From Micromonospora haikouensis (GTDB taxonomy: Bacteria; Actinomycetota; Actinomycetes; Mycobacteriales; Micromonosporaceae): 64,000 bases of DNA. Location of the stretch: assembly GCF_900091595.1 (NCBI RefSeq), contig NZ_FMCW01000001.1, positions 157,706 to 221,705 of the forward strand, written 5' to 3'. Both the position numbers and the translations under genes were made by a program. Shown here in pieces: positions 1 to 64,000 of this stretch (position 1 is the stretch's first letter; each line of letters opens with the position of its first letter). Below the pieces are notes generated by a model. The model was not told the DNA's origin. It made no database searches and was given only the letters and a program-made list of their open reading frames with translations.

Positions 1-320
1 GCGACGGCGTGCGGGCCTGCTGGGACGAGATGAAACGCTGCGACCTCGGGCTGCACATGCGGCTGCACGGGGCCGTCTTCGCCTACCTGGCGGGGGTGCC
101 GTTCACCCTCGTGCCGTACCAGCAGAAGTGCGACGACTTCCTCGACGAGATCGGGCAGCCGGCGGCGCTGCGCACGCCCCGGGTGCCCGGCGACGCGGCG
201 GCGGTGGCCCGCACGCTGACCGGCCTGCTCACCACCGAGGAGGTGCCGGAGCTGCCCCGCGCGATCTACGCCGAGCGCGCCCGGCGCAACTTCACCGCCG
301 CCCCCTGGGCCCGTGGGTGA
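1..320 (+). CDS. Polysaccharide pyruvyl transferase family protein (3' end only)
   Basis: The frame is open from base 3, so the gene begins before the window and only about the last 105 residues are present. HMRLHGAVFAYLAGVPF followed by a conserved-looking LVPY segment matches the C-terminal half of the polysaccharide pyruvyl transferase (WcaK/CsaB-like) family, where the RLHG-type motif belongs to the GT-B-like fold. Members transfer pyruvate ketals to cell-surface glycans, although many actinobacterial members are uncharacterised. The stop overlaps the start of the following xylanase by 8 nt, suggesting co-transcription. The N-terminal domain cannot be checked, so the substrate is unknown. 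Confidence 0.6.
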   Translation, partial: DGVRACWDEMKRCDLGLHMRLHGAVFAYLAGVPFTLVPYQQKCDDFLDEIGQPAALRTPRVPGDAAAVARTLTGLLTTEEVPELPRAIYAERARRNFTAAPWARG

Positions 321-1545
321 CGGCGGCCGGAGCCTCGATCGGGCGTCGCTGCCCCACCCTGACGCCGCCGCCGGGGCCGTGGCCGGTGCGCCCACCCGAC
401 CCCGGCCGGTTCCGGCGGTGACCCGGCCGCGCCCGCTCACCGCCGCCGGCCTGCTGGTGGCGGCGGCGCTGGTCGTCGCCACCGTCCTGCTCGCCGGCAT
501 GGCCGCCGTCGGCACCGGCCGCGCCGGGGACCCGGGCGGGGCCGGGGCCGCCCGGTCCGCCCCGGCCTACACCCCGTCGGCGGCCGGCACGCTGCGCGGC
601 CTCGCCCCGGCCGGGACGCTGATCGGCACGGCCGTCGACCCGAGGGGCCTGAACCTCGACCCCGCCTACCCGGGGGTCCTCGCCGCCGAGTTCAACGCGG
701 TCACCGCCGAGAACGCGATGAAGTGGCGCAACCTGGAGCCCTCGCCCGGCGTGTACGCCTGGGCGGGCGGCGACCAGATCGTCGACCTGGCCCACCGCAA
801 CGGCCAGGCCGTCTACGGCCACACCCTGGTCTGGCACAACGACGTGCCGGACTGGGTGTCCCCGGACTGGCCGGCGCAGCGGCTGCGGGAGGTGCTGCGC
901 CGGCACGTGACCGCCGTCGTCGCGCACTACCGGGGCCGGGTGTGGGCCTGGGACGTGGTCAACGAGGTGCTCGCCGAGGACGGCTCCCTGCGCGACACCC
1001 TCTGGCTGCGCAAGCTCGGCCCCGGCTACGTCGCCGACGCGTTCCGCTGGGCCCGGCAGGCCGACCCCGACGCCAGGCTGTTCGTCAACGAGTACGGCAC
1101 CGAGGGGCGGACCGCGAAGGCCGACGCGCTGCTGGACCTGGTGCGGCGGCTGCGGGCCGACGGCGTACCGGTCGACGGGGTGGGCTTCCAGGGGCACCTG
1201 GACGCCGAGCGTCCGCCCGACGACGTCCGGGGCAACCTGCGCCGCTTCGCCGCGCTGGGCGTGCGCGTCGCCGTCACCGAGCTGGACGTGCGGGTGCGGC
1301 TCCCCGCGACGGCGGAGGGGCTGCGCCGCCAGGCCGCCGTGTACCGGGAGGTGCTGCGCGCCTGCCTGGACGTGGCCGCCTGCGCGTCGGTCACCGTGTG
1401 GGGCTTCACCGACGCCCGCAGCTGGATCCCCGGCTACCACCGCGGCTTCGGCGCGGCCTGCCTCTTCGACGCCGACTTCCGGCCGAAGCCGGCCCACGCG
1501 GCGCTGCTCGACGAGCTGGCGGCCCGGCGGCGCACCGGCGGCTGA
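313..1545 (+). CDS. GH10 endo-1,4-beta-xylanase, secreted or membrane-anchored
   Basis: Glycoside hydrolase family 10 enzyme that would cleave internal beta-1,4-xylosidic bonds of plant xylan outside the cell. A hydrophobic N-terminal segment at about residues 42-65 acts as signal or anchor. The catalytic (beta/alpha)8 barrel fills the rest: the acid/base Glu is E218 in WDVVNE and the nucleophile is E323 in VTELDV. TAENAMKW and GHTLVWH are typical GH10 substrate-site motifs. No separate carbohydrate-binding module is present. The start is uncertain: GTG 313 gives a long unusual N-terminus overlapping the upstream gene, while GTG 418 would place the signal segment right at the N-terminus and may be the true start. 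Confidence 0.9.
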   Translation: MGDGGRSLDRASLPHPDAAAGAVAGAPTRPRPVPAVTRPRPLTAAGLLVAAALVVATVLLAGMAAVGTGRAGDPGGAGAARSAPAYTPSAAGTLRGLAPAGTLIGTAVDPRGLNLDPAYPGVLAAEFNAVTAENAMKWRNLEPSPGVYAWAGGDQIVDLAHRNGQAVYGHTLVWHNDVPDWVSPDWPAQRLREVLRRHVTAVVAHYRGRVWAWDVVNEVLAEDGSLRDTLWLRKLGPGYVADAFRWARQADPDARLFVNEYGTEGRTAKADALLDLVRRLRADGVPVDGVGFQGHLDAERPPDDVRGNLRRFAALGVRVAVTELDVRVRLPATAEGLRRQAAVYREVLRACLDVAACASVTVWGFTDARSWIPGYHRGFGAACLFDADFRPKPAHAALLDELAARRRTGG

Positions 1546-1573
1546 CGCCGCGCGGGACGTGGGCCGCCGACGG

Positions 1574-2374
1574 TCAGTCCCACCAGAACGACCAGTTCTG
1601 CATGCCCCGGATCTCCTGCGCGTACGCGGCCAGCGAGCCGCTGCCCTGCCGGACGTTGTCGGGGCAGAAGGCGAGGTGCTCGGCGGCGACGCGCAGGGCG
1701 TGCTCGGGCGTGGTGGGCGGGGCGGCCACGCTGAGGTGGAGGGTGTCGAAGCCGACCCCGATCACCAGCGCGCCGAAGCGCTCCGCCCAGCTGCGCAGCA
1801 CCGCCGTGAGCTGGCCGCCGGAGTCGAGGTGGTGCACCGGCCCCGTCCAGCCGGTGGCGGCCGGCGCGTCCGCGCCGCCGGCGGCCGGCACCAGCCCCAG
1901 CCGGGTCTCCCCGAGGTATTCGGTGTCGCTGAGCAGGAAGTCCACCAGGTCGTCGGCGACGTCGCCGACCGGTTCCTCCGGCTCGCCGGGCGCGGCCAGG
2001 CCGGGCCAGCGCCGGCCGAACGGGGCGGTGGCCTCGGCCAGCTCGGGGTCGTCGTCCTCGGACACGCAGCCGTCCCACCAGTGCGCCAGCAGCTCCGCCG
2101 GGTCGTCCCCGCCCCGTGGCGGCCGGCGGGCCGGGGCCACCTCCCCGTCGACCCAGGGGCGGTGCGGCTGGCCGCCCAGGCCGCTCAGCAGCAGCGGCCA
2201 CAGCCCCGTGCCGGGGTGGTTGCGCCGGAACTGCGCCCACAGCGCGGGCTCGGCCGGTGCGTCGCTCAGCCAGTAGCGTGGCGGCCCGCCCGCCTGCGGC
2301 GTGATCAGGCGGCCGGGGGGCAGCTTTCCGGCGGGCAGCGCGGCCAGCAGCCGGGGCAGGTCGTCGTCGGGCAT
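1574..2374 (-). CDS. DUF4253 domain-containing protein
   Basis: A 266-residue acidic cytoplasmic protein with no signal peptide or membrane segment. The C-terminal third, with a GALVIGVGFDTLHLSVA segment followed by a region rich in Trp and aromatics, fits the DUF4253 family, which is common in actinobacteria and has no established function. An N-terminal part with LWPLLLSG resembles other DUF4253 proteins, which often combine a variable front with this C-terminal domain. The ATG is preceded by TAGGCT at 2382-2387, 7 nt upstream and without a Shine-Dalgarno sequence, so the mRNA is probably leaderless. The gene converges with the xylanase, and its role is unknown. Confidence 0.7.
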   Translation of the reverse strand: MPDDDLPRLLAALPAGKLPPGRLITPQAGGPPRYWLSDAPAEPALWAQFRRNHPGTGLWPLLLSGLGGQPHRPWVDGEVAPARRPPRGGDDPAELLAHWWDGCVSEDDDPELAEATAPFGRRWPGLAAPGEPEEPVGDVADDLVDFLLSDTEYLGETRLGLVPAAGGADAPAATGWTGPVHHLDSGGQLTAVLRSWAERFGALVIGVGFDTLHLSVAAPPTTPEHALRVAAEHLAFCPDNVRQGSGSLAAYAQEIRGMQNWSFWWD

Positions 2375-2437
2375 GGGCGGCAGCCTACGGACCGGGTCCG
2401 ACGTTCCCCGGCCGCCCAGCCCGGGCTCCTGGCGGCG

Positions 2438-3505
2438 TCACGAGCCGGCGGCGACGATCTCCTTGACGGCGTCGCGGCGGACGGCGTCGTAGAGGGTGCG
2501 CGCCCGGCGGTCGTCGGCGAAGACGACGCTCTCGCTGCCGACGGTGCCCGTGCCCCGGCTGGGCGAGGTGAAGAAGAACAGGTTGCCGCCGCGCAACCCG
2601 CGCAGCTGGGTCGCCATGTCCAGCAGCGACATGCCCCGGTCGACGGAGACCGAATCCGACGTGGCCCGCACGAACGCGTTGAGCCGGCTGGGGTTGGCGA
2701 GGATGCCGCCGGACGCGGCCCGGTCGAGGATCGCCTTGATGACCTGCTGCTGGTGCCGGATCCGGGCGAAGTCGCCGTCGGCGAACTGCTTGCGCTGCCG
2801 GGCGTAGTCCAGCGCCGTCTGGCCGTCCATGAGCTGCGGCCCCTGCCGGAAGGTGCGGAACGGCGGGTGGATGGAGGTGAACGTCTTCTCCGAGGTGATC
2901 TCGACCCCGCCGAGGGCGTCGATGATCTCCCGGAACCCCGCGAAGTCGACGAGCACCACGTGGTCGATGCGGACGCCGGTGAACTGCTCCACCGTCCGCA
3001 CCATCAGCGGCACCCCGCCCCAGGCGTACGCGGCGTTGATCTTCGCCTCCCGGCCGCCGTGCCGGCCGTCGGCCGAGCGGGGGACCGGGACCCAGGTGTC
3101 CCGGGGGATCGAGATCAGCTCCGCGCTCGACCGGTCCTTCGGCAGGTGCGCCACGATGATCGTGTCGGTGCGCGACCCCCCGGTGCCGTCCGGGTCCCGC
3201 GAGTCGCTGCCCAGGACCATGATGTTCAGCGCACCCCGGGCCACCGCCGCCGGCCGCTCCTGCTCCGGCACCTCGGCGAACGCGTCGACCCGGTCGACGC
3301 CCCGCTCCACCGACCGCAGCCACAACGCCCCGGCGACCGTGCCACCCGCGCCCAGCAGCACCACGGCGAGCACCGCGACCAGCGCGATCCGCCCCCACCG
3401 GCGGCGCTTCGGGCGTGCCCCGGCACCCTCCGGCGTGGACGCTGCGGCGGGCGGGTCGGGCGGGCCGCCCGGGGTCGGTGCGGCCACCTGCTCGGGACGG
3501 GACAT
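2438..3505 (-). CDS. LCP family protein (LytR-CpsA-Psr)
   Basis: Membrane-anchored phosphotransferase that in known family members attaches wall polymers (arabinogalactan, teichoic acid or capsule) to peptidoglycan. It has a Pro/Ala-rich cytoplasmic tail (residues 1-36), one transmembrane helix (about 40-62) and an extracellular LCP domain. Conserved family elements are SRTDTIIVAHLPKD, the SIPRDTWVPVP segment and an Arg-rich YARQRK...DFARIRHQQ stretch that binds the pyrophosphate lipid. The ATG at 3505 is chosen because TAGCAT (3513-3518) sits 7 nt upstream, fitting a leaderless start; the open frame continues further upstream but would run into the divergent methyltransferase gene. Confidence 0.88.
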   Translation of the reverse strand: MSRPEQVAAPTPGGPPDPPAAASTPEGAGARPKRRRWGRIALVAVLAVVLLGAGGTVAGALWLRSVERGVDRVDAFAEVPEQERPAAVARGALNIMVLGSDSRDPDGTGGSRTDTIIVAHLPKDRSSAELISIPRDTWVPVPRSADGRHGGREAKINAAYAWGGVPLMVRTVEQFTGVRIDHVVLVDFAGFREIIDALGGVEITSEKTFTSIHPPFRTFRQGPQLMDGQTALDYARQRKQFADGDFARIRHQQQVIKAILDRAASGGILANPSRLNAFVRATSDSVSVDRGMSLLDMATQLRGLRGGNLFFFTSPSRGTGTVGSESVVFADDRRARTLYDAVRRDAVKEIVAAGS

Positions 3506-3620
3506 GGCGGCGATGCTATCGACGCGTCGCGCCCCGCACGTGCCCGTACCGGCCGGTCCGGGCCGGGGCGAGGGTGAAGTTCGCCACCCGTTGTTTCCCC
3601 GGACCTGGTACAACCCTCCC

Positions 3621-4454
3621 GTGGACGCAACGAAGCTCCGGCGGGCCGTCGCCCGCACCCGGTTCGCCCCGGTCGCCGCCTTCCCCAGGCGGCTCGCCCG
3701 GGTGGCCCGGTACGACGCCAAGGTGCTGCGCGCCTCCGCCCGCTGGCTGGTCACCTCCCGGGAGCACCACAACTACACGTACGAGCTGACCACGCTGAGC
3801 CGGCACCACCTGTCCTGGTTCGTCAGCGTCGTCTGCGACGTGCCGGTGGGCCGGGTGCGCGGCTGGTTCGCCGAGATCGAGGGCGACGACGAGCTGCGCC
3901 GGCACATCGAGCGGGCCACCGCGGAGGCGGCCCGCCGGGGCCTGGCCGACCGCCAGGTCCGCTACGCCCGCCGGATCGGCTGGTACGCGATGGTCCGCGC
4001 CGCCCGCCCCGCCCACGTCGTGGAGACCGGCGTCGACAAGGGGCTGGGCAGCTGCGTGCTGGCGGCGGCCCTGCTGCGCAACGCCGCCGAGGGCCACCCC
4101 GGCCGGGTCACCTCGCTGGACATCAACCCCGAGGCCGGCTACCTGGCCCGCACCGCACCCTGGTCCGAGGTCGTCGACCTGGTGGTCGGGGACTCCGTCG
4201 CCTCGATCGGCGCGCTCGACCGGCCCGTCGACCTCTTCCTGCACGACAGCGACCACAGCCGCGCCCACGAGAAGCGCGAGTTCGACGCCGTCGAGCCGAA
4301 GCTGGCCCCCGGCGCGCTGCTGCTCACCGACAACGTCACCGCCACGAACGTCCTCGCCGAGCACGCCGAACGCACCGGCCGGCGGTTCCTCGCGTACCGG
4401 GAGACCCCGGCCCGGCACTGGTATCCGGGCGACGGCATCGGGGCCGCCTGGTGA
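3621..4454 (+). CDS. Class I SAM-dependent methyltransferase
   Basis: A 277-residue Rossmann-fold methyltransferase. Motif I is HVVETGVDKGLGS from about residue 132, followed by an acidic loop in TSLDINPEAG that should bind the SAM ribose, and LFLHDSDHS in the catalytic region. The H-D-S-D-H-S pattern recalls cephalosporin hydroxylase/CmcI-like and O-methyltransferase-3-like families. The first 110 residues are basic and helical. The acceptor cannot be told from sequence. GTG 3621 is chosen because TACAAC lies 6 nt before it and no Shine-Dalgarno is present. The gene is divergent from the LCP gene, with 115 bp between starts holding both promoters. Confidence 0.72.
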   Translation: MDATKLRRAVARTRFAPVAAFPRRLARVARYDAKVLRASARWLVTSREHHNYTYELTTLSRHHLSWFVSVVCDVPVGRVRGWFAEIEGDDELRRHIERATAEAARRGLADRQVRYARRIGWYAMVRAARPAHVVETGVDKGLGSCVLAAALLRNAAEGHPGRVTSLDINPEAGYLARTAPWSEVVDLVVGDSVASIGALDRPVDLFLHDSDHSRAHEKREFDAVEPKLAPGALLLTDNVTATNVLAEHAERTGRRFLAYRETPARHWYPGDGIGAAW

Positions 4455-4523
4455 CGCCCGGCGTCTTAGCTTTGGCTTAGCCGGCTTGTCCCCGACGCCG
4501 GGGGTCCGGCAGCATCGACCGGC

Positions 4524-5555
4524 GTGACCGACGGAAGCGCGCCCCCGGACGCCCCCCAGCCCGCCGGCGGCCCCGGCCGCCGCCGCGCCCCGCGTCCCGG
4601 CCGGTCCCGCTGGCTCGCCGCCGGTGGGGTGGCCGTCCTCGCCGGCGTCCTCGGCCTGACCCTCGCCCTGCGCGCCGGGGCCACCCCGGCCTGCGCCGCC
4701 CCGCCCGCCGCCGTCCCGCTCGGTGTCGCCGCGCCGGTCGCCGCCGCGCCGCCGGTCGGCGGGACCGTCCACAAGGGCAAGGCCACCTTCTACGACTCCA
4801 AGGGCGCCGGCGGCAACTGCTCCTACCCGAGCGCCCCGGCGAACCGGCTCTACGTGGCGCTCGGCCCGTCGGAGTACGCCGCCGGCGCGGCCTGCGGGGG
4901 CCACCTCGACGTGACGGGCCCGCAGGGCACGGTCCGTGTCCTCGTCATGGACCAGTGCCCCGAGTGCGCACCCGGTCACCTGGACCTCTCGCGCGAGGCG
5001 TTCGCGCGGATCGCCGACCCGGTGCAGGGCATCGTCTCCGTCAGCTACCGCGCGGTGGTCGACCCGCCGCTGCCCGGCCCGCTCACGTTCCGGATCAAGG
5101 AGGGCGCCTCGCGGTACTGGTTCGCCGTGCTGGTCGCCGACCACGGCAACCCGCTGCGCGCCGTGGAGGTGCGCCAGGGCGACTCGGGCGGGTGGCGGGC
5201 CGCCGCCCGGCAGGACTACAACTACTGGCTGGTCGAGTCCGGCGTCGGCCCCGGCCCGTACTCGATCCGGGTCACCGACGTCTACGGCCACCGCGTCACC
5301 GCCGGTGGCGTCCGGCTGGCACCCGGGCAGGTCCAGCGCGGCACGGTCAGGATGTACGGCGGCGGCGCGTCGGCCGGCGGCGGTCGACCGGCCGCCCGCT
5401 CGGCGTCGCCCCGGCCCAGCGCCTCGCCGACGCCCCGCGCGACGTCCCCGCGCCCGTCGCCGTCGGCCGCCCCGGCCTCATCCAGCCCGTCGGCCCCGGA
5501 CGCGCCCGTCGTGCCGCTCGCCGCCGAAGCGCCCGCCGCCGGCTGCCGCACCTGA
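4524..5555 (+). CDS. Expansin-like (EXLX1 family) cellulose-binding protein
   Basis: Secreted non-hydrolytic wall-loosening protein. An N-terminal hydrophobic segment (about residues 29-50) is followed by a six-stranded double-psi beta-barrel domain (about 83-175) with GKATFYDSKGAGGNCSY, CGGHLDV and the Asp of GHLDLS, which corresponds to the essential Asp of bacterial expansins. A C-terminal CBM63-like domain (about 180-275) carries aromatic residues (SRYWFAV, DYNYWLVES). The last about 65 residues are a Pro/Ser/Ala-rich tail unlike the compact Bacillus protein. Together with the GH10 xylanase 3 kb upstream it suggests interaction with plant cell-wall material. The GTG start gives a normal signal-bearing N-terminus. 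Confidence 0.85.
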   Translation: MTDGSAPPDAPQPAGGPGRRRAPRPGRSRWLAAGGVAVLAGVLGLTLALRAGATPACAAPPAAVPLGVAAPVAAAPPVGGTVHKGKATFYDSKGAGGNCSYPSAPANRLYVALGPSEYAAGAACGGHLDVTGPQGTVRVLVMDQCPECAPGHLDLSREAFARIADPVQGIVSVSYRAVVDPPLPGPLTFRIKEGASRYWFAVLVADHGNPLRAVEVRQGDSGGWRAAARQDYNYWLVESGVGPGPYSIRVTDVYGHRVTAGGVRLAPGQVQRGTVRMYGGGASAGGGRPAARSASPRPSASPTPRATSPRPSPSAAPASSSPSAPDAPVVPLAAEAPAAGCRT

Positions 5556-5658
5556 CCCGGAGTCTCGTCGGCGTCCCCACCTGGCCGGGCGGGGATGTTG
5601 GCTGGCTCCACTACGCGACACGCCGACGCGATTGCACCGCAACCGGCCATTGATCGGA

Positions 5659-6210
5659 CTACCGCGACGCCTTCCCCGGATCGGGGCTGCCGGCGGTGAG
5701 GTTGAGCCACATCAGGATCTCGTCGCGGTCGTCGCCCGGGGCGACCCGCAGCGCGCCCGGCAGCCGGCCCACCTCCCGGTACCCGAGCCGCGTGTAGAAC
5801 CGCTCCAGCCCCAGCCCGCCCCGCACGGTCACGTGCAGCGCCTCCCGGCCCAGCTTCCGGCCGAGCCGTTCCGCCTCCCGCATCAGCGCCGACCCGTACC
5901 CCCGGCCCTGCGTGCCCGGGTGCACCATCACCCGCTTCAGCACGCACCAGTGGGTCTTGAGGTCGAACCGGTTGTCGGCGAAGACCAGCACGGCCTGCGG
6001 CCGGTCGCCGTCGTAGCCCACGAGCAGCCGGTCCGGGCCGTCGACGATGCCGGCGAACGTCGCCTCGGCGACCGGTCGGACGTCGGCCGCGGTGACCGGC
6101 GGCACGAAGCCGACCGCGCCGCCGGCGTTGGTGACGTCCACCCACAGGGCGACGATCTGTGCGCGCAGCTCGGCGGTGAGGTCGGGGTCGAGGACGAAAC
6201 GTAGGCTCAC
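5659..6210 (-). CDS. GNAT family N-acetyltransferase
   Basis: A 183-residue single-domain acetyltransferase. The acetyl-CoA pyrophosphate-binding loop is VHPGTQGRGYGSALM (motif A, R/Q-x-x-G-x-G/A), and the LERFYTRLGYREVG segment is the typical C-terminal motif B. The acceptor substrate is not predictable. The reading frame stays open upstream through the tRNA-Leu gene, so an internal start is needed: GTG 6210 is chosen because CAGGAT lies 6 nt before it, as in other presumed leaderless genes here. The gene converges with the expansin gene. Confidence 0.82.
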   Translation of the reverse strand: MSLRFVLDPDLTAELRAQIVALWVDVTNAGGAVGFVPPVTAADVRPVAEATFAGIVDGPDRLLVGYDGDRPQAVLVFADNRFDLKTHWCVLKRVMVHPGTQGRGYGSALMREAERLGRKLGREALHVTVRGGLGLERFYTRLGYREVGRLPGALRVAPGDDRDEILMWLNLTAGSPDPGKASR

Positions 6211-6372
6211 GTCGCCATCCTGGCCCCGCCGCCACCCGCCGGCCGCACGATCGTGACACGCACAACAGCCGCACCAGGTGCCGGACGGGTTGCTGGGGTC
6301 GGCGGGTCGCGACGGAGCCGGCCGGAGCATCGACCGACCCGTCGACCGCGATGACGCGCGCGATGGAACCCG

Positions 6373-6460
6373 TGGTGCGGGAGAGGGGACTCGAACCCCC
6401 ACGTCCTCACGGACACAGGAACCTAAATCCTGCGTGTCTACCCAATTCCACCACTCCCGC
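6373..6460 (-). tRNA. tRNA-Leu (anticodon UAG)
   Basis: Read on the minus strand the gene begins GCGGGAGTGG at 6460. The acceptor stem is GCGGGAG paired with CTCCCGC. The anticodon stem is CAGGA/TCCTG enclosing the loop TTTAGGT, giving anticodon TAG (6425-6423), which reads CUA and wobble CUN codons. The long variable arm typical of class II tRNAs follows, then the T arm with GGTTCGAGTCC. Discriminator A at 6376 is followed by a genomically encoded CCA (6375-6373), which is not universal in actinobacteria. Without CCA the tRNA is 85 nt. Confidence 0.95.
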
Positions 6461-6540
6461 CTGCCCGAGGAGTCTAGAGGGTTCGGCGTCCCTCGTGTTA
6501 GCACCGTCCGGCAGGCGGACCGCCCGGATCCCGCCCGGAC

Positions 6541-7122
6541 TCAGGTGACCGGGACCGGCGCGCCGCCGCTGCCGCCGTGCGCCGGGTTGTGGGCGGGCGC
6601 GTTGATCTCGACCGGCGGCGGGAACCGGGTCACGAAGTCGCACAGCGTGACGTGGGTCGGCTTGATGGTGATCACCGCCATGTCGGTCGTGTGCGCGCGT
6701 TTCTGCTGCTCCCAGCCCGGGGCCAGGCTCTTGTCCGCGAACATCCGCCAGGACGCCTTGACGTGCACGTCCGGGACCCCGGGGTGGACCTCGATGGACG
6801 CCGTGCCGCGCACCAGCATGACGACGGGCGTGTAGTCGGAGACGGTCGGGCCGAGCTGCGCCGCGACCTTCCGCCGCACCTCCGGCGAGTACGTGTCGAC
6901 GCTGAAGGAGACCTGCGGATGCGCCGCGATCGCCCGCACCTTGTACGCGGTCGTCGGGCTGGCGAACTGGAACGCCTCGCCGTTCCACAGGTACGCGACC
7001 GGCACCGTGCGCGGGTGACCGTCCAGGCCCACGTAGCCGAGCCGCATCGCGACCGGCGACTCCAGCAAGATCTGGGCCACCGGATCGGTGTTCACCAGGT
7101 GCACGATTTCGGCGTAGTCCAC
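6541..7122 (-). CDS. Pyridoxamine 5'-phosphate oxidase / F420-type flavin-binding family protein
   Basis: A 193-residue split beta-barrel protein. AMRLGYVGLDGHPRTVPVAY and the FQFASPTTAYKVRAI segment followed by PQVSFSVD are typical of the PNPOx-like FMN/F420-binding superfamily, which in actinobacteria includes many F420-dependent reductases and haem-degrading relatives. Which cofactor is used cannot be decided from sequence. The GTG at 7122 is supported by a GGGGAAGG Shine-Dalgarno about 8 nt upstream; the open frame continues upstream but is not coding-like. The gene stands alone between tRNA-Leu and bcp. Confidence 0.72.
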   Translation of the reverse strand: MDYAEIVHLVNTDPVAQILLESPVAMRLGYVGLDGHPRTVPVAYLWNGEAFQFASPTTAYKVRAIAAHPQVSFSVDTYSPEVRRKVAAQLGPTVSDYTPVVMLVRGTASIEVHPGVPDVHVKASWRMFADKSLAPGWEQQKRAHTTDMAVITIKPTHVTLCDFVTRFPPPVEINAPAHNPAHGGSGGAPVPVT

Positions 7123-7370
7123 AGCTGCCCCTTCCCCGCGCGGATGCCGGCAGCCGCCTTCGTCCCGGTGCCCGTGTGCGGCGGGCCCGCGATCCCCGGC
7201 GTGACCGGCCGTAGTCTGATCGCTACGTGGAAAGTATCGACGGCGGGTGGTGCCCCGGCCATCTCGCTGCTTGCCGTTGTGACCCGGCGTGCGGCGCGGG
7301 GCGTGGGGGTGTCGGGCCTGCGGCGCGGGCGTCACCCGGTCGCCGGGTCGTCGCCCGGTCGCCCTCCCGC

Positions 7371-7847
7371 TCAGTCGAGGCCGAGGTCGCGGCGCAGCTT
7401 GGCGACGTGGCCGGTGGCCTTGACGTTGTAGAGCGCCCGCTCGATCTTGCCGTCGGGGTCGATGACGAAGGTGGACCGGATCACCCCGGTCACCGTGCGC
7501 CCGTAGGACTGCTTCTCGCCGTACGCGCCGTAGGCGGTGAGCACCGCCCGGTCGGTGTCGGCGACCAGCGGGAAGGTGATGGCGTCCCGCTCGCGGAACT
7601 TCGCCAGCTTCTCCGGCTTGTCCGGCGAGATGCCGACCACCTCGTAGCCAGCGGACCGGAGCGAGGCGAGCGAGTCGCGGAAGTCGCACGCCTGCTTGGT
7701 GCAGCCGGGGGTCATCGCGGCGGGGTAGGCGTACAGGATCACCGTCCGGCCGCGCAGGTCGGCCAGGGAGAGGGTCTCGCCGGTATCGGTCGGCAGGCTG
7801 AACTCGGGCGCGGGGTCACCGGGGCTGAGGCGGGCTGGCGCGGTCAT
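7371..7847 (-). CDS. bcp: Thioredoxin-dependent thiol peroxidase (peroxiredoxin Q/BCP)
   Basis: Cytoplasmic peroxiredoxin of the BCP type, which reduces hydrogen peroxide and organic hydroperoxides with electrons from thioredoxin. The peroxidatic Cys49 lies in MTPGCTKQACDF and the resolving Cys54 five residues later, the spacing that defines atypical two-Cys BCP enzymes. The usual YPK is YPA here, a mild deviation. The conserved Arg of the active site is in GVIRSTFVID. Length (158 residues) is normal. TAGGGT (7854-7859) is 6 nt before the ATG with no Shine-Dalgarno, so a leaderless mRNA is likely. Confidence 0.92.
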   Translation of the reverse strand: MTAPARLSPGDPAPEFSLPTDTGETLSLADLRGRTVILYAYPAAMTPGCTKQACDFRDSLASLRSAGYEVVGISPDKPEKLAKFRERDAITFPLVADTDRAVLTAYGAYGEKQSYGRTVTGVIRSTFVIDPDGKIERALYNVKATGHVAKLRRDLGLD

Positions 7848-7860
7848 GGCCGAACCCTAC

Positions 7861-7916
7861 CGCCGCCCTGGGCTGCCGGTCCGACGCCGCCCTGGGCTGC
7901 CGGTCCGACGCCGCCC
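7861..7916 (+). repeat. 24-bp tandem repeat (about 2.3 copies)
   Basis: Two identical 24-bp units beginning CGCCGCCCTGGGCTGC lie at 7861-7884 and 7885-7908, followed by the first bases of a third. The first unit starts just upstream of the bcp promoter. Confidence 0.85.
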
Positions 7917-7980
7917 GCCATGTCGCCGACATCGCGGGATCCCGGGGGCGGTGATGGCCCCATGTCCCCGACATGGCGGG
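7914..7980. repeat. Long imperfect inverted repeat
   Basis: Arms at 7914-7932 and 7962-7980 match in 17 of 19 positions and contain CCCGCCATGTCG, with a 29-nt loop that itself contains GGGATCCC. It is upstream of both flanking genes, so it is not a terminator for either. Confidence 0.75.
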
Positions 7981-8045
7981 CGGGGCGCGCGCGGCGGTCC
8001 GGGCGGGGCGCGCGCGGCGGTCCCGGGCGGGGCGCGCGGCGGTCC
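7978..8045 (+). repeat. GC-only tandem repeat of about 23 bp, three copies
   Basis: Units of the form GGGCGGGGCGCGCGCGGCGG start at 7978 and 8001, with a shortened third copy at 8024-8045. The array is entirely G and C apart from single T bases. Confidence 0.8.
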
Positions 8046-8092
8046 CGGCCCCGCGCGGTGGTCCCCGGCCGGGCGGTGATCAGCGCCTCGAC

Positions 8093-8136
8093 GCTGTTGC
8101 CAGGGATTGGCAACAGCTCATCCGTGGAAATAGGCT
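8093..8136 (+). promoter_or_regulatory. Nur-like operator overlapping the cbiMNQO promoter
   Basis: A perfect 10-bp inverted repeat with a 5-bp spacer (8093-8102 and 8108-8117) contains TTGCCA-N5-TGGCAA. This matches in spacing and outer bases the Nur box described in Streptomyces (tTGCaa-N5-ttGCAA); Nur is the nickel-sensing Fur-family repressor. A candidate promoter is TTGGCA (8107-8112), 18 nt, TAGGCT (8131-8136), so the right half of the palindrome overlaps the -35 box, as expected for repression. Identification as Nur rather than another metalloregulator is inferred. Confidence 0.6.
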
Positions 8137-8197
8137 GGGCCGAGCCGGCGTGGACGCTCCCGCCGGGCCTGCGGGAGGTCGAGTGGAAACCCTGGCG

Positions 8198-8902
8198 ATG
8201 CACATCTCCAACGGCATCGTGAACGGCCCGGTCGCTGCCGTCTTCGCCGCGTTCGCCCTGGCCGTGCTGACCCTCTGCGTGCTGCGCGGCCGGCGCGACC
8301 TCGACGACCGGCTCGCCCCGATGGCCGGGCTCGTCGCCGCGTTCATCTTCGCCGTCCAGATGCTCAACTTCCCGATCTTCACCGCCGGGGTGAGCGGCCA
8401 CCTGCTCGGCGGCGCGCTCGCCGCGCTGCTGGTCGGCCCGTGGGTCGGCGCGCTCTGCGTGGCGGTCGTGCTGGTCGTGCAGGCGCTGGTCTTCGGCGAC
8501 GGCGGGGTGGCGATGCTCGGCCTCAACGTCACCAACATGGCGGTCCTCGGCACCGCGGCGGCGTACCTGCTGATCGCCCTGCTGCTGCGGGTGCTGCCGC
8601 GCACCCCGGCCGGCCTCGCCGTGACGGCCTTCGTCTCGGCGCTGGTCAGCGTCGTGGTCGCGTCGCAGGGCTTCGTGCTCCAGTACTGGCTGGGCGGCAC
8701 CACCGACCTGGGCGGCAACCTCGCCGGCCTGGCCGGCACGATGGCCGGCGTCCACCTGCTCATCGGCATCGGCGAGGGCCTGATCACCGCGACCACGGTG
8801 GTCACCGTCGCCAAGGTCCGCCCCGATCTGGTGTACGCGCTGCGCGCCCTCAGGCCGGCCGCGCCGGCTCCCGTCGTCCCGGTCGCCGGAGGTGCCCGAT
8901 GA
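8198..8902 (+). CDS. cbiM: ECF transporter S component CbiM (cobalt/nickel)
   Basis: Substrate-specific membrane subunit (234 residues, about seven transmembrane helices) of an energy-coupling-factor importer for Co2+ or Ni2+. The ATG at 8198 gives the N-terminus MHISNGIVNG; the His directly after Met is the metal ligand in CbiM/NikM proteins, which strongly favours this start over GTG 8183, although a GGAGG lies closer to that GTG. The family normally has Asp or Glu where this protein has Asn5. First gene of cbiMNQO with ATGA overlap to cbiN. The Nur-like operator suggests the real cargo is nickel or that both metals are carried. Confidence 0.88.
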   Translation: MHISNGIVNGPVAAVFAAFALAVLTLCVLRGRRDLDDRLAPMAGLVAAFIFAVQMLNFPIFTAGVSGHLLGGALAALLVGPWVGALCVAVVLVVQALVFGDGGVAMLGLNVTNMAVLGTAAAYLLIALLLRVLPRTPAGLAVTAFVSALVSVVVASQGFVLQYWLGGTTDLGGNLAGLAGTMAGVHLLIGIGEGLITATTVVTVAKVRPDLVYALRALRPAAPAPVVPVAGGAR

Positions 8903-9342
8903 GCAAGCGTCCCTGGGGTTTCGTCGTCGGCGGGCTGCTGGTCGCCCTGCTGCTGGCGGGCGTGGTGAGCAACTACGCCTCCTCGCACCCCGACGGGCTG
9001 GACTCGTCGCTGCTCAAGGGCTGCACGGTCGACGCCGAGGGGGAGATCACGGGCGGCAGCTGCCCCGCCCAGCAGGAGCGCGACCACGAGCTGGCCGACA
9101 GCCCGCTGGCCGACTACGGCGTCCGCGGCCTCGACAACGACTTCCTCTCCACCGGCCTGTCCGGGGTGCTCGGCGTGCTGCTCACCTTCGCCGTGGGCGG
9201 CGGCGTCTTCTGGCTGCTGCGCCGCCGCGGCGCGCAGCCACCGACCGCCGGCGCGCAGTCGCCGACGGCCGACGCGCAGTCGACGACCGCCGGCCCGCAG
9301 CCGCCGGCCGACGACGCGTCGCGCGCCGCGCGGTCCCGGTAG
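8899..9342 (+). CDS. cbiN: CbiN-like PDGLE-domain subunit of the ECF metal transporter
   Basis: Small membrane subunit (147 residues) that activates CbiM in cobalt/nickel ECF systems. Two transmembrane helices (about residues 5-26 and 85-108) flank an extracytoplasmic loop containing SSHPDGLDSS, the PDGLE-type motif of CbiN and NikN. The loop also holds two Cys (KGCTV and GSCPAQ), which could form a disulfide. The C-terminal 35 residues are a Pro/Ala/Thr repeat (PTAGAQSPTADAQ) absent from standard CbiN. The start overlaps the cbiM stop by 4 nt. Confidence 0.85.
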   Translation: MSKRPWGFVVGGLLVALLLAGVVSNYASSHPDGLDSSLLKGCTVDAEGEITGGSCPAQQERDHELADSPLADYGVRGLDNDFLSTGLSGVLGVLLTFAVGGGVFWLLRRRGAQPPTAGAQSPTADAQSTTAGPQPPADDASRAARSR

Positions 9343-9353
9343 GCGGCCCGTCG

Positions 9354-10124
9354 ATGGGGGCCGGTCACGCGCACGTGCTCTACCGGGAGGCGACCTCCCC
9401 GGTGCACCGCCTGCCGCCGGAGGTGAAGATCGCCGCGATGGTGCTGTTCACCCTCGCCGTGGTGGCCACCCCGCGCACGGCGTTCTGGGCGTTCGGCGGG
9501 TACGCCTTGCTGGTCGCCGCCGTGGCCGCGCTGGCCCGGGTCGGGCCGGGCTGGCTGCTCAGCCGCGCGGCGATCGAGCTGCCGTTCGTGCTCTTCGCGG
9601 TCGCGCTGCCGTTCCTCGGTGCGGGCGAGCGGGTCGAGGTGGCCGGGCTGGCCCTGTCCGTCGACGGGCTGCTCGGCGGCTGGAACATCGTCGCGAAGGG
9701 CACGCTGGGGGTGCTCGCGTCGCTCCTGCTGGCCGCGACCACGACGACGCGGGACCTGATCGTCGGCCTGGACCGGCTGCGCTGCCCGCAGATCGTCACC
9801 CAGATCGCCACGTTCATGCTCCGCTACCTGGACGTGCTGGTCGGCGAGGCCCGCCGGATGCGGGTGGCCCGGGTCTCCCGGGGCGACGACCCGCGCTTCC
9901 TGTGGCAGTTGCGCGGCTTCGCCGCCGGGGTCGGCGCGCTGTTCCTGCGCGCGTTCGAGCGCGGCGAGCGGGTCTACCTGGCGATGCTGTCGCGCGGCTA
10001 CTCCGGCCGGATGCCGGCGGTGTGGCAGGGGGCGGGCGCGGCGAGCGCGGGGCAGTGGCTGGTCGGGGCGACGGTGCCGCTGGTCGCGGCCGGGATCGCC
10101 GCGACCGCCGTCGCCCTGACATGA
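9354..10124 (+). CDS. cbiQ: ECF transporter T component CbiQ
   Basis: Transmembrane coupling subunit (256 residues) linking CbiM/N to the ATPase. It shows a hydrophobic profile of five or six helices and two cytoplasmic Ala-Arg-Gly-type coupling motifs (EARRMRVARVSRG and LSRGYSGR), which are the contact helices for the ATPase. The N-terminal HVLYREATSPVHRLPPEVK is typical of CbiQ from Co/Ni systems. It begins 12 nt after cbiN and overlaps cbiO by 4 nt. Confidence 0.9.
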   Translation: MGAGHAHVLYREATSPVHRLPPEVKIAAMVLFTLAVVATPRTAFWAFGGYALLVAAVAALARVGPGWLLSRAAIELPFVLFAVALPFLGAGERVEVAGLALSVDGLLGGWNIVAKGTLGVLASLLLAATTTTRDLIVGLDRLRCPQIVTQIATFMLRYLDVLVGEARRMRVARVSRGDDPRFLWQLRGFAAGVGALFLRAFERGERVYLAMLSRGYSGRMPAVWQGAGAASAGQWLVGATVPLVAAGIAATAVALT

Positions 10125-10879
10125 TCGGGGACGTGCAGAACCCGGCTCCCCCCTCCCTGGACGTGCGCGGTGTCCGGTACGCGTACCCGGACGGGCACGT
10201 CGCCCTGCACGGGGTCGACCTGACCGTGGCGCGCGGCGGACGGGTGGCGCTGCTCGGGCCCAACGGCGCGGGCAAGACGACGCTGGTGCTGCACCTCAAC
10301 GGCATCCTCACCGCCGCCGAGGGCTCGGTGAGCGTCGGCGGGCTGACGGTGAGCCGCGACCGGGACACCCTCGCGGAGATCCGCCGCCGGGTCGGGATCG
10401 TCTTCCAGGACCCGGACGACCAGCTCTTCCTGCCCACGGTCGCCGAGGACGTGGCGTTCGGCCCGGCCAACCTGGGCCTGCGCGGGGCCGAGCTGGCCGC
10501 CCGGGTCGACGAAGCACTCGCGGCGGTGGGGATGGGCGAGCACCGGGACCGGGCCCCGCACCACCTGTCGTTCGGGCAGCGCCGCCGGGTGGCGGTGGCC
10601 ACCGTGCTGGCCATGCACCCGGAGATCCTGGTGCTGGACGAGCCGTCGTCCAACCTCGACCCGGCGGCCCGCCGGGAGCTGGCCGAGATCCTGCGCGGCC
10701 TGCCGGTGACCCTGCTGATGGTCACGCACGACCTGCCGTACGCGCTGGAGCTGTGCGACCGGTCGGTGATCCTCGACGGCGGGCGCATCGTCGCCGACGC
10801 CGACACCCGGGAGTTGCTGGCCGACCGGGAGCTGCTGGCGGCGCACCGCCTGGAGCTGCCCTACGGCTTCACCCCCTGA
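10121..10879 (+). CDS. cbiO: ECF transporter ATP-binding subunit CbiO
   Basis: ABC ATPase (252 residues) powering the cobalt/nickel importer. Walker A GPNGAGKTT is at about residue 46, the Q-loop is in IVFQDPDDQLF (typical of ECF ATPases), the signature is LSFGQRRRVA, Walker B is ILVLDEPSSNLD and the switch His is in VTHD. Only one ATPase gene is present, so the module would use a homodimer. The last gene of the operon overlaps by 11 bp the 3' end of the oppositely oriented membrane-protein gene. Confidence 0.93.
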   Translation: MIGDVQNPAPPSLDVRGVRYAYPDGHVALHGVDLTVARGGRVALLGPNGAGKTTLVLHLNGILTAAEGSVSVGGLTVSRDRDTLAEIRRRVGIVFQDPDDQLFLPTVAEDVAFGPANLGLRGAELAARVDEALAAVGMGEHRDRAPHHLSFGQRRRVAVATVLAMHPEILVLDEPSSNLDPAARRELAEILRGLPVTLLMVTHDLPYALELCDRSVILDGGRIVADADTRELLADRELLAAHRLELPYGFTP

Positions 10880-12038
10880 CCGGCTCCGTCACGTCGGGGG
10901 TGGGGCGGGGACTCCCCGGGTGGGCGGCGGCGCGGAGGCGGAGCAGGCCGGCCGCCGTGGCGCCGGCCCCCGTGGCCAGGATCACCACGAGCAGGGTGCG
11001 GGCCAGCCCGCCGGGCCAGGGGAGCGGGGGGACCGAGCGGGCGAGGACGGCGACGTTGGTGACCCCGGCGAACAGGGCGAGGCACCCCCCGGCCAACGCG
11101 AGGGCGAAGTCGGCGGCGGGGCGGCGGGCCAGCGCGTACCCGCCCGCCGCGAGCGCGCCGAGGCCGGTGAGCAGCGCCCAGATCTGCCCGCCGAGCAGGC
11201 CCAGCAGCACGCCGCCGACGCCCGTGGCGCCCGCGTCCAGCTCCCGGCCCACGGTGAACACGATCGCGGCGACCCCGCCGGCCGCCAGCGCCGCGCCGGC
11301 GCCGGCGAGCGCCCGCGCCCCGAGCGGGGTGCCGGCCGCCAGCAGCCCGGCGGAGCCGACCAGCAGGAAGCCGAGCGTGGTCGCCACCCACCAGGGGTAC
11401 GCGTCGGGCGGCGGCACCCAGTCGAGGGTGCCCCGGATCTCCACCGGCTCGGCGCCGTCGCGCAGCGGCACCACCCAGTCCCGCACCCGCTGCTCACGGG
11501 TCGGGTCGGCGCGCACCACCGCCGGCGGGGCCGGCTCCTGCCAGCGGGCCCGCCGGTCGTGCCAGCGGGCCGTCGGCCCGTCGCCGACGCGCCGCCAGTC
11601 CGGGGCGGCGGCCGGGTCCGCCTGGGCGGGCAGGGCCGTGTCCCCGGCGAGGGTCCGGTTCAGGTACGTCGCCGGGGAGCGGCTGTTCTCGTAGACCCCG
11701 TCCGGCCCGACGCGCAGGTACGGCTCGCCGGTGTAGCCGATCACCTCGATCGGCCGCCCGGTGCGGTTGACCAGCTCCAGCCGCGCCCCGCCCTCCACGA
11801 CGCGGGCGGTCAGCCCGGGCCGGTCCGGTGCGACGCCGGTCACCTCGGCCCGGTAGTCCGTGCCGTCGGGCGACTCCCCGCCGTGCGCGGCGGCCGGCGT
11901 CGCCGTGGCGAGCGCGGCGACCAGCCCGACGAGCACGCCGGCCAGCCGGGCGACGACGGCCGGCCCGGCCACGCCGGCGCGGCGGTCCAGCCCGGCCGGG
12001 CGGTCCAGCCCGGCGCGGCGCGGCGGAGCGGGGATCAC
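10869..12038 (-). CDS. Unrecognised membrane protein with a predicted mature N-terminal His
   Basis: I do not recognise a named family. The 389-residue protein starts with a basic region and a signal-type segment (about residues 29-51) ending PAAA, and the next residue is H52 (HGGESPDG). An extracytoplasmic domain of about 190 residues follows, with VELVNRTGR-like beta-sandwich features, YTGEPYLRVGPDGVYENS and several Trp. Five or six transmembrane helices fill residues about 250-380. A mature N-terminal His after an A-x-A cleavage site is also seen in the CopC-CopD and YcnI proteins across the divergent promoter region, hinting at a copper-binding role. The GTG start overlaps the stop of the dsbA-like gene (GTGA), so it is translationally coupled. 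Confidence 0.75.
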   Translation of the reverse strand: MIPAPPRRAGLDRPAGLDRRAGVAGPAVVARLAGVLVGLVAALATATPAAAHGGESPDGTDYRAEVTGVAPDRPGLTARVVEGGARLELVNRTGRPIEVIGYTGEPYLRVGPDGVYENSRSPATYLNRTLAGDTALPAQADPAAAPDWRRVGDGPTARWHDRRARWQEPAPPAVVRADPTREQRVRDWVVPLRDGAEPVEIRGTLDWVPPPDAYPWWVATTLGFLLVGSAGLLAAGTPLGARALAGAGAALAAGGVAAIVFTVGRELDAGATGVGGVLLGLLGGQIWALLTGLGALAAGGYALARRPAADFALALAGGCLALFAGVTNVAVLARSVPPLPWPGGLARTLLVVILATGAGATAAGLLRLRAAAHPGSPRPTPDVTEPVRG

Positions 12039-12754
12039 TTGCTGGCCGCCGCCACCGCCGCCGTGAGGCCCGCGGGCGACCGGTCGGCGACCTCCGCGCC
12101 GTTGACCTTGACGGTGGGCGTGCCGGTGACGCCGGCCCGGCTCGCGTCGTCGGTGACGTGCTCGGTCCACGCCTTGTACGTCCCGTCGGAGACGCAGGAG
12201 GCGAAGTCGTCCCGGTTCAGCCCGACGCCCGCGCCGATGTCGACCAGCTCGTCGTCGCTCAGCCCCGCGCCGCCCTCGGGCGGCTGCTTGGCGAACAGCG
12301 CCTTCGCGTACTCCTGGAACTTGCCGCCCTTCGCGGCGCAGCCGGAGGCGGCGGAGGAGCGGGTGGAGTATTCGGTCGTGGAGAACCGGTTGAGGTAGGC
12401 CACGGGGTGGAACACCACCCGCGCCTTGCCCTCGCTGACGAGCTGGTCGATCGTCGCGCCGCTGGTCTGCTGGAACTGGTTGCAGGCGGGGCAGAGGAAG
12501 TCCTCGTACAGGTCGATGGTGACCGGGCCCGTCCCGTACGCGATGCCGGTGCCGGCCTCGGTCGCGCCCGGCGGGGCGGTGAAGGTGTCGGAGCGCTGGC
12601 TGGACCAGACGGCCCAGCCGATCCCGCCGGCGATGACCAGCACGGCGACCGCCACCAGCGACGTCCAGAGGGTGCGCTTGCGCCGGCGCTCCCGGGCCAG
12701 CTGCTCGCGGACCACCCGGGCGGCGTCCTTCTGCCCCTTGCGACTACTCATCAT
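12035..12754 (-). CDS. Membrane-anchored DsbA-like thiol oxidoreductase
   Basis: A 239-residue thioredoxin-fold protein anchored by one helix (about residues 30-50) with the catalytic domain outside. The active site is C88-P-A-C91 in YEDFLCPACNQF, the cis-Pro loop is GVTGTPTVKV, and two further Cys (in SGCAA and ASCVSDG) could form a structural disulfide. It belongs to the DsbA/BdbD-like thioredoxin_4 group, which makes or shuffles disulfides in exported proteins. Its gene overlaps the MauE-like gene by 11 bp and the downstream membrane gene by 4 bp, so the three are one operon; a MauE partner could supply electrons or oxidising power across the membrane. Confidence 0.87.
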   Translation of the reverse strand: MMSSRKGQKDAARVVREQLARERRRKRTLWTSLVAVAVLVIAGGIGWAVWSSQRSDTFTAPPGATEAGTGIAYGTGPVTIDLYEDFLCPACNQFQQTSGATIDQLVSEGKARVVFHPVAYLNRFSTTEYSTRSSAASGCAAKGGKFQEYAKALFAKQPPEGGAGLSDDELVDIGAGVGLNRDDFASCVSDGTYKAWTEHVTDDASRAGVTGTPTVKVNGAEVADRSPAGLTAAVAAASK

Positions 12755-13265
12755 CGTCCTCCACCGGTGGGCCCGCGAGCCAGCCGTCGACGGAGACGGG
12801 GGTGCGGGGCCAGATCAGCAGGAACCCGGCCAGGGCCAGGAATCCCAGGTCCCGGAGGATCTCCGGGAGGTAGCTCGGTGCCTGCCCGGCGGCGAGCTGC
12901 CCGCCGCTGCCGAAGCAGCCGCAGTCGATGGCCAGGCCGCGCGACCAGGCCGAGGCGATGCCGGCGACGAAGACGACCAGCAGGGCCGCCGAGATCCCGG
13001 CGGCCAGGCGGGTGGCCAGGCCGAACAGCAGCAGCGCCCCGAGGGCCAGCTCGACGAAGGGCAGCGCCGCGCCGATCACGGTCGCGACGTCGTACGGCAT
13101 GACCTGGTACGCGTTGACGGCACGCCCGGAGGCGGCCAGGTCGCCGACCTTGGCCCCGCCGGCGATCAGCCAGACGGCGGCCAGGCCGAGCCGGGCGGCG
13201 ACGCCGAGCCAGGGCCGGACGGCGGCCCAACGGGCGGCCCCGGTGTGCGATGCGGTCACGGTCAT
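12744..13265 (-). CDS. MauE/DoxX-family membrane redox protein
   Basis: A 173-residue protein with four transmembrane helices. The motif AIDCGCFGSGG (C115 and C117) before the last helix is the hallmark of MauE-type methylamine-utilisation redox proteins, and AGGAKVGDLAASGRAVNAY is typical of the DoxX-like fold. MauE proteins are thought to transfer thiol redox equivalents across the membrane to periplasmic thioredoxin-like partners; here the partner would be the adjacent DsbA-like protein. No methylamine genes are nearby, so this is a generic redox role. It lies 68 bp downstream of the ECF sigma gene, probably in the same transcript. Confidence 0.82.
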   Translation of the reverse strand: MTVTASHTGAARWAAVRPWLGVAARLGLAAVWLIAGGAKVGDLAASGRAVNAYQVMPYDVATVIGAALPFVELALGALLLFGLATRLAAGISAALLVVFVAGIASAWSRGLAIDCGCFGSGGQLAAGQAPSYLPEILRDLGFLALAGFLLIWPRTPVSVDGWLAGPPVEDDDE

Positions 13266-13333
13266 TGGTCGTCCCGGGCCCGGCGGAGGTTCCCCGTCGC
13301 GCAGGAGTTCCCGGTCACGGCCGGCGTTTCCGG

Positions 13334-13948
13334 TCATCCGGCCAGGGCGTCGCCGGCCGCCTCGACCAGGTCGTGGCGGGCCCGGGCCACGCGGGAGCGG
13401 ATGGTGCCGACCGGCACCCCCTCCACGGCGGCGGCCTCGGCGTACGACAGGCCGAGCAGTTGGGTGAGCACGAACGCCCCCCGCCGCTCGGCGGGCAGCC
13501 GGCGCACCAGGTCGGCTGCGCCGAGCTGCCCGGCGGGGTCCGGGTGCGGCAGGTCGGTGTGGGCGTGGCTGGCCAGCCGTTCGGCGAGCCGGCGGCGGCG
13601 GACCACGACGCGCAGGTGGTCGGCGCAGGCGCGGCGGGCGATGCCGAGCAGCCAGGTGCGGGCGCTGGACCGCCCCGCGAAGGCGGGCAGCGCCCGGAAC
13701 GCCCGCAGGTAGGTCTCCTGGGTGAGATCGTCGGCGGTGTCGGGGTCGACCAGCGCGGCGGCGAACCGCCACACCTCGGCCTGGGTGGCCCGGACGAACG
13801 CCGCCTGGGCGGCCGGGTCGCCGTCGCGGGCGGCCAGCGCCCAGCCGGTCGCCGGGTCGGGCTCGCGTGCGGTCGCCGGGTCGGGGGCACGACTGCGGGC
13901 CGGGTCGGTGGGACCGTCGGCGGCGGGCTCGCGCGGCGCGGGGATCAC
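13334..13948 (-). CDS. ECF RNA polymerase sigma factor
   Basis: A 204-residue sigma-70 family protein of the extracytoplasmic-function type with only regions 2 and 4. Region 2 has DDLTQETYLRAFRALPAF, and region 4 has LLGLSYAEAAAVEGVPVGTI with an R-rich recognition helix. The first 45 residues are a Pro/Ala/Asp-rich extension. Start GTG 13948 is the most plausible in a frame that stays open far upstream. It heads a leftward operon with the MauE-like, DsbA-like and novel membrane genes. The divergent gene encodes a zinc-finger membrane protein that is probably its anti-sigma factor, an unusual split arrangement. Confidence 0.88.
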   Translation of the reverse strand: MIPAPREPAADGPTDPARSRAPDPATAREPDPATGWALAARDGDPAAQAAFVRATQAEVWRFAAALVDPDTADDLTQETYLRAFRALPAFAGRSSARTWLLGIARRACADHLRVVVRRRRLAERLASHAHTDLPHPDPAGQLGAADLVRRLPAERRGAFVLTQLLGLSYAEAAAVEGVPVGTIRSRVARARHDLVEAAGDALAG

Positions 13949-14056
13949 GTCAGACCACGGTACGCGGCGTGCCGGCGGTGGGCAGGGTCCTTCGACCCTT
14001 CCGATGACGTGGCACACTCCGGGAACTTTTCCGGTGCGCCGCCCGACCACCCTCCT

Positions 14057-14716
14057 ATGACTTGCGACGACGTCCGCGTGGCACTGTCGGCGCGGCTCGA
14101 CGGCGAGGACCCACAGGCGTCGCCGGCGGCGCTGGACGCACACACCGGCTCCTGCCCCGACTGCCGGTCCTGGCTGGCCAGCGCCGAGCAGGTGACCCGG
14201 TTCACCCGGCTGCGCCCGGTGCGGGTGCCCGACCTCACCGCGTCCGTGCTGGCGGCGGTCGCCGCCGAGCGGGCCACGGCACGGGCCGCCGCCGCCGCGA
14301 CCGTGCGCGCCCGACGCCAGCTCCTGCGGGTGGCCGTGGCGGTGGCCGCGGTCGCCCAGCTCGCCGTGGCGCTGCCCGTCCTGGTCGGCGGCTTCGGGGT
14401 GGGCGCGGACGCGCACACCGGCCGCGAGATGGCCTCGTTCGACGTGGCGCTCGCGGTGGGCTTCGCCCTCGCGGCGTGGCGGCCGGAGCGGGCCCGGGCC
14501 TTCCTGCCGGTGGCCCTGGTGCTGGCGCTCTGCCTGGCGGCCACCAGCGCGCTGGACATCGCCAACTCGACCACCGCCCTGGTGCACGAGGCCGGACACC
14601 TGGCGGCCGTCGTGCAGGCGGGCCTGCTGTGGGCCCTGGGGCGCGCCGGCGGCGAGCCGAACCGCCCGCTGGGGCTCGCCGATCGGCCGGTTCATCGGCG
14701 AGCATGGCCGGCATGA
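14057..14716 (+). CDS. Zinc-finger (zf-HC2) membrane protein, probable anti-sigma factor
   Basis: A 219-residue protein with an N-terminal anti-sigma zinc motif H29-x3-C33-x2-C36 (HTGSCPDC) and an additional Cys3, followed by a linker and four or five hydrophobic segments from about residue 98. ZAS-domain proteins of this type sequester ECF sigma factors at the membrane. The divergent ECF sigma gene starts 108 bp away, making it the likely partner. The C-terminal membrane region, with HEAGHLAAVVQAGLLWALGR, is larger than in a minimal anti-sigma and could sense a signal. The stop overlaps the copC-copD ATG by 4 nt, tying it to copper genes. A GGGAAC at 14021-14026 is a candidate ECF -35 element. 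Confidence 0.75.
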   Translation: MTCDDVRVALSARLDGEDPQASPAALDAHTGSCPDCRSWLASAEQVTRFTRLRPVRVPDLTASVLAAVAAERATARAAAAATVRARRQLLRVAVAVAAVAQLAVALPVLVGGFGVGADAHTGREMASFDVALAVGFALAAWRPERARAFLPVALVLALCLAATSALDIANSTTALVHEAGHLAAVVQAGLLWALGRAGGEPNRPLGLADRPVHRRAWPA

Positions 14717-16374
14717 CTGCTGCCACTCTCCGGCCCCCCCGCCGGCTCGCGCGCCTCGGCGCGCTCGCCGGCCTGCTCGTCACCGTCGTCGCCCTGCTGC
14801 TGGCCCCCGCCACCCCCGCGAGCGCCCACGCCGTGCTGGTGAGCAGCAGCCCGGCCGCCTCCGCCGTGGTGCCGAGCGCGCCGTCCGAGGTGGTGCTGAC
14901 GTTCAGCGAGCCGGTGCGCAAGGTGGCCGGGAAGATCCGGGTGATCGCCCCGGACGGGGCGCGGGCCGACCGGGGCGAGCCGTCGTTCTCCGACACGGTG
15001 GTGACGATCCCGGTGGACCCGTCGGCGGGGCGCGGGACGTACCTGATCAGCTACCGGGTGATCTCGGCGGACAACCACCCGATCTCCGGCGCGTTCACCT
15101 GGTCGGTGGGCGCGCCGTCGACCCCGCCGACGGACAGCGGGTCGGACACCCGGGCCGACCCGGTGGTGGAGACCGGCGTCAAGGTCGCCAAATACCTGGG
15201 CTACGCCGGTCTGCTCCTGCTGGTCGGCCCCGCGCTGGTGCTCGGCGCGCTGTGGCCGCGCCGGCTCGACCGCCGTGGCCCGGCCCGGCTCGCCTGGGTG
15301 GGGCTCGGCGTGCTGGCGTTCGCCACGCTGGCCGAGCTGTGGCTCCAGGTGCCCTACACCGCCGGCGGCGGGCTGTTCGACGTGACCGGCGCGGGCTTCG
15401 GCGACGTGCTCGGCGGCACGTACGGCACGACGCACCTGGTCCGGCTCGGCCTGCTCGCGGCGGCGGCGTTCCTGCTCCGCCCGCTCTTCGCCGGGCCGGT
15501 GGGGCGCACCGACGCGATCATCCTGGCGGTCCTCGGCGGCGCGGCGCTGTTCACCTGGCCGCTGGCCGGGCACCCGGCGGCCTCGCCCGCACCGGCGGTG
15601 TCGGTGGTGGTCGACGCGGTGCACCTGGGCAGCATGGCCGTGTGGCTGGGCGGGCTGGTGATGCTCGGCGGCTTCCTGCTGCGCCTGGCCGACGAGCGGG
15701 AGTTGGGCGCGATCCTGCCCGTCTGGTCGCGCTGGGCGGCGCTGTCGGTCGCGGCGCTGCTGCTCGCCGGCACCGTGCAGGCGCTGATCGAGGTGGCCAC
15801 CCCGTCGGCCCTGGTCGACACCACGTACGGGCGGCTGGTGCTGGCCAAGATCGCGCTGTTCGCGCTGGTGATCGGCGTGGCCGCGTACTCCCGGGCGCTG
15901 GTGCGCCGGCGCACCGCCGCGGCCCACCCGGCCCCGGTGCGCCGGGCGGTCTGGGTCGAGCTGGCGATCACGGCCGTGGTGCTCGGCGCGACGGCGACCC
16001 TGGTGCAGACCCCGCCGGCCCGCAGCGCCGCCGAGGTGGCCGGTACGCCGGACACCTTCTTCACCACCACGCTGTCCAGCCCGATCTACTCGCTCCAGGT
16101 GGAGCTGGACCCGGCCGGGCGGGGCAACAACTCGATGCACCTGTACGCGTACACGTCGGACAACCGGCCGCAGCCGGTGGCCGAGTGGAAGGCGACCGCG
16201 GCGCTGCCGTCGGCGGGCATCGAGCCGATCGACATCCCGCTGCTGCCGCTGACCGACAACCACGCGTCCGGGGAGATCAACCTGCCCGCCTCGGGGGAGT
16301 GGCAGTTCCGCTTCACCGTCCGCATTTCGGACATCGACCAGGCCACGGTGAGCGCCACCGTGCCGATCCGTTAA
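14713..16374 (+). CDS. CopC-CopD fusion copper resistance/uptake protein
   Basis: A 553-residue protein. A signal peptide ends ASA before H39, so the mature protein starts HAVLVSSSP, the copper(II)-binding N-terminal His of CopC. The CopC beta-barrel spans about 39-135 and also has D120 and H122 in SADNHPISG, the other Cu(II) ligands. Eight or so transmembrane helices (about 160-430) form a CopD domain, with conserved His in AGHPA and DAVHLGSMAVWLGG. A C-terminal extracytoplasmic domain of about 110 residues (FFTTTLSSPIYSLQ onwards) completes it, as in actinobacterial CopCD proteins. Function is copper transfer across the membrane. ATG 14713 overlaps the zf-HC2 stop; ATG 14704 is an alternative. 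Confidence 0.9.
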   Translation: MTAATLRPPRRLARLGALAGLLVTVVALLLAPATPASAHAVLVSSSPAASAVVPSAPSEVVLTFSEPVRKVAGKIRVIAPDGARADRGEPSFSDTVVTIPVDPSAGRGTYLISYRVISADNHPISGAFTWSVGAPSTPPTDSGSDTRADPVVETGVKVAKYLGYAGLLLLVGPALVLGALWPRRLDRRGPARLAWVGLGVLAFATLAELWLQVPYTAGGGLFDVTGAGFGDVLGGTYGTTHLVRLGLLAAAAFLLRPLFAGPVGRTDAIILAVLGGAALFTWPLAGHPAASPAPAVSVVVDAVHLGSMAVWLGGLVMLGGFLLRLADERELGAILPVWSRWAALSVAALLLAGTVQALIEVATPSALVDTTYGRLVLAKIALFALVIGVAAYSRALVRRRTAAAHPAPVRRAVWVELAITAVVLGATATLVQTPPARSAAEVAGTPDTFFTTTLSSPIYSLQVELDPAGRGNNSMHLYAYTSDNRPQPVAEWKATAALPSAGIEPIDIPLLPLTDNHASGEINLPASGEWQFRFTVRISDIDQATVSATVPIR

Positions 16375-16388
16375 CGAAAGGTATTCCC

Positions 16389-17117
16389 ATGCTCCGTCAC
16401 CGGCGTTCCGTAACCGCCGCCGCCCTGGCCCTCGGTGCCGTCGCCGCCGTCGTGCTCGGCGTGGCCGCGCCCGCCTCGGCGCACGTCTCGGTCAACCCGA
16501 AGGAGGCGACGCAGGGCGGCTACGGCCGGTTCGCGTTCCGGGTGCCGAACGAGGGCGACGAGGCCTCGACGACCAAGGTCGAGGTGGTGCTGCCGGAGAA
16601 CGCGCCGGTCGGCTCGGTGTCGACGATGCCGGTGCCGGGCTGGACGGTGGCGGTGGAGAAGCGCAAGGTCGACCCGCCGGTGCAGGTGCACGGCAGCGAG
16701 GTCACCGAGGCGGTGGCGAAGATCACCTGGACGGCGACCGGGGACGCGGCGGTGAAGCCGGGCCAGTTCCAGGAGTTCCCGGTGTCGATGGGGCCGCTGC
16801 CGCAGGTGGACACGATGGTGTTCAAGGCGCTCCAGACCTACTCCGACGGCACGGTGGTGCGCTGGATCGAGGAGCCGACCGCCGGGGCGGAGGAGCCGGA
16901 GAACCCGGCCCCGGTGCTCACCCTGACCGCTGCCGCCCCGACGGAGGGTGCCCCGGCCCCGGCGGCGCCCGCGGCGGCGGCGGACGACGATGACGACTCC
17001 GAGGGCGGGGCGGGCCTCGCGTTCGGCGTCGCGGGGCTGGTCGCCGGGCTGGCCGGGCTGGTCCTCGGCGGGCTCGCGTTCGCCCGTACCCGGCGGGGCC
17101 CGGCCGCGACGAGCTGA
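16389..17117 (+). CDS. YcnI family copper-binding protein
   Basis: A 242-residue exported protein. The signal peptide ends PASA before H32, giving mature HVSVNPKEA, the mono-histidine copper ligand of YcnI (DUF1775). The domain (about 32-165) contains PGWTVAVEKR and FKALQTYSDGTVVRWIEEP, typical of the family, followed by a Pro/Ala/Asp-rich linker and a C-terminal helix (about 215-237) with a basic tail, so the protein is membrane-tethered. GAAAGG-type Shine-Dalgarno about 7 nt before the ATG. It lies 14 bp after copC-copD and functions with it in copper handling. A strong hairpin follows at 17138. Confidence 0.9.
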   Translation: MLRHRRSVTAAALALGAVAAVVLGVAAPASAHVSVNPKEATQGGYGRFAFRVPNEGDEASTTKVEVVLPENAPVGSVSTMPVPGWTVAVEKRKVDPPVQVHGSEVTEAVAKITWTATGDAAVKPGQFQEFPVSMGPLPQVDTMVFKALQTYSDGTVVRWIEEPTAGAEEPENPAPVLTLTAAAPTEGAPAPAAPAAAADDDDDSEGGAGLAFGVAGLVAGLAGLVLGGLAFARTRRGPAATS

Positions 17118-17137
17118 CCCGGGAGCCCTCGCCCGTC

Positions 17138-17162
17138 GGCCCGCCGGTCCACCCGGCGGGCC
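17138..17162 (+). terminator. Hairpin after the copper operon
   Basis: A perfect 10-bp stem (GGCCCGCCGG / CCGGCGGGCC) with a 5-nt loop begins 20 bp after the YcnI stop. There is no U-run, as usual for actinobacterial terminators. Confidence 0.6.
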
Positions 17163-17273
17163 GGCCCGTTTCCGGCCCCCGTCGTACGCCGTTGCTGCTG
17201 ATATCGGGCCGATTGCGCCTTTTGCGCCGGTAAGGTCGGCCGGGTACTCAGGCCACGGAAGGGAACGACACGG

Positions 17274-17915
17274 ATGCGGATCGCTCGCGCGCTCGTCGGC
17301 ATGCTGCTGCTCACCATCGGTCTCCCGGCGCTACTGGCCGCGGGTGTGCTCGGCGTCCTGTCCCGGCACTCCGACGCCGCCGGCGGGTTCACCGTGGGAT
17401 TCGGGGTGGTCGCCCTCCAGGCGCGCGCGGGCGCCGACTGGTTCCCGGCGGCCGCCTGGCTGCTGGGCGTCCTCGGCGTCCTGCTGGTGGCGTCCGCCGC
17501 GCTGCTGCTGCGCCCGGCGCGACCGCGCGAGGTGGTCTTCGTGGTCGAGCCCGACCAGGTCCCGGTGCTCGCCGACCGGCTCGGGGTGACCTCGCTCAGC
17601 GGGCTGGGCGCGCGCCCCGTGTCGGCCCCGGCCGTCGTCGCCGACCGGCAACTGGTCGCGGTGGGTGCGTCGGCCGAGCGGCCCCGCCCCGCGCTGGGGC
17701 CGGCACCGGCCCGCCGCCCGGTCACCCTCGCCGACCTGGCCCCGCCGCCCTTCCCGTCCGGTTCGCCGTCCGGTTCGCCGGCCCGCCCGGCGTCGCCGGC
17801 CTGGCCGCCGGCCGCGCCGGAGGCCACCACCCGTCCGGTACGCGTCGAGCCGCGCCGCGTCGAGCCCCGCCGTATCCGCCCCGCCGCGCCCGGCGCCCGC
17901 CGCCAGCATCCCTGA
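17274..17915 (+). CDS. Hypothetical two-helix membrane protein with Pro/Arg-rich tail
   Basis: Not recognised. A 213-residue protein with two transmembrane helices (about 5-29 and 57-80) enclosing an extracytoplasmic loop of about 28 residues, then a cytoplasmic region. Residues 85-130 look structured (EVVFVVEPDQVPVLADRLGV), whereas the last 80 residues are low-complexity Pro/Ser/Arg with direct repeats such as FPSGSPSGSPARPASPA and VRVEPRRVEPRR. GGAAGGGA before ATG 17274 is a good Shine-Dalgarno. It stands alone and converges with the GT87 gene. Confidence 0.65.
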   Translation: MRIARALVGMLLLTIGLPALLAAGVLGVLSRHSDAAGGFTVGFGVVALQARAGADWFPAAAWLLGVLGVLLVASAALLLRPARPREVVFVVEPDQVPVLADRLGVTSLSGLGARPVSAPAVVADRQLVAVGASAERPRPALGPAPARRPVTLADLAPPPFPSGSPSGSPARPASPAWPPAAPEATTRPVRVEPRRVEPRRIRPAAPGARRQHP

Positions 17916-17959
17916 TCGGCACCCGGTGGCCAGCTCCGCCCAGCTCTGCCCCCGGGCCG

Positions 17960-18012
17960 GTGAGAAGGGGACCCCTCTCTACCGAATGCGTTAACAGGGG
18001 GCCCCTCCTTAC
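17960..18012 (-). repeat. Palindromic repeat with TGTTAACGC loop, copy A
   Basis: Read on the minus strand, GTAAGGAGGGG...TGTTAACGC...GTAGAG...CCCCTT aligns without gaps over nearly its whole 53 nt to a second copy at 58156-58209. The outer parts pair imperfectly to form a GC-rich stem around a conserved A/T-containing loop. It lies between convergent genes. Confidence 0.85.
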
Positions 18013-18023
18013 GCGGCAGGCGA

Positions 18024-18056
18024 GCGGCCCTCCGTGCTGCCGACACGGAGGGCCGC
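18024..18056. terminator. Bidirectional terminator hairpin
   Basis: A perfect 13-bp stem (GCGGCCCTCCGTG / CACGGAGGGCCGC) with a 7-nt loop between the convergent genes ending at 17915 and 18122. It is symmetric, so it could serve both. Confidence 0.6.
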
Positions 18057-18121
18057 CTGCACCGGGGGATCGGTGCCACGGGGGATGCCCGAGGTATGGG
18101 TAAGATTAACCGGTAACGACG

Positions 18122-19411
18122 CTACTCGGGAGAAGTGTCCATTTGGCGCGATTTTTCGCCCTGGTGGGCGGACGCCGGGGCGGGGCGTGCGACGGGCAGG
18201 GCCACCACCAGCAGCAGGCTCAGCAGCACGTACGTGTTGCGCGCCAGGAACTCACCGGGCGAGTCGGTGGGCACCGGGGCCACCCCCCAGTCGTGGAACG
18301 ACACCACCCCGTAGACGATCAGCGCGCCGGTGCCGACGGCCAGGCCGGCCAGCCACCGTCGCCGCCGCGCCCCGGCCGGCGTCGTCGGGTCCGTGCCGAG
18401 CGCCGCGTCGGCCAGCAGCACCACCGTCGGCACGAACCAGTAGATGTGGTGGGTCCAGGTGATCGGGCTGACCAGCGCCCCGACCAGGCCCGTCAGCGTC
18501 AGGCCGGTCAGCGCGTCCCCGGCGCGGGCGGCGCGGGCGGCCCGCCACAGCCCGTACCCGGCGACCAGCAGGGCCAGCGCCAGCCACAGCACCCGGCTCG
18601 GCTCGGCGGGCGCGGTGAGCCGGCTGAGCAGACCGAACAGCGACTGGTTGCCGGTGTAGTCGGTGCGCCCGACCCGGTCGGTCGCCCACAGCTCGTGGGT
18701 GAAGAACCGCCACGAGTCCGCCGGCGCCACGGCCGCGGCGAGCAGCGTGGCGCCGGCGGCGGTCGCCGAGGCCACGGCCGCGTCCCGCCACCGCCGGGTG
18801 GCCAGGAGGTAGACGATGAAGATGCCGGGATAGAGCTTCAGCGCGGTGGCCAGCCCGACGCCCACGCCCGCCCAGCGCCGCCCCTGCGGCACGGCGAACA
18901 GCAGGTCGGCCAGGATCAGCACGACCAGCAGCATGTTGATCTGACCGAAGGTGATCGTCTCCCGGGTGCTCTCCACGGCGAAGACCAGCAGCACCCCGAC
19001 GGTGACGGTGAACACCCGGGGCAGCCCGTGCCGGGCGATGACCGGGGCGAGCAGCCACCGCGTGGTCACCACCACGCCGAGCACGGTGAGCACCGTGAAG
19101 ACTGCGATCGTCAGCCCCAGCGGCAGCAGCGCGAACGGGCGCAGCAGCAGCGCGCTCACCGGCGGGTAGGTGAAGTACAGCTCGCCCTGCACCCGGTCCG
19201 GCTGCACGTAGTCGTAGAGCGGGTGGCCGGCGGCCCACCAGTCCATCGCCCGCATGTAGATCTTGAGATCGAGGAAGTCGTGCTTCAGGCCCGGCAGGTA
19301 CAGCGCCGGCAGCACGGCCGCCAGCGCCAGCACCGTGACCAGCCGGCGGACCCGGCGGCCGCCCGGTTCGGCGGCGGTCACGGAGGGTGGCGCGATCGGT
19401 TCAGCTGGCAC
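18122..19411 (-). CDS. GT87 family polyprenol-phosphomannose-dependent mannosyltransferase
   Basis: A 429-residue integral membrane protein with about ten helices. It resembles the GT87 (DUF2029) alpha-mannosyltransferases of actinobacteria, which use polyprenyl-phosphate-mannose on the outer face to elongate lipoglycans such as PIMs, LM and LAM. The acidic motif HDFLDLKIYMRAM after the first helix is the GT-C catalytic Asp loop, with FTYPPVSALLLRP and a conserved ALKLYPG later. The acceptor is unknown. GTG 19411 has TAGGGT (19418-19423) 6 nt upstream, indicating a leaderless mRNA. It is divergent from oligoribonuclease. Confidence 0.82.
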   Translation of the reverse strand: MPAEPIAPPSVTAAEPGGRRVRRLVTVLALAAVLPALYLPGLKHDFLDLKIYMRAMDWWAAGHPLYDYVQPDRVQGELYFTYPPVSALLLRPFALLPLGLTIAVFTVLTVLGVVVTTRWLLAPVIARHGLPRVFTVTVGVLLVFAVESTRETITFGQINMLLVVLILADLLFAVPQGRRWAGVGVGLATALKLYPGIFIVYLLATRRWRDAAVASATAAGATLLAAAVAPADSWRFFTHELWATDRVGRTDYTGNQSLFGLLSRLTAPAEPSRVLWLALALLVAGYGLWRAARAARAGDALTGLTLTGLVGALVSPITWTHHIYWFVPTVVLLADAALGTDPTTPAGARRRRWLAGLAVGTGALIVYGVVSFHDWGVAPVPTDSPGEFLARNTYVLLSLLLVVALPVARPAPASAHQGEKSRQMDTSPE

Positions 19412-19484
19412 GGGGAAACCCTAGCGGTCCATCCCGCGTACGGTGCCGAGGCGCGAGGGTGCGGGCTGCGCGTAGGCTGTGCCC

Positions 19485-20075
19485 GTGGCTGATCTTCTCG
19501 TCTGGATCGACTGTGAGATGACCGGGCTGGACCTCGGCAGGGACGCCCTGATCGAGGTCGCCGCGCTGGTCACCGATCCCGACCTCAACGTGCTCGGCGA
19601 CGGGGTCGACGTGGTGATCCACGCCGACGAGGCGGCGCTGGCGGCGATGCCGGAGATCGTCCGGACCATGCACGGCAAGTCCGGGCTGACCGAGGAGGTC
19701 CGGCGCTCCACCGTGACCCTCGCCGAGGCCGAGGACCTGGTGCTCGACTACGTCACCAGCCACGTGAAGGACGCCCGCTCCGCGCCGCTGTGCGGCAACT
19801 CGATCGCCACCGACCGGGGCTTCATCGCCCGGGACATGCCGCGCCTCGACGCCCACCTGCACTACCGGATGATCGACGTCTCCTCCATCAAGGAGCTGTG
19901 CCGGCGCTGGTATCCGCGGGTCTACTTCGGGCAGCCCAAGAAGGGGCTGGCCCACCGGGCGCTGGCCGACATCCGGGAGAGCATCCGCGAGCTGGAATAC
20001 TACCGGCGGACGGTCTTCGTCCCGCTGCCCGGCCCGGACGTGGACAGCGCGAAGGCCATCGCCGCCCAGCTCTGA
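19485..20075 (+). CDS. orn: Oligoribonuclease
   Basis: A 3'-5' exoribonuclease of the DEDDh family that finishes RNA decay by degrading 2-5-mers, and hydrolyses pGpG from c-di-GMP turnover. The first Asp and Glu are in [10 protein letters not shown], the second Asp is in [10 protein letters not shown], and the last His/Asp are in [22 protein letters not shown] and [10 protein letters not shown] are family signatures. GTG 19485 gives the usual [16 protein letters not shown] start and TAGGCT (19473-19478) lies 6 nt before it, so it is probably leaderless. The c-di-GMP link is notable given the GGDEF-EAL gene at 52 kb. Confidence 0.96.
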
Positions 20076-20106
20076 GCCCACCCGGCCCGCGTCGGTCCGG
20101 GGCGGG

Positions 20107-20307
20107 TCAGCGGGCCGTGAGGCCGCGCCGGGTGGAGAGGCCGGCCGGCAGTCGGTTCAGCTCCGCCCAGGACAGCGCCGGCCGCACGCCGCGCACGTTG
20201 CGCGCCTCCCGGTACGCCGGCTGTGCCGGGAACCACTCGCGCGCACCCCGCCAGCGCCGCTCGGCGTCCTGCTCGTGTCGGTCCTCAGGCAGTTTCGGCA
20301 TGACCAT
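20107..20307 (-). CDS. Small hypothetical protein
   Basis: Not recognised. 66 residues from ATG 20307 (or 64 from ATG 20301), charged and Arg-rich, with DRHEQDAERRWRGAREWFP and LSWAELNRLPAGLSTRRG segments and no membrane helix. The best evidence that it is real is the unusually AT-rich stretch just upstream (about 20307-20360), which contains TTGACC and TACATG on this strand and looks like a promoter in an otherwise GC-rich window. It converges with orn. Confidence 0.45.
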   Translation of the reverse strand: MVMPKLPEDRHEQDAERRWRGAREWFPAQPAYREARNVRGVRPALSWAELNRLPAGLSTRRGLTAR

Positions 20308-20535
20308 ACCGTCCCAAATAAAGTTGTACATGTATGGAAATAGATATGACGTGGTCAAAGCGCCTCGGGTTCCCGCCGTCGGCGGCGTGACGACGCACCG
20401 TCGGCCGGCGGCGGTGCCGCCCCACGTCTACCCGTCCGCCCCGGGCCTCAACCAACCCGCGCACCATCGCGAGCCCACCGGCGTACCGTGATCATGGCGG
20501 CGCCCCCCGGCGGGCGCTGCGGAGGGAGGCGACCG

Positions 20536-21198
20536 GTGGGCGACCGGCGGCTGTACCTGCACCTGGTGACCTGGCTCGGGCAGTGGCCGCCGGGCCCGGG
20601 GCTGCACGTGGTCGGCTCGTACCGGCGTGACCTGCCCGCCTGGGACGGCCGGCTCCGCCCGGCGATCGCGGTCGGCGACGGGCGCGGCACGGTGCTCTCG
20701 GTCGCGCCCCGGCACGTCCCGGAGGTCCGGGCGCTCGCCGCCCGGTCGCAGCGGCGGTTGCTCGCCGGCCTGCCGGTCGCCGTCGCGCATCCCCGCTGGG
20801 TGTCCAACGACGACGTGTTCCGGTGGACCCTGGCACCGGCCCCGCTGCCGGAGGTGGGGGAGTGGATCGCGCCGACCGAGCCGGGGCTGCCCCGGTGGCT
20901 GGGGCTGTTCGACCGCGAGGTGCTGGTGGTGCGGGACGCCGACGGGCGGTACCTGGCGGGCGTGGCGATCAAGCGGCACGACGCGCACGGCCACGAGCTG
21001 GCCGTCGGCACCGTGCGGGCCGCCCGGGGCCGGGGGTTGGCCCGGCGGCTGGTGGCCCAGGCCGCCCGGCGGGTGCTCGACGAGGGGGCCGTGCCGACGT
21101 ACCGGCACGACCCGGCCAACGGCGCGTCGGCGCGGGTGGCGGAGGCCGCCGGCTTCCCCGACCGGGGCTGGCGGTCGTACGGGGTCTATCCCCCGTGA
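20536..21198 (+). CDS. GNAT family N-acetyltransferase
   Basis: A 220-residue protein. The C-terminal half is a GNAT domain: VGTVRAARGRGLARRLVAQA is the acetyl-CoA-binding loop and HDPANGASARVAEAAGFPDRG is the typical C-terminal motif. The N-terminal 100 residues (YLHLVTWLGQWPPGPGLHVV) are not clearly assigned and may be a second, degenerate GNAT or a substrate domain. GTG 20536 is chosen because GGAGGGAGG (20521-20529) precedes it by 7 nt and a TACCGT -10 box lies 46 nt upstream. The substrate is unknown. Confidence 0.78.
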   Translation: MGDRRLYLHLVTWLGQWPPGPGLHVVGSYRRDLPAWDGRLRPAIAVGDGRGTVLSVAPRHVPEVRALAARSQRRLLAGLPVAVAHPRWVSNDDVFRWTLAPAPLPEVGEWIAPTEPGLPRWLGLFDREVLVVRDADGRYLAGVAIKRHDAHGHELAVGTVRAARGRGLARRLVAQAARRVLDEGAVPTYRHDPANGASARVAEAAGFPDRGWRSYGVYPP

Positions 21199-21204
21199 GC
21201 CGGG

Positions 21205-21242
21205 CGCGGACCGTGGATCCCGGGCCGGATCCACGGTCCGCG
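21205..21242 (+). terminator. Strong hairpin terminator after the GNAT gene
   Basis: A perfect 16-bp inverted repeat (CGCGGACCGTGGATCC and its complement) with loop CGGGCC begins 7 bp after the stop codon. No U-run. Confidence 0.7.
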
Positions 21243-21369
21243 TGGCCTCCCCCCAGGTCCTCCCTCGGCGCGACCGGTCGCTCCCGCCGGCCGCCGTCCC
21301 GCCCATGACGCTACGTAATGAGATCGGCGGTGGGCAAGGGCGGCCGGCGGGTCGGCGGTGTCGTCTAGT

Positions 21370-21393
21370 GGACTTGACCTGCGACTTGACCTG
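21370..21393 (+). repeat. 12-bp direct repeat
   Basis: ACTTGACCTGCG-type units occur twice in tandem with a degenerate third (GGCTTGGCGTGG) in the gap between the GNAT gene and the TetR gene. No gene is visible in 21243-21420. Confidence 0.5.
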
Positions 21394-21420
21394 CGGCTTG
21401 GCGTGGCGCCGGGTCGCGCG

Positions 21421-22119
21421 TCAGTGACGCAGCGTGCGGATCAGGCTGATCGCCTGGCGGGTGGCCGGCCGCAGCACCCGCAGCCGGGACAGGCCGACGA
21501 GGCGGTCGACCAGCGGCACCGCCCCGTCGACGAGCTGCCGGGTCTTCGCCTGGCCGGGGGAGCGGTCGTGCACCCAGTAGAGGATCACCCCCAGGTACGC
21601 CAGCCAGAGCAGCTCGGGCAGCTCCGGGCGCAGCTCGGGGTCGACCTTCGCGGTCGAGCCGTCGAGCACCTCGCGGAACAGCGCCACCGACGCCTGCCGG
21701 GGCGCGGCGGACTCGGCGGAGAACGGGCTCAGCGGCGACGTCGGCTCGGCCGCGGTCTTGAAGAACGTCCCGGCGAACTCGTGGTACGGGGTGAGCACGT
21801 CGATGCCGGCGTGCAGCACCCCGGCCAGCCGTTGCCCGAACTCGGTCTCCCGCGCCAGCACCGCCGCCGCGGCGGCCCGGTGCTCCACCTGCGTGCCCGC
21901 GTAGAACTCCTGGATCAGGTGGTCCTTGGAGCCGAAGTAGTAGTACGCGTTGCCGACCGCGACGCCCGCCTCCTGGGCGATGGCCCGCATGGTGGTGCGG
22001 GCGTAGCCGCGTTCGCGGAACATCCGCAGCGCGGTGTCCAGGATCAGCCGCCGCGTCTGCTCACCCCGGACGGTCGCCGCCTCGCCCGCAGCGGTCGTCG
22101 CCGCACTCTGCTCGGTCAT
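21421..22119 (-). CDS. TetR/AcrR family transcriptional regulator
   Basis: A 232-residue repressor-type protein. The N-terminal helix-turn-helix (about residues 21-67) shows TRRLILDTALRMFRERGYA and MRAIAQEAGVAVGNAYYYF, and the following helical domain would bind a ligand and dimerise. It is the last gene of a three-gene operon that begins at 23124; two TTGAAC-x2-GTTCAA palindromes at that promoter are its likely operators, which would make the operon autoregulated. ATG 22119 is used; GTG 22128 is possible. Its 5' end overlaps the DCC gene by about 59 nt in another frame. Confidence 0.88.
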   Translation of the reverse strand: MTEQSAATTAAGEAATVRGEQTRRLILDTALRMFRERGYARTTMRAIAQEAGVAVGNAYYYFGSKDHLIQEFYAGTQVEHRAAAAAVLARETEFGQRLAGVLHAGIDVLTPYHEFAGTFFKTAAEPTSPLSPFSAESAAPRQASVALFREVLDGSTAKVDPELRPELPELLWLAYLGVILYWVHDRSPGQAKTRQLVDGAVPLVDRLVGLSRLRVLRPATRQAISLIRTLRH

Positions 22120-22573
22120 CGTCGTCACCGTATCCCGGGTCGGGGCCGACCGATCCGTCCCACTCTTCGCGGACCAGCCCGCGGACCGACGAGGCGGCGG
22201 CCACCACCCGTCGGGCCAGCGGCATGAGGTGCGGCCGGGCCAGCCGTTCGGCCGTGGCCCGGTGGTCCGCCAGCGCCCACAGGCAGGCGAACCAGGCCCC
22301 GTCGCCCGCGTACACCTCGCCGGTGTCGGCCACCACGGTCAGGTCGCGCAGCGTGGCGTCGTGGTCGAGGCCGGGGAAGCGCCGCCGGGCCTCGACCGAC
22401 CCGGCCGGCACGAATTCCAGGGGTACGAGCTGGGCGCGCGTGGCCAGCCAGCGCCGGGCGGCCCGGCACAGCGGGCAGTGCGCGTCGTAGAGGACGGTGA
22501 GGCCGCCGATCCCACCGCCCCCGTGTGCGGTGGGACCGGCGTCGCCCACCGGAACGGGAGAGTGGCCGCTCAT
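22061..22573 (-). CDS. DCC family thiol-disulfide oxidoreductase (DUF393)
   Basis: A 170-residue protein with the DCC-type start LYDAHCPLC (C33-x2-C36), giving the family its name (D-x-x-C-x-x-C). The family is a thioredoxin-like clan of unknown physiological partner. The C-terminal tail (DDDDRAECGDDRCGRGGDRPG region) is Cys- and Asp-rich and is read from DNA shared with the TetR gene, so its sequence may be constrained by the overlap. The start overlaps the upstream membrane gene by ATGA. Confidence 0.82.
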   Translation of the reverse strand: MSGHSPVPVGDAGPTAHGGGGIGGLTVLYDAHCPLCRAARRWLATRAQLVPLEFVPAGSVEARRRFPGLDHDATLRDLTVVADTGEVYAGDGAWFACLWALADHRATAERLARPHLMPLARRVVAAASSVRGLVREEWDGSVGPDPGYGDDDDRAECGDDRCGRGGDRPG

Positions 22574-23124
22574 CGGGCCGGCGGGACCGGGCCGGCGCCC
22601 GTCGCGCCACCGTGCGGGGCGGCCGGGGGCCCGGCGGGCTGCGGGCCAGCGGGGTGCGGGGCGGCGGGGTGTGGGGCGACCGGGTACGGCATGTGTGGCA
22701 CGTGTGGCGCGTGCGGGCCCGGCTGGGCGGGCGGCGGGGCGAGCCGGGCGACGGGTGCCACCGGGGGGTGCGTGGCGAGCTGGCGCAGCCGGCCCCGGCG
22801 GTAGCGGCCGAGCGCGAACACGTTGAAGAAGTGCAGCGCGCCGAGCACCAGCAGCACCAGCCCCACCTTCAGGGACAGCTCCTCCATCGCCTGACTGGTG
22901 CCGGTGACCGGGTCGCGGTGCCGCATCGCCACCGTCACGTAGCCGAGGTTGAGCAGGTAGAAGCCGACCACCAGGAGGCTGTTGACGGCGCGGGCCAGCC
23001 GCTCGTCGGCGAAGACCTCCTCCAGGAAGACCAGCCCGTTGCGGGACAGCGACCGCGCCACCCAGACGGTCAGGCCGATGCTGACCGCGAGGTAGACCAG
23101 GTACATCCAGACCTTGACGTCCAT
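22570..23124 (-). CDS. Membrane protein with His/Pro-rich C-terminal tail
   Basis: Not assigned to a characterised family. 184 residues, with three transmembrane helices (about 5-24, 47-68 and 88-107) and then a cytoplasmic tail of about 70 residues made of Pro, Ala, Gly and His (for example GPHAPHVPHMPYPVAPHPA). The His spacing could bind metal, but low complexity alone may explain it. ATG 23124 has AAAGG about 8 nt upstream. It is the first gene of the operon with the DCC protein and TetR regulator and lies directly behind the operator-bearing promoter. Confidence 0.75.
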   Translation of the reverse strand: MDVKVWMYLVYLAVSIGLTVWVARSLSRNGLVFLEEVFADERLARAVNSLLVVGFYLLNLGYVTVAMRHRDPVTGTSQAMEELSLKVGLVLLVLGALHFFNVFALGRYRRGRLRQLATHPPVAPVARLAPPPAQPGPHAPHVPHMPYPVAPHPAAPHPAGPQPAGPPAAPHGGATGAGPVPPAR

Positions 23125-23137
23125 CCCGACACCTTTC

Positions 23138-23151
23138 TTGAACGCGTTCAA
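23138..23151. promoter_or_regulatory. TetR-type operator palindrome O1
   Basis: TTGAACGCGTTCAA is a perfect 14-bp palindrome located between the predicted transcription start and the ATG of the 22570-23124 gene. It is near-identical to the palindrome at 23181-23196, 44 bp away centre to centre. Confidence 0.8.
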
Positions 23152-23166
23152 ATTCAGGCCGCCCTC

Positions 23167-23196
23167 AGCGTAGGGCACAACTTGAACACGTTCAAG
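23167..23196 (-). promoter_or_regulatory. Promoter with TetR-type operator O2
   Basis: CTTGAACACGTTCAAG (23181-23196) is a near-perfect palindrome. On the minus strand its TTGAAC (23195-23190) serves as a -35 box, with 17 nt to TACGCT (23172-23167) as -10. A regulator bound here would block RNA polymerase; bound at O1 it would act as a second clamp. Confidence 0.75.
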
Positions 23197-23220
23197 AGCG
23201 GGTTAGCGGTGGTGCGCGGG

Positions 23221-24687
23221 TCAGGCGGTCAGGTCGTCAGGGGTCAGGCCGAGGGCCTGTGCTGCGGCGCGCCCGTTGGCGTGGCTCGCGCCGTACGTGG
23301 TGACGAACGCGCGGGCGCTTGCCGGCCTCCACCGCCCCGGCCAGCCCATCTCGACCACGACCACCGGGTGCACGGCGGTCAGCGCGTCCACCAGCGCCGC
23401 GCCGCCCGGCAGCCGGTGCAGGTGCCGGCCGACCAGCACGATCGGCCGCTCCCCGGCGCGGGCGCGCAGCGCGGCCGCGTCCGCCTCGGCGGCCAGCACC
23501 AGGATCTCCTCCGACCCGGCCAGGTGCGGGCCGAGGCCCCACGGCACCCGACCCTGCGCGATCGTGGTCGCGGCGTCCAGCCGTACGACGAGGGGCCGGC
23601 CCAGCCCGGCGACGTCGCCCTCCACGCGGACGGCGCGCCGCGCGGCGGCGTACCCCAGGTCGGTGGGGGTGATCGGCGACGGGCCGGCGGCGCGGGTCGC
23701 GGCGGCGAGCGCGGCGGCCCGGCCGGCGGCCCGTTCGACCCGGGCCCGGTCGAGCCGGCCGTCGCCGAGCGCGGCGACGATCTCGGCGGCGACCCGCTCG
23801 ACCAGGCCGGCGTCGACCCGCGCGCCGATGCAGAGCAGGTCCGCCCCGGCGGCGAGCGCCAGGACGGCGGCCGGGCCGATGCCGCCGGCGGCCAGCGCCG
23901 CGCCCTTCATCTCCAGCGCGTCGGTGATCACCGCCCCGGTGAAGCCCAGCTCACGGCGGAGCAGGTCGACCAGGACCGCGCGGCTGAAGGTGGCCGGGCC
24001 GTCGCCGGTGAGCGCGGGCACCCGGATGTGCGCGGTCATGATCGACGTGACGCCGGCGTCGACGACCGCCGCGAACGGGGGCAGGTCGCGCTCGCGCAGC
24101 ACCGCCGGGGACGCCTCCACGGTGGGCAGCTCGTGGTGGCTGTCGGCGACCGTCGCGCCGTGGCCGGGGAAGTGCTTGGCGCAGGCGGCCACGCCGGTCG
24201 ACTGGAGGCCGGCGACGGCGGCGGCCGAGTGGACGGCCACCCGGGCCGGGTCCGCGCCGAACGAGCGGGTGCCGATCACCGGGTTCTCGTCGGCGGTGTT
24301 CACGTCCACGGTCGGGGCGAGGTCAACGGTGATCCCCAGGGCGGCCAGCTCGGCGCCGATCGCCGCGTACACCCGCCCGGTCAGCGCCGGGTCGTCGACC
24401 GCGCCGAGGGCGGCGTTGCCCGGGTACGGGCTGCCGGTCGCGTGGGCGAGGCGGGTCACGTCCCCGCCCTCCTCGTCGATCGCGACCAGCACGTCGGGGC
24501 GGGCGGCGCGCAGCGCGGCCGTGCTCGCCGCCACCTGGGCCGGGTCGTGCACGTTCGTGCCGAACAGGGTGTGCCCGGCGAGCCCTTCGGCGACCAGGTC
24601 GACGGCCCAGCCGGGCGGGACCGGCCCCGGGTACGCGGCGAGCAGCGTGCCCAGCGCGAGCCGGCGCAGTCCAGGATCGGTCCCCAC
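23221..24687 (-). CDS. GH3 family beta-N-acetylhexosaminidase (NagZ-like)
   Basis: A 488-residue family 3 glycoside hydrolase. KHFPGHG (171-177) and the D182-S-H184 dyad are the NagZ-type acid/base signature, and D256 in VITDALEM is the nucleophile. The C-terminal 150 residues form the second GH3 domain, more typical of actinobacterial enzymes than of short Gram-negative NagZ. No signal peptide is seen, so it is cytoplasmic and may act on muropeptide- or chitin-derived GlcNAc disaccharides, possibly by phosphorolysis. GTG 24687 has AGGGGAG upstream. The divergent ROK regulator with its operator between the genes probably controls it. Confidence 0.85.
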   Translation of the reverse strand: MGTDPGLRRLALGTLLAAYPGPVPPGWAVDLVAEGLAGHTLFGTNVHDPAQVAASTAALRAARPDVLVAIDEEGGDVTRLAHATGSPYPGNAALGAVDDPALTGRVYAAIGAELAALGITVDLAPTVDVNTADENPVIGTRSFGADPARVAVHSAAAVAGLQSTGVAACAKHFPGHGATVADSHHELPTVEASPAVLRERDLPPFAAVVDAGVTSIMTAHIRVPALTGDGPATFSRAVLVDLLRRELGFTGAVITDALEMKGAALAAGGIGPAAVLALAAGADLLCIGARVDAGLVERVAAEIVAALGDGRLDRARVERAAGRAAALAAATRAAGPSPITPTDLGYAAARRAVRVEGDVAGLGRPLVVRLDAATTIAQGRVPWGLGPHLAGSEEILVLAAEADAAALRARAGERPIVLVGRHLHRLPGGAALVDALTAVHPVVVVEMGWPGRWRPASARAFVTTYGASHANGRAAAQALGLTPDDLTA

Positions 24688-24816
24688 GGAGGTCTCCCCT
24701 CTGCCGTGCCCGGTCGGGCACGGTCGTCGTACCGGAGGCGTCGGCCGGTGCCGGGTCGTCCGAGTACCCAGGTTCGGGGTGGCCGTTACGCTACGGTCAC
24801 CCGCGTGTCGGTTTGG

Positions 24817-24833
24817 TTAGCAAAGTTTGCGAA
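24817..24833. promoter_or_regulatory. ROK-type operator palindrome
   Basis: TTAGCAAAGTTTGCGAA has dyad symmetry TTnGCAAA-n-TTTGCnAA. It is an AT-rich patch in GC-rich DNA, located 17 bp before the ROK gene start and between the divergent ROK and GH3 genes. Confidence 0.7.
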
Positions 24834-24849
24834 AAATAGAGGACGTGGC

Positions 24850-26025
24850 ATGAGTGCGACCCGGCTGCCCGGCACCCCCCGCCTGTTGCGGGCGCTCAAC
24901 GACCGCGCGGCGTTGGAGCTGCTGCTGGAGCAGGGGCCACTGACCCGGGCCCGGCTCGGCGAGCTGACCGGGCTGTCCAAGGTCACCGCCTCCCAGCTCG
25001 TCGAGCGGCTGGAGGAGCGCGGCCTGGTCGCCCGGGTCGGCGAGCAGGCCGGCGGGCGGGGCCCGAACGCCCAGCTGTACGCCGTCCGGCCGGGCTCGGC
25101 GTACGTGGTCGGGGTGGACGTCGGCGCCGAGCGGGTCGTGGCCGCCTGCGCGGACATCACCGGCGCGGTCGTCTCCCGCGTGGAGCAGTCCACCCGGGAC
25201 ACCGACGACCCGGTCGGGGTGGTGCACAACGCCGTCGTGCAGGCCGCGAGCAGCGCCGGCGCGGAGCTGTCCAGCGTGCGCCGGGTGGTGCTGGGCACCC
25301 CCGGCCTGGTCGACCCGGCCAGCGGCGACATCACGTTCGCGTTCAACCTGCCGCGCTGGCACCGGGGCCTGCTCGCCGCGCTGCGCGAGGACCTGGCCAC
25401 GCCGGTGGTCTTCGAGAACGACGTCAACCTGGCCGCCGTGGCCGAGGCGCAGTCGGGGGCGGCCCGGGAGAACCGCGACTTCGTGCTGGTCTGGGTCGGC
25501 GCGGGCGTCGGCCTGGCGATCATGCTCGGCGGCCGGCTGCACCACGGCAGCAGCGGCGCGGCCGGCGAGATCGGCTACCTGCCGGTGCCCGGCGTGCCCA
25601 TCCCGCGCGACGTGTCGCGCCGCGCCAAGCCGGCCTTCCAGCAGCTCGCCGGGGCGGACGCGGTGCTCGCGGTGGCCCGGGAGCACGGGCTGCCCGCCGA
25701 CTCGGCGGCCGACGCGGTGCGCGCGGCCATCGCCGCCGGCACCGCGGGCGGCCCGCTGCTCGACGAGCTGGCCCGCCGGCTGGCCCTGGGCGTGGCGAGC
25801 ACCTGCGTGGTGCTCGACCCGCCACTGGTGGTGCTCGCGGGCGAGGTCGGTCAGGCCGGCGGGGCGGCGCTCGCCGAGCGGGTGCAGCACGAGGTGGCCG
25901 CGATCACCCTGGTGCGCCCCCGGGTGGTGCCGACCGGGCTGACCGAGGAGCCGATCCTGCACGGTGCCCTGCGCACGGCCCTGGACGCGGTGCGCGACGA
26001 GGTCTTCGGCAGCACCGTGGGCTGA
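24850..26025 (+). CDS. ROK family transcriptional regulator
   Basis: A 391-residue protein with an N-terminal winged helix (residues about 12-65: RARLGELTGLSKVTASQLVE) and a C-terminal ROK/actin-like sugar-binding domain. ENDVNLAAVAE carries the catalytic-type Asp, but the zinc motif CxCGxxGC is missing and the zinc His of GEIGH is Tyr (GEIGYLPVPG), so it is a sensor rather than a sugar kinase. ATG 24850 is chosen because an upstream GTG at 24805 would put the operator inside the gene, and AGAGGA lies 8 nt before the ATG. The divergent GH3 gene suggests it senses an amino sugar. Confidence 0.88.
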   Translation: MSATRLPGTPRLLRALNDRAALELLLEQGPLTRARLGELTGLSKVTASQLVERLEERGLVARVGEQAGGRGPNAQLYAVRPGSAYVVGVDVGAERVVAACADITGAVVSRVEQSTRDTDDPVGVVHNAVVQAASSAGAELSSVRRVVLGTPGLVDPASGDITFAFNLPRWHRGLLAALREDLATPVVFENDVNLAAVAEAQSGAARENRDFVLVWVGAGVGLAIMLGGRLHHGSSGAAGEIGYLPVPGVPIPRDVSRRAKPAFQQLAGADAVLAVAREHGLPADSAADAVRAAIAAGTAGGPLLDELARRLALGVASTCVVLDPPLVVLAGEVGQAGGAALAERVQHEVAAITLVRPRVVPTGLTEEPILHGALRTALDAVRDEVFGSTVG

Positions 26026-26101
26026 CCCCGCGCGGCTCATGTGAAGGAATTCTTCACCACCGCGCGGGGTGCTGCAAGGTGCTGCCTGGCCTTGCGGCAG
26101 C

Positions 26102-27109
26102 TCAGCTGAGGTCGCGGCGGCGGAACGCGCCGAACGCCGCCATGGTCAGCACGCCGACGAGCGTCAGCAGCACCGCCAGCCCGAGCCCCCACCCGATCTG
26201 GTAGTTGCCGTCGCAGTAGCCGCTCACCCCCCGACAGGCGGTCGCGTCGGAGAGCCGGGCCTGGCCCGTCAGCCACGCGTCGAGATACGTGGAGAGCATC
26301 CAGTCCTCGCCGCGCGGCAGGCCCACCACCTCCACCACCACCCGCAGGCCCAGCTCCCACACCACCGCGTACGCGGTCACCGCGCCGAGCGCGGCGGCCG
26401 TCCGCCGGCCCAGCGTGGCCAGGGCGAAGCCGGCCGCCGCGGCGAGCAGCACCAGCACCAGCCCGCGCAGCCAGATCAGCCCCAGCCCAGGCCAGAAGTC
26501 GCCGCCCGTCGCCCCGGGCAGCCCGGCGCCCTGCCCGATCAGCCAGAACACCCCCAGGTACGCCGCCGAGGCCAGCACCGACAGCAGCGTCAGCGCCCCC
26601 AGCAGGGTGCCCAGCTTCGCGCCGAGCACAGCGAGCCGCCGGGGCCGCCAGATCAGCAGGTTCACCACCCCGCCGGTGGACAGGTCCGCCCCGATGTACG
26701 ACGCCCCCACCAGGAACCCGAACAGCACCAGGAACGCGACGAGGAAGTAGAGCAGCGGCCGGGCCTGGTCGGCGAAGGTGAACACCCCCTGCAGATGGTC
26801 GGCGGCCACGGGCAGCCGGTCGCGCTGGCCCGGATCGAACACCGAGCAGTTCGGCGGGTAGTCCTGGGCCTCCTCCGGCGGCAGCGTCCCGCGTACGGCC
26901 GCCAGGCACTGCTGGAACGTGTCCTCCAGCGCCTGCCGCTGCTGCGCCGCCGACTGCTGCGCCGCGACGATCTCGTCCGGCGACGGCCGGTGCGAACCCA
27001 CCAGCGTGGTCACCGCCGTGACCGCGAACGCCAGCACCAGCAGCACCAGCATGAGTCGCATGAAGCGGCGGGTGGCCAGCCGCTCCCACTCGGCCCGGAC
27101 CAGGTTCAC
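26102..27109 (-). CDS. ABC transporter permease (ABC-2 type)
   Basis: A 335-residue permease of the ABC-2 superfamily. One helix (about 19-40) is followed by an extracytoplasmic loop of about 100 residues with two Cys (FQQCL and PPNCSVFD) that may be disulfide-bonded, then five helices. The C-terminal loop has another Cys pair (ATACRGVSGYCDGNYQ). GTG 27109 overlaps the ATPase stop (GTGA), so the two genes are coupled. The exported substrate is unknown. Confidence 0.83.
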   Translation of the reverse strand: MNLVRAEWERLATRRFMRLMLVLLVLAFAVTAVTTLVGSHRPSPDEIVAAQQSAAQQRQALEDTFQQCLAAVRGTLPPEEAQDYPPNCSVFDPGQRDRLPVAADHLQGVFTFADQARPLLYFLVAFLVLFGFLVGASYIGADLSTGGVVNLLIWRPRRLAVLGAKLGTLLGALTLLSVLASAAYLGVFWLIGQGAGLPGATGGDFWPGLGLIWLRGLVLVLLAAAAGFALATLGRRTAAALGAVTAYAVVWELGLRVVVEVVGLPRGEDWMLSTYLDAWLTGQARLSDATACRGVSGYCDGNYQIGWGLGLAVLLTLVGVLTMAAFGAFRRRDLS

Positions 27110-28041
27110 GCCCCCGCCTCCTCGTCCCGCACGCCGCCGTCGGTCAACTTCAGGAAGACACTCTCCAGGTCCGGCCGCAGCGGGACCAGTTCGCGTACCC
27201 ACAGCCCCTGCTCGCCGAGCAGCCGGCTGACCTCGCCGGCGTCGGAGACCCCGCCGACCACCAGGTGCTCGGGGCGCTCGTCCACCGCCAGGCCGGCGGC
27301 GCGCAGCAGCTCCGCCGCCCGGTCGGGCTCCGGCACGCGGACCAGCCACTCGTGCTGGTCGTGGCCGGCCAGCACCTCCGCGACCGGGCCGGCGGCCACC
27401 CGCCGCCCCGCCGAGACGATCGTCACGTGGTCGCAGATCAGCTGGATCTCGCCGAGGATGTGGCTGGACAGCAGGACGGTCACCCCCGCGTCGGCCAGCG
27501 ACCGCATCAGGTCCCGCATCTCCCGGATACCGGCCGGGTCCAGCCCGTTCGCCGGCTCGTCGAGGATCAGCAGCTCCGGCTCCTTGAGCAGCGCCGAGGC
27601 CACGGCGAGCCGCTGCCGCATGCCCAGCGAGTAGCCCCGCACGTCGTCCTCGCCCCGGTCGAGCAGCCCCACCTGTGCCAGCACCTCGTCGACCCGCCGG
27701 GTCGGCACCCCACCGGCCAGGGCGAGCAGCCGCAGCGTGCGGTGCCCGGTGAAGTTGCCGAAGAACTGCGGGGTCTCCACGATCGCGCCGACCCGGGCGG
27801 CCACCCGCGCCTGCGCACGCGGGACGTCCTCGCCGAACAGCCGCATCCGGCCGGAGTCGGCACGGACCAGGCCGAGCAGGGCGCGCAGCGTGGTGGTCTT
27901 GCCCGAGCCGTTCGGCCCAAGGAAGCCGTGGATCTCACCCCGCCCCACCAGCAGGTCGAAGCCGTCCACGGCGACGTGCCGACTCCGGTACGGGCCGTGG
28001 AACGTCTTGCGCAGCCCCTCGATCTCGATGACCGCGCTCAT
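27106..28041 (-). CDS. ABC transporter ATP-binding protein
   Basis: A 311-residue ATPase of the exporter type partnering the adjacent ABC-2 permease. Walker A is GPNGSGKTTT, the signature is YSLGMRQRLAVA, Walker B is LLILDEPANGLD and the H-loop is SSHILGE. The C-terminal 90 residues (after about 220) form the accessory domain common to bacitracin/lantibiotic-type (BcrA-like) ATPases, ending VFLKLTDGGVRDEE. Its promoter shares a palindromic CACCCTAGGGTG with the divergent ATPase gene. Confidence 0.9.
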   Translation of the reverse strand: MSAVIEIEGLRKTFHGPYRSRHVAVDGFDLLVGRGEIHGFLGPNGSGKTTTLRALLGLVRADSGRMRLFGEDVPRAQARVAARVGAIVETPQFFGNFTGHRTLRLLALAGGVPTRRVDEVLAQVGLLDRGEDDVRGYSLGMRQRLAVASALLKEPELLILDEPANGLDPAGIREMRDLMRSLADAGVTVLLSSHILGEIQLICDHVTIVSAGRRVAAGPVAEVLAGHDQHEWLVRVPEPDRAAELLRAAGLAVDERPEHLVVGGVSDAGEVSRLLGEQGLWVRELVPLRPDLESVFLKLTDGGVRDEEAGA

Positions 28042-28104
28042 CCGATGTGCTCCCGGTGTGACATCCGCGTCTCCCCCCGTGCGGTGACCAACGACACGGC
28101 GCCC

Positions 28105-28116
28105 CACCCTAGGGTG
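28105..28116. promoter_or_regulatory. Palindrome carrying back-to-back -10 boxes
   Basis: CACCCTAGGGTG is a perfect 12-bp palindrome between divergent ATPase genes. It reads TAGGGT on both strands (28110-28115 forward, 28111-28106 reverse), a good actinobacterial -10 hexamer each way. Confidence 0.5.
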
Positions 28117-28166
28117 TGGACGCTGCCCGTGGGGGGCGGTGCGGCGGTGCGTGGTTGGATGGGAGG

Positions 28167-29009
28167 GTGACTGGTGACCTGATCCCCGGCGCCCCGGGCG
28201 CCGCCCCCGCCGCCACCCCCGTGGACGCGGATCTGGTGGTCAGCCTGGACGGTGTCGGCGTACGCCGGTCCGGCACCGCGCTGCTGCACGACGTGCACTG
28301 GCGGGTCGAGCTGGACGAACGCTGGGTCGTGCTGGGCCCGAACGGTGCCGGGAAGACCACGCTGCTGAACCTGGCCGCCGGCCGGCTGCACCCGACGACC
28401 GGCGTCGCCCACGTGCTGGGGGAGCGCATCGGCCGCACCGACGTCAACGAGCTGCGGATGCGCATCGGCCTGTCCACCGCCGCCCTCGCCGGGCAGGTGC
28501 CCGCCGAGGAACGGGTCGCCGACGTGGTGGTCACCGCCGCCTGGTCGGTGGTCGGGCGCTGGCGGGAGAGCTACGACCCCGGCGACGAGGCGCGGGCCCG
28601 CGCCCTGCTCGGTCAGCTCGGCGTCGGGCACCTCGCCGACCGACCCTTCGGCACCCTGTCCGAGGGGGAGCGCAAGCGCGTGCAGATCGCCCGCGCGCTG
28701 ATGACCGACCCCGAGCTGCTGCTGCTCGACGAGCCCGCCGCCGGGCTCGACCTGGGCGGGCGCGAGGACCTGGTGGCCCGGCTGGCCGAGCTGGCGTACG
28801 ACCCGGACGCCCCGGCGCTGGTTCTGGTCACCCACCACGTCGAGGAGATCCCGCCCGGGTTCACCCACGCGTTGCTGCTGCGCGAGGGCGCCGTGGTGGC
28901 CCAGGGGCTGCTCGGCGACACCCTCACCGCCGACAATCTCGCCAAGACCTTCGGCCTGCCGCTGACGGTCGAGCGGCACGGCGCCCGCTGGACGGCCCGC
29001 GCCGCCTGA
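28167..29009 (+). CDS. ABC transporter ATP-binding protein, stand-alone
   Basis: A 280-residue ATPase with Walker A GPNGAGKTTLLN, signature LSEGERKRVQIARAL, Walker B ELLLLDEPAAGLD and H-loop VTHHVEE. The arrangement, with an ATPase lacking a permease nearby and a C-terminal HVEEIPPGFTHALLLREG stretch, resembles the YlmA/ModF-like group in Firmicutes and actinobacteria, whose partner is unknown. GTG 28167 is 6 nt after TTGGAT and a GGGAGG directly adjoins it, so it is likely a leaderless or very short-leader start. Confidence 0.85.
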   Translation: MTGDLIPGAPGAAPAATPVDADLVVSLDGVGVRRSGTALLHDVHWRVELDERWVVLGPNGAGKTTLLNLAAGRLHPTTGVAHVLGERIGRTDVNELRMRIGLSTAALAGQVPAEERVADVVVTAAWSVVGRWRESYDPGDEARARALLGQLGVGHLADRPFGTLSEGERKRVQIARALMTDPELLLLDEPAAGLDLGGREDLVARLAELAYDPDAPALVLVTHHVEEIPPGFTHALLLREGAVVAQGLLGDTLTADNLAKTFGLPLTVERHGARWTARAA

Positions 29010-29056
29010 GTCGCGAGTTGGGCGCAACCGGAGCGGCCGGAGCAAGGGAGGCAACC

Positions 29057-29956
29057 GTGCGGCAGACTCGCGTCGCCGTCGTGGGCAGCGCCAACATGGA
29101 CCTGGTGGCCACCGCCGGGGCCCTGCCCCGCCCCGGCGAGACGGTGCTCGGCAGCGACTTCGTCATGGTGCCCGGCGGCAAGGGTGCCAACCAGGCGGTC
29201 GCCGCCGTGCGGGCCGGGGCGTCCTGCGCCTTCCTCGGCGCGATCGGCTCGGACGCGTTCGGGGTGACCCTGCGCGCCCGGATCACGGCGGCCGGCGTCG
29301 ACACGGGCCACCTCCGGGTGGTCTACGGGGCGTCCGGCGTCGCCCTGGTGATGGTCAGCGCCGACGGCGAGAACGCCATCCTGGTCACCCCCGGGGCGAA
29401 CGCCGCGTTCACCGGCCTCACCGAGGGCGAGCTGACCGCCGTACGCGACGCGGACGTCCTGGTCGCCCAGCTGGAGATCCCGGTGGCGACGGTGACGGAG
29501 GCCGCGCTGGCCGCCCGGGCCGCCGGCACCCGGGTGATCCTCAACGCCGCGCCCGCCCGGCACGTGCCGGCCGAGCTGCTCGACGCCGTGGACCTGCTGG
29601 TGGTCAACGAGAACGAGGCGCGGACGCTCACCGGCGCGGGGCGCGACGATCCGGGTGCCCTGCTCGCGCTGGTGCCCCGCGCGGTGCTGACCCTCGGCGG
29701 CGAGGGCGCCTGGTACGTCGAGCGCGACGCCGCGCCGGTGCACGTCCCGGCGGTGCGGGTCGACGTGGTCGACTCGACCGCCGCCGGGGACGCGTTCACG
29801 GCCGCGCTCGCGGTGGCCTGGGGCGAGGGGCGGGACCTGCGGGCGGCGGTGCACTGGGCGGCGGCGGCCGGCGCAGCCTGCGTACGCCGGCTGGGCGCGT
29901 CCGTGGCCCTGCCCAGCCGGGCCGAGATCGACCAGCTCTACGCCCCGCCGGCCTGA
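29057..29956 (+). CDS. rbsK: Ribokinase
   Basis: PfkB-family sugar kinase of 299 residues converting D-ribose to ribose 5-phosphate. N-terminal AVVGSANMDLVATAGALPRPGET and GGKGANQAVAAVRAG are ribokinase signatures, and the catalytic base Asp is in DSTAAGDAFTAALAVAWGEG, where the anion hole GAGD is AAGD as in many ribokinases. GTG 29057 has GGGAGG 6 nt upstream. It is monocistronic: no ribose transporter is adjacent, so ribose may come from nucleoside turnover. Confidence 0.92.
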   Translation: MRQTRVAVVGSANMDLVATAGALPRPGETVLGSDFVMVPGGKGANQAVAAVRAGASCAFLGAIGSDAFGVTLRARITAAGVDTGHLRVVYGASGVALVMVSADGENAILVTPGANAAFTGLTEGELTAVRDADVLVAQLEIPVATVTEAALAARAAGTRVILNAAPARHVPAELLDAVDLLVVNENEARTLTGAGRDDPGALLALVPRAVLTLGGEGAWYVERDAAPVHVPAVRVDVVDSTAAGDAFTAALAVAWGEGRDLRAAVHWAAAAGAACVRRLGASVALPSRAEIDQLYAPPA

Positions 29957-29991
29957 GCTGACCGCCCGGCCGGTTCACCCGCCGGGGCGAC

Positions 29992-30711
29992 TCACTCGTC
30001 GGTCAGCTTCTCGCCCCGGCGGCGGAGCATGCCGAGGCCGGGGATGCCGGCCACGGCGAGCTTCAGGTCCCGGGTGACGTCGAGCAGGTCGTGCAGGTCG
30101 GGGCCCACCCGGTCCAGCGTCGCCAGGATCGGCAGGATGTCGGCGGTCAGGTGCTCCTTGAGTTTGGGCAGCTCGTCGACGAGGCGGATGGCCGCGGTCA
30201 CCTCCTCGTGGCTGAGCTGCTCGACGAACCGGGTCGCCATCGGCGCGCCCCGACGTAGCGCCGGCTCGTACGCGGCCAGCAGCTCGGCGGCGGTGCCGGC
30301 CGCCTCGGCGGCGGCGGTCACGGTCCCCGCGGCGCGGTGGGCCACCGCGCCGGCCTCGGCGACCACCGTGCCGGCGGCGGCGGAGACCCGCTTGGCCTCG
30401 CCGACGACCACGGCCGCGGCGGCGGCGACCGCGGTGGCGGTGTCGATCGCGGTGGTCGCGGCGGCGCTGATCACGGCGACCTCCCGGACGGCGCTCTCGG
30501 CGTCGTCGAGCACCCGGTCGGTGCGGTCCAGCGTCCCCTCGATCCGGTCCACCACCCCGTTGATCCGGTGCAGCAGCGCCTCCACCCCGTCCAGCACCGC
30601 GAAGGCGCGGGCCGGGACGGCGGCGAACGAGGCGGCCGAGCCGAGCGCCTGGTCGAGGGCGGTACGGGTGAGGCCGACGACGGCGGACGGCCGGGGGAGG
30701 GGAATCACCAT
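29992..30711 (-). CDS. Hypothetical Ala-rich helical protein
   Basis: Not assigned to a family with known function. 239 residues, almost entirely helical and Ala/Val-rich, with heptad-like patterns: residues 45-85 (INGVVDRIEGTLDRTDRVLD) and a long AAAAVVVGEAKRVSAAAG segment suggest an amphipathic or coiled-coil rod, as in phasin-like or apolipoprotein-like proteins. The C-terminal part (LPKLKEHLTADILPILATLD) is more conserved-looking. No signal peptide. GGGAGG abuts the ATG, so GTG at the second codon may be used. Confidence 0.6.
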   Translation of the reverse strand: MVIPLPRPSAVVGLTRTALDQALGSAASFAAVPARAFAVLDGVEALLHRINGVVDRIEGTLDRTDRVLDDAESAVREVAVISAAATTAIDTATAVAAAAAVVVGEAKRVSAAAGTVVAEAGAVAHRAAGTVTAAAEAAGTAAELLAAYEPALRRGAPMATRFVEQLSHEEVTAAIRLVDELPKLKEHLTADILPILATLDRVGPDLHDLLDVTRDLKLAVAGIPGLGMLRRRGEKLTDE

Positions 30712-30749
30712 GCCTCCCAGTGTGCGTCGGACGGACCAGTGCCGCCCGG

Positions 30750-31232
30750 TCAGCCCCTTTCGCCCTGCTGCTCCACGGCCCGCTGCACGGCGCGGTAGAT
30801 CTGCCCGAACCGCAGCGCGTCCGGCGTGCTCAGCAACATCACCTCCCGCCCGTGGTGCTGCACCCACAGCTCGTTGACCCGGTTGCCGCGCTCGTACGAG
30901 CGGTCCAGCCAGCCGAGCGGCAGCTCCAGGAACGGGACCAGGGCCAGCGCACCGACCGCGCAGGCGGCCAGGATGATCAGGGCGAGGGTCCAGTTGCCCC
31001 GGTCCTGCGCCGACCAGGCGAGCGACACCACGCAGACCAGCGCCACCAGCGGCGGCAGCGACAGCAGAAGCACCAGCACGCCCCGGCCGATCACCCGGCC
31101 GCGGACGGCGAGGGTGGTGCGCCCGCGCGCGTGCCAGACGTACGTGACGTCGGCGAGCGCGATGGTGTGGCCACCCACCCGGATCGACTCGGAGGTCACC
31201 TGCACCGCGTCGTCCTGGTAATAGATGGCCAT
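30750..31232 (-). CDS. DUF6232 family membrane protein (paralogue 1)
   Basis: A 160-residue protein with an N-terminal soluble segment (YYQDDAVQVTSESIRVGGHT), two adjacent transmembrane helices (about 55-80 and 84-105) and a C-terminal cytoplasmic part ending ALRFGQIYRAVQRAVE. It shares this layout and many residues with the neighbour at 31571-32089, so they are tandem duplicates. Function is unknown. TAGGCT (31238-31243) sits 5 nt before ATG 31232, fitting a leaderless start. Confidence 0.75.
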   Translation of the reverse strand: MAIYYQDDAVQVTSESIRVGGHTIALADVTYVWHARGRTTLAVRGRVIGRGVLVLLLSLPPLVALVCVVSLAWSAQDRGNWTLALIILAACAVGALALVPFLELPLGWLDRSYERGNRVNELWVQHHGREVMLLSTPDALRFGQIYRAVQRAVEQQGERG

Positions 31233-31570
31233 CACCAAGCCTAACCGCCGCCGGGCGCGCTCGCCCAGCCCGGCGAGGGACGTTCGGGTCCTAGGGAGCT
31301 GAGTCATCTACGACATCGCCCGCCCCGGGCACGGCATCCCTCCCCGGTCGGACACCGCACCGCACTGCACCCCACCGCACCGCACAACGCCGCACAGCAC
31401 CGCCCACCCCGGGGCCTGATCCATCCACGACATCAGCTCGCTAGTCGGGCTGAAGCCCCTGCTGGGGGCCCGGGGGCGGCGCGGGAGCCGCCTCCCCCGG
31501 CCGGCGAGGTGCGGCGCGGGCCGGGGTGGGACCGCGCGGGGTAGGGCGGGGGCGGGGTCCGCGCCGGGCG
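31233..31570. other. Intergenic region between DUF6232 paralogues
   Basis: 338 bp with no gene seen. It holds the 26-bp dispersed motif (31292-31317), a CACCGCAC-type microsatellite (about 31345-31405) and a degenerate inverted end (31432-31443, TCAGCTCGCTAG) that matches the motif's CTAGGGAGCTGA in 11 of 12 positions when reversed. GC-rich hairpins near 31455-31500 follow. Confidence 0.6.
31292..31317 (+). repeat. 26-bp dispersed motif, copy 1
   Basis: TAGGGAGCTGAGTC, four variable bases, ACGACATC. Identical parts and spacing recur at 49235-49260 and, inverted, at 49796-49821. Confidence 0.85.
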
Positions 31571-32089
31571 CTACGGCCTGACGGCGTTCCCCGGCGGGCG
31601 GCCGCCGGTCTGACCGGACCGCTCCGCCTGCCCTGCCGGGCCGGCCTCCACCGCCCGCTGCACCGCCCGGTAGATCTGCCCGAAGCGCAGCGCGTCGCCC
31701 GTGCACACCAGCCGCACCGGCTGGCCCCGCCAGCGGGCCCACAACTCCAACTGGCGGCTGCCCCGGGCGTACGAGCGGTCCAGGTGCTCGAAGAGGAAGT
31801 CGGCGACCGGCCCGACGGCGAGCCCGACCAGCACGGAGGCTCCCACGATGGCGATCGTGACGGTCAGCGAGCGGTGCAGCCACAGCGCGAGCGCCACCCC
31901 CAGCGCGGCGGCGACCAGCGGGCCGGCGAGCGCCGCGCCGATCGCGCCCCGGCCGGCGAGCACCCGCCAGGACCGGCTGCCGCGCAGGTGCCAGACCATG
32001 CTGATCTCGGCCAGCGGGTACGTCCGGCCGTCCACCCGCACGGAAGTGGAGGTGACCTGCACCGACCTGTCGTCGTAGTACGTGACCAT
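31571..32089 (-). CDS. DUF6232 family membrane protein (paralogue 2)
   Basis: A 172-residue paralogue of the preceding gene: YYDDRSVQVTSTSVRVDGRT, two central helices (about 52-95), LDRSYARG and ALRFGQIYRAVQRAVEAG are shared nearly word for word. Unlike paralogue 1 it ends with a low-complexity Gly/Pro tail. A probable -10 (TAGTCT) lies about 30 nt upstream of the ATG, so this copy has its own promoter. Function unknown. Confidence 0.75.
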   Translation of the reverse strand: MVTYYDDRSVQVTSTSVRVDGRTYPLAEISMVWHLRGSRSWRVLAGRGAIGAALAGPLVAAALGVALALWLHRSLTVTIAIVGASVLVGLAVGPVADFLFEHLDRSYARGSRQLELWARWRGQPVRLVCTGDALRFGQIYRAVQRAVEAGPAGQAERSGQTGGRPPGNAVRP

Positions 32090-32188
32090 GGCGGACTCCG
32101 GTGGGGCGGGGCGGACATCAGACTATCTGCCCCAACGATCCGGGCCGTAAGGTTGGCACGCGACTTCGACGAGGAAGTGAGGGCAAGT

Positions 32189-32962
32189 GTGAGCGAGTTC
32201 GTGCGGCTGGAGACCAAGGACGGCATCGGCACCATCCGGTTGGACCGGCCGCCGATGAACGCGCTGAACAAGCAGGTCCAGGAGGAGTTGCGCGCCGCCG
32301 CGGCGGAGGCCACCGCCGACCCCGAGGTCCGCGCCGTCATCGTGTACGGCGGCGAGAAGGTCTTCGCGGCCGGCGCGGACATCAAGGAGATGGCCGTCAT
32401 GTCCTACGTGGACATGGCGGAGCGGGCGGCGGACCTGTCCAGCGCGCTCGGCGCGTTCGCCCGGATCCCCAAGCCGGTGGTCGCCGCGATCACCGGGTAC
32501 GCCCTCGGCGGCGGCTGCGAGCTGGCCCTCGCATGCGACTGGCGGGTGGTGGCCGAGGACGCGAAGCTCGGCCAGCCGGAGATCAAGCTGGGCGTCATCC
32601 CCGGCGCGGGCGGCACCCAGCGGCTGGCCCGGCTCGTCGGCCCGGCCCGCGCGAAGGACCTGATCATGTCGGGCCGGATGGTGGACGCCCAGGAGGCGCT
32701 GCGGATCGGCCTGGCCGACCGGGTCGTGCCGGCTGCCGACGTGTACGCCGCCGCCGTCGAGCTGGTCACCCCGTACCTGAACGGGCCGGTGCAGGCGCTG
32801 CGGGCGGCGAAGCTGGCGGTCGACGCCGGCCTGGACATGGACCTCACCTCGGGCCTGGCCTGGGAGACCCAGCTCTTCGCGGCGCTGTTCGCCACCGACG
32901 ACCGGCGCGAGGGCATGGCCGCCTTCGTCGAGAAGCGGAAGCCCGACTTCACCGGCCGCTGA
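32189..32962 (+). CDS. Enoyl-CoA hydratase/isomerase family protein
   Basis: A 257-residue crotonase-fold enzyme, likely a beta-oxidation enoyl-CoA hydratase. The oxyanion-hole motif FAAGADIKEM, catalytic Glu in GGGCELALACDWRV and the second Glu in LGQPEIKLGVIPGAGGTQRL are all present, so it should be an active hydratase rather than an inactive homologue. A TAAGGT -10 box (32148-32153) lies about 36 nt upstream, and GAGGG precedes GTG 32189. GTG 32177 is an alternative start. Confidence 0.9.
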   Translation: MSEFVRLETKDGIGTIRLDRPPMNALNKQVQEELRAAAAEATADPEVRAVIVYGGEKVFAAGADIKEMAVMSYVDMAERAADLSSALGAFARIPKPVVAAITGYALGGGCELALACDWRVVAEDAKLGQPEIKLGVIPGAGGTQRLARLVGPARAKDLIMSGRMVDAQEALRIGLADRVVPAADVYAAAVELVTPYLNGPVQALRAAKLAVDAGLDMDLTSGLAWETQLFAALFATDDRREGMAAFVEKRKPDFTGR

Positions 32963-33032
32963 CCCGAGCCCGGTTCACATTCCGCCTACCGGCCAGTAGC
33001 GTGTGACTCCGGCCACGGCGAGGGGAGCGGCG

Positions 33033-34655
33033 ATGACGGAGCGGGTCGAGGGTCACGGCGGACAGTTGGCGCTCGCGGCGCTGCGCGCGCACGGCGTACG
33101 CGAGATGTTCACCCTCTCCGGCGGGCACGTCTTCCCGCTCTACGACGCGGCGCACACCGCCGGCTTTCCGCTCTACGACGTGCGGCACGAGCAGTCGGCG
33201 GTGTTCGCGGCCGAGGCGGTGGCCAAGCTCAACCGCCGCCCCGGCCTCGCCGTGCTCACCGCCGGCCCCGGCGTCACCAACGGTGTCTCCGGGCTGACCA
33301 GCGCCTTCTTCAACGCCTCGCCGGTGCTGGTGCTCGGCGGCCGGGCCCCGCAGTTCCGCTGGGGCTCCGGCAGCCTGCAGGAGATGGACCACCTGCCGCT
33401 GGTCGCCCCCGTCACCAAGCACGCCGAGACGGTGTTCGGCGCCGACGACATCCCGCGCGCGGTCAGCGCGGCGCTGACCACCGCGCTCACCCCGCACCGG
33501 GGCCCGGTCTTCCTCGACTTCCCGCTGGAGGCGATCTTCTCCGTCGGCGACGCCGAGCTGCCCGAGGCGGTCGCGCCCGCCCCGATCGAGGCCGACCCGG
33601 AGGAGGTGGCCCGGGCCGCCGGACTGATCGCCGCCGCCCACCGCCCGGTGATCATCGCCGGCTCCGACGTGTACGCCGGGGACGCCGTCGACGCCCTGCG
33701 CGCCGCCGCCGAGGCGCTGCGGGTGCCCGTGTTCACCAACGGGATGGGGCGCGGCGCGCTGCCCCCGTCGCATCCGCTGGCCTTCGCCAAGGCCCGCCGG
33801 GTCGCCCTGTCCGGTGCCGACGTCGTCGTCGTGGTCGGCACCCCGCTGGACTTCCGGCTCGCCTTCGGCGACTTCGGCGACGCCCGGGTGGTGCACGTGG
33901 TGGACGCGCCCAGCCAGCGGGCCACCCACGTCACCCCGGCCGCCTCGCCCGCCGGTGACCTGCGGCTGATCCTCACCGCGTTCGCCGAGCACCCCGGCGA
34001 CCGGGCCGACCACGACGACTGGGTCGCGCGGCTGCGCGAGGCCGAGGACGCCGCGAAGGCCCGCGACGCCGAGGCGATGGCGGCCGAGACCGACCCGATC
34101 CGCCCGGCCCGCGTCTACGGCGAGCTGCGCCGGGTGCTCGCCCCCGACGCCATCACCGTCGGCGACGGCGGCGACTTCGTCTCGTACGCGGGGAAATACC
34201 TGGAGCCCGCGCAGCCCGGCACCTGGCTCGACCCGGGCCCGTACGGCTGCCTCGGCACCGGCATGGGCTACGCGATGGGGGCCCGGGTCAGCCACCCCGA
34301 CCGGCAGGTCTGCGTGCTGATGGGCGACGGCGCGGCCGGCTTCTCGCTGATGGACGTGGAGTCCCTGGTGCGCCAGAAGCTCCCCGTCGTGATCGTGGTC
34401 GGCAACAACGGCATCTGGGGGCTGGAGAAGCACCCGATGCGCGCCATGTACGGCTACGACGTCGCCGCCGACCTGCAGCCCGGCCTGCGCTACGACAAGG
34501 TCGTCGAGGCCCTCGGCGGGGCGGGCGAGACGGTGGAGAAGGCCGGCGACCTCGCCCCGGCCCTGGAGCGGGCCTTCGCCTCGGGCGTGCCGTACCTGGT
34601 CAACGTGCTCACCGACCCGGCCGACGCGTACCCCCGCTCGTCGAACCTGGCCTGA
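33033..34655 (+). CDS. Thiamine-diphosphate-dependent enzyme, acetolactate synthase large-subunit-like
   Basis: A 540-residue ThDP enzyme with the usual three domains: N-terminal pyrimidine-binding domain with the catalytic Glu in HEQSAVFAAEA, a central domain, and a C-terminal domain with the ThDP motif from GDGAAGFSLMDVESL to VVGNNGIWG. It resembles the acetolactate synthase catalytic subunit group but has no ilvN partner, and genuine ilvB genes are normally elsewhere, so it may be an oxalyl-CoA-decarboxylase-, glyoxylate-carboligase- or benzoylformate-type enzyme. ATG 33033 has GAGGGGAG upstream. Confidence 0.8.
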   Translation: MTERVEGHGGQLALAALRAHGVREMFTLSGGHVFPLYDAAHTAGFPLYDVRHEQSAVFAAEAVAKLNRRPGLAVLTAGPGVTNGVSGLTSAFFNASPVLVLGGRAPQFRWGSGSLQEMDHLPLVAPVTKHAETVFGADDIPRAVSAALTTALTPHRGPVFLDFPLEAIFSVGDAELPEAVAPAPIEADPEEVARAAGLIAAAHRPVIIAGSDVYAGDAVDALRAAAEALRVPVFTNGMGRGALPPSHPLAFAKARRVALSGADVVVVVGTPLDFRLAFGDFGDARVVHVVDAPSQRATHVTPAASPAGDLRLILTAFAEHPGDRADHDDWVARLREAEDAAKARDAEAMAAETDPIRPARVYGELRRVLAPDAITVGDGGDFVSYAGKYLEPAQPGTWLDPGPYGCLGTGMGYAMGARVSHPDRQVCVLMGDGAAGFSLMDVESLVRQKLPVVIVVGNNGIWGLEKHPMRAMYGYDVAADLQPGLRYDKVVEALGGAGETVEKAGDLAPALERAFASGVPYLVNVLTDPADAYPRSSNLA

Positions 34656-34776
34656 GCGCCACCGCTTAATTCGGGGGACTCCCGGCGTCTGTCGTCGTAA
34701 CGTCAGCCGAGGCTCGGCAGTTTGTCAGTGCCGTCGGCCAGTTGGCGTGACACATGCACAGACGACGGGAGTTTCC

Positions 34777-35769
34777 ATGACGTACGCGATCCGGGCGGAG
34801 GGCCTGGTGCGACGCTTCGGCGCCACCACGGCCCTCGCCGGAGTCGACCTCGCGGTCCCCAGCGGGACCGTGTACGGGTTGCTCGGGCCCAACGGGGCCG
34901 GGAAGACCACCACCGTGCGGGTGCTCGCCACCCTGCTCGCCGCCGACTCCGGCCACGCCACCGTCGGCGGGTACGACGTGCGCCGCGACGCCCACCGGGT
35001 GCGCCAGCTCATCGGCCTCACCGGCCAGTACGCCTCGGTCGACGAGGCGCTCACCGGCACGGAGAACCTGCTGCTCATCGGCCGGTTGCTCGGCCTCTCC
35101 CGGGCCGACGCCCGGGCCCGGGCCCGGGAGCTGCTCGCCCGGTTCCAGCTCGCCGACGCCGCCGACCGGGCGGCGAAGACCTACTCCGGCGGCATGCGCC
35201 GCCGCCTCGACCTGGCCGCCAGCCTGGTCGGCCGCCCGCAGGTGCTGTTCCTCGACGAGCCGACCACCGGGCTCGACCCGCGCAGCCGCAACGACCTGTG
35301 GGACACCGTGCGCGGCCTGGTCACCGACGGGGTGACCGTGCTGCTGACCACGCAGTACCTGGAGGAGGCCGACCAACTGGCCAGCGAGATCGCCGTGGTC
35401 GACCACGGGCGGGTGATCGCCCAGGGCACCCCGGAGGAGCTGAAGGCCAAGACCGGCGGCCAGGTCCTCGCGATCCGTCCGGCGGACCCGGCCGACCTGG
35501 CGACCGTGGTGGCCATCGCGGGGGAGGCCGCCGCCGCCAGTCCCGAGGTGGCCCAGAGCACCGTCACCGTCGCGGTCAACGGCCCCGGGGTGCTGCCCGC
35601 CGTGGTCCGCCGCCTCGACGACGCCGAGATCCCCGTGGCCGAGCTGGCCCTGCGGGGCGCCAGCCTCGACGAGGTCTTCCTGCACCTCACCGGCCACCGT
35701 GCCGAGCCCGACGCGCCGACCGGCGACGACACCCCGTCCGGGGCCGACCTGGAGAGGACCCCGGCATGA
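34777..35769 (+). CDS. Daunorubicin-resistance-type ABC ATPase (DrrA family)
   Basis: A 330-residue ATPase. Walker A is GPNGAGKTTTVR, the signature is YSGGMRRRLDLAASL, Walker B is VLFLDEPTTGLD and the switch is TTQYLEEADQLA, a signature of the DrrA/NodI-like exporter group. The C-terminal 80 residues have the DrrA-type domain ending EVFLHLTGHRAE. ATG 34777 has GGGAG upstream. It overlaps the permease by 4 nt, forming a two-gene drug/lipid exporter. Confidence 0.9.
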   Translation: MTYAIRAEGLVRRFGATTALAGVDLAVPSGTVYGLLGPNGAGKTTTVRVLATLLAADSGHATVGGYDVRRDAHRVRQLIGLTGQYASVDEALTGTENLLLIGRLLGLSRADARARARELLARFQLADAADRAAKTYSGGMRRRLDLAASLVGRPQVLFLDEPTTGLDPRSRNDLWDTVRGLVTDGVTVLLTTQYLEEADQLASEIAVVDHGRVIAQGTPEELKAKTGGQVLAIRPADPADLATVVAIAGEAAAASPEVAQSTVTVAVNGPGVLPAVVRRLDDAEIPVAELALRGASLDEVFLHLTGHRAEPDAPTGDDTPSGADLERTPA

Positions 35770-36575
35770 CCGCCGCCACCGTCACCGCCCCGCTCGCCCT
35801 GGCCCGCCGCCTCGGCGTGGGCGCCGGGGTGCGGCACACCCTCACCCTGGCCTGGCGCAGCCTGGTGCAGATCAAGCACAACCCGATGGAGCTGCTCGAC
35901 CTCAGCATCCAGCCGGTGATGTTCGTGCTGCTGTTCACGTACGTCTTCGGCACGGCGATCTCCGGCTCGCCGGGGGAGTACCTCACGTTCGCCCTGCCCG
36001 GCATCATCGTGCAGAACGCCCTGTTCGCCACGATGACCACCGGCTTCGGGCTCAACAACGACCTCACCAAGGGGGTGTTCGACCGGCTGCGCGCCCTGCC
36101 GATCGCCCGCTGGGCCCCGCTGGCCGGGCGGATCCTCGCCGACACCGTGAAGCAGGCGTGGTCGGTGTCGCTGCTGATCGGCGTCGGGGCGATCCTCGGC
36201 TTCCGGCTCGGCAACGGGGTGCTCGGGCTGCTCGGCGCGTTCGCCCTGCTGCTCGCGTTCTCGCTGGCCGCGGCGTGGATCTCGGTGCTGGTCGGGGTGC
36301 TGGTCAGCGAGCCCGACAAGGTGCAGATCTTCGGGTTCACGGTGATCTTCCCGCTCACCTTCACCAGCAACGTCTTCGTCCCCACCGACCGGATGCCGGG
36401 CTGGCTCCAGCACTGGGTCGAGGTCAACCCGGTGACGATCCTGGCCGACGCCCTGCGCGGCCTGCTGGTGGGCGGCCCGGTGGTCGGTCCGGCGATCCAG
36501 GCGATGATCTGGGCCGTCGCGCTCGCCGCCGTCTTCGCGCCGCTGGCGGTCCGGGCGCTGCGGCGTCGCGTCTGA
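35766..36575 (+). CDS. ABC-2 type permease (DrrB-like)
   Basis: A 269-residue six-helix permease partnering the DrrA-type ATPase. LAWRSLVQIKHNPMELLDLS, the FVLLFTYVFGTAI helix and SNVFVPTDRMPGWLQ before the last helix are typical of DrrB/ABC-2 drug exporters; the last motif is the conserved loop of ABC-2 membrane domains. The cargo is unknown, since such pairs occur for antibiotics, lipids and peptides. It overlaps the upstream stop by ATGA. Confidence 0.9.
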   Translation: MTAATVTAPLALARRLGVGAGVRHTLTLAWRSLVQIKHNPMELLDLSIQPVMFVLLFTYVFGTAISGSPGEYLTFALPGIIVQNALFATMTTGFGLNNDLTKGVFDRLRALPIARWAPLAGRILADTVKQAWSVSLLIGVGAILGFRLGNGVLGLLGAFALLLAFSLAAAWISVLVGVLVSEPDKVQIFGFTVIFPLTFTSNVFVPTDRMPGWLQHWVEVNPVTILADALRGLLVGGPVVGPAIQAMIWAVALAAVFAPLAVRALRRRV

Positions 36576-36595
36576 CGCCTGCGGGGGCGGCCCGG

Positions 36596-37000
36596 TCACA
36601 CCTCGGGGCGGTTCTCCTCCCGGGGCGGGTCGCCCTCGCGGTGGCGCAGGTCGTCCTCGCGCCGGCGGAGGTCCTCCTCCCAGCGGCGGAACAGCTCGGC
36701 GTCCTGCCGCCGGGTGCGTTCGGCCAGGGAGTCGAGGAACTCCGGGTCGTCGTCCGGGGCGAGCGGCCGACGCGGGCCGCCGGGGGCCGACCGGGGCGCG
36801 CCCGGCCCTGCGGCGGGGCGCTGCCGGCCGGCGAGGAACCAGGCGATCGAGCCGACCAGCGGGAAGAACAGGATGATCAGCACCCAGGCGATCCGGGGCA
36901 ACCCGCGGATCGCCCCCTCCTCGGCGGAGAGGCAGCTGATCAGCGCCAGCACCGCGAGCGCGATCTGGACCAGGAAGAGCAGGACGTACAGGCGGGCCAT
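36596..37000 (-). CDS. PLDc_N (cardiolipin-synthase N-terminal-like) membrane protein
   Basis: A 134-residue protein with two transmembrane helices (about 3-24 and 35-56) carrying RIAWVLIILFFPLVGSIAWF, the PLDc_N motif that also precedes many cardiolipin synthases. No HKD catalytic motif follows. The C-terminal half is a charged helix (RRWEEDLRRREDDLRHREGD). Function unknown. ATG 37000 has CATGAT 6 nt upstream, matching the leaderless pattern seen elsewhere in this window. Confidence 0.75.
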   Translation of the reverse strand: MARLYVLLFLVQIALAVLALISCLSAEEGAIRGLPRIAWVLIILFFPLVGSIAWFLAGRQRPAAGPGAPRSAPGGPRRPLAPDDDPEFLDSLAERTRRQDAELFRRWEEDLRRREDDLRHREGDPPREENRPEV

Positions 37001-37027
37001 CTCCCCATCATGGCGCACCCGCGCCCG

Positions 37028-37345
37028 TCACCCCAGTCCGCGTAGGGCCAGCAGCACGCCCAGCGTGGCCTGCCACGCGGCGGCGAGGGCCAGCGCCGGC
37101 ATGGTGCGGGAGGTGGCGCGCACCGGGCCCGACCCGACGGCCCGCCCCCAGCACAGGGCGAGGGCCGCCGCCCAGCCGGCGACCGCCGCGCCGGCCAGCA
37201 CCGCCCCGGCGGCGTCCCCGGTGAGCGCCAGCCGGACGGTCAGCACGGTGACGGCGGTGAGCGCGAGCAGGCTGCGCCGCCAGGCCAGGCGGGTGCGTTC
37301 GGGTTGCAGCCCCGGGTCGCCGGCCGGGCCCGGCCCGACCGTCAC
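37028..37345 (-). CDS. DUF202 domain membrane protein
   Basis: A 105-residue protein starting PGLQPERTRLAWRRSLLALT, the DUF202 motif (E-R-T-x-L-A-W-x-R), with three helices. Homologous to the YidH family neighbour and probably its paired subunit. GTG 37345 overlaps the upstream stop by GTGA. Function unknown. Confidence 0.8.
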   Translation of the reverse strand: MTVGPGPAGDPGLQPERTRLAWRRSLLALTAVTVLTVRLALTGDAAGAVLAGAAVAGWAAALALCWGRAVGSGPVRATSRTMPALALAAAWQATLGVLLALRGLG

Positions 37346-37734
37346 CGGCCGCCGATCGCGCGGGCCAGCACCGCGATGACCAGCAGCACCGCGCCCAGCC
37401 CCACGGCGAGGGCGAGCACGGCGGGGAAGCGGGACGCCGGCAGTTCCTCGCCGAGCCGGATGGCGCGTTCGGTGCGGGCCCAGTGGTCCACGGCCCGCAC
37501 GGCGACGGTGCCGCCGAGCAGCAGCAGCGCGACGGCGATCGCCTCGCGCAGGTGCGCCAGCGGCAGCGGCGGGAGGAACTGGGCGGCGGCCAGCCCGCCG
37601 GCCACCAGGGCCAGCCCGGTGCGCAGCCAGGCCAGGAACGTCCGCTCGTTGGCCAGGGAGAAACGGTAGTCGGGCGTGCTGCCCACCGACCGCAGCTCCC
37701 GCGGGTCGAACCACCGCCGTACCGTCTCCCACAC
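37342..37734 (-). CDS. YidH family (DUF202) membrane protein
   Basis: A 130-residue membrane protein with NERTFLAWLRTGLALV, the YidH/DUF202 signature, and three helices. It precedes and overlaps a second DUF202 gene, and such pairs are common. GTG 37734 gives the family-typical N-terminus WETVRRWFDPREL; ATG 37764 would add ten residues and run into the promoter of the divergent GNAT gene, so it is less likely. Function unknown. Confidence 0.78.
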   Translation of the reverse strand: MWETVRRWFDPRELRSVGSTPDYRFSLANERTFLAWLRTGLALVAGGLAAAQFLPPLPLAHLREAIAVALLLLGGTVAVRAVDHWARTERAIRLGEELPASRFPAVLALAVGLGAVLLVIAVLARAIGGR

Positions 37735-37775
37735 GCAGCCGATTATCCGCTTTGTCCAGGGCATAGGTTGGACGG

Positions 37776-38573
37776 GTGACTGATCTTGACCCGACGACGC
37801 TGCGCGAGGCGTACGACAACCAGCTCAAGGCGTGGGCCCCGGACCCGCTGCCGGAGGGCGTGACGGTGGAGCGGGACGGGCCGCTGGTGCGCATCCTCGG
37901 CCTGGACCACGGTGGCTTTCTGACGTACCGCGACCTGGGTGGCCTGACCGGGGCGGCGCTGGACGCGCTGATCGCCCGCCAGGTGGAGTTCTTCCGCGCC
38001 CGGGGCGAGTCGGTGGAGTGGAAGCTGCACGGCCACGACGAGCCCGCCGACCTGCCGGACCGGCTGCGGGCCGCCGGGTTCGTGCCCGAGGAGCGGGAGA
38101 CCGTCGTGATCGGCCCGGTCGCGCCGCTGGCGGCCACGCTCCCGGTGACCCCCGAGGGGGTACGCCTGCGTGAGGTCACCGCCCGCGCCGACCTGGACCG
38201 GATCATGGCCATGGAGGAGGAGGTCTGGGGCGAGAGCCGGGATCACTTCGCCGACGGGCTGGAGAAGGAGATCGCCGCCGACCCGCAGTCGATCACGGTG
38301 GTGGTCGCCGAGGCGGGGGAGACGGTGGTCAGCGCTGGCTGGGTGCGCTACGTGGCGGGCACCGGCTTCGCGACGCTGTGGGGCGGCTCGACGCTCGCGC
38401 AGTGGCGTCGTCGGGGCATCTACCGGGCGCTGGTCGGCTATCGGGCGCGGCTGGCCGCCCAGCGGGGCCGGACCCTGCTGCAGGTGGACGCCTCCGAGGA
38501 CAGCCGGCCGATCCTGGAACGGCTCGGCCTCGTCCCGGTCACCACGACCACGCCCTACATCTACACTCCGTGA
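37776..38573 (+). CDS. GNAT family N-acetyltransferase
   Basis: A 265-residue protein. The C-terminal half has the GNAT core: WGGSTLAQWRRRGIYRALVGYRA is the pyrophosphate-binding loop and EDSRPILERLGLVPV the C-terminal motif. The N-terminal 120 residues (GFLTYRDLGGLTG, then DRLRAAGFVPEE) look like a second, degenerate GNAT domain, so this is probably a tandem GNAT protein. GTG 37776 has TAGGTT 6 nt upstream, indicating a leaderless start. Substrate unknown. Confidence 0.82.
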   Translation: MTDLDPTTLREAYDNQLKAWAPDPLPEGVTVERDGPLVRILGLDHGGFLTYRDLGGLTGAALDALIARQVEFFRARGESVEWKLHGHDEPADLPDRLRAAGFVPEERETVVIGPVAPLAATLPVTPEGVRLREVTARADLDRIMAMEEEVWGESRDHFADGLEKEIAADPQSITVVVAEAGETVVSAGWVRYVAGTGFATLWGGSTLAQWRRRGIYRALVGYRARLAAQRGRTLLQVDASEDSRPILERLGLVPVTTTTPYIYTP

Positions 38574-38575
38574 CC

Positions 38576-38983
38576 ATGAGCCAGCCGCTGACGGACGAGG
38601 AACGACTCACCCTGAAGACGGGCGCGTTCGGCGCGGTCTTCCTGGTGTCGAACGCCGACCCGGGCATGTTCGCGATGCTGCGGGAGAGCTTCGCCGCTTC
38701 GGGGGCGATGGCGGGGGCGAGCGGCCCGGTGAAGGAGGCCCTGACGACCGGCCCGCTGCCGAGGCTGCCCCGGGACTCGGCCCTGGAGGTCGAGGCGGTG
38801 GTGCTGCCGGCGCTGGGTCGGGCGGTGGAGATCCTGCGCGCGAAGTCGCCGGGGGACGTGGCGGCGTACCGGTCGCTGGTGCTGGCCGCCGCCGACCGGG
38901 TGGCGCGGGCGCACCGGGGGGTGACGCCGGCCGAGGCCGAGGTGATCGACCGGATCCGGGGCGCGCTGGCCGAGCCGGCCTGA
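38576..38983 (+). CDS. Hypothetical protein
   Basis: Not recognised. 135 residues, soluble, mostly helical, Ala-rich, with TLKTGAFGAVFLVSNADPGMFAM near the start and the segment VARAHRGVTPAEAEVIDRIRGAL at the end. No signal peptide or motif suggesting an enzyme. It begins 2 bp after the GNAT stop and is probably in the same transcript. Confidence 0.6.
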   Translation: MSQPLTDEERLTLKTGAFGAVFLVSNADPGMFAMLRESFAASGAMAGASGPVKEALTTGPLPRLPRDSALEVEAVVLPALGRAVEILRAKSPGDVAAYRSLVLAAADRVARAHRGVTPAEAEVIDRIRGALAEPA

Positions 38984-39195
38984 GTCCGCGCGTGTCCGGT
39001 GCGCCCCGGAGTCGGGGCGCGCGGTGAGCTGTGTCACCCTGAGGCCCCCGGGAGCCGATGCTACTTGCGGGTAACATTGGCGCGTGGGCAAGTGCACAGC
39101 AGCCCGTGGTTGACCGATCGTTAAGTTTCGCGGGAGGCTGCGCCCGTGACCTGGCGAGGGATCGCCACACCAACAGGAGGGGTCGTCGAAGCGCG

Positions 39196-39975
39196 ATGAA
39201 CATCGTCGTACTCGTCAAGCAGGTGCCCGATTCGGGCGCGGACCGCAACCTGCGTCCTGACGACAACACCGTCGACCGCGGTTCGGCGAGCAACGTCATC
39301 AACGAGATGGACGAGTACGCCATCGAGGAGGCGTTGAAGATCAAGGAGGCGCACGGGGGCGAGGTGACGATCCTGACCATGGGTCCGGACCGGGCGACCG
39401 AGTCGATCCGCAAGGCGCTGTCGATGGGGCCGGACGCCGCCGTGCACGTCGTCGACGACGCCCTGCACGGGTCCTGCGCCGTGGCCACCTCGAAGGTGCT
39501 CGCCGCCGCCCTCGGTCAACTCAACGCCGACCTGGTGATCTGCGGCGCCGAGTCGACCGACGGCCGGGTCCAGGTCATGCCGCACATGATCGCCGAGCGC
39601 CTGGGTGTGGCCGCGCTGACCGGCGCGCGCAAGCTCACCGTCGACGGCTCCACCCTGACCGTGGAGCGGCAGACGGAGGAGGGCTACGAGGTGGTCACCG
39701 CCTCGACCCCGGCCGTCGTCTCCGTGTGGGACACCATCAACGAGCCGCGCTACCCGTCCTTCAAGGGCATCATGGCCGCCAAGAAGAAGCCGGTGCGCAC
39801 TTTGTCCCTGGCCGACCTCGGCGTCGCCCCGGCCGAGGTGGGCTTCGACGGCGCGACCAGCACCGTGCTGGAGCACAGCAAGCGCCCGCCGCGCTCCGGC
39901 GGCGCGAAGGTCACCGACGAGGGCTCCGGCGGCGCGCAGCTGGTCGAGTTCCTCGCCACCGAGAAGTTCGTGTGA
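39196..39975 (+). CDS. etfB: Electron transfer flavoprotein subunit beta
   Basis: A 259-residue EtfB (FixA) that with EtfA carries electrons from acyl-CoA dehydrogenases to the quinone pool. MNIVVLVKQVPDSGADRNLR, the GSASNVINEMDEYAIEEAL segment and VTILTMGP are characteristic, and the C-terminal AAKKKPVRTLSLADLGV tail embraces EtfA. The leader of about 210 bp has an AGGAGG (39175-39180) unusually far (15 nt) from the ATG and an imperfect palindrome TACTTGCGGGTA at 39062 that may be an operator. Same order as M. tuberculosis fixA-fixB. Confidence 0.93.
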   Translation: MNIVVLVKQVPDSGADRNLRPDDNTVDRGSASNVINEMDEYAIEEALKIKEAHGGEVTILTMGPDRATESIRKALSMGPDAAVHVVDDALHGSCAVATSKVLAAALGQLNADLVICGAESTDGRVQVMPHMIAERLGVAALTGARKLTVDGSTLTVERQTEEGYEVVTASTPAVVSVWDTINEPRYPSFKGIMAAKKKPVRTLSLADLGVAPAEVGFDGATSTVLEHSKRPPRSGGAKVTDEGSGGAQLVEFLATEKFV

Positions 39976-39987
39976 GGGGTGCAGGTC

Positions 39988-40947
39988 ATGTCTGAGGTTC
40001 TCGTCGTCGTCGAAGCCACCCGCGAGTTCGGCGTCAAGAAGGTCACCCTTGAGATGCTCACCCTCGCCCGCGAGCTCGGCACGCCCAGCGCGGTCGTGCT
40101 CGGCGGCCCCGGCGCGGCCGAGGCGCTGAGCGCGAAGCTGGGCGAGTACGGCGCGGAGAAGATCTACGCGGCCGAGAGCGAGGAGATCGACGGCTACCTG
40201 GTGGCCCCGAAGGCCACCGTGCTGGCCGACCTCGTCAAGCGGGTGCAGCCGGCCGCCGTGCTGCTCGCCTCCGCCCAGGAGGGCAAGGAGATCGCCGCCC
40301 GGTTGGCCGTCAAGCTGGACAACGGCATCCTGACCGACGTGGTCGCCCTCGCCGCCGACGGCACCGCCACGCAGGTCGCGTTCGCCGGCTCGACCATCGT
40401 CACGTCGAAGGTCACCAAGGGCCTGCCGCTGGTCACCGTGCGGCCGAACTCGCTCACCCCGGCCCCGGCCCCCGCCACCCCCGCCGTCGAGCAGCTCACC
40501 GTGACCGTGGGTGAGGCGGACAAGCTGGCCAAGGTCGTCGACCGGGTCGCCGAGCAGAAGGGCTCCCGCCCCGAGCTCACCGAGGCGTCCGTGGTCGTCT
40601 CCGGCGGCCGAGGCGTCGGCAACGCCGACAACTTCAAGCTGGTCGAGGAGCTGGCTGACCTGCTCGGCGGGGCCGTCGGCGCGTCCCGTGCGGCCGTCGA
40701 CTCCGGCTTCTACCCGCACCAGTTCCAGGTGGGCCAGACGGGCAAGACGGTCTCCCCGCAGCTCTACGTGGCGTTGGGCATCTCCGGCGCGATCCAGCAC
40801 CGGGCCGGCATGCAGACCTCGAAGACCATCGTCGCGGTGAACAAGGACGGCGAGGCCCCGATCTTCGAGCTGGCCGACTTCGGTGTGGTGGGCGACCTGT
40901 TCAAGGTCGTGCCGCAGGCCGCCGAGGAGATCCGCAAGCGCAAGTGA
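39988..40947 (+). CDS. etfA: Electron transfer flavoprotein subunit alpha
   Basis: A 319-residue EtfA (FixB), FAD-binding partner of Etf[24 protein letters not shown] opens the N-terminal domain, and the C-terminal FAD site is intact: [37 protein letters not shown] and [18 protein letters not shown]. It starts 12 bp after etfB. A strong hairpin terminator follows at 40981. Confidence 0.95.
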
Positions 40948-40980
40948 GCCACCCCCCCCGGGGGACCCGGGGCGAAACGC

Positions 40981-41016
40981 CGAAGGGGGCCACCCGGGAT
41001 CGGGTGGCCCCCTTCG
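40981..41016 (+). terminator. Rho-independent-type hairpin after etfA
   Basis: A perfect 15-bp stem (CGAAGGGGGCCACCC / GGGTGGCCCCCTTCG) with a GGGATC loop, 33 bp after the etfA stop and before the convergent anti-sigma gene. Confidence 0.75.
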
Positions 41017-41073
41017 ACCGTGCCTGTCACGGGGAGCTGATCGGCGGGCCGGGGAGCTGATCCGGCCCGCCGA

Positions 41074-41853
41074 TCAGCCCGTCAGGGTGCCCCTCAGCAG
41101 GCTGTCGCCGGAGTGGGCGGGCTTGTTGTCGTACTGCTCGGCGGAGACGTCCAGCACCGAGTAGGTCCGGAGGTCGACGTTCGGCGGCAACGGTAGCAGC
41201 GCGTCCCCCGTGCCGGAGTTCAGCACGCCGACCGAGAACATCCGCATGGTCGCCGGGTCGATGAGCCAGACCTCGTAGTACCCCGGTACCGCCGGGAGAT
41301 TCGCCACATGCAGGTGCAGTTGGTTGTCGGTGAACACCCGGGCGTCCCCGTTGGCGTCGCGCGGCGTCGTCCCGTACGCGGTCAGGGCCCCGCTGGCCAG
41401 CACCACGCGCTCCGGTGGCCGGGGCTCGTCGGCGGAGCCCGACAGCACGGCGAAGGTGCCCACCACGCCGACCGCGGCGGCGGCTGCCGCCGTCACCGCC
41501 GTGACCGCCCAGCGGGGCAACCGGCGACGCCGCCCACCGGCCCCGCCGGGCCGCGCCGCGCCGTTCGCCGGTGTCGGGGCGGTCTCCGGCGGCCCGGCGG
41601 CGCGGCGGTCGCCGAGCGAGGGCAGCGCCTCGGCCGCCGCGACCTCCGCGACGATCCCCTGCCACACGTGCTCGGGCGGGTCGGGCAGGTCGCCCAGCCC
41701 CTGGGTGCCGGCGCCGAGGCCGGCGACGTGCCGTAGGCCGTCCACCTCGGCCCGGCAGTGCGCGCAGGCGTCGAGGTGGCGGGCCTCACCGTCGTCCGCC
41801 TCGCTCTCACCGAGCGCCAGGAAGACCAGCCGGTCGTGGTCCAGGTGCTGCAC
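41074..41853 (-). CDS. Anti-sigma factor (zf-HC2 plus RskA-type C-terminal domain)
   Basis: A 259-residue membrane protein. The cytoplasmic ZAS domain has H26-x3-C30-x2-C33 (HLDACAHC), then a Pro/Arg-rich linker, one helix (about 115-137) and an extracytoplasmic domain resembling the RskA (anti-SigK) C-terminal domain with [20 protein letters not shown]. It overlaps the sigma gene by 47 bp and should hold that sigma factor until regulated proteolysis releases it. GGGAGGTGG precedes GTG 41853. Its regulon is probably the divergent DUF4397-sortase operon. Confidence 0.88.
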
Positions 41854-42463
41854 CGTCCACCTCCCATCTGCGTTTCAGGCTCGCCATACCTCGCCGGATG
41901 TGACTCTTGACCGTCCCCAGCGGCACGCCGGTGACCGTCGCGATCTGCTGGTGGGTCAGGTCGTCGTAGAACGCCAACTCCAGCATCCGACGCTGGTCGT
42001 CGGGAAGCCGGGCCAGCTCGTCGGCCACCACCAGCCGGTCGACGACCGTGTCCGGGTCCGGGCCGGTCGGGGCCGGATCGGGCAGTTGCCGCACCGTCTC
42101 CACCACGCGGTTCTCCCGCGCGGAGGCGCGCAGCCGGTCGACGACCTTGCGCCGGCCGATGCCGAGCAGCCAGCCGATCAGCGACCCCCGGGACGGATCG
42201 AAGGTGTCCCGCCCCAGCCAGGCCGCGACGAAGGTCGCCTGGGTCACGTCCTCCGCGTCGCTGCGGTTGGCCAGCGTGCTGGTGGCCAGGTGCAGCACCG
42301 CCCGGCCGTACCGGTCGTACGCCTGGCGCAGGGCGGCCTCGTCGCCCGCGCGGAACCGCTCGGCGAGGTCGTCCTGGGGTGGTGGCTCGGGTTCCTGTTG
42401 CACCGCTGTCACCGGGCGGTTCGCCTTCCGTGGAGCATGCCCGACTGTAACCCCCGCCGTCAT
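41807..42463 (-). CDS. ECF RNA polymerase sigma factor (SigK-like)
   Basis: A 218-residue ECF sigma. Region 2: YDRYGRAVLHLATSTLANRS and DAEDVTQATFVAAWLG; region 4: FYDDLTHQQIATVTGVPLGT followed by the recognition helix VKSHIRRGMASLKRR. Its own promoter (GCATCC-N15-GGCGAA at 42540-42510) matches the one driving the divergent operon, so it is autoregulated. ATG 42463 has AAGGTGGGG a few nt upstream. The SigK-like assignment rests on the RskA-type anti-sigma partner. Confidence 0.9.
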   Translation of the reverse strand: MTAGVTVGHAPRKANRPVTAVQQEPEPPPQDDLAERFRAGDEAALRQAYDRYGRAVLHLATSTLANRSDAEDVTQATFVAAWLGRDTFDPSRGSLIGWLLGIGRRKVVDRLRASARENRVVETVRQLPDPAPTGPDPDTVVDRLVVADELARLPDDQRRMLELAFYDDLTHQQIATVTGVPLGTVKSHIRRGMASLKRRWEVDGAAPGPRPAGLPGAR

Positions 42464-42509
42464 CGCCCCACCTTCGCGCCTCGTGCGTCCGCACCTGTCT
42501 CACCTGCTC

Positions 42510-42540
42510 TTCGCCGTCGAGGGCCCCCGTGGATGCGCCC
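42510..42540 (-). promoter_or_regulatory. ECF promoter of the sigma/anti-sigma operon
   Basis: Minus strand: GGGCGCATCC (42540-42531), 15 nt, GGCGAA (42515-42510). About 45 nt upstream of the sigma ATG. Same form as the forward promoter at 42567-42597. Confidence 0.65.
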
Positions 42541-42566
42541 GCCGGAAAGAAAAAGAAGTCGTCGGA

Positions 42567-42597
42567 GGGCGCATCCGGGGCGGCGGGAGCCGGCGTA
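42567..42597 (+). promoter_or_regulatory. ECF promoter of the DUF4397-sortase operon
   Basis: GGGCGCATCC (42567-42576), 15 nt, GGCGTA (42592-42597). About 50 nt upstream of the DUF4397 ATG. The 10-bp upstream element and the spacer length are identical to the divergent promoter. Confidence 0.65.
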
Positions 42598-42651
42598 ACC
42601 CGTTCTGCAAGCCAGGCCTGACGAACCAGCACGAACCACCAGGAGGCAGAC

Positions 42652-43485
42652 ATGCAGCTCTCGTACTTCCGTCGGGTCGCCGCGGGCGGCGCGGTCGCCG
42701 CGCTGACCTTCGCCGGTGCCGGCGCCCTCACCGCCACGCCGGCCTACGCCGCCACCAGCAAGGTCTCCGTCGTGCACGGCATCCCCGACACCCCCGTCGA
42801 CGTGTACGTCAACGGCAAGAAGACCCTCGACAACTTCAAGCCCGGCGACGTGGCCGGCCCGCTCGACCTGGAGCAGGGCGCGTACGACATCGCCCTGACC
42901 AAGCCCGGCGAGGCGCTCGACAAGGCGATCCTCACCGTCGACGACGCCGAGGTGCCGGGCGGGGCGAACATCAGCCTCGCCGCGCACCTCGACGAGGCCG
43001 GCAAGCCCAGGATCACGCCGTTCGCCAACGACACCGCCAAGGTCGACGCCGGCAAGGCCCGGCTGATCGTCCGGCACACCGCCGCCGCCCCGGCCGTGGA
43101 CGTGCGGGCCGGCGGAAAGCCCGTCTTCGAGGACCTGACCAACCCGAACGAGGCGAAGGCCGACGTCGACGCCGGCACCGTCTCCGCCGACGTGGTGCTC
43201 GCCGGCACCGACACCGTGGCGATCGGCCCCGCCGACCTGGACCTGAAGGAGGGCACCGCCACCATCGTCTACGCGATCGGCTCGGCCGAGGCCAAGAACC
43301 TCGACCTGGTCGCGCAGACCATCACCGGCCTGCACTCCGCCCCGGGCGGCGTGCCCAGCGGCACCGGCGGCCAGGCCGGCACCGGCGTGCAGACCTGGTG
43401 GTACGTGCTGGCCGGCGCCGGCGTCCTGCTGCTGGTCGGCGGCGGCGTCCGGGTGGCCGCCACGGCCCGGACGTCCCGCCGGTGA
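42652..43485 (+). CDS. DUF4397 domain surface protein with C-terminal anchor
   Basis: A 277-residue exported protein. A Sec signal peptide ends AYA-A at about residue 34, followed by two DUF4397 beta-sandwich repeats (KVSVVHGIPDTPVDVYVNGK and ARLIVRHTAAAPAVDVRAGG), then GVPSGTGG, a hydrophobic helix and a TARTSRR tail. This C-terminus resembles a degenerate LPxTG sorting signal, and the next gene encodes a class F sortase, so the pair may be substrate and enzyme. AGGAGG lies 6 nt before the ATG. It is the first gene behind the ECF promoter. Function of DUF4397 is unknown. Confidence 0.88.
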   Translation: MQLSYFRRVAAGGAVAALTFAGAGALTATPAYAATSKVSVVHGIPDTPVDVYVNGKKTLDNFKPGDVAGPLDLEQGAYDIALTKPGEALDKAILTVDDAEVPGGANISLAAHLDEAGKPRITPFANDTAKVDAGKARLIVRHTAAAPAVDVRAGGKPVFEDLTNPNEAKADVDAGTVSADVVLAGTDTVAIGPADLDLKEGTATIVYAIGSAEAKNLDLVAQTITGLHSAPGGVPSGTGGQAGTGVQTWWYVLAGAGVLLLVGGGVRVAATARTSRR

Positions 43486-44147
43486 CGGTGCGCAACCGCG
43501 GCGCGCTGGCGGCGATGGCCGCCGGCGCTGCCGCGCTCACCGTCGCCGCCGTGGTCGCCTGCGGCTCGCAGCCCGCCGAGGACGTCGGCGCGGACGACGC
43601 GGCGGCCCTGGCCGTGGCCACCGGATCGCCGGCCGCGAGCGCCCCCGGTGGCCCGTCGGTGCCGGTCACGGCCGGCGAGCTGCCCGCCGGCGACGCGACC
43701 GTGCCGCCGGTGCGGCTGCGCATCCCGGCGATCGACGTCACCGCCCGCGTCGACCCGGTCGGGGTCAACCCGCGCACCGACGAGTTCGAGGTCCCGCCCA
43801 GCGTGGACCGGATCGGCTGGTACCGGTACGGCCCCGGCCTGTCCGCCGACGCCGGGTCGGTGGTGATCGCCGGCCACGTGGACAGCGCCGAACAGGGCAG
43901 GGGGGCGTTCTTCCGGCTGCGGGAGCTGGACCGGGGCGACACCGTCACCGCCACCGGCGGCGACGGGACGACGCGCGAGTACCGGGTCGTCGCCCGCGAG
44001 GAGTACGCCAAGACGAAGATCCCGCTGGACCGGTACTTCGCCCGCGACGGCAGCCCCCGGCTCACGCTGATCACCTGCGGCGGCCCGTTCGACCCGCAGA
44101 CCCGCCGATACCGGGACAACATCGTCGTCACCGCCGTCCCGGTGTGA
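43482..44147 (+). CDS. Class F sortase
   Basis: A 221-residue actinobacterial sortase: signal/anchor at residues 7-27, then a sortase domain with catalytic His in VVIAGHVDS, Cys in LTLITCGGPFD and Arg in TRRYRDNIVVTAVP. It may anchor or process the DUF4397 protein encoded just upstream, though some class F enzymes are not dedicated to one substrate. GTG 43482 overlaps the preceding stop by 4 nt (GTG 43488 possible). A hairpin follows at 44156. Confidence 0.9.
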   Translation: MTVRNRGALAAMAAGAAALTVAAVVACGSQPAEDVGADDAAALAVATGSPAASAPGGPSVPVTAGELPAGDATVPPVRLRIPAIDVTARVDPVGVNPRTDEFEVPPSVDRIGWYRYGPGLSADAGSVVIAGHVDSAEQGRGAFFRLRELDRGDTVTATGGDGTTREYRVVAREEYAKTKIPLDRYFARDGSPRLTLITCGGPFDPQTRRYRDNIVVTAVPV

Positions 44148-44155
44148 GCGGTCGT

Positions 44156-44181
44156 GCCCCGGGGTCCTGGCGCCCCGGGGC
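44156..44181 (+). terminator. Hairpin after the sortase gene
   Basis: A 9-bp stem GCCCCGGGG / CCCCGGGGC with an 8-nt loop, 8 bp after the stop codon. Confidence 0.55.
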
Positions 44182-44236
44182 GCGGGTGACCTCCGGAGTC
44201 GGGCCGGCGCGAGGCCGGTCAGTAGGCTGAGCGGCG

Positions 44237-45412
44237 ATGGCATACCTGGATCACGCGGCGACGACTCCGATGCTCGACGAGGCACTGGAGGCGTACGTGG
44301 CCGCCGCTCGCGAGGTCGGCAACGCGTCGTCACTGCACGCGGCGGGCCGGCGCGCCCGCCGCCGGGTGGAGGAGTCCCGCGAGCGGGTGGCCGCCGCGCT
44401 GGGCGCCCGCCCCTCCGAGGTGATCTTCACCGGCGGTGGGACGGAGAGCGACAACCTGGCGGTCAAGGGCATCTTCTGGGCCCGCCGGGCCGCCTCCCCG
44501 GCCCGCCGCCGGGTGGTCTCCAGCGCCGTCGAGCACCACGCCGTCCTCGACACGGTCGACTGGCTGGCCGAACGCGAGGGCGCCGAGGTGGGCTGGCTGC
44601 CGGTGGACGCCGCCGGCCGGCTCGACCCGGAGGCGCTGCGCGCCGAGCTGGCCGACCACGGCGACGCCGTCGCCGTGGTCACCGCGATGTGGGCCAACAA
44701 CGAGGTGGGCACCCTGCAGCCGGTGGCCGCGCTGGCCGCCGTGGCCGCCGAGCACGGGGTGCCGTTCCACACCGACGCGATCCAGGCGGTCGGCCAGGTG
44801 CCCGTCGACTTCGCCGCCAGCGGCGTCTCCGCGCTGACGGTCACCGGGCACAAGCTCGGCGGCCCGGCGGGGGTGGGCGCGCTGCTGCTCGCCCGCGACG
44901 TCGCGGCCACCCCGCTGCTGCACGGCGGCGGCCAGGAACGCGACGTGCGCTCCGGCACCCTCGACACCGCCGGCATCGTCGCCTTCGCGGTCGCCGTCGA
45001 GGCGGCGGTGAAGGGCCAGCAGGAGTACGCGGCCCGCGTCGCCGCCCTCCGCGACGACCTCGTGCGGCGGGTCCGGCACGCCGTGCCCGAGGTCGTCTTC
45101 AACGGCGACCCCGACGACCGGCTGCCCGGCAACGCGCACTTCTCCTTTCCCGGCTGCGAGGGCGACGCGCTGCTGCTGCTGCTCGACGCCCAGGGCATCG
45201 CCTGTTCCACGGGCTCGGCCTGCTCGGCCGGGGTGGCCCAGCCTTCCCACGTGCTGATCGCGATGGGCGCCGACGACGACCGGGCCCGCTCCTCGCTGCG
45301 TTTCAGCCTCGGCCACACCAGCGGCCAGGCCGACGTCGACGCGCTCGTGGCGGCCCTGCCGGCGGCGGTGGAGCGGGCCCGCCGCGCCGCCGCCCTGCGC
45401 GCTCCCCGCTGA
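44237..45412 (+). CDS. Cysteine desulfurase (NifS/IscS family)
   Basis: PLP enzyme of 391 residues supplying sulfur for tRNA thiolation and Fe-S clusters. [12 protein letters not shown] start, PLP-Lys K206 in [10 protein letters not shown], and the catalytic Cys329 in [10 protein letters not shown] (C323 also present) mark a class II desulfurase like the one operon-linked to mnmA in actinobacteria. TAGGCT (44223-44228) lies 8 nt before the ATG, suggesting a leaderless or near-leaderless start. It directly precedes mnmA. Confidence 0.93.
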
Positions 45413-45448
45413 CCGGTACGCTCGGAGCGGGGAAGGGAGCGTGACGGG

Positions 45449-46522
45449 GTGAGGGTGTTGGCGGCCATGTCCGGCGGGGTCGACTCCGCCGTGGCGGCGG
45501 CGCGGGCCGTGGAGGCCGGGCACGACGTCACCGGCGTGCACCTGGCGCTGGCCCGCAACCCGCAGACGTACCGCACCGGGGCGCGCGGGTGCTGCACGCT
45601 GGAGGACTCGCGGGACGCCCGCCGCGCCGCCGACGTGCTCGGCATCCCGTTCTACGTGTGGGACATGGCCGACCGGTTCCACGCCGACGTGGTCGACGAC
45701 TTCGTCGCCGAGTACGCGGCCGGCCGCACCCCGAACCCCTGCCTGCGCTGCAACGAGAAGATCAAGTTCGCGGCGGTGCTGGACCGGGCCGTGGCGCTGG
45801 GCTTCGACGCGGTGGTCACCGGCCACCACGCCCGGCTCGGCCCCGACGGGCTGCTGCGCCGCAGCGTCGACGCGGCCAAGGACCAGTCGTACGTGCTCGC
45901 GGTGCTGACCCGCGCCCAGCTCGACCGGTCGGTCTTCCCGCTCGGCGACTCGACCAAGGCCCAGGTCCGCGAGGAGGCGGCCCGGCGCGGCCTCGCCGTC
46001 GCCGACAAGCCCGACTCGCACGACATCTGCTTCATCGCCGACGGCGACACCCGGGGCTTCCTCGCCGGCCGGCTCGGCGAGGCGCCGGGCCAGGTGGTCG
46101 ACGCGCTCACCGGCGCGGTCGTCGGCAGCCACACCGGCGCGTACGCGTACACGGTGGGGCAGCGCCGGGGCCTGCACCTGGACCGGCCCGCCCCCGACGG
46201 CCGTCCCCGCTACGTGCTCTCCATCACCCCGAAGACCAACACCGTCACGGTGGGGCCGGCCGAGGCGCTGGAGGTCTCCACGGTGCGCGCCGACCGTCCC
46301 GTGTGGACCGGCGGCGAGCGCCCCGACGGGCCGATCGAGTGCGAGGTGCAGCTGCGCGCCCACGGCGACGTGGTGCCCGCCACGGTCGAGCTGACCGGCG
46401 ACACGCTGCGCGCCGAGCTGCGCCGCCCGGTGCGCGGGGTCGCCGCCGGCCAGGCCGTCGTCGCGTACCGGCCCGACCCGGCCGGCGACGTGGTGCTCGG
46501 CTCGGCCACCATCGCCGGCTGA
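45449..46522 (+). CDS. mnmA: tRNA-specific 2-thiouridylase MnmA
   Basis: A 357-residue enzyme that thiolates U34 of tRNA-Glu, Gln and Lys using sulfur from the upstream desulfurase. The ATP-binding PP-loop [12 protein letters not shown] is at the N-terminus; the two catalytic Cys are in [12 protein letters not shown] and in [21 protein letters not shown] lies upstream of GTG 45449 and a TACGCT -10 is visible at about 45417. Confidence 0.95.
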
Positions 46523-46540
46523 CGCGCCGCCCGGCTCGAC

Positions 46541-46574
46541 CAGCGCCGCGTGCGCAGCCCAGCGCCGCGTGCGC
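46541..46574 (+). repeat. 15-bp direct repeat
   Basis: CAGCGCCGCGTGCGC occurs at 46541-46555 and 46560-46574, with a partial third at 46593. The region between mnmA and the MetE-like gene contains no other feature except the TACCCT promoter element. Confidence 0.6.
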
Positions 46575-46634
46575 GGTGCCCGGCTGTGCGACCATCGCCG
46601 CGTGCCGCCGGCCGCCGACCGGTACCCTTCGCCC

Positions 46635-47639
46635 GTGACAGCTAGCGCGTGGCCCTGGCCCCTCGGCGCGGCGACCGGCATCGGTTCGTTGCCCGGCACC
46701 GACATCGCCGAGGCGCAGCGGATCGTCCTCGGGGAGCTGCCCGCCCTGCCCCACCTGCCCGAGCTGCCGGCGCGCGGCCCCGGGGCGGACCTGATCGGCC
46801 GCACCGGCGGCCTGCTGGTCGAGCTGCCCGTCGAGCTGTACGCGGCCCACTGGCGGGTCGCCCCCCGCCCGGGGCGGGAGCTGCGCCGGGCCCGGGACCT
46901 CATGGAACGCGACCTCGACCAGCTCGCCGAGCAGGCCGAGGAGTACGCCGGCCCGGTCAAGGTGCAGGCCGCCGGCCCGTACACCCTGGCCGCCGGCATC
47001 GACCTGCCGATCGGCGGCCGGATGCTGCGCGACCCCGGCGCGGTGCGGGACCTCACCGGTTCCCTCGCCGAGGGGCTGCGCGCCCACCTCGCGGCGGTCG
47101 CCCGCCGGCTGCCCCGGGCCTCGGTGCTGCTCCAGCTCGACGAGCCGTCCCTGCCGGCCGTGCTGGCCGGGCGGGTGCCCACCGAGAGCGGCTTCGGCAC
47201 GTACCGGTCGGTGCCGCAGCCCGACGCGGCGGACCTGCTGCGCACGGTGGTCGAGGCCGTCGGCGTGCCGGTCGTGGTGCACTGCTGCGCGCCGGACGTC
47301 CCGCTGGAGCTGATCCGCTCGGCCGGCGCGGCCGGGGTCGCCCTGGACCTCGCCCTGGTGAAGGATCTGGACCCGCTCGGCGAGGCCATCGACGCCGGGC
47401 TCGGGCTGCTGGCCGGCGCCGCACCGGCCACCCCGCCGCCCGGCGGTCGCGCGCCGACCTCCGCCCAGGTCGCCGATCGGGTACGCCAGCTCTGGGACCG
47501 CCTCGGCTTCCCGCGCCGCCGGCTGCCCGAGCAGGTGGTGGTCACCCCCGCCTGCGGCCTCGCCGGGGCCACGCCGCAGCACGTGCGGGCGGTGCTCGCG
47601 GCGTGCCGGGACGCGGGCCGGCGACTCGCCGAGGACTGA
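46635..47639 (+). CDS. Methionine synthase-like (MetE C-terminal family) protein
   Basis: A 334-residue TIM barrel resembling the C-terminal half of cobalamin-independent methionine synthase. Zinc ligands are present: HCCAPDVP and TPACGLAG, with Glu/Asp in LQLDEPSLP. The family's substrate is not certain: such short MetE-like proteins lie in the same position in many actinobacteria (for example M. tuberculosis Rv3015c) without proven methionine synthase activity. GTG 46635 has TACCCT 6 nt upstream, so it is probably leaderless; the start GTG 46602 is rejected for this reason. Confidence 0.8.
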   Translation: MTASAWPWPLGAATGIGSLPGTDIAEAQRIVLGELPALPHLPELPARGPGADLIGRTGGLLVELPVELYAAHWRVAPRPGRELRRARDLMERDLDQLAEQAEEYAGPVKVQAAGPYTLAAGIDLPIGGRMLRDPGAVRDLTGSLAEGLRAHLAAVARRLPRASVLLQLDEPSLPAVLAGRVPTESGFGTYRSVPQPDAADLLRTVVEAVGVPVVVHCCAPDVPLELIRSAGAAGVALDLALVKDLDPLGEAIDAGLGLLAGAAPATPPPGGRAPTSAQVADRVRQLWDRLGFPRRRLPEQVVVTPACGLAGATPQHVRAVLAACRDAGRRLAED

Positions 47640-47675
47640 GGTTTCCTGTCGCACCCCGCGGGCAGGATGACGCAC

Positions 47676-48044
47676 ATGATCGGACAACTGCGCAGCACCG
47701 TGATCGACTGCCCCGATCCGCGTGCCCTCGCGGCGTTCTACGCCGAGCTGACGGGCCTGCCGCTGGCGGAGGGTGACTCCGACGGCGACGAGTGGGTGGT
47801 CCTCGGCGGCCCGGTGGGGCAGCACCCCCGGCTGGCCTTCCAGAAGGCCCCCGACCTGCGCCCGCCGACCTGGCCCGACCCGGAGCGGCCACAGCAGCTC
47901 CACCTCGACGTCACCGTCACCGACATCGAGGCGGCCGAGCGGGCGGTGCTGGCGCTGGGCGCGCGCCGGCTCGACGGCGAGGGGGAGGGGTTCCGGGTCT
48001 ACGCCGACCCGGCCGGTCACCCGTTCTGCCTCTGCTGGGACTGA
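47676..48044 (+). CDS. VOC family protein (glyoxalase-like)
   Basis: A 122-residue single-domain vicinal-oxygen-chelate protein. STVIDCPDPRALAAFYAELTGLPL, LHLDVTVTDIEAAERAVLALGAR and VYADPAGHPFCLCWD are typical of the two babab repeats, but no clear glyoxalase metal-ligand set (H/E/H/E) is complete, so the substrate is unknown. ATG 47676 has CAGGAT 7 nt upstream; ATG 47667 is an alternative. Confidence 0.75.
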   Translation: MIGQLRSTVIDCPDPRALAAFYAELTGLPLAEGDSDGDEWVVLGGPVGQHPRLAFQKAPDLRPPTWPDPERPQQLHLDVTVTDIEAAERAVLALGARRLDGEGEGFRVYADPAGHPFCLCWD

Positions 48045-48115
48045 CCCGGGACCGACCGGCCCGTCTGTGTCCCGTCGCATGGCGGGGATCGCCGGGGCGC
48101 GGCATGATCACACGG

Positions 48116-49117
48116 GTGATCGACTCCTCGCTCCGGCGGGCCTCCGGCTCGCTGCTCGGCCTGGCCTACGGTGACGCGCTGGGCCGCCCGACCGAGTTCC
48201 TGACCGTCGCCGAGATTCACCGCCGCTACGGCCCGTCCGGCCCCCGCGAGCTGGAGGGCGACCCCGCGCTGGTCACCGACGACACCCAGATGGCGCTTGC
48301 GGTGGCCTGGGCGCTGCACGACGCGCCCGCGCTCACCCCGGCGGCGGTTGAGCCGCTGCTTCGCGAGCGCTTCCTGGCCTGGGCGGTCAGCCCCGACAAC
48401 AACCGCGCGCCGGGCATGACCTGCCTGCGGGCCTGCGCCGAGCTGTCCCGGGGGGTGCGCTGGCAGGAGGCGACCGTGGCCGGCTCGAAGGGCTGCGGGG
48501 CCAACATGCGGGTCACCCCGGTCGGGCTGCTCGCCGTCGACCTGGACACCCTGGCCGGTCTCGCCCAGCTCCAGGCGGGCCTGACCCACGGCCACCCGAC
48601 CGGGCTGGCCGCCAGCGAACTGACGGCGTACGCGGTCCGCCTGCTGCGCGACGGCGCCGCGTTGGCCGAGCTGCCGGCGCTGCTCACCGACCGGGCCCGG
48701 GAGCAGCGCCGGGTCTACCGGTCGGACTGGCTCGGCGACCTGTGGCAGCGTCCCGGCGTCGACTCGCCGCAGGAGTTCATCGCCCGCGGCTGGGACGAGT
48801 GCCTGGGCGCACTGGGCCGTCTGACCACCACCCTGACCCGCCCCGACGACGGCGGCGACCCGTGCCGGCGTACCGGCGAGGGGTGGGTGGCCGAGGAGGC
48901 CCTGGCGACCGCGCTGCTCTGCGCGCTGTGGCACGCCGACGACCCGGTCGGCGCGCTGGCCCGCGGCGCGACCACCGCTGGCGACTCCGACTCCATCGCG
49001 GCCCTGGCCGGCGCGTTCGTCGGCGCGGCGCACGGCCTGCCGGCCTGGCCGACCGACTGGGCCACCCGCATCGAGTACGCCGACCAACTCGCCGCCCTCG
49101 CCGCCGGACTCGACTGA
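48116..49117 (+). CDS. ADP-ribosylglycohydrolase family protein
   Basis: A 333-residue ARH/DraG-like protein. The three metal-binding clusters are GLAYGDALGRPTEF, TDDTQMALAVAW and GDSDSIAALAGAFVGA, so it should be an active di-metal hydrolase removing ADP-ribose from protein or nucleic acid, although no matching ADP-ribosyltransferase is nearby. GTG 48116 has CATGAT 7 nt upstream (leaderless pattern, as at 37000); ATG 48104 is an alternative. Confidence 0.88.
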   Translation: MIDSSLRRASGSLLGLAYGDALGRPTEFLTVAEIHRRYGPSGPRELEGDPALVTDDTQMALAVAWALHDAPALTPAAVEPLLRERFLAWAVSPDNNRAPGMTCLRACAELSRGVRWQEATVAGSKGCGANMRVTPVGLLAVDLDTLAGLAQLQAGLTHGHPTGLAASELTAYAVRLLRDGAALAELPALLTDRAREQRRVYRSDWLGDLWQRPGVDSPQEFIARGWDECLGALGRLTTTLTRPDDGGDPCRRTGEGWVAEEALATALLCALWHADDPVGALARGATTAGDSDSIAALAGAFVGAAHGLPAWPTDWATRIEYADQLAALAAGLD

Positions 49118-49234
49118 CTGCTCCCCGGCCGACTGCCTTTCTCTTCGCCCCCGACTGCTCTCTTCCCCCGCCTGCCTCTCGACCCACCCCCCGAGCCGGC
49201 GGCGGGTCGAGGGCGGATGACTGCTGCCGGGACA

Positions 49235-49260
49235 TAGGGAGCTGAGTCGAATACGACATC
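49235..49260 (+). repeat. 26-bp dispersed motif, copy 2
   Basis: TAGGGAGCTGAGTC-N4-ACGACATC, left border of the region bounded by two inverted copies. Confidence 0.85.
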
Positions 49261-49564
49261 AGCGCCCTGCGAGGCAGCCCGACCACGGGCGGCGACATGC
49301 TCGGCGGTGCGCCAGCGGCCCGGCAGCGGTGGGGCGGTTCGGCGGCGAGGCGGTAGGGCGGTAAGGCGGTGGGGCAATGTGGCGGCCTGAACGCGCTGCT
49401 CGCGTTGTCCCGACCGATCCTCGTTGAGGCGGGTCGGGCGCAGGCTGGAGGCCGCAGGTCGACCCGCATACGCGATGCCGACTCGTTGCCGGCCGGAGCG
49501 CCTCGGACATCGTGCGGCGTTCCCGGGGAGACGCAGCGACAGGGCAGGCTGTGTGCCGAAGCCA

Positions 49565-49635
49565 GCGATGATCGTCTGCTGATCATGGAGACGGGCGTCG
49601 GCGTGTCGCCTCCAAAATCAGCAGACGATCATCGC
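49565..49635. repeat. 71-bp palindrome with perfect 19-bp arms
   Basis: Arms GCGATGATCGTCTGCTGAT and its exact complement (49617-49635) enclose 33 nt in which GGAGACG and CGCCTCC can also pair. It lies inside the interval bounded by the 26-bp motifs. Confidence 0.85.
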
Positions 49636-49693
49636 GGGGTGGGGGTGGCCTGGTGGTGGGGGGCCTGGGCGGTGGGTGGCTCGCGGCGGGGCC

Positions 49694-49795
49694 TGGCGGC
49701 GGGTGGACCGGCGGCGGGTGGCTCGGTGGCGGGTGGACCGGCGGCGGGTGGCTCGGTGGCGGGTGGCCTGGCGGTGGGTGGGCCGGTGGCGGGGT
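49694..49795 (+). repeat. GGGTGG-rich 15-bp tandem repeat
   Basis: About seven diverged 15-bp units (GGCGGGTGGCTCGGT / GGCGGGTGGACCGGC) alternate. A frame through them would read WLGGGWTGGG repeats, but it has no start signal and is not coding-like. Confidence 0.75.
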
Positions 49796-52089
<2,294 letters not shown>

Positions 52090-52280
52090 CCCGAGCGGGA
52101 GCGTGGCGGGCCCGCGACGGGCGACCGCCGGTGCACCTTGACCGCACCTGGCCGCGTATACCAAGTTAGTTACGACTAGGACCGATTCGCGGCTGTCATC
52201 TCTGAAAAGCGGCACCCAGGGCGTTTCATGGTGGTCACGGCGGGCACAGGGCCCGCCGCGACCGCTGCCCGGGAGGTGCG

Positions 52281-54716
<2,436 letters not shown>

Positions 54717-54864
54717 CCCCGCCGCCGCGCCGGCCGCAGGGGGAGTCGGGGACGCCCGGCCGGTGCCGGGCAATAGACTCGCTGCGGTCACCGCGCGTCA
54801 TCGTCGTTCCCGGCGCGCGGCAAGCCACCGCCAGATGCAGCAGGACAGCCAGAAGGGGGCACTG

Positions 54865-55170
54865 ATGGCCGCCATCTCCCGCGAGGAGGTCGCGCACCTG
54901 GCGCGACTGTCGCGGCTCGCCGTCACGGAGGAGGAGCTGGACACCTTCGCCGGCCAGCTCGACACGATCCTCCAGGCGGTCGCCCAGGTCGGCGAGGTCG
55001 CCGCGGCGGACATCCCGCCGACGTCCCACTCCGTGCCGTTGACCAACGTGCTGCGCGAGGACGTGGTGGTGCCCGGCCTGACCCCGGCCGAGGCCCTGTC
55101 GGGCGCGCCCGACGCCGAGGAGCAGCGGTTCCGCGTCCCGCGGATCCTGGACGAGGATGTGGCGTCATGA
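54865..55170 (+). CDS. gatC: Asp-tRNA(Asn)/Glu-tRNA(Gln) amidotransferase subunit C
   Basis: A 101-residue GatC, the small subunit holding GatA and GatB together. [20 protein letters not shown] and PRILDEDV are typical. AGAAGGGGG precedes ATG 54865. ATGA overlap with gatA. Confidence 0.94.
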
Positions 55171-56642
55171 CCGACCTGACCAAGCTGACCGCCGTCGAGA
55201 TCGCCGGCCTCGTCGCCGGCGGCCAGACCTCGGCCGTCGAGGTGACCCAGGCCCACCTGGACCGCATCGCCGCCGTCGACGACCGGGTGAACGCCTTCCT
55301 GCACGTCGACGCCGACGGCGCGCTCGCCGCCGCCCGCGCCGTCGACGAGCGCCGGGCCGCCGGTGAGGAACTCGGCCCCCTCGCGGGCGTGCCGGTCGCC
55401 GTCAAGGACGTGCTCACCACCAAGGGCGTGCCGACCACCGTCGGGTCGAAGATCCTGGAAGGCTGGCGCCCGCCGTACGACGCGACGATCGTGCAGCGGC
55501 TGCGCGCCGCCGGCACGGTGATGCTCGGCAAGACCAACATGGACGAGTTCGCGATGGGCTCCTCCACGGAATACTCGGCGTACGGGCCGACCCGCAACCC
55601 GTGGGACACCGACCGCATCCCCGGCGGCTCCGGTGGCGGCAGCGCCGCCGCGCTCGCCGCGTACGAGGCGCCCCTGGCCATCGGCTCGGACACCGGCGGC
55701 TCGATCCGCCAGCCGGGCGCGGTCACCGGCACCGTCGGCGCGAAGCCGACCTACGGTGGCACCTCCCGCTACGGCCTGGTGGCGTTCTCCTCCTCGCTGG
55801 ACACCCCCGGCCCGTGCGCGCGTACGGTGCTCGACGCGGCGCTGCTGCACGCGGCCATCGGCGGCCACGACCCGCGCGACTCCACCTCCATCCCGCAGCC
55901 GGTGCCCGACGTGGTGGCCGCCGCCCGGCTCGGCGCGACCGGCGACCTGACCGGCGTGAAGCTGGGCGTGGTCACCGAGTTCTCCGGCGAGGGCGCGGAG
56001 CCGGGCGTCGCGGCGGCGTTCCGCGACTCCGTCGACGCCCTGGCCAAGCTCGGCGCGGAGATCGTCGAGGTGTCCTGCCCCCACTTCACGTACGCGCTGC
56101 CGGCGTACTACCTGATCGCCCCGAGCGAGTGCTCCTCGAACCTGGCCCGCTTCGACGGCGTCCGGTTCGGGCTGCGGGAGGGCGACGACGGCAACCGGTC
56201 CCTCGAAGAGGTCATGTCGCTGACCCGGGACGCCGGCTTCGGCCCCGAGGTCAAGCGCCGGATCATGCTCGGCACGTACGCGCTCTCCTCGGGCTACTAC
56301 GACGCCTACTACGGGCAGGCGCAGAAGGTCCGCACCCTGATCACCCGCGACTTCACCGCCGCGTTCGAGCGGGTCGACGCGCTGATCTCGCCGACCACCC
56401 CGTTCGTGGCGTTCCCGATCGGCGCGCGCACCTCCGACCCGTACCAGATGTACCTGGCCGACCTCTACACGATCCCGACCAACCTGTACGGCGGGCCGGG
56501 CATCTCGGTGCCGTGTGGCCTCTCCGACGGGCTGCCGGTCGGCCTGCAGGTCATGGCCCCGACGATGGCCGACGACCGGATGTACCGGGTCGCCGCCGCG
56601 CTGGAGTCCGCGGTCGGCACGTTCACCCCACCGGCACTGTGA
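55167..56642 (+). CDS. gatA: Asp-tRNA(Asn)/Glu-tRNA(Gln) amidotransferase subunit A
   Basis: A 491-residue glutaminase subunit of GatCAB, an amidase-signature enzyme. The Ser-cisSer-Lys triad is K80 (VAVKDV), S155 (GGSGGGS) and S179 ([10 protein letters not shown]). Ammonia from glutamine is delivered to GatB to amidate Glu-tRNA(Gln) and Asp-tRNA(Asn). Coupled to gatC; followed by gatB 13 bp later. Confidence 0.96.
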
Positions 56643-56655
56643 GGCAGGAGCACCG

Positions 56656-58152
56656 ATGAGCACCACGACCTTGCCCGCGTACGACGACGTCGTCGCCCGC
56701 TACGAGCCGGTGATCGGCCTGGAGACCCACGTCGAGCTGGGCACGAACACCAAGATGTTCTGCGGCTGCCCGACGGACTTCGGCGGCGAGCCCAACACCC
56801 GGGTCTGCCCGGTCTGCCTGGGCCTGCCCGGGTCGCTGCCGGTGGCCAACAAGGCGGCCATCGAGGCGACGATCCGGATCGGCCTCGCGCTCAACTGCTC
56901 GATCGCCTCGTGGTGCCGGTTCGCCCGGAAGAACTACTTCTACCCGGACATGCCGAAGAACTTCCAGATCAGCCAGTACGACGAGCCGCTCTGCGTCGAC
57001 GGCTACCTCGACGTCGAGGTGGGCGGCGAGCTGGTCCGCATCGGCATCGAGCGGGTGCACCTGGAGGAGGACACCGGCAAGACCCTGCACGTGGGCGGGG
57101 CCACCGGCCGCATCCACGGCGCGACGGAGTCGCTGGTCGACTACAACCGGGCCGGCATCCCGCTGGTGGAGATCGTCACCAGGCCGGTCCCCGGGACCGG
57201 GGCGCTGGCCCCCGAGGTGGCCCGCGCGTACGTCACCGAGCTGCGTGACGTGATCCGTTCGCTGGGCGTCTCCGACGTGCGGATGGAGGAGGGGTCGCTG
57301 CGCTGCGACGTCAACACCTCCCTCAACCTGCCCGGCCAGGAGTGGGGCACCCGCACCGAGACCAAGAACGTCAACTCGCTGCGCTCGGTGGAGCGGGCGG
57401 TCCGGTCGGAGATGCTGCGGCAGGCGTCGGTGCTCGACGCGGGCGGCCGGATCACCCAGGAGACGCGGCACTTCCACGAGGACACCGGCGACACCACCCC
57501 GGGCCGGTCGAAGGAGACCGCGACGGACTACCGCTACTTCCCGGAGCCGGACCTGGTGCCGCTCGCCCCGGACGCCGCCTGGGTGGCCGAGCTGAAGGCG
57601 GCCCTGCCGGAGCTGCCCCGGCTGCACCGCCGCCGCCTCCAGGAGCAGTGGGGCCTGTCCGACGCCGACATGCAGTCGGTGCTCAACGCGGGCGCGGTCG
57701 AGCTGATCGAGGCGACCGTCGCCGCCGGGGCCACCCCCGCCGCCGCCCGCAAGTGGTGGCTGGGCGAGCTGTCCCGCCGGGCCAACGAGACGGGCGTGGA
57801 GCTGGCCGACGTCGGGGCCACCCCGGTGCAGGTCGCCGAGCTGCAGGGCCTCGTCGACGCCGGCAAGCTCAACGACAAGCTTGCCCGCAGCGTCCTGGAG
57901 GGCGTGGTGGCCGGCGAGGGCTCGCCGACGGAGATCATGACCGCCCGGGGCCTGGAGGTCGTCTCCGACACCGGCGCGCTGACCGCCGCCGTGGACGAGG
58001 CGATCGCCGCCAACCCGGACATCGCCGAGAAGATCCGCAGCGGCAAGGTCGCGGCGGCGGGCGCGCTGGTCGGCGCGGTCATGAAGACCACCCGCGGCCA
58101 GGCCGACGCGAAGACGGTCCGCGAGCTGATTCTCTCCCGCCTCGGCGCCTGA
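56656..58152 (+). CDS. gatB: Asp-tRNA(Asn)/Glu-tRNA(Gln) amidotransferase subunit B
   Basis: A 498-residue kinase/amidotransferase subunit. [20 protein letters not shown] and [15 protein letters not shown] (zinc Cys), and the C-terminal tail (YqeY-like, [13 protein letters not shown]) are all present. AGGAG lies a few nt before ATG 56656. It ends the gatCAB operon, followed by the palindromic repeat. Confidence 0.96.
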
Positions 58153-58155
58153 GAT

Positions 58156-58209
58156 GTAAGGAGGGGGCCCTTGTTAACGCTTTCTGTATAGGAAGGGCCC
58201 CCTCCTAAC
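58156..58209 (+). repeat. Palindromic repeat with TGTTAACGC loop, copy B
   Basis: Perfect 13-bp stem AGGAGGGGGCCCT (58159-58171) with its complement at 58194-58206, loop of 22 nt containing TGTTAACGC. Starts 3 bp after the gatB stop and could also terminate it. Copy A is at 17960-18012. Confidence 0.85.
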
Positions 58210-58274
58210 ACCCGCACCCCCACACCCCCACCCACACCCCCACCCCCTCGCGAGGCGTCAACGGCGACGCCCGG

Positions 58275-60644
58275 ATGGAGCACCCCGTGAACCAGCACGA
58301 CCTCGACGTCCTCGACGAGATCCAGCGCCGGGTGCTCTGGCTCGCCACCCGCATCGTCGACGCGGCCAACCACGACCGGGACACCGGCGACGGGGTGAAG
58401 GTCGGCGGGCACCAGGCGTCCAGCGCGTCGCTGGTCACGGCCATGACCGCGCTGTGGTTCGCGCACCTCGACGCCGCCGACCGGGTCGCGGTGAAGCCGC
58501 ACGCCTCGCCGGTGTTCCACGCGATCCAATACCTGCTCGGCAACCTCGACCGGTCCTACCTGACGCGGCTGCGCGCCCGGGGCGGCCTCCAGTCGTACCC
58601 GTCGCGCACGAAGGACCCCGACGGCGTCGACTTCTCCACCGGCTCCGTCGGCCTCGGCGCCGCCGCGCCGCTGTTCGCCGCCGTCACCCGCCGGTACGTC
58701 GACGCGCACTTCGGCGCGCGCCCCCGCTCCCGGTTCGTGGCGCTGATCGGCGACGCCGAGCTGGACGAGGGCAACATCTGGGAGGCCGTCGCCGACCCCG
58801 CCACCACGGGCCTGGGCAACGTGATGTGGCTGGTCGACTTCAACCGGCAGTCCCTCGACCGGGTCGTGCCCGGGGTGCGGATCAACCAGTGGCGCGGCCA
58901 GTTCGAGGCCGCCGGCTGGCACGTCGTCGAGGTCAAGTACGGCCGCCGGCTCGCGCAGGCGTACGCGCGGCCGGGCGGGGAGGCGCTGCGCGACTGGATC
59001 GACGCGATGCCCAACGAGCAGTACCAGTCGCTGTTCGGGCTGGCCGGGCCGGCGCTGCGGGAGCGGTTCTGCGACGGCGCGCCGGCCGGCATCGCCGAGC
59101 TGATCGCCGACGTCACCGACGACGAACTGGCCCCGCTGGTCACCGACCTGGGCGGGCACGACCTGCAGGCGATGCTCGACGCGTACGCCCAGTGCGACGC
59201 GGTCACCGACCGGCCCAGCGTCGTCTTCGCGTACACCGTGAAGGGTTGGGGGTTGCCCATCGCCGGCAATCCCCGCAACCATTCGGCGCTGCTCACCACC
59301 GCGCAGGTCGACGCGCTGCGCGCGGCCCACGGCCTGACCCCCGCGACCGAGTGGGACCGCCTCGACCCGGCGTCGCCGGCCGGCATCCGGGCCGGCGCGC
59401 GCCGGGAGGCGCTGTCCCGACCGCCGGCCGGGCGGGCGCTGCCGGTCGCCGTTCCGGAAACCACGAGGGTACGCGCGAACCGGCCCGTCTCCACCCAGGA
59501 GGTCTTCGGTCGGGTGCTGGTGGAGCTGGCCCGCGACGAGGGCGTCGCCCCCTACCTGGTGACCACCGCGCCCGACGTGGCCACCTCGACGAACCTCGCC
59601 GGGTTCATCAACAAGACGGGGGTGTTCGCCCCGACCGAGCAGCGGTCCTGGACGGAGGACCGGATGCTGCGCTGGACCGAGAGCCCCGCTGGGCAGCACA
59701 TCGAGCTGGGCATCTCGGAGATGAACCTGTTCCTGCTGCTCGGCCAGCTCGGCCTGTCGTGGGACCTGTCGGGGCAGCCGCTGCTGCCGATCGGCACCGT
59801 CTACGACCCGTTCGTGCTGCGCGGCCTCGACGCGTTCCTCTACGGCACCTACTCGGGTTCCCGGTTCGTGGTCGCCGGCACCCCGTCGGGCATCACCCTG
59901 GCCCCCGAGGGCGGCGCGCACCAGTCCACGATCACCGCATCGGTGGGGCTGGAGCTGCCCGGGGTGACGTTCGTCGAGCCCGCGTACGCGGCGACCCTCG
60001 ACTGGCTGCTCTGCGACGCCCTCGGGCAGATCGCCGCCGGGGGCACGCCGGCCAGCACGGCCGCGCCGGTCGAGGACGGGGCGTACTACTTCCGGCTCAG
60101 CACCCGCCCGATCGACCAGGCGCCCTTCGAGGCGGCGCGGGCGCGGCTCGGCGACGCGGTGCTGCGCCGGCAGGCGGTCGCCGGGGCGTACCGGCTGGTC
60201 GACGCGCACGCGGCGCACCCGGAGCTGGCCGACGCGCCGGTGGTGCAGCTCGCCGCCTCCGGCGCGGTGCTGCCGGAGGTGCTGGCCGCCGCCGCCGAGC
60301 TGGCCGAGGAGGGCGTGGCCGCGCACGTGGTGGACGTGACCAGCCTGGACCGCCTCTACCGGGCGTGGCAGCGCACCCTGCGCCAAGGGGTGCGGACGGC
60401 CACCGTGCCGAGCGTGCCGGGGGCGCTGCGGTCGGCGTTCGTCGACCGGGTGCCGGTGGTGACGGTGCACGACGCGGCCTCGCACGCGATGGCCTGGCTC
60501 GGCTCGGCCGTCGGCGCCCCGGCGGTGCCGCTCGGCGTGGACGAGTTCGGCCAGTCGGGCAGTGTCCGCGAGCTGTACGAGCTGCACGACCTGCTGCCCG
60601 GGAGCATCGTCAACGCGGCCCTGGCCGCCCTCTCGCTGCGCTGA
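58275..60644 (+). CDS. Transketolase/AceE-like thiamine-diphosphate enzyme
   Basis: A 789-residue ThDP enzyme related to transketolase and homodimeric pyruvate dehydrogenase E1. ThDP/Mg site: GDAELDEGNIWEAVADPATT and WLVDFNRQS; the pyrimidine domain has LVTTAPDVATSTNLAGFI and HIELGISEMNLFLLLGQLG; a C-terminal transketolase-like domain follows. It is about 100 residues shorter than AceE, and no E2/E3 genes are adjacent, so the reaction (alpha-keto acid decarboxylation, DXS-like or transketolase) is undetermined. An ATG 58275 with a C-rich leader and no clear Shine-Dalgarno leaves the start slightly open. Confidence 0.75.
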   Translation: MEHPVNQHDLDVLDEIQRRVLWLATRIVDAANHDRDTGDGVKVGGHQASSASLVTAMTALWFAHLDAADRVAVKPHASPVFHAIQYLLGNLDRSYLTRLRARGGLQSYPSRTKDPDGVDFSTGSVGLGAAAPLFAAVTRRYVDAHFGARPRSRFVALIGDAELDEGNIWEAVADPATTGLGNVMWLVDFNRQSLDRVVPGVRINQWRGQFEAAGWHVVEVKYGRRLAQAYARPGGEALRDWIDAMPNEQYQSLFGLAGPALRERFCDGAPAGIAELIADVTDDELAPLVTDLGGHDLQAMLDAYAQCDAVTDRPSVVFAYTVKGWGLPIAGNPRNHSALLTTAQVDALRAAHGLTPATEWDRLDPASPAGIRAGARREALSRPPAGRALPVAVPETTRVRANRPVSTQEVFGRVLVELARDEGVAPYLVTTAPDVATSTNLAGFINKTGVFAPTEQRSWTEDRMLRWTESPAGQHIELGISEMNLFLLLGQLGLSWDLSGQPLLPIGTVYDPFVLRGLDAFLYGTYSGSRFVVAGTPSGITLAPEGGAHQSTITASVGLELPGVTFVEPAYAATLDWLLCDALGQIAAGGTPASTAAPVEDGAYYFRLSTRPIDQAPFEAARARLGDAVLRRQAVAGAYRLVDAHAAHPELADAPVVQLAASGAVLPEVLAAAAELAEEGVAAHVVDVTSLDRLYRAWQRTLRQGVRTATVPSVPGALRSAFVDRVPVVTVHDAASHAMAWLGSAVGAPAVPLGVDEFGQSGSVRELYELHDLLPGSIVNAALAALSLR

Positions 60645-61184
60645 CCCCCGCCCCGCCCTCCGCTGGCTACCGTCGCCGCGCCCGCTGCCGCCCGCTGCCC
60701 CGCGCCGATCCCGCCGGCCGCGCCGGTCCTACCCCTAACGGGCTGCGGTTCGTTGCGCTCCGTGGTCAGTGCCGCTCTGTAGCTTTCCGTGACCTTCTCC
60801 GTCGGCCTCGCCTCACCTTGCCCTCCCTTTGCTCTGCACCCATCGACGCAACGCTGCCGCTGATCTGCGGAAACGGTTGACACTCCCCGATCGACCTTTG
60901 GTGGGGTGATTGCCGAGGGTGACTGTTGCGTCGATGGGTGCAGAGCAAAGGAGGCGACGGGGTGGGTTGACAGGCGCTGCTCGGTGACACACCGTCACGG
61001 TTGACCGTGGCTTCGTAGGTCCGCGGCAGGTCCGCGGCCCGCAGGCCGGGGGCCGGCCTGTGCTGCCCCGTACCGGCCGGGCCCGTGCTGCCCCGTACCG
61101 ACGGCCCGCGCGGGCGCTCGGGCGGCAAGGGCAGCGGAGCGGCGGGGGTGAGTGGGGGCGAGCGGGGTGGGCGGGGCGGCCGGG
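60645..61184. other. Gene-free region between convergent genes with a 126-bp palindrome
   Basis: 540 bp without a credible gene. Holds the palindrome 60826-60951 and short direct repeats (GTGCTGCCCCGTACCG twice at 61057-61100, AGGTCCGCGGC at about 61016-61037). Confidence 0.6.
60826..60951. repeat. 126-bp palindromic element with perfect 27-bp arms
   Basis: The left arm CCTTTGCTCTGCACCCATCG continues GACGCAAC (60826-60852) and its exact complement is 60925-60951. The loop is 72 nt. It lies at about the middle of the convergent intergenic region. Confidence 0.85.
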
Positions 61185-62711
61185 TCAGCGGGTCGGGGTC
61201 GGGGTGACCGGCACCTGGTCGCCGGCCTTCGGGTTCTGCACCACGTGCCGTTCCAGGTTGACCTGCGCCTGGCCGGTGCCGCCGACGGTGATGTCGTCGT
61301 ACGCCTGGAGCAGTTTCTCCTTGTCGAAGTAGAGCACCGTCATCGACAGCGGGGTGGGCTTCTCGCCCTCCAGGCCGCGCAGCCCCGCGCCGCCGGTGGA
61401 CCCCTCCACCATCAGCTGCGTCGGCATCTGGCCCGGCGCCTGCGGCAGCTTGGAGACCTGCCGGGCGTGGGTGTGCCCGGCGAGCACCAGGGGACAGGTG
61501 CCCGACAGCGGCCCCGCCGACGCCGGGTCGTGCACCAGCGCGATGTTCACCGGCCTGGGCGAGTTGCGGACCGTGGTGGCGAGCTGTTCACCGGCCCCGA
61601 TCACCTGGTCGGCCACCTCGCTGGTGAGGCCGCTGCCGGCCGGGGAGGTCTCCTTGTCGGGGGTGAACCGGGGGTCGCCGATGCCGGCGATGGTCAGCCC
61701 GGCGACGGTGGTGGTCGAGTTGTTCAGCACGATCGCGTTGGGCTGCTGGGCCACCGCCGCGGCCGTCTTGCCCGAGTCGTGGTTGCCCCGGATGTAGACG
61801 TACGGCTTCTTGAGCAGCCCGATCGAGCCGACGAACGACGCCTCCGGCTCGCTGCCCCAGTCGGTGATGTCGCCGGTGTCGATCACCACGTCGATGCCGA
61901 ACTGCTCCACGACCGTGCGGATGAGCTGCCACCCGGTCGGGTTGAGGTGCATGTCGGAGACGTGCAGGACCCGGGTGGTGCCGGGGGCCGGCTCGTACAC
62001 CGGCAGGGCGGAGACGGTGGTGTAGAGCTGGCTGACGTTGCCGACGAGGCGCTGGAGCTGCTCGGCGTACTTGGTGTAGTCGTTGGCGATCCGGCGGGCG
62101 TCACCGACGATCGCGGGGGCGTTGACCAGCAGCCCCTCGTACCGGGGCTCCTCGATCGCCTGCGGGCGGATGGTGGACGCGGCGAGGCCGAGGCTGCCGG
62201 CGGTGACCAGCAGCGACAGTCCGCCCGCCCAGGCGGTGCGCCGGGTGTCGCGGAACACCAGCCCGGCGAGGATGAGGGTGACCAGCACGGCCGCGCCGAC
62301 GGTGCGTAGCCCGAGGCGCAGCACCCCGTTGCGGACGTCGGTGACGGCGGACTGGCTGGCCCGGCTGATGCTCGCCGGGTCGTCGATCAGCGCCTCGGTG
62401 CGCCGCTGGTCGAGGGCCCCGAGGCCGACGGTGAGGTGGGTGGGCCCGTCGTGGCTGTCGAGCTGGAGCGCGCCCAGCGGCGGGATGTCGACGGTGGTGC
62501 CGCCCTCCAGCGATGGGGTGAGGCTCAGCTCCGCGCGGAACGGCCCGATGTCGGTGTGCACCCGCCCGCCGGCGAGGGTGCCGATGACCGCCCCGGCCAG
62601 GGAGATCACCAGGACGGCGAGGACCACCCCCAGCCGCCGGAGACGGCCGCGCCCGGCCGTGCGGGGCGCGGCTTCGCCGGCGCTGCGCTCTTCGTTCTCC
62701 TGCCCGTCCAT
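61185..62711 (-). CDS. Membrane-anchored metallophosphoesterase
   Basis: A 508-residue protein with a cytoplasmic tail, an N-terminal helix (about 25-47), an extracytoplasmic region, further helices (to about 200) and a calcineurin-like phosphoesterase domain. Metal ligands: SDMHLN, DTGDITDWG, RGNHDS, LVHDPAS and AGHTHARQ, so a complete di-metal site. The N-terminal membrane portion with HTDIGPFRAELSLTPS is typical of a group of actinobacterial metallophosphoesterases of unknown substrate. ATG 62711 has CAGAAT 6 nt upstream. Confidence 0.85.
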   Translation of the reverse strand: MDGQENEERSAGEAAPRTAGRGRLRRLGVVLAVLVISLAGAVIGTLAGGRVHTDIGPFRAELSLTPSLEGGTTVDIPPLGALQLDSHDGPTHLTVGLGALDQRRTEALIDDPASISRASQSAVTDVRNGVLRLGLRTVGAAVLVTLILAGLVFRDTRRTAWAGGLSLLVTAGSLGLAASTIRPQAIEEPRYEGLLVNAPAIVGDARRIANDYTKYAEQLQRLVGNVSQLYTTVSALPVYEPAPGTTRVLHVSDMHLNPTGWQLIRTVVEQFGIDVVIDTGDITDWGSEPEASFVGSIGLLKKPYVYIRGNHDSGKTAAAVAQQPNAIVLNNSTTTVAGLTIAGIGDPRFTPDKETSPAGSGLTSEVADQVIGAGEQLATTVRNSPRPVNIALVHDPASAGPLSGTCPLVLAGHTHARQVSKLPQAPGQMPTQLMVEGSTGGAGLRGLEGEKPTPLSMTVLYFDKEKLLQAYDDITVGGTGQAQVNLERHVVQNPKAGDQVPVTPTPTR

Positions 62712-62782
62712 GCTGAGATTCTGACCTGCCCAGTGAAGGATCTTGGCAAACCCGGGATTCCGGCCCTGCTGGCGGCGGCGGG

Positions 62783-63955
62783 TCAGCTGCGGCCCGCGCC
62801 GCCGTCGGTGAAGACGAGACGCAGGATCCGGTCGTCCTCGGGGGCCGGCTGGCCCCGCCCGTCGTGGTTGGAGGTGGTGACCCAGACCGACCCGTCGGGG
62901 GCGGCGACCGCGCCGCGCAGCCGGCCGTACCGGCGGGTGAGCAGCTCCCGGGGCTGGCCGAGCACCGTGCCGGTGTCGGTCAGCTCGACCAGCCACAGCC
63001 GCTGCCCGCGCAGGCAGGCGGTGACCAGCAGCCGGTCGGTCGCCGCGAGGCCCGAGCAGGAGGCGTCGGTGGTGCGCCACTGCACCAGCGGGTCGGCGTA
63101 CCGCCGGTCGTCGGCCTGGCCCTCGACCTGGGGCCAGCCGTAGTTGCCGCCCTTGGTGATCTGGTTGATCTCGTCCCAGGTGTTCTGGCCGAACTCGACG
63201 GCGTACATCCGCTTGCCGGCGTCCCAGGCCAGGCCCTGCACGTTGCGGTGGCCCAGGGACCAGACGGGGGAGCCGGCGAACGGGTTGCCCGGGGCCGGCT
63301 TGCCGGCGGTGGTGATCCGCAGGATCTTGCCGCCCAGGTTCTTCTGGTCCTGTGCGGCCTCCCGGTTGCCGGCGTCGCCCGTGCTCGCGTAGAGGAAGCC
63401 GTCCGGGCCGAACGCGAGCCCGCCGCCGTTGTGGATGCCGGCCTTGGGGATGCCGGTCAGGATCGGGGTGGGCGCACCGTCCAGGTCCAGCTTGACGATC
63501 CGGTTGTCGTTCTCGGCGGTGTGGTAGACGAAGATCGTCTGGTCGGTCGCGTAGTCGGGGGAGACCGCGATCCCCATGAGCCCGCCCTCGCCGCCGGGCA
63601 CCACGCCGGGCACCGTCCGCACCGCCGTGACCGTCAGCCCGTCGCGCAAGGAACCGGGGCCGACCTGGAGGATCCGGCCGCTGTCCCGCTCGGTGACCAG
63701 CGCGCCGCCGTCGGGCAGGAACGCCATGCCCCACGGCACCCGCAGCCCCTTGGCCAGCACCGTGGTGACCACCTGCGGGCCGGCCCCGGCGGGCGCGGAG
63801 ACCGACGGGGTGGGCAGGTTGGGCGGCTCGCCGGCCGGGTCCGGCTCCGGCTCGCCGAAGCTGCACCCGGCGGCGGCCAGCAGCAGCGCCGCGCTGGACG
63901 CCGCGACGGCCGCCCGCAGCGGGCTCTTTCGGGGGTACGGGGCTCCGGTGCTCAC
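62783..63955 (-). CDS. PQQ-dependent sugar dehydrogenase-like lipoprotein
   Basis: A 390-residue secreted lipoprotein: a signal ending LLAAAGC (lipobox, Cys31), a Pro-rich linker and a six-bladed beta-propeller of the soluble glucose dehydrogenase (GDH-B/YliI) family. Family motifs: [26 protein letters not shown] (catalytic-type His), [13 protein letters not shown] and [13 protein letters not shown]. Whether PQQ is used is unknown: many relatives are uncharacterised aldose dehydrogenases. GTG 63955 has TAGGCT 7 nt upstream, so a leaderless mRNA is likely. Confidence 0.87.
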
Positions 63956-64000
63956 CCGGCCCAGCCTAGCCGCCCCGGCCGCGCCGCGACGGGGCCCGCA

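Follow-up and report, generated by a model that had tools for sequence, protein, structure and literature searches.

The gap between the start codons of an ECF sigma factor gene and a divergent gene for a DUF4397 protein (188 bp, ATG to ATG) raises the question of which regulator reads the matched sequences lying in it, and which other genes that regulator serves. The 10-mer GGGCGCATCC was found twice in the window (the whole 64-kb stretch of DNA analysed), both times inside this gap and on opposite strands, followed after exactly 15 nt by GGCGAA or GGCGTA, just as the original prediction had claimed (Table 1). The -10 box and the ATG are separated by 46 nt on the sigma side, within the 45-50 nt given in that prediction, and 54 nt on the DUF4397 side, outside that range. 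A genome scan for GCATCC-N15-GGCG[AT]A, proposed there as a check, returned 3 matches in 7.58 Mb, two of them being this pair and the third lying within a glycosyltransferase-like frame.

When the pattern was shortened to GCATCC-N17-CGWA, 11 copies were found in the 7.58-Mb genome versus 2 for the reversed pattern; GCATCC alone occurs 37 times in the window. Nine of the 11 copies lie outside the gap: four within predicted frames (L001, L083, L084, L086), two just upstream of the starts of genes counted below as targets (L087, L089), and three outside predicted frames and without target support (L085, L088, L090). The L085 copy (source genome contig 26, 1501-1527) lies about 105 nt upstream of a small secreted reading frame, and among the matches and loci examined in 41 genomes was seen only in the source genome and G006.

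Table 1. Predicted genes and sequence elements around the divergent gap, in window coordinates.
Feature	Position	Strand	Remarks
Anti-sigma factor, 259 aa, overlaps sigma gene	41074..41853	-	H26-x3-C30-x2-C33
ECF sigma factor (Sigma70_r2, Sigma70_r4_2), 218 aa, no cysteine	41807..42463	-	Pfam
Motif GGGCGCATCC-N15-GGCGAA	42540-42510	-	GGGCGCATCC at 42540-42531, GGCGAA at 42515-42510
Putative -10 element GGCGAA (core CGAA 42510-42513), sigma/anti-sigma promoter	42510..42515	-	CGAA 44/45
Putative -35 element GCATCC, sigma/anti-sigma promoter (extended 42531-42540)	42531..42536	-	Conserved in motif-free alignment
A-rich tract AAAGAAAAAGAAGT between both -35 elements	42546..42559		Moderately conserved in motif-free alignment
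Motif GGGCGCATCC-N15-GGCGTA	42567-42597	+	GGGCGCATCC at 42567-42576, GGCGTA at 42592-42597
Putative -35 element GCATCC, DUF4397-sortase promoter	42571..42576	+	Conserved in motif-free alignment
Putative -10 element GGCGTA (core CGTA 42594-42597), DUF4397-sortase promoter	42592..42597	+	CGTA 45/45 genus-group loci
DUF4397 leader	42598-42651	+	DNA ACCCGTTCTGCAAGCCAGGCCTGACGAA...; strongly conserved within genus group
Secreted DUF4397 protein, 277 aa	42652..43485	+	Signal peptide and C-terminal hydrophobic span (both by eye), RR tail
GVPSGTGG codons (residues 233-240)	43348..43371	+	67/71 relatives match pattern built on it
Class F-like sortase, GTG start overlaps DUF4397 stop	43482..44147	+	Lipobox-like VVAC 43551-43562

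On the evidence set out below, the paired sequences very probably supply the -35 and -10 elements (GCATCC-N17-CG[AT]A) for two divergent promoters recognised by the adjacent ECF sigma factor, which would also serve unlinked genes; the A-rich tract between them is a possible UP-like element. Release of the sigma factor by its membrane-bound anti-sigma factor, which carries a zinc motif and probably senses an envelope signal, would allow it to activate its own operon through CGAA (positive feedback), the DUF4397-sortase operon through CGTA (output) and genes located elsewhere, namely those for a TIGR01777 oxidoreductase and a B12-binding protein in this genome and for a fasciclin protein in many relatives. 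The claim that the sigma drives its own and the DUF4397-sortase operons agrees with matched promoters conserved in the Micromonosporaceae and beyond, but was drawn too narrowly, as it left out the unlinked targets. A promoter code that can be read from the sequence in this way names targets outside the cassette. A literature search found no promoter code for this ECF branch, although a printed motif may still exist, and nothing that joins DUF4397 to an ECF sigma factor and a sortase; DUF4397 alone returned only works unrelated by title, and fasciclin together with sortase and sigma factor only work on plant endophytes.

Conservation and gene order of the promoter loci

The best 80 of 87 matches from a search with the sigma protein were taken and gave 79 loci, in which the DUF4397 gene was divergent from the sigma gene (58), upstream on the same strand (13) or absent from the examined stretch (8). 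The 58 divergent gaps contained 110 sites with GCATCC-N17-CGWA, on both strands in 52 of them, and every other spacer from 8 to 27 yielded 0-3 sites. Shuffling the same gaps 200 times yielded a mean of 0.025 motif copies per shuffle and never more than one, which bears out the original view that such a pair is unlikely to arise by chance. The six one-sided loci all fall outside the genus group (Micromonospora, Salinispora and Verrucosispora): the absent-side site has a spacer of 18 in L057 and L059, the second site is one base off in L051 and L052, and nothing clear was seen where it was looked for in the gaps of L056 and L063.

Within the genus group, both sites were present in all 45 divergent loci, with CGAA in 44 and CGTA in 1 on the sigma side and CGTA throughout on the DUF4397 side; among the 13 divergent loci outside it, the sigma-side site was found in 9 and the DUF4397-side site in 11. 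An alignment built without reference to the motif recovered both boxes as conserved blocks separated by less conserved spacers. A further 30 best genus loci had the sigma-side site in 29 and the DUF4397-side site in 28, with GTATCC replacing GCATCC in G020, but 12 of them share their site pair with a locus of the 79 and the sample is therefore not independent. More generally, the relatives compared here are not independent, the tests ignore phylogeny, and the source genome and G006 are near-identical in places.

Loci that have lost part of the cassette were also compared. G006 encodes a sigma factor 98% identical to that of the window but lacks both promoters along with the DUF4397-sortase operon, so that the sigma gene can evidently be retained without the promoter; the sites at the TIGR01777 and B12-binding genes are still present there. 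G006, G075 and G076 are the three genomes that have a sigma match but lack any DUF4397 match. At L049, where the DUF4397-sortase operon is lost, the sigma-side site is kept and the -10 of the other site is gone. In three genomes the cassette has been lost from its place between the genes for an electron-transfer flavoprotein and a cysteine desulfurase, leaving fragments in G009 (L291), a short anti-sigma remnant in G011 (L290) and nothing recognisable in G003 (L292).

Gene order provided a further comparison. The DUF4397 gene leads and the sigma gene follows in the 13 co-directional loci; L072 begins with the sigma gene and has no DUF4397 gene. Upstream of the first gene, 12 of these 14 one-operon loci carry GCATCC-N17-[CG]G[AT]A, or 13 if CGAT is allowed; the exceptions are L066, which has CGAT, and L080, which has GCATCC with AGAA at that position. 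No site with another spacer from 10 to 25 was found in the stretches upstream of the first gene in the 14 loci, no motif copy at the sortase-sigma junctions of 12 of them, and none on the coding strand between the start of the DUF4397 gene and the end of the sigma gene in the 13 co-directional loci. One operon thus goes with one promoter and two operons with two. The -35 and the spacer accompany the cassette into the Microbacteriaceae, and the -10 is GGAA instead of CGWA in most Microbacterium loci and in Actinotalea.

Several neighbouring features were recorded in the same loci. In L068 and L069 (Pilimelia and Kineosporia), a gene that is fasciclin-like by eye replaces DUF4397 opposite the sigma gene and has the same motif on its side, and in Microbacterium kyungheense (L072) a gene judged fasciclin-like in the same manner follows the sigma/anti-sigma pair. 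Two DUF4397 genes about 1 kb apart lie beside the sigma gene in G061 (contig 1, 1627020-1628450), possibly through duplication of the output gene. A 24-base piece of the DUF4397 leader had a single match in each of 13 of the 31 genus genomes when up to 2 mismatches were allowed, and no match was seen in divergent loci from beyond the genus group.

Unlinked genes and motif copy number

The motif also stands upstream of a few unlinked genes and so appears to mark the members of a small regulon. When 41 genomes of the genus were searched with the pattern, G020 and G018 each proved to have a motif-bearing fasciclin gene. The fasciclin genes of 81 genomes were split by score into kinds A, B and C, kind C being the weakest-scoring. 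GCATCC-N17-CGAA preceded 22 of the 23 kind-C genes, found in 22 genomes, at a similar distance; the exception, L204, has GCATCT, and the 22 include L131 and L154, both of which had suggested the test. No copy was present upstream of the 36 kind-B genes scanned out of 44 (L182, L187 and L219 offered too little upstream sequence). Of the 51 genomes with a sigma match at E<=1e-60, which include G065 with an interrupted partial sigma frame, 21 had a kind-C gene, versus 1 of the 30 without such a match (Fisher p=1.8e-4). The sole sigma-less genome with a motif-bearing kind-C gene is G009, in which cassette fragments remain. No fasciclin gene was matched in the source genome.

Other candidate targets were sought among sites taken from seven sigma genomes (G000, G006, G018, G020, G023, G030, G033) and four sigma-less genomes (G004, G005, G019, G032), plus 3 sites of G016, which stands outside the seven-genome counts. 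Leaving out the cassette sites and the G033 fasciclin site gave 147 sites, of which 47 had a start codon no more than 120 nt away and a frame that looked coding, the other 100 being dropped before clustering. Among the clusters of downstream proteins, just two were shared by three or more genomes, and both are confined to sigma genomes; besides these there are five pairs, one of which (L300/L377) includes a sigma-less genome.

The first cluster consists of a TIGR01777 oxidoreductase (305 bits versus a 207-bit cut-off), whose gene carries the motif in 6 of the 7 sigma genomes (it was not seen in G033) and also in G016. The motif lies 9 nt upstream of its ATG, as for a leaderless transcript; L087, L132 and L157 are among the sites in front of this gene. 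The second is a B12-binding protein with the motif in 7 of 7 sigma genomes; it scores below the cut-offs of PF02310 and the CarH models and matches the solved cobalamin-binding protein 8jbs at E 1.7e-4. Each was 0 of 4 in the sigma-less genomes, a count of motif-bearing genes and not of gene presence. Apart from close pairs such as the source genome and G006, the spacer sequences at these sites differ between genomes. In the source genome, which has one DUF4397 gene, the two targets lie on contigs 43 and 79.

Motif copy number was also higher in genomes with the sigma factor, at 16.8 copies per genome (26 genomes) versus 10.6 without it (15 genomes; Mann-Whitney p=3.7e-5), whereas the reversed control pattern gave 4.5 and 4.7 (p=1.0); as the genomes are related, these p-values overstate the significance to an unknown degree. 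About six extra sites per genome is roughly what the proposed regulon would need, leaving one or two unexplained. Most copies of the motif at other places in the genomes are without support as promoters.

The sigma factor, its anti-sigma factor and SigK

The window sigma belongs to the ECF sigma factors (group 4), with regions 2 and 4 detected above cut-off by PF04542 and PF08281, and scored 109.7 bits against the SigK model (NCBIfam PRK09646), whose cut-off is 226. It has no cysteine, and neither do 52 of 79 translated relatives. The relevant passages of PMC7509140 assign Mycobacterium tuberculosis SigK to ECF18, describe mycobacterial sigK as autoregulated, and put the conservation of SigK cysteines 133 and 183 at 94% in ECF18 and 56% in ECF19. 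Those of PMC7406223 assign M. tuberculosis RskA to AS19-1 and print AS19 consensus strings. In the window anti-sigma factor, helices 1 and 2 bear by eye a clear likeness to the AS19-2 consensus HLDPDQLALLA / GEPLDADERAHL, and the AS19-1 helix 1 consensus HTLAGAYALDAL does not fit; the resemblance to ECF19 with AS19-2 is thus judged from two printed consensus strings only (PMC7406223). A loose helix pattern with Hx3Cx2C was passed by 66 of 78 anti-sigma relatives.

The anti-sigma factor has one probable membrane span (by eye) and a possibly RskA-like C-terminal region. It had been called RskA-like before, which suits the C-terminal domain of its relatives: of 15 aligned anti-sigmas, 14 matched PF10099 (RskA_C). 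The one exception is the window's own protein, without a Pfam match at E<=1. By these comparisons the window sigma is a SigK-like sister and not SigK. The identification as SigK proper was rejected on the score of 109.7 versus 226 bits, the other promoter code and the AS19-2-like anti-sigma.

The window circuit and the SigK/RskA regulon of mycobacteria are alike in pairing an ECF sigma with an anti-sigma of RskA type (for the window protein a possible assignment), in autoregulation (for the window sigma a probable trait, suggested by conservation and co-occurrence) and in having fasciclin as a target, a probable one in relatives. They differ in that the window sigma falls below the SigK model cut-off and is cysteine-free, and in the Hx3Cx2C motif and AS19-2-like helices of its anti-sigma. 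The earlier comparison of the -35 element to that of SigK was right in kind, the sigma being a SigK-like sister, but not in detail, for the window circuit uses GCATCC with a spacer of 17. Its probable outputs are the DUF4397 protein, the sortase, the oxidoreductase and the B12-binding protein, as against the fasciclin proteins MPT70/MPT83 of SigK/RskA.

A SigK/RskA-type circuit was recognised in Micromonospora through the kind-A fasciclin genes, 11 of 12 of which have CCATCC-N16-CGAA upstream, whereas GCATCC-N17-CGWA was found in none; conversely, CCATCC-N16-CGAA was found in 0 of 58 cassette gaps. A possible parallel to the window circuit is an RskA-like anti-sigma frame, which precedes the kind-A gene in 9 of 12 loci (a strict pattern found 1 of 12), and the sole kind-A locus read further upstream (G016 contig 20) shows by eye an ECF sigma, a sortase-like frame and a secreted partner. 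The anti-sigma helix is AS19-1-like at L170, L172 and L173, unlike the AS19-2-like helix of the window circuit, and the G016 sigma is 34% identical to the window sigma, which is also present in 11 of the 12 kind-A genomes. The sister circuits therefore differ in their codes by one -35 base and one spacer position within the same genus, a contrast well suited to testing how cross-talk between ECF factors is avoided. A wider reading, which we regard as doubtful, is that two SigK-like circuits operate in parallel, each comprising a sortase, a secreted partner and fasciclin, insulated from each other by the -35 G/C difference and the spacer of 17 or 16, and that the window's circuit also drives the CarH-like B12-binding protein and the TIGR01777 oxidoreductase and responds at the cell surface to light or photo-oxidative stress. 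The response to light would follow from these two targets, as such genes are linked to light regulons.

That the adjacent sigma factor recognises the motif is our inference from these comparisons, and it is the likely reader. It is improbable that the pair is instead the site of a different regulator or another ECF sigma factor, with the adjacent sigma gene being a target and not the reader. The seven genomes examined hold 9-17 matches each to the window sigma at E<=1e-8, the sigma gene persists in G006 without the pair, and a motif-bearing fasciclin gene persists in G009 without the sigma, all of which such an arrangement would accommodate; but motif copy number tracks the presence of the window sigma, the best-scoring paralogues are merely 33-35% identical to it, the fasciclin genes of SigK/RskA type follow the different code described above, and the -35 and spacer remain with the cassette into the Microbacteriaceae.

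Recognition by the adjacent sigma could also take place at one site only, the other being a partner site that serves spacing or a bound protein. The -35 boxes stand back to back, 34 bp apart, a distance at which two polymerases could hinder each other. We nevertheless find this very improbable, given that each site keeps its own -10 (CGAA or CGTA) across 45 loci, that one-operon loci retain a single site, and that the loss of the DUF4397-sortase operon at L049 left the sigma-side site intact and removed the other -10. Chance resemblance in a G+C-rich gap would fit the abundance of GCATCC alone and the many genomic motif copies without promoter support, but the genome, divergent-gap, genus-group and one-operon counts all speak against it, so that its probability is negligible; a chance origin of both sites was rejected on the conservation counts (110 sites versus 0.025 in shuffles).

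The DUF4397 protein and the sortase

The predicted structure of the DUF4397 protein is all-beta, with a mean pLDDT of 72.7 and values below 50 at residues 1-30 and 231-277. Foldseek returned eight matches at E<=0.001, all of them PepT1/PepT2 peptide transporters or their extracellular domains, with TM-scores of 0.25-0.45 by query length, and we therefore claim only a beta-sandwich ectodomain. No LPXTG was seen in the window protein, in which the residues before the C-terminal hydrophobic span are GVPSGTGGQAGTG. The GVPSGTGG region (GVPSGxGG) is a candidate sortase recognition region, given its recurrence in relatives (Table 1); among those that do not match, L040 keeps VPSGTGG, L020 diverges near a contig end, and L079 and L082 are without the region. 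LAxTG follows the GVPSGTGG-type region in L017, L044 and L063.

The sortase was recognised by PF04203 (68.2 bits versus a cut-off of 26.6). Of three NCBIfam matches, the class F model NF033748 was by far the best, although below its cut-off (121.2 versus 166 bits), and we therefore term the sortase class F-like. A catalytic-motif pattern was passed by 56 of 69 sortases. The window sortase presumably anchors the DUF4397 protein, which would place a class F-like sortase and its probable substrate in a defined regulon. Class F sortase genes (SrtF1-SrtF4) are likewise found in Actinoplanes missouriensis, of the same bacterial family, and the passages of PMC13251363 that describe them describe class F sortases as enzymes of unknown physiological role and report no phenotypic change in a quadruple class F deletion under the conditions used. 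According to the same passages, in which no treatment of the promoters of SrtF1-SrtF4 was found, two of these sortases adjoin possible substrates with a signal peptide, a membrane span, a basic tail and no pentapeptide motif.

A lipobox-like start was detected with a loose pattern in 53 of 69 sortases, the 16 without it including L029, read in the wrong frame; the sortase may thus be a lipoprotein. A cysteine-free stretch replaces the lipobox in a group that includes Verrucosispora L030 and Salinispora L036 and L044.
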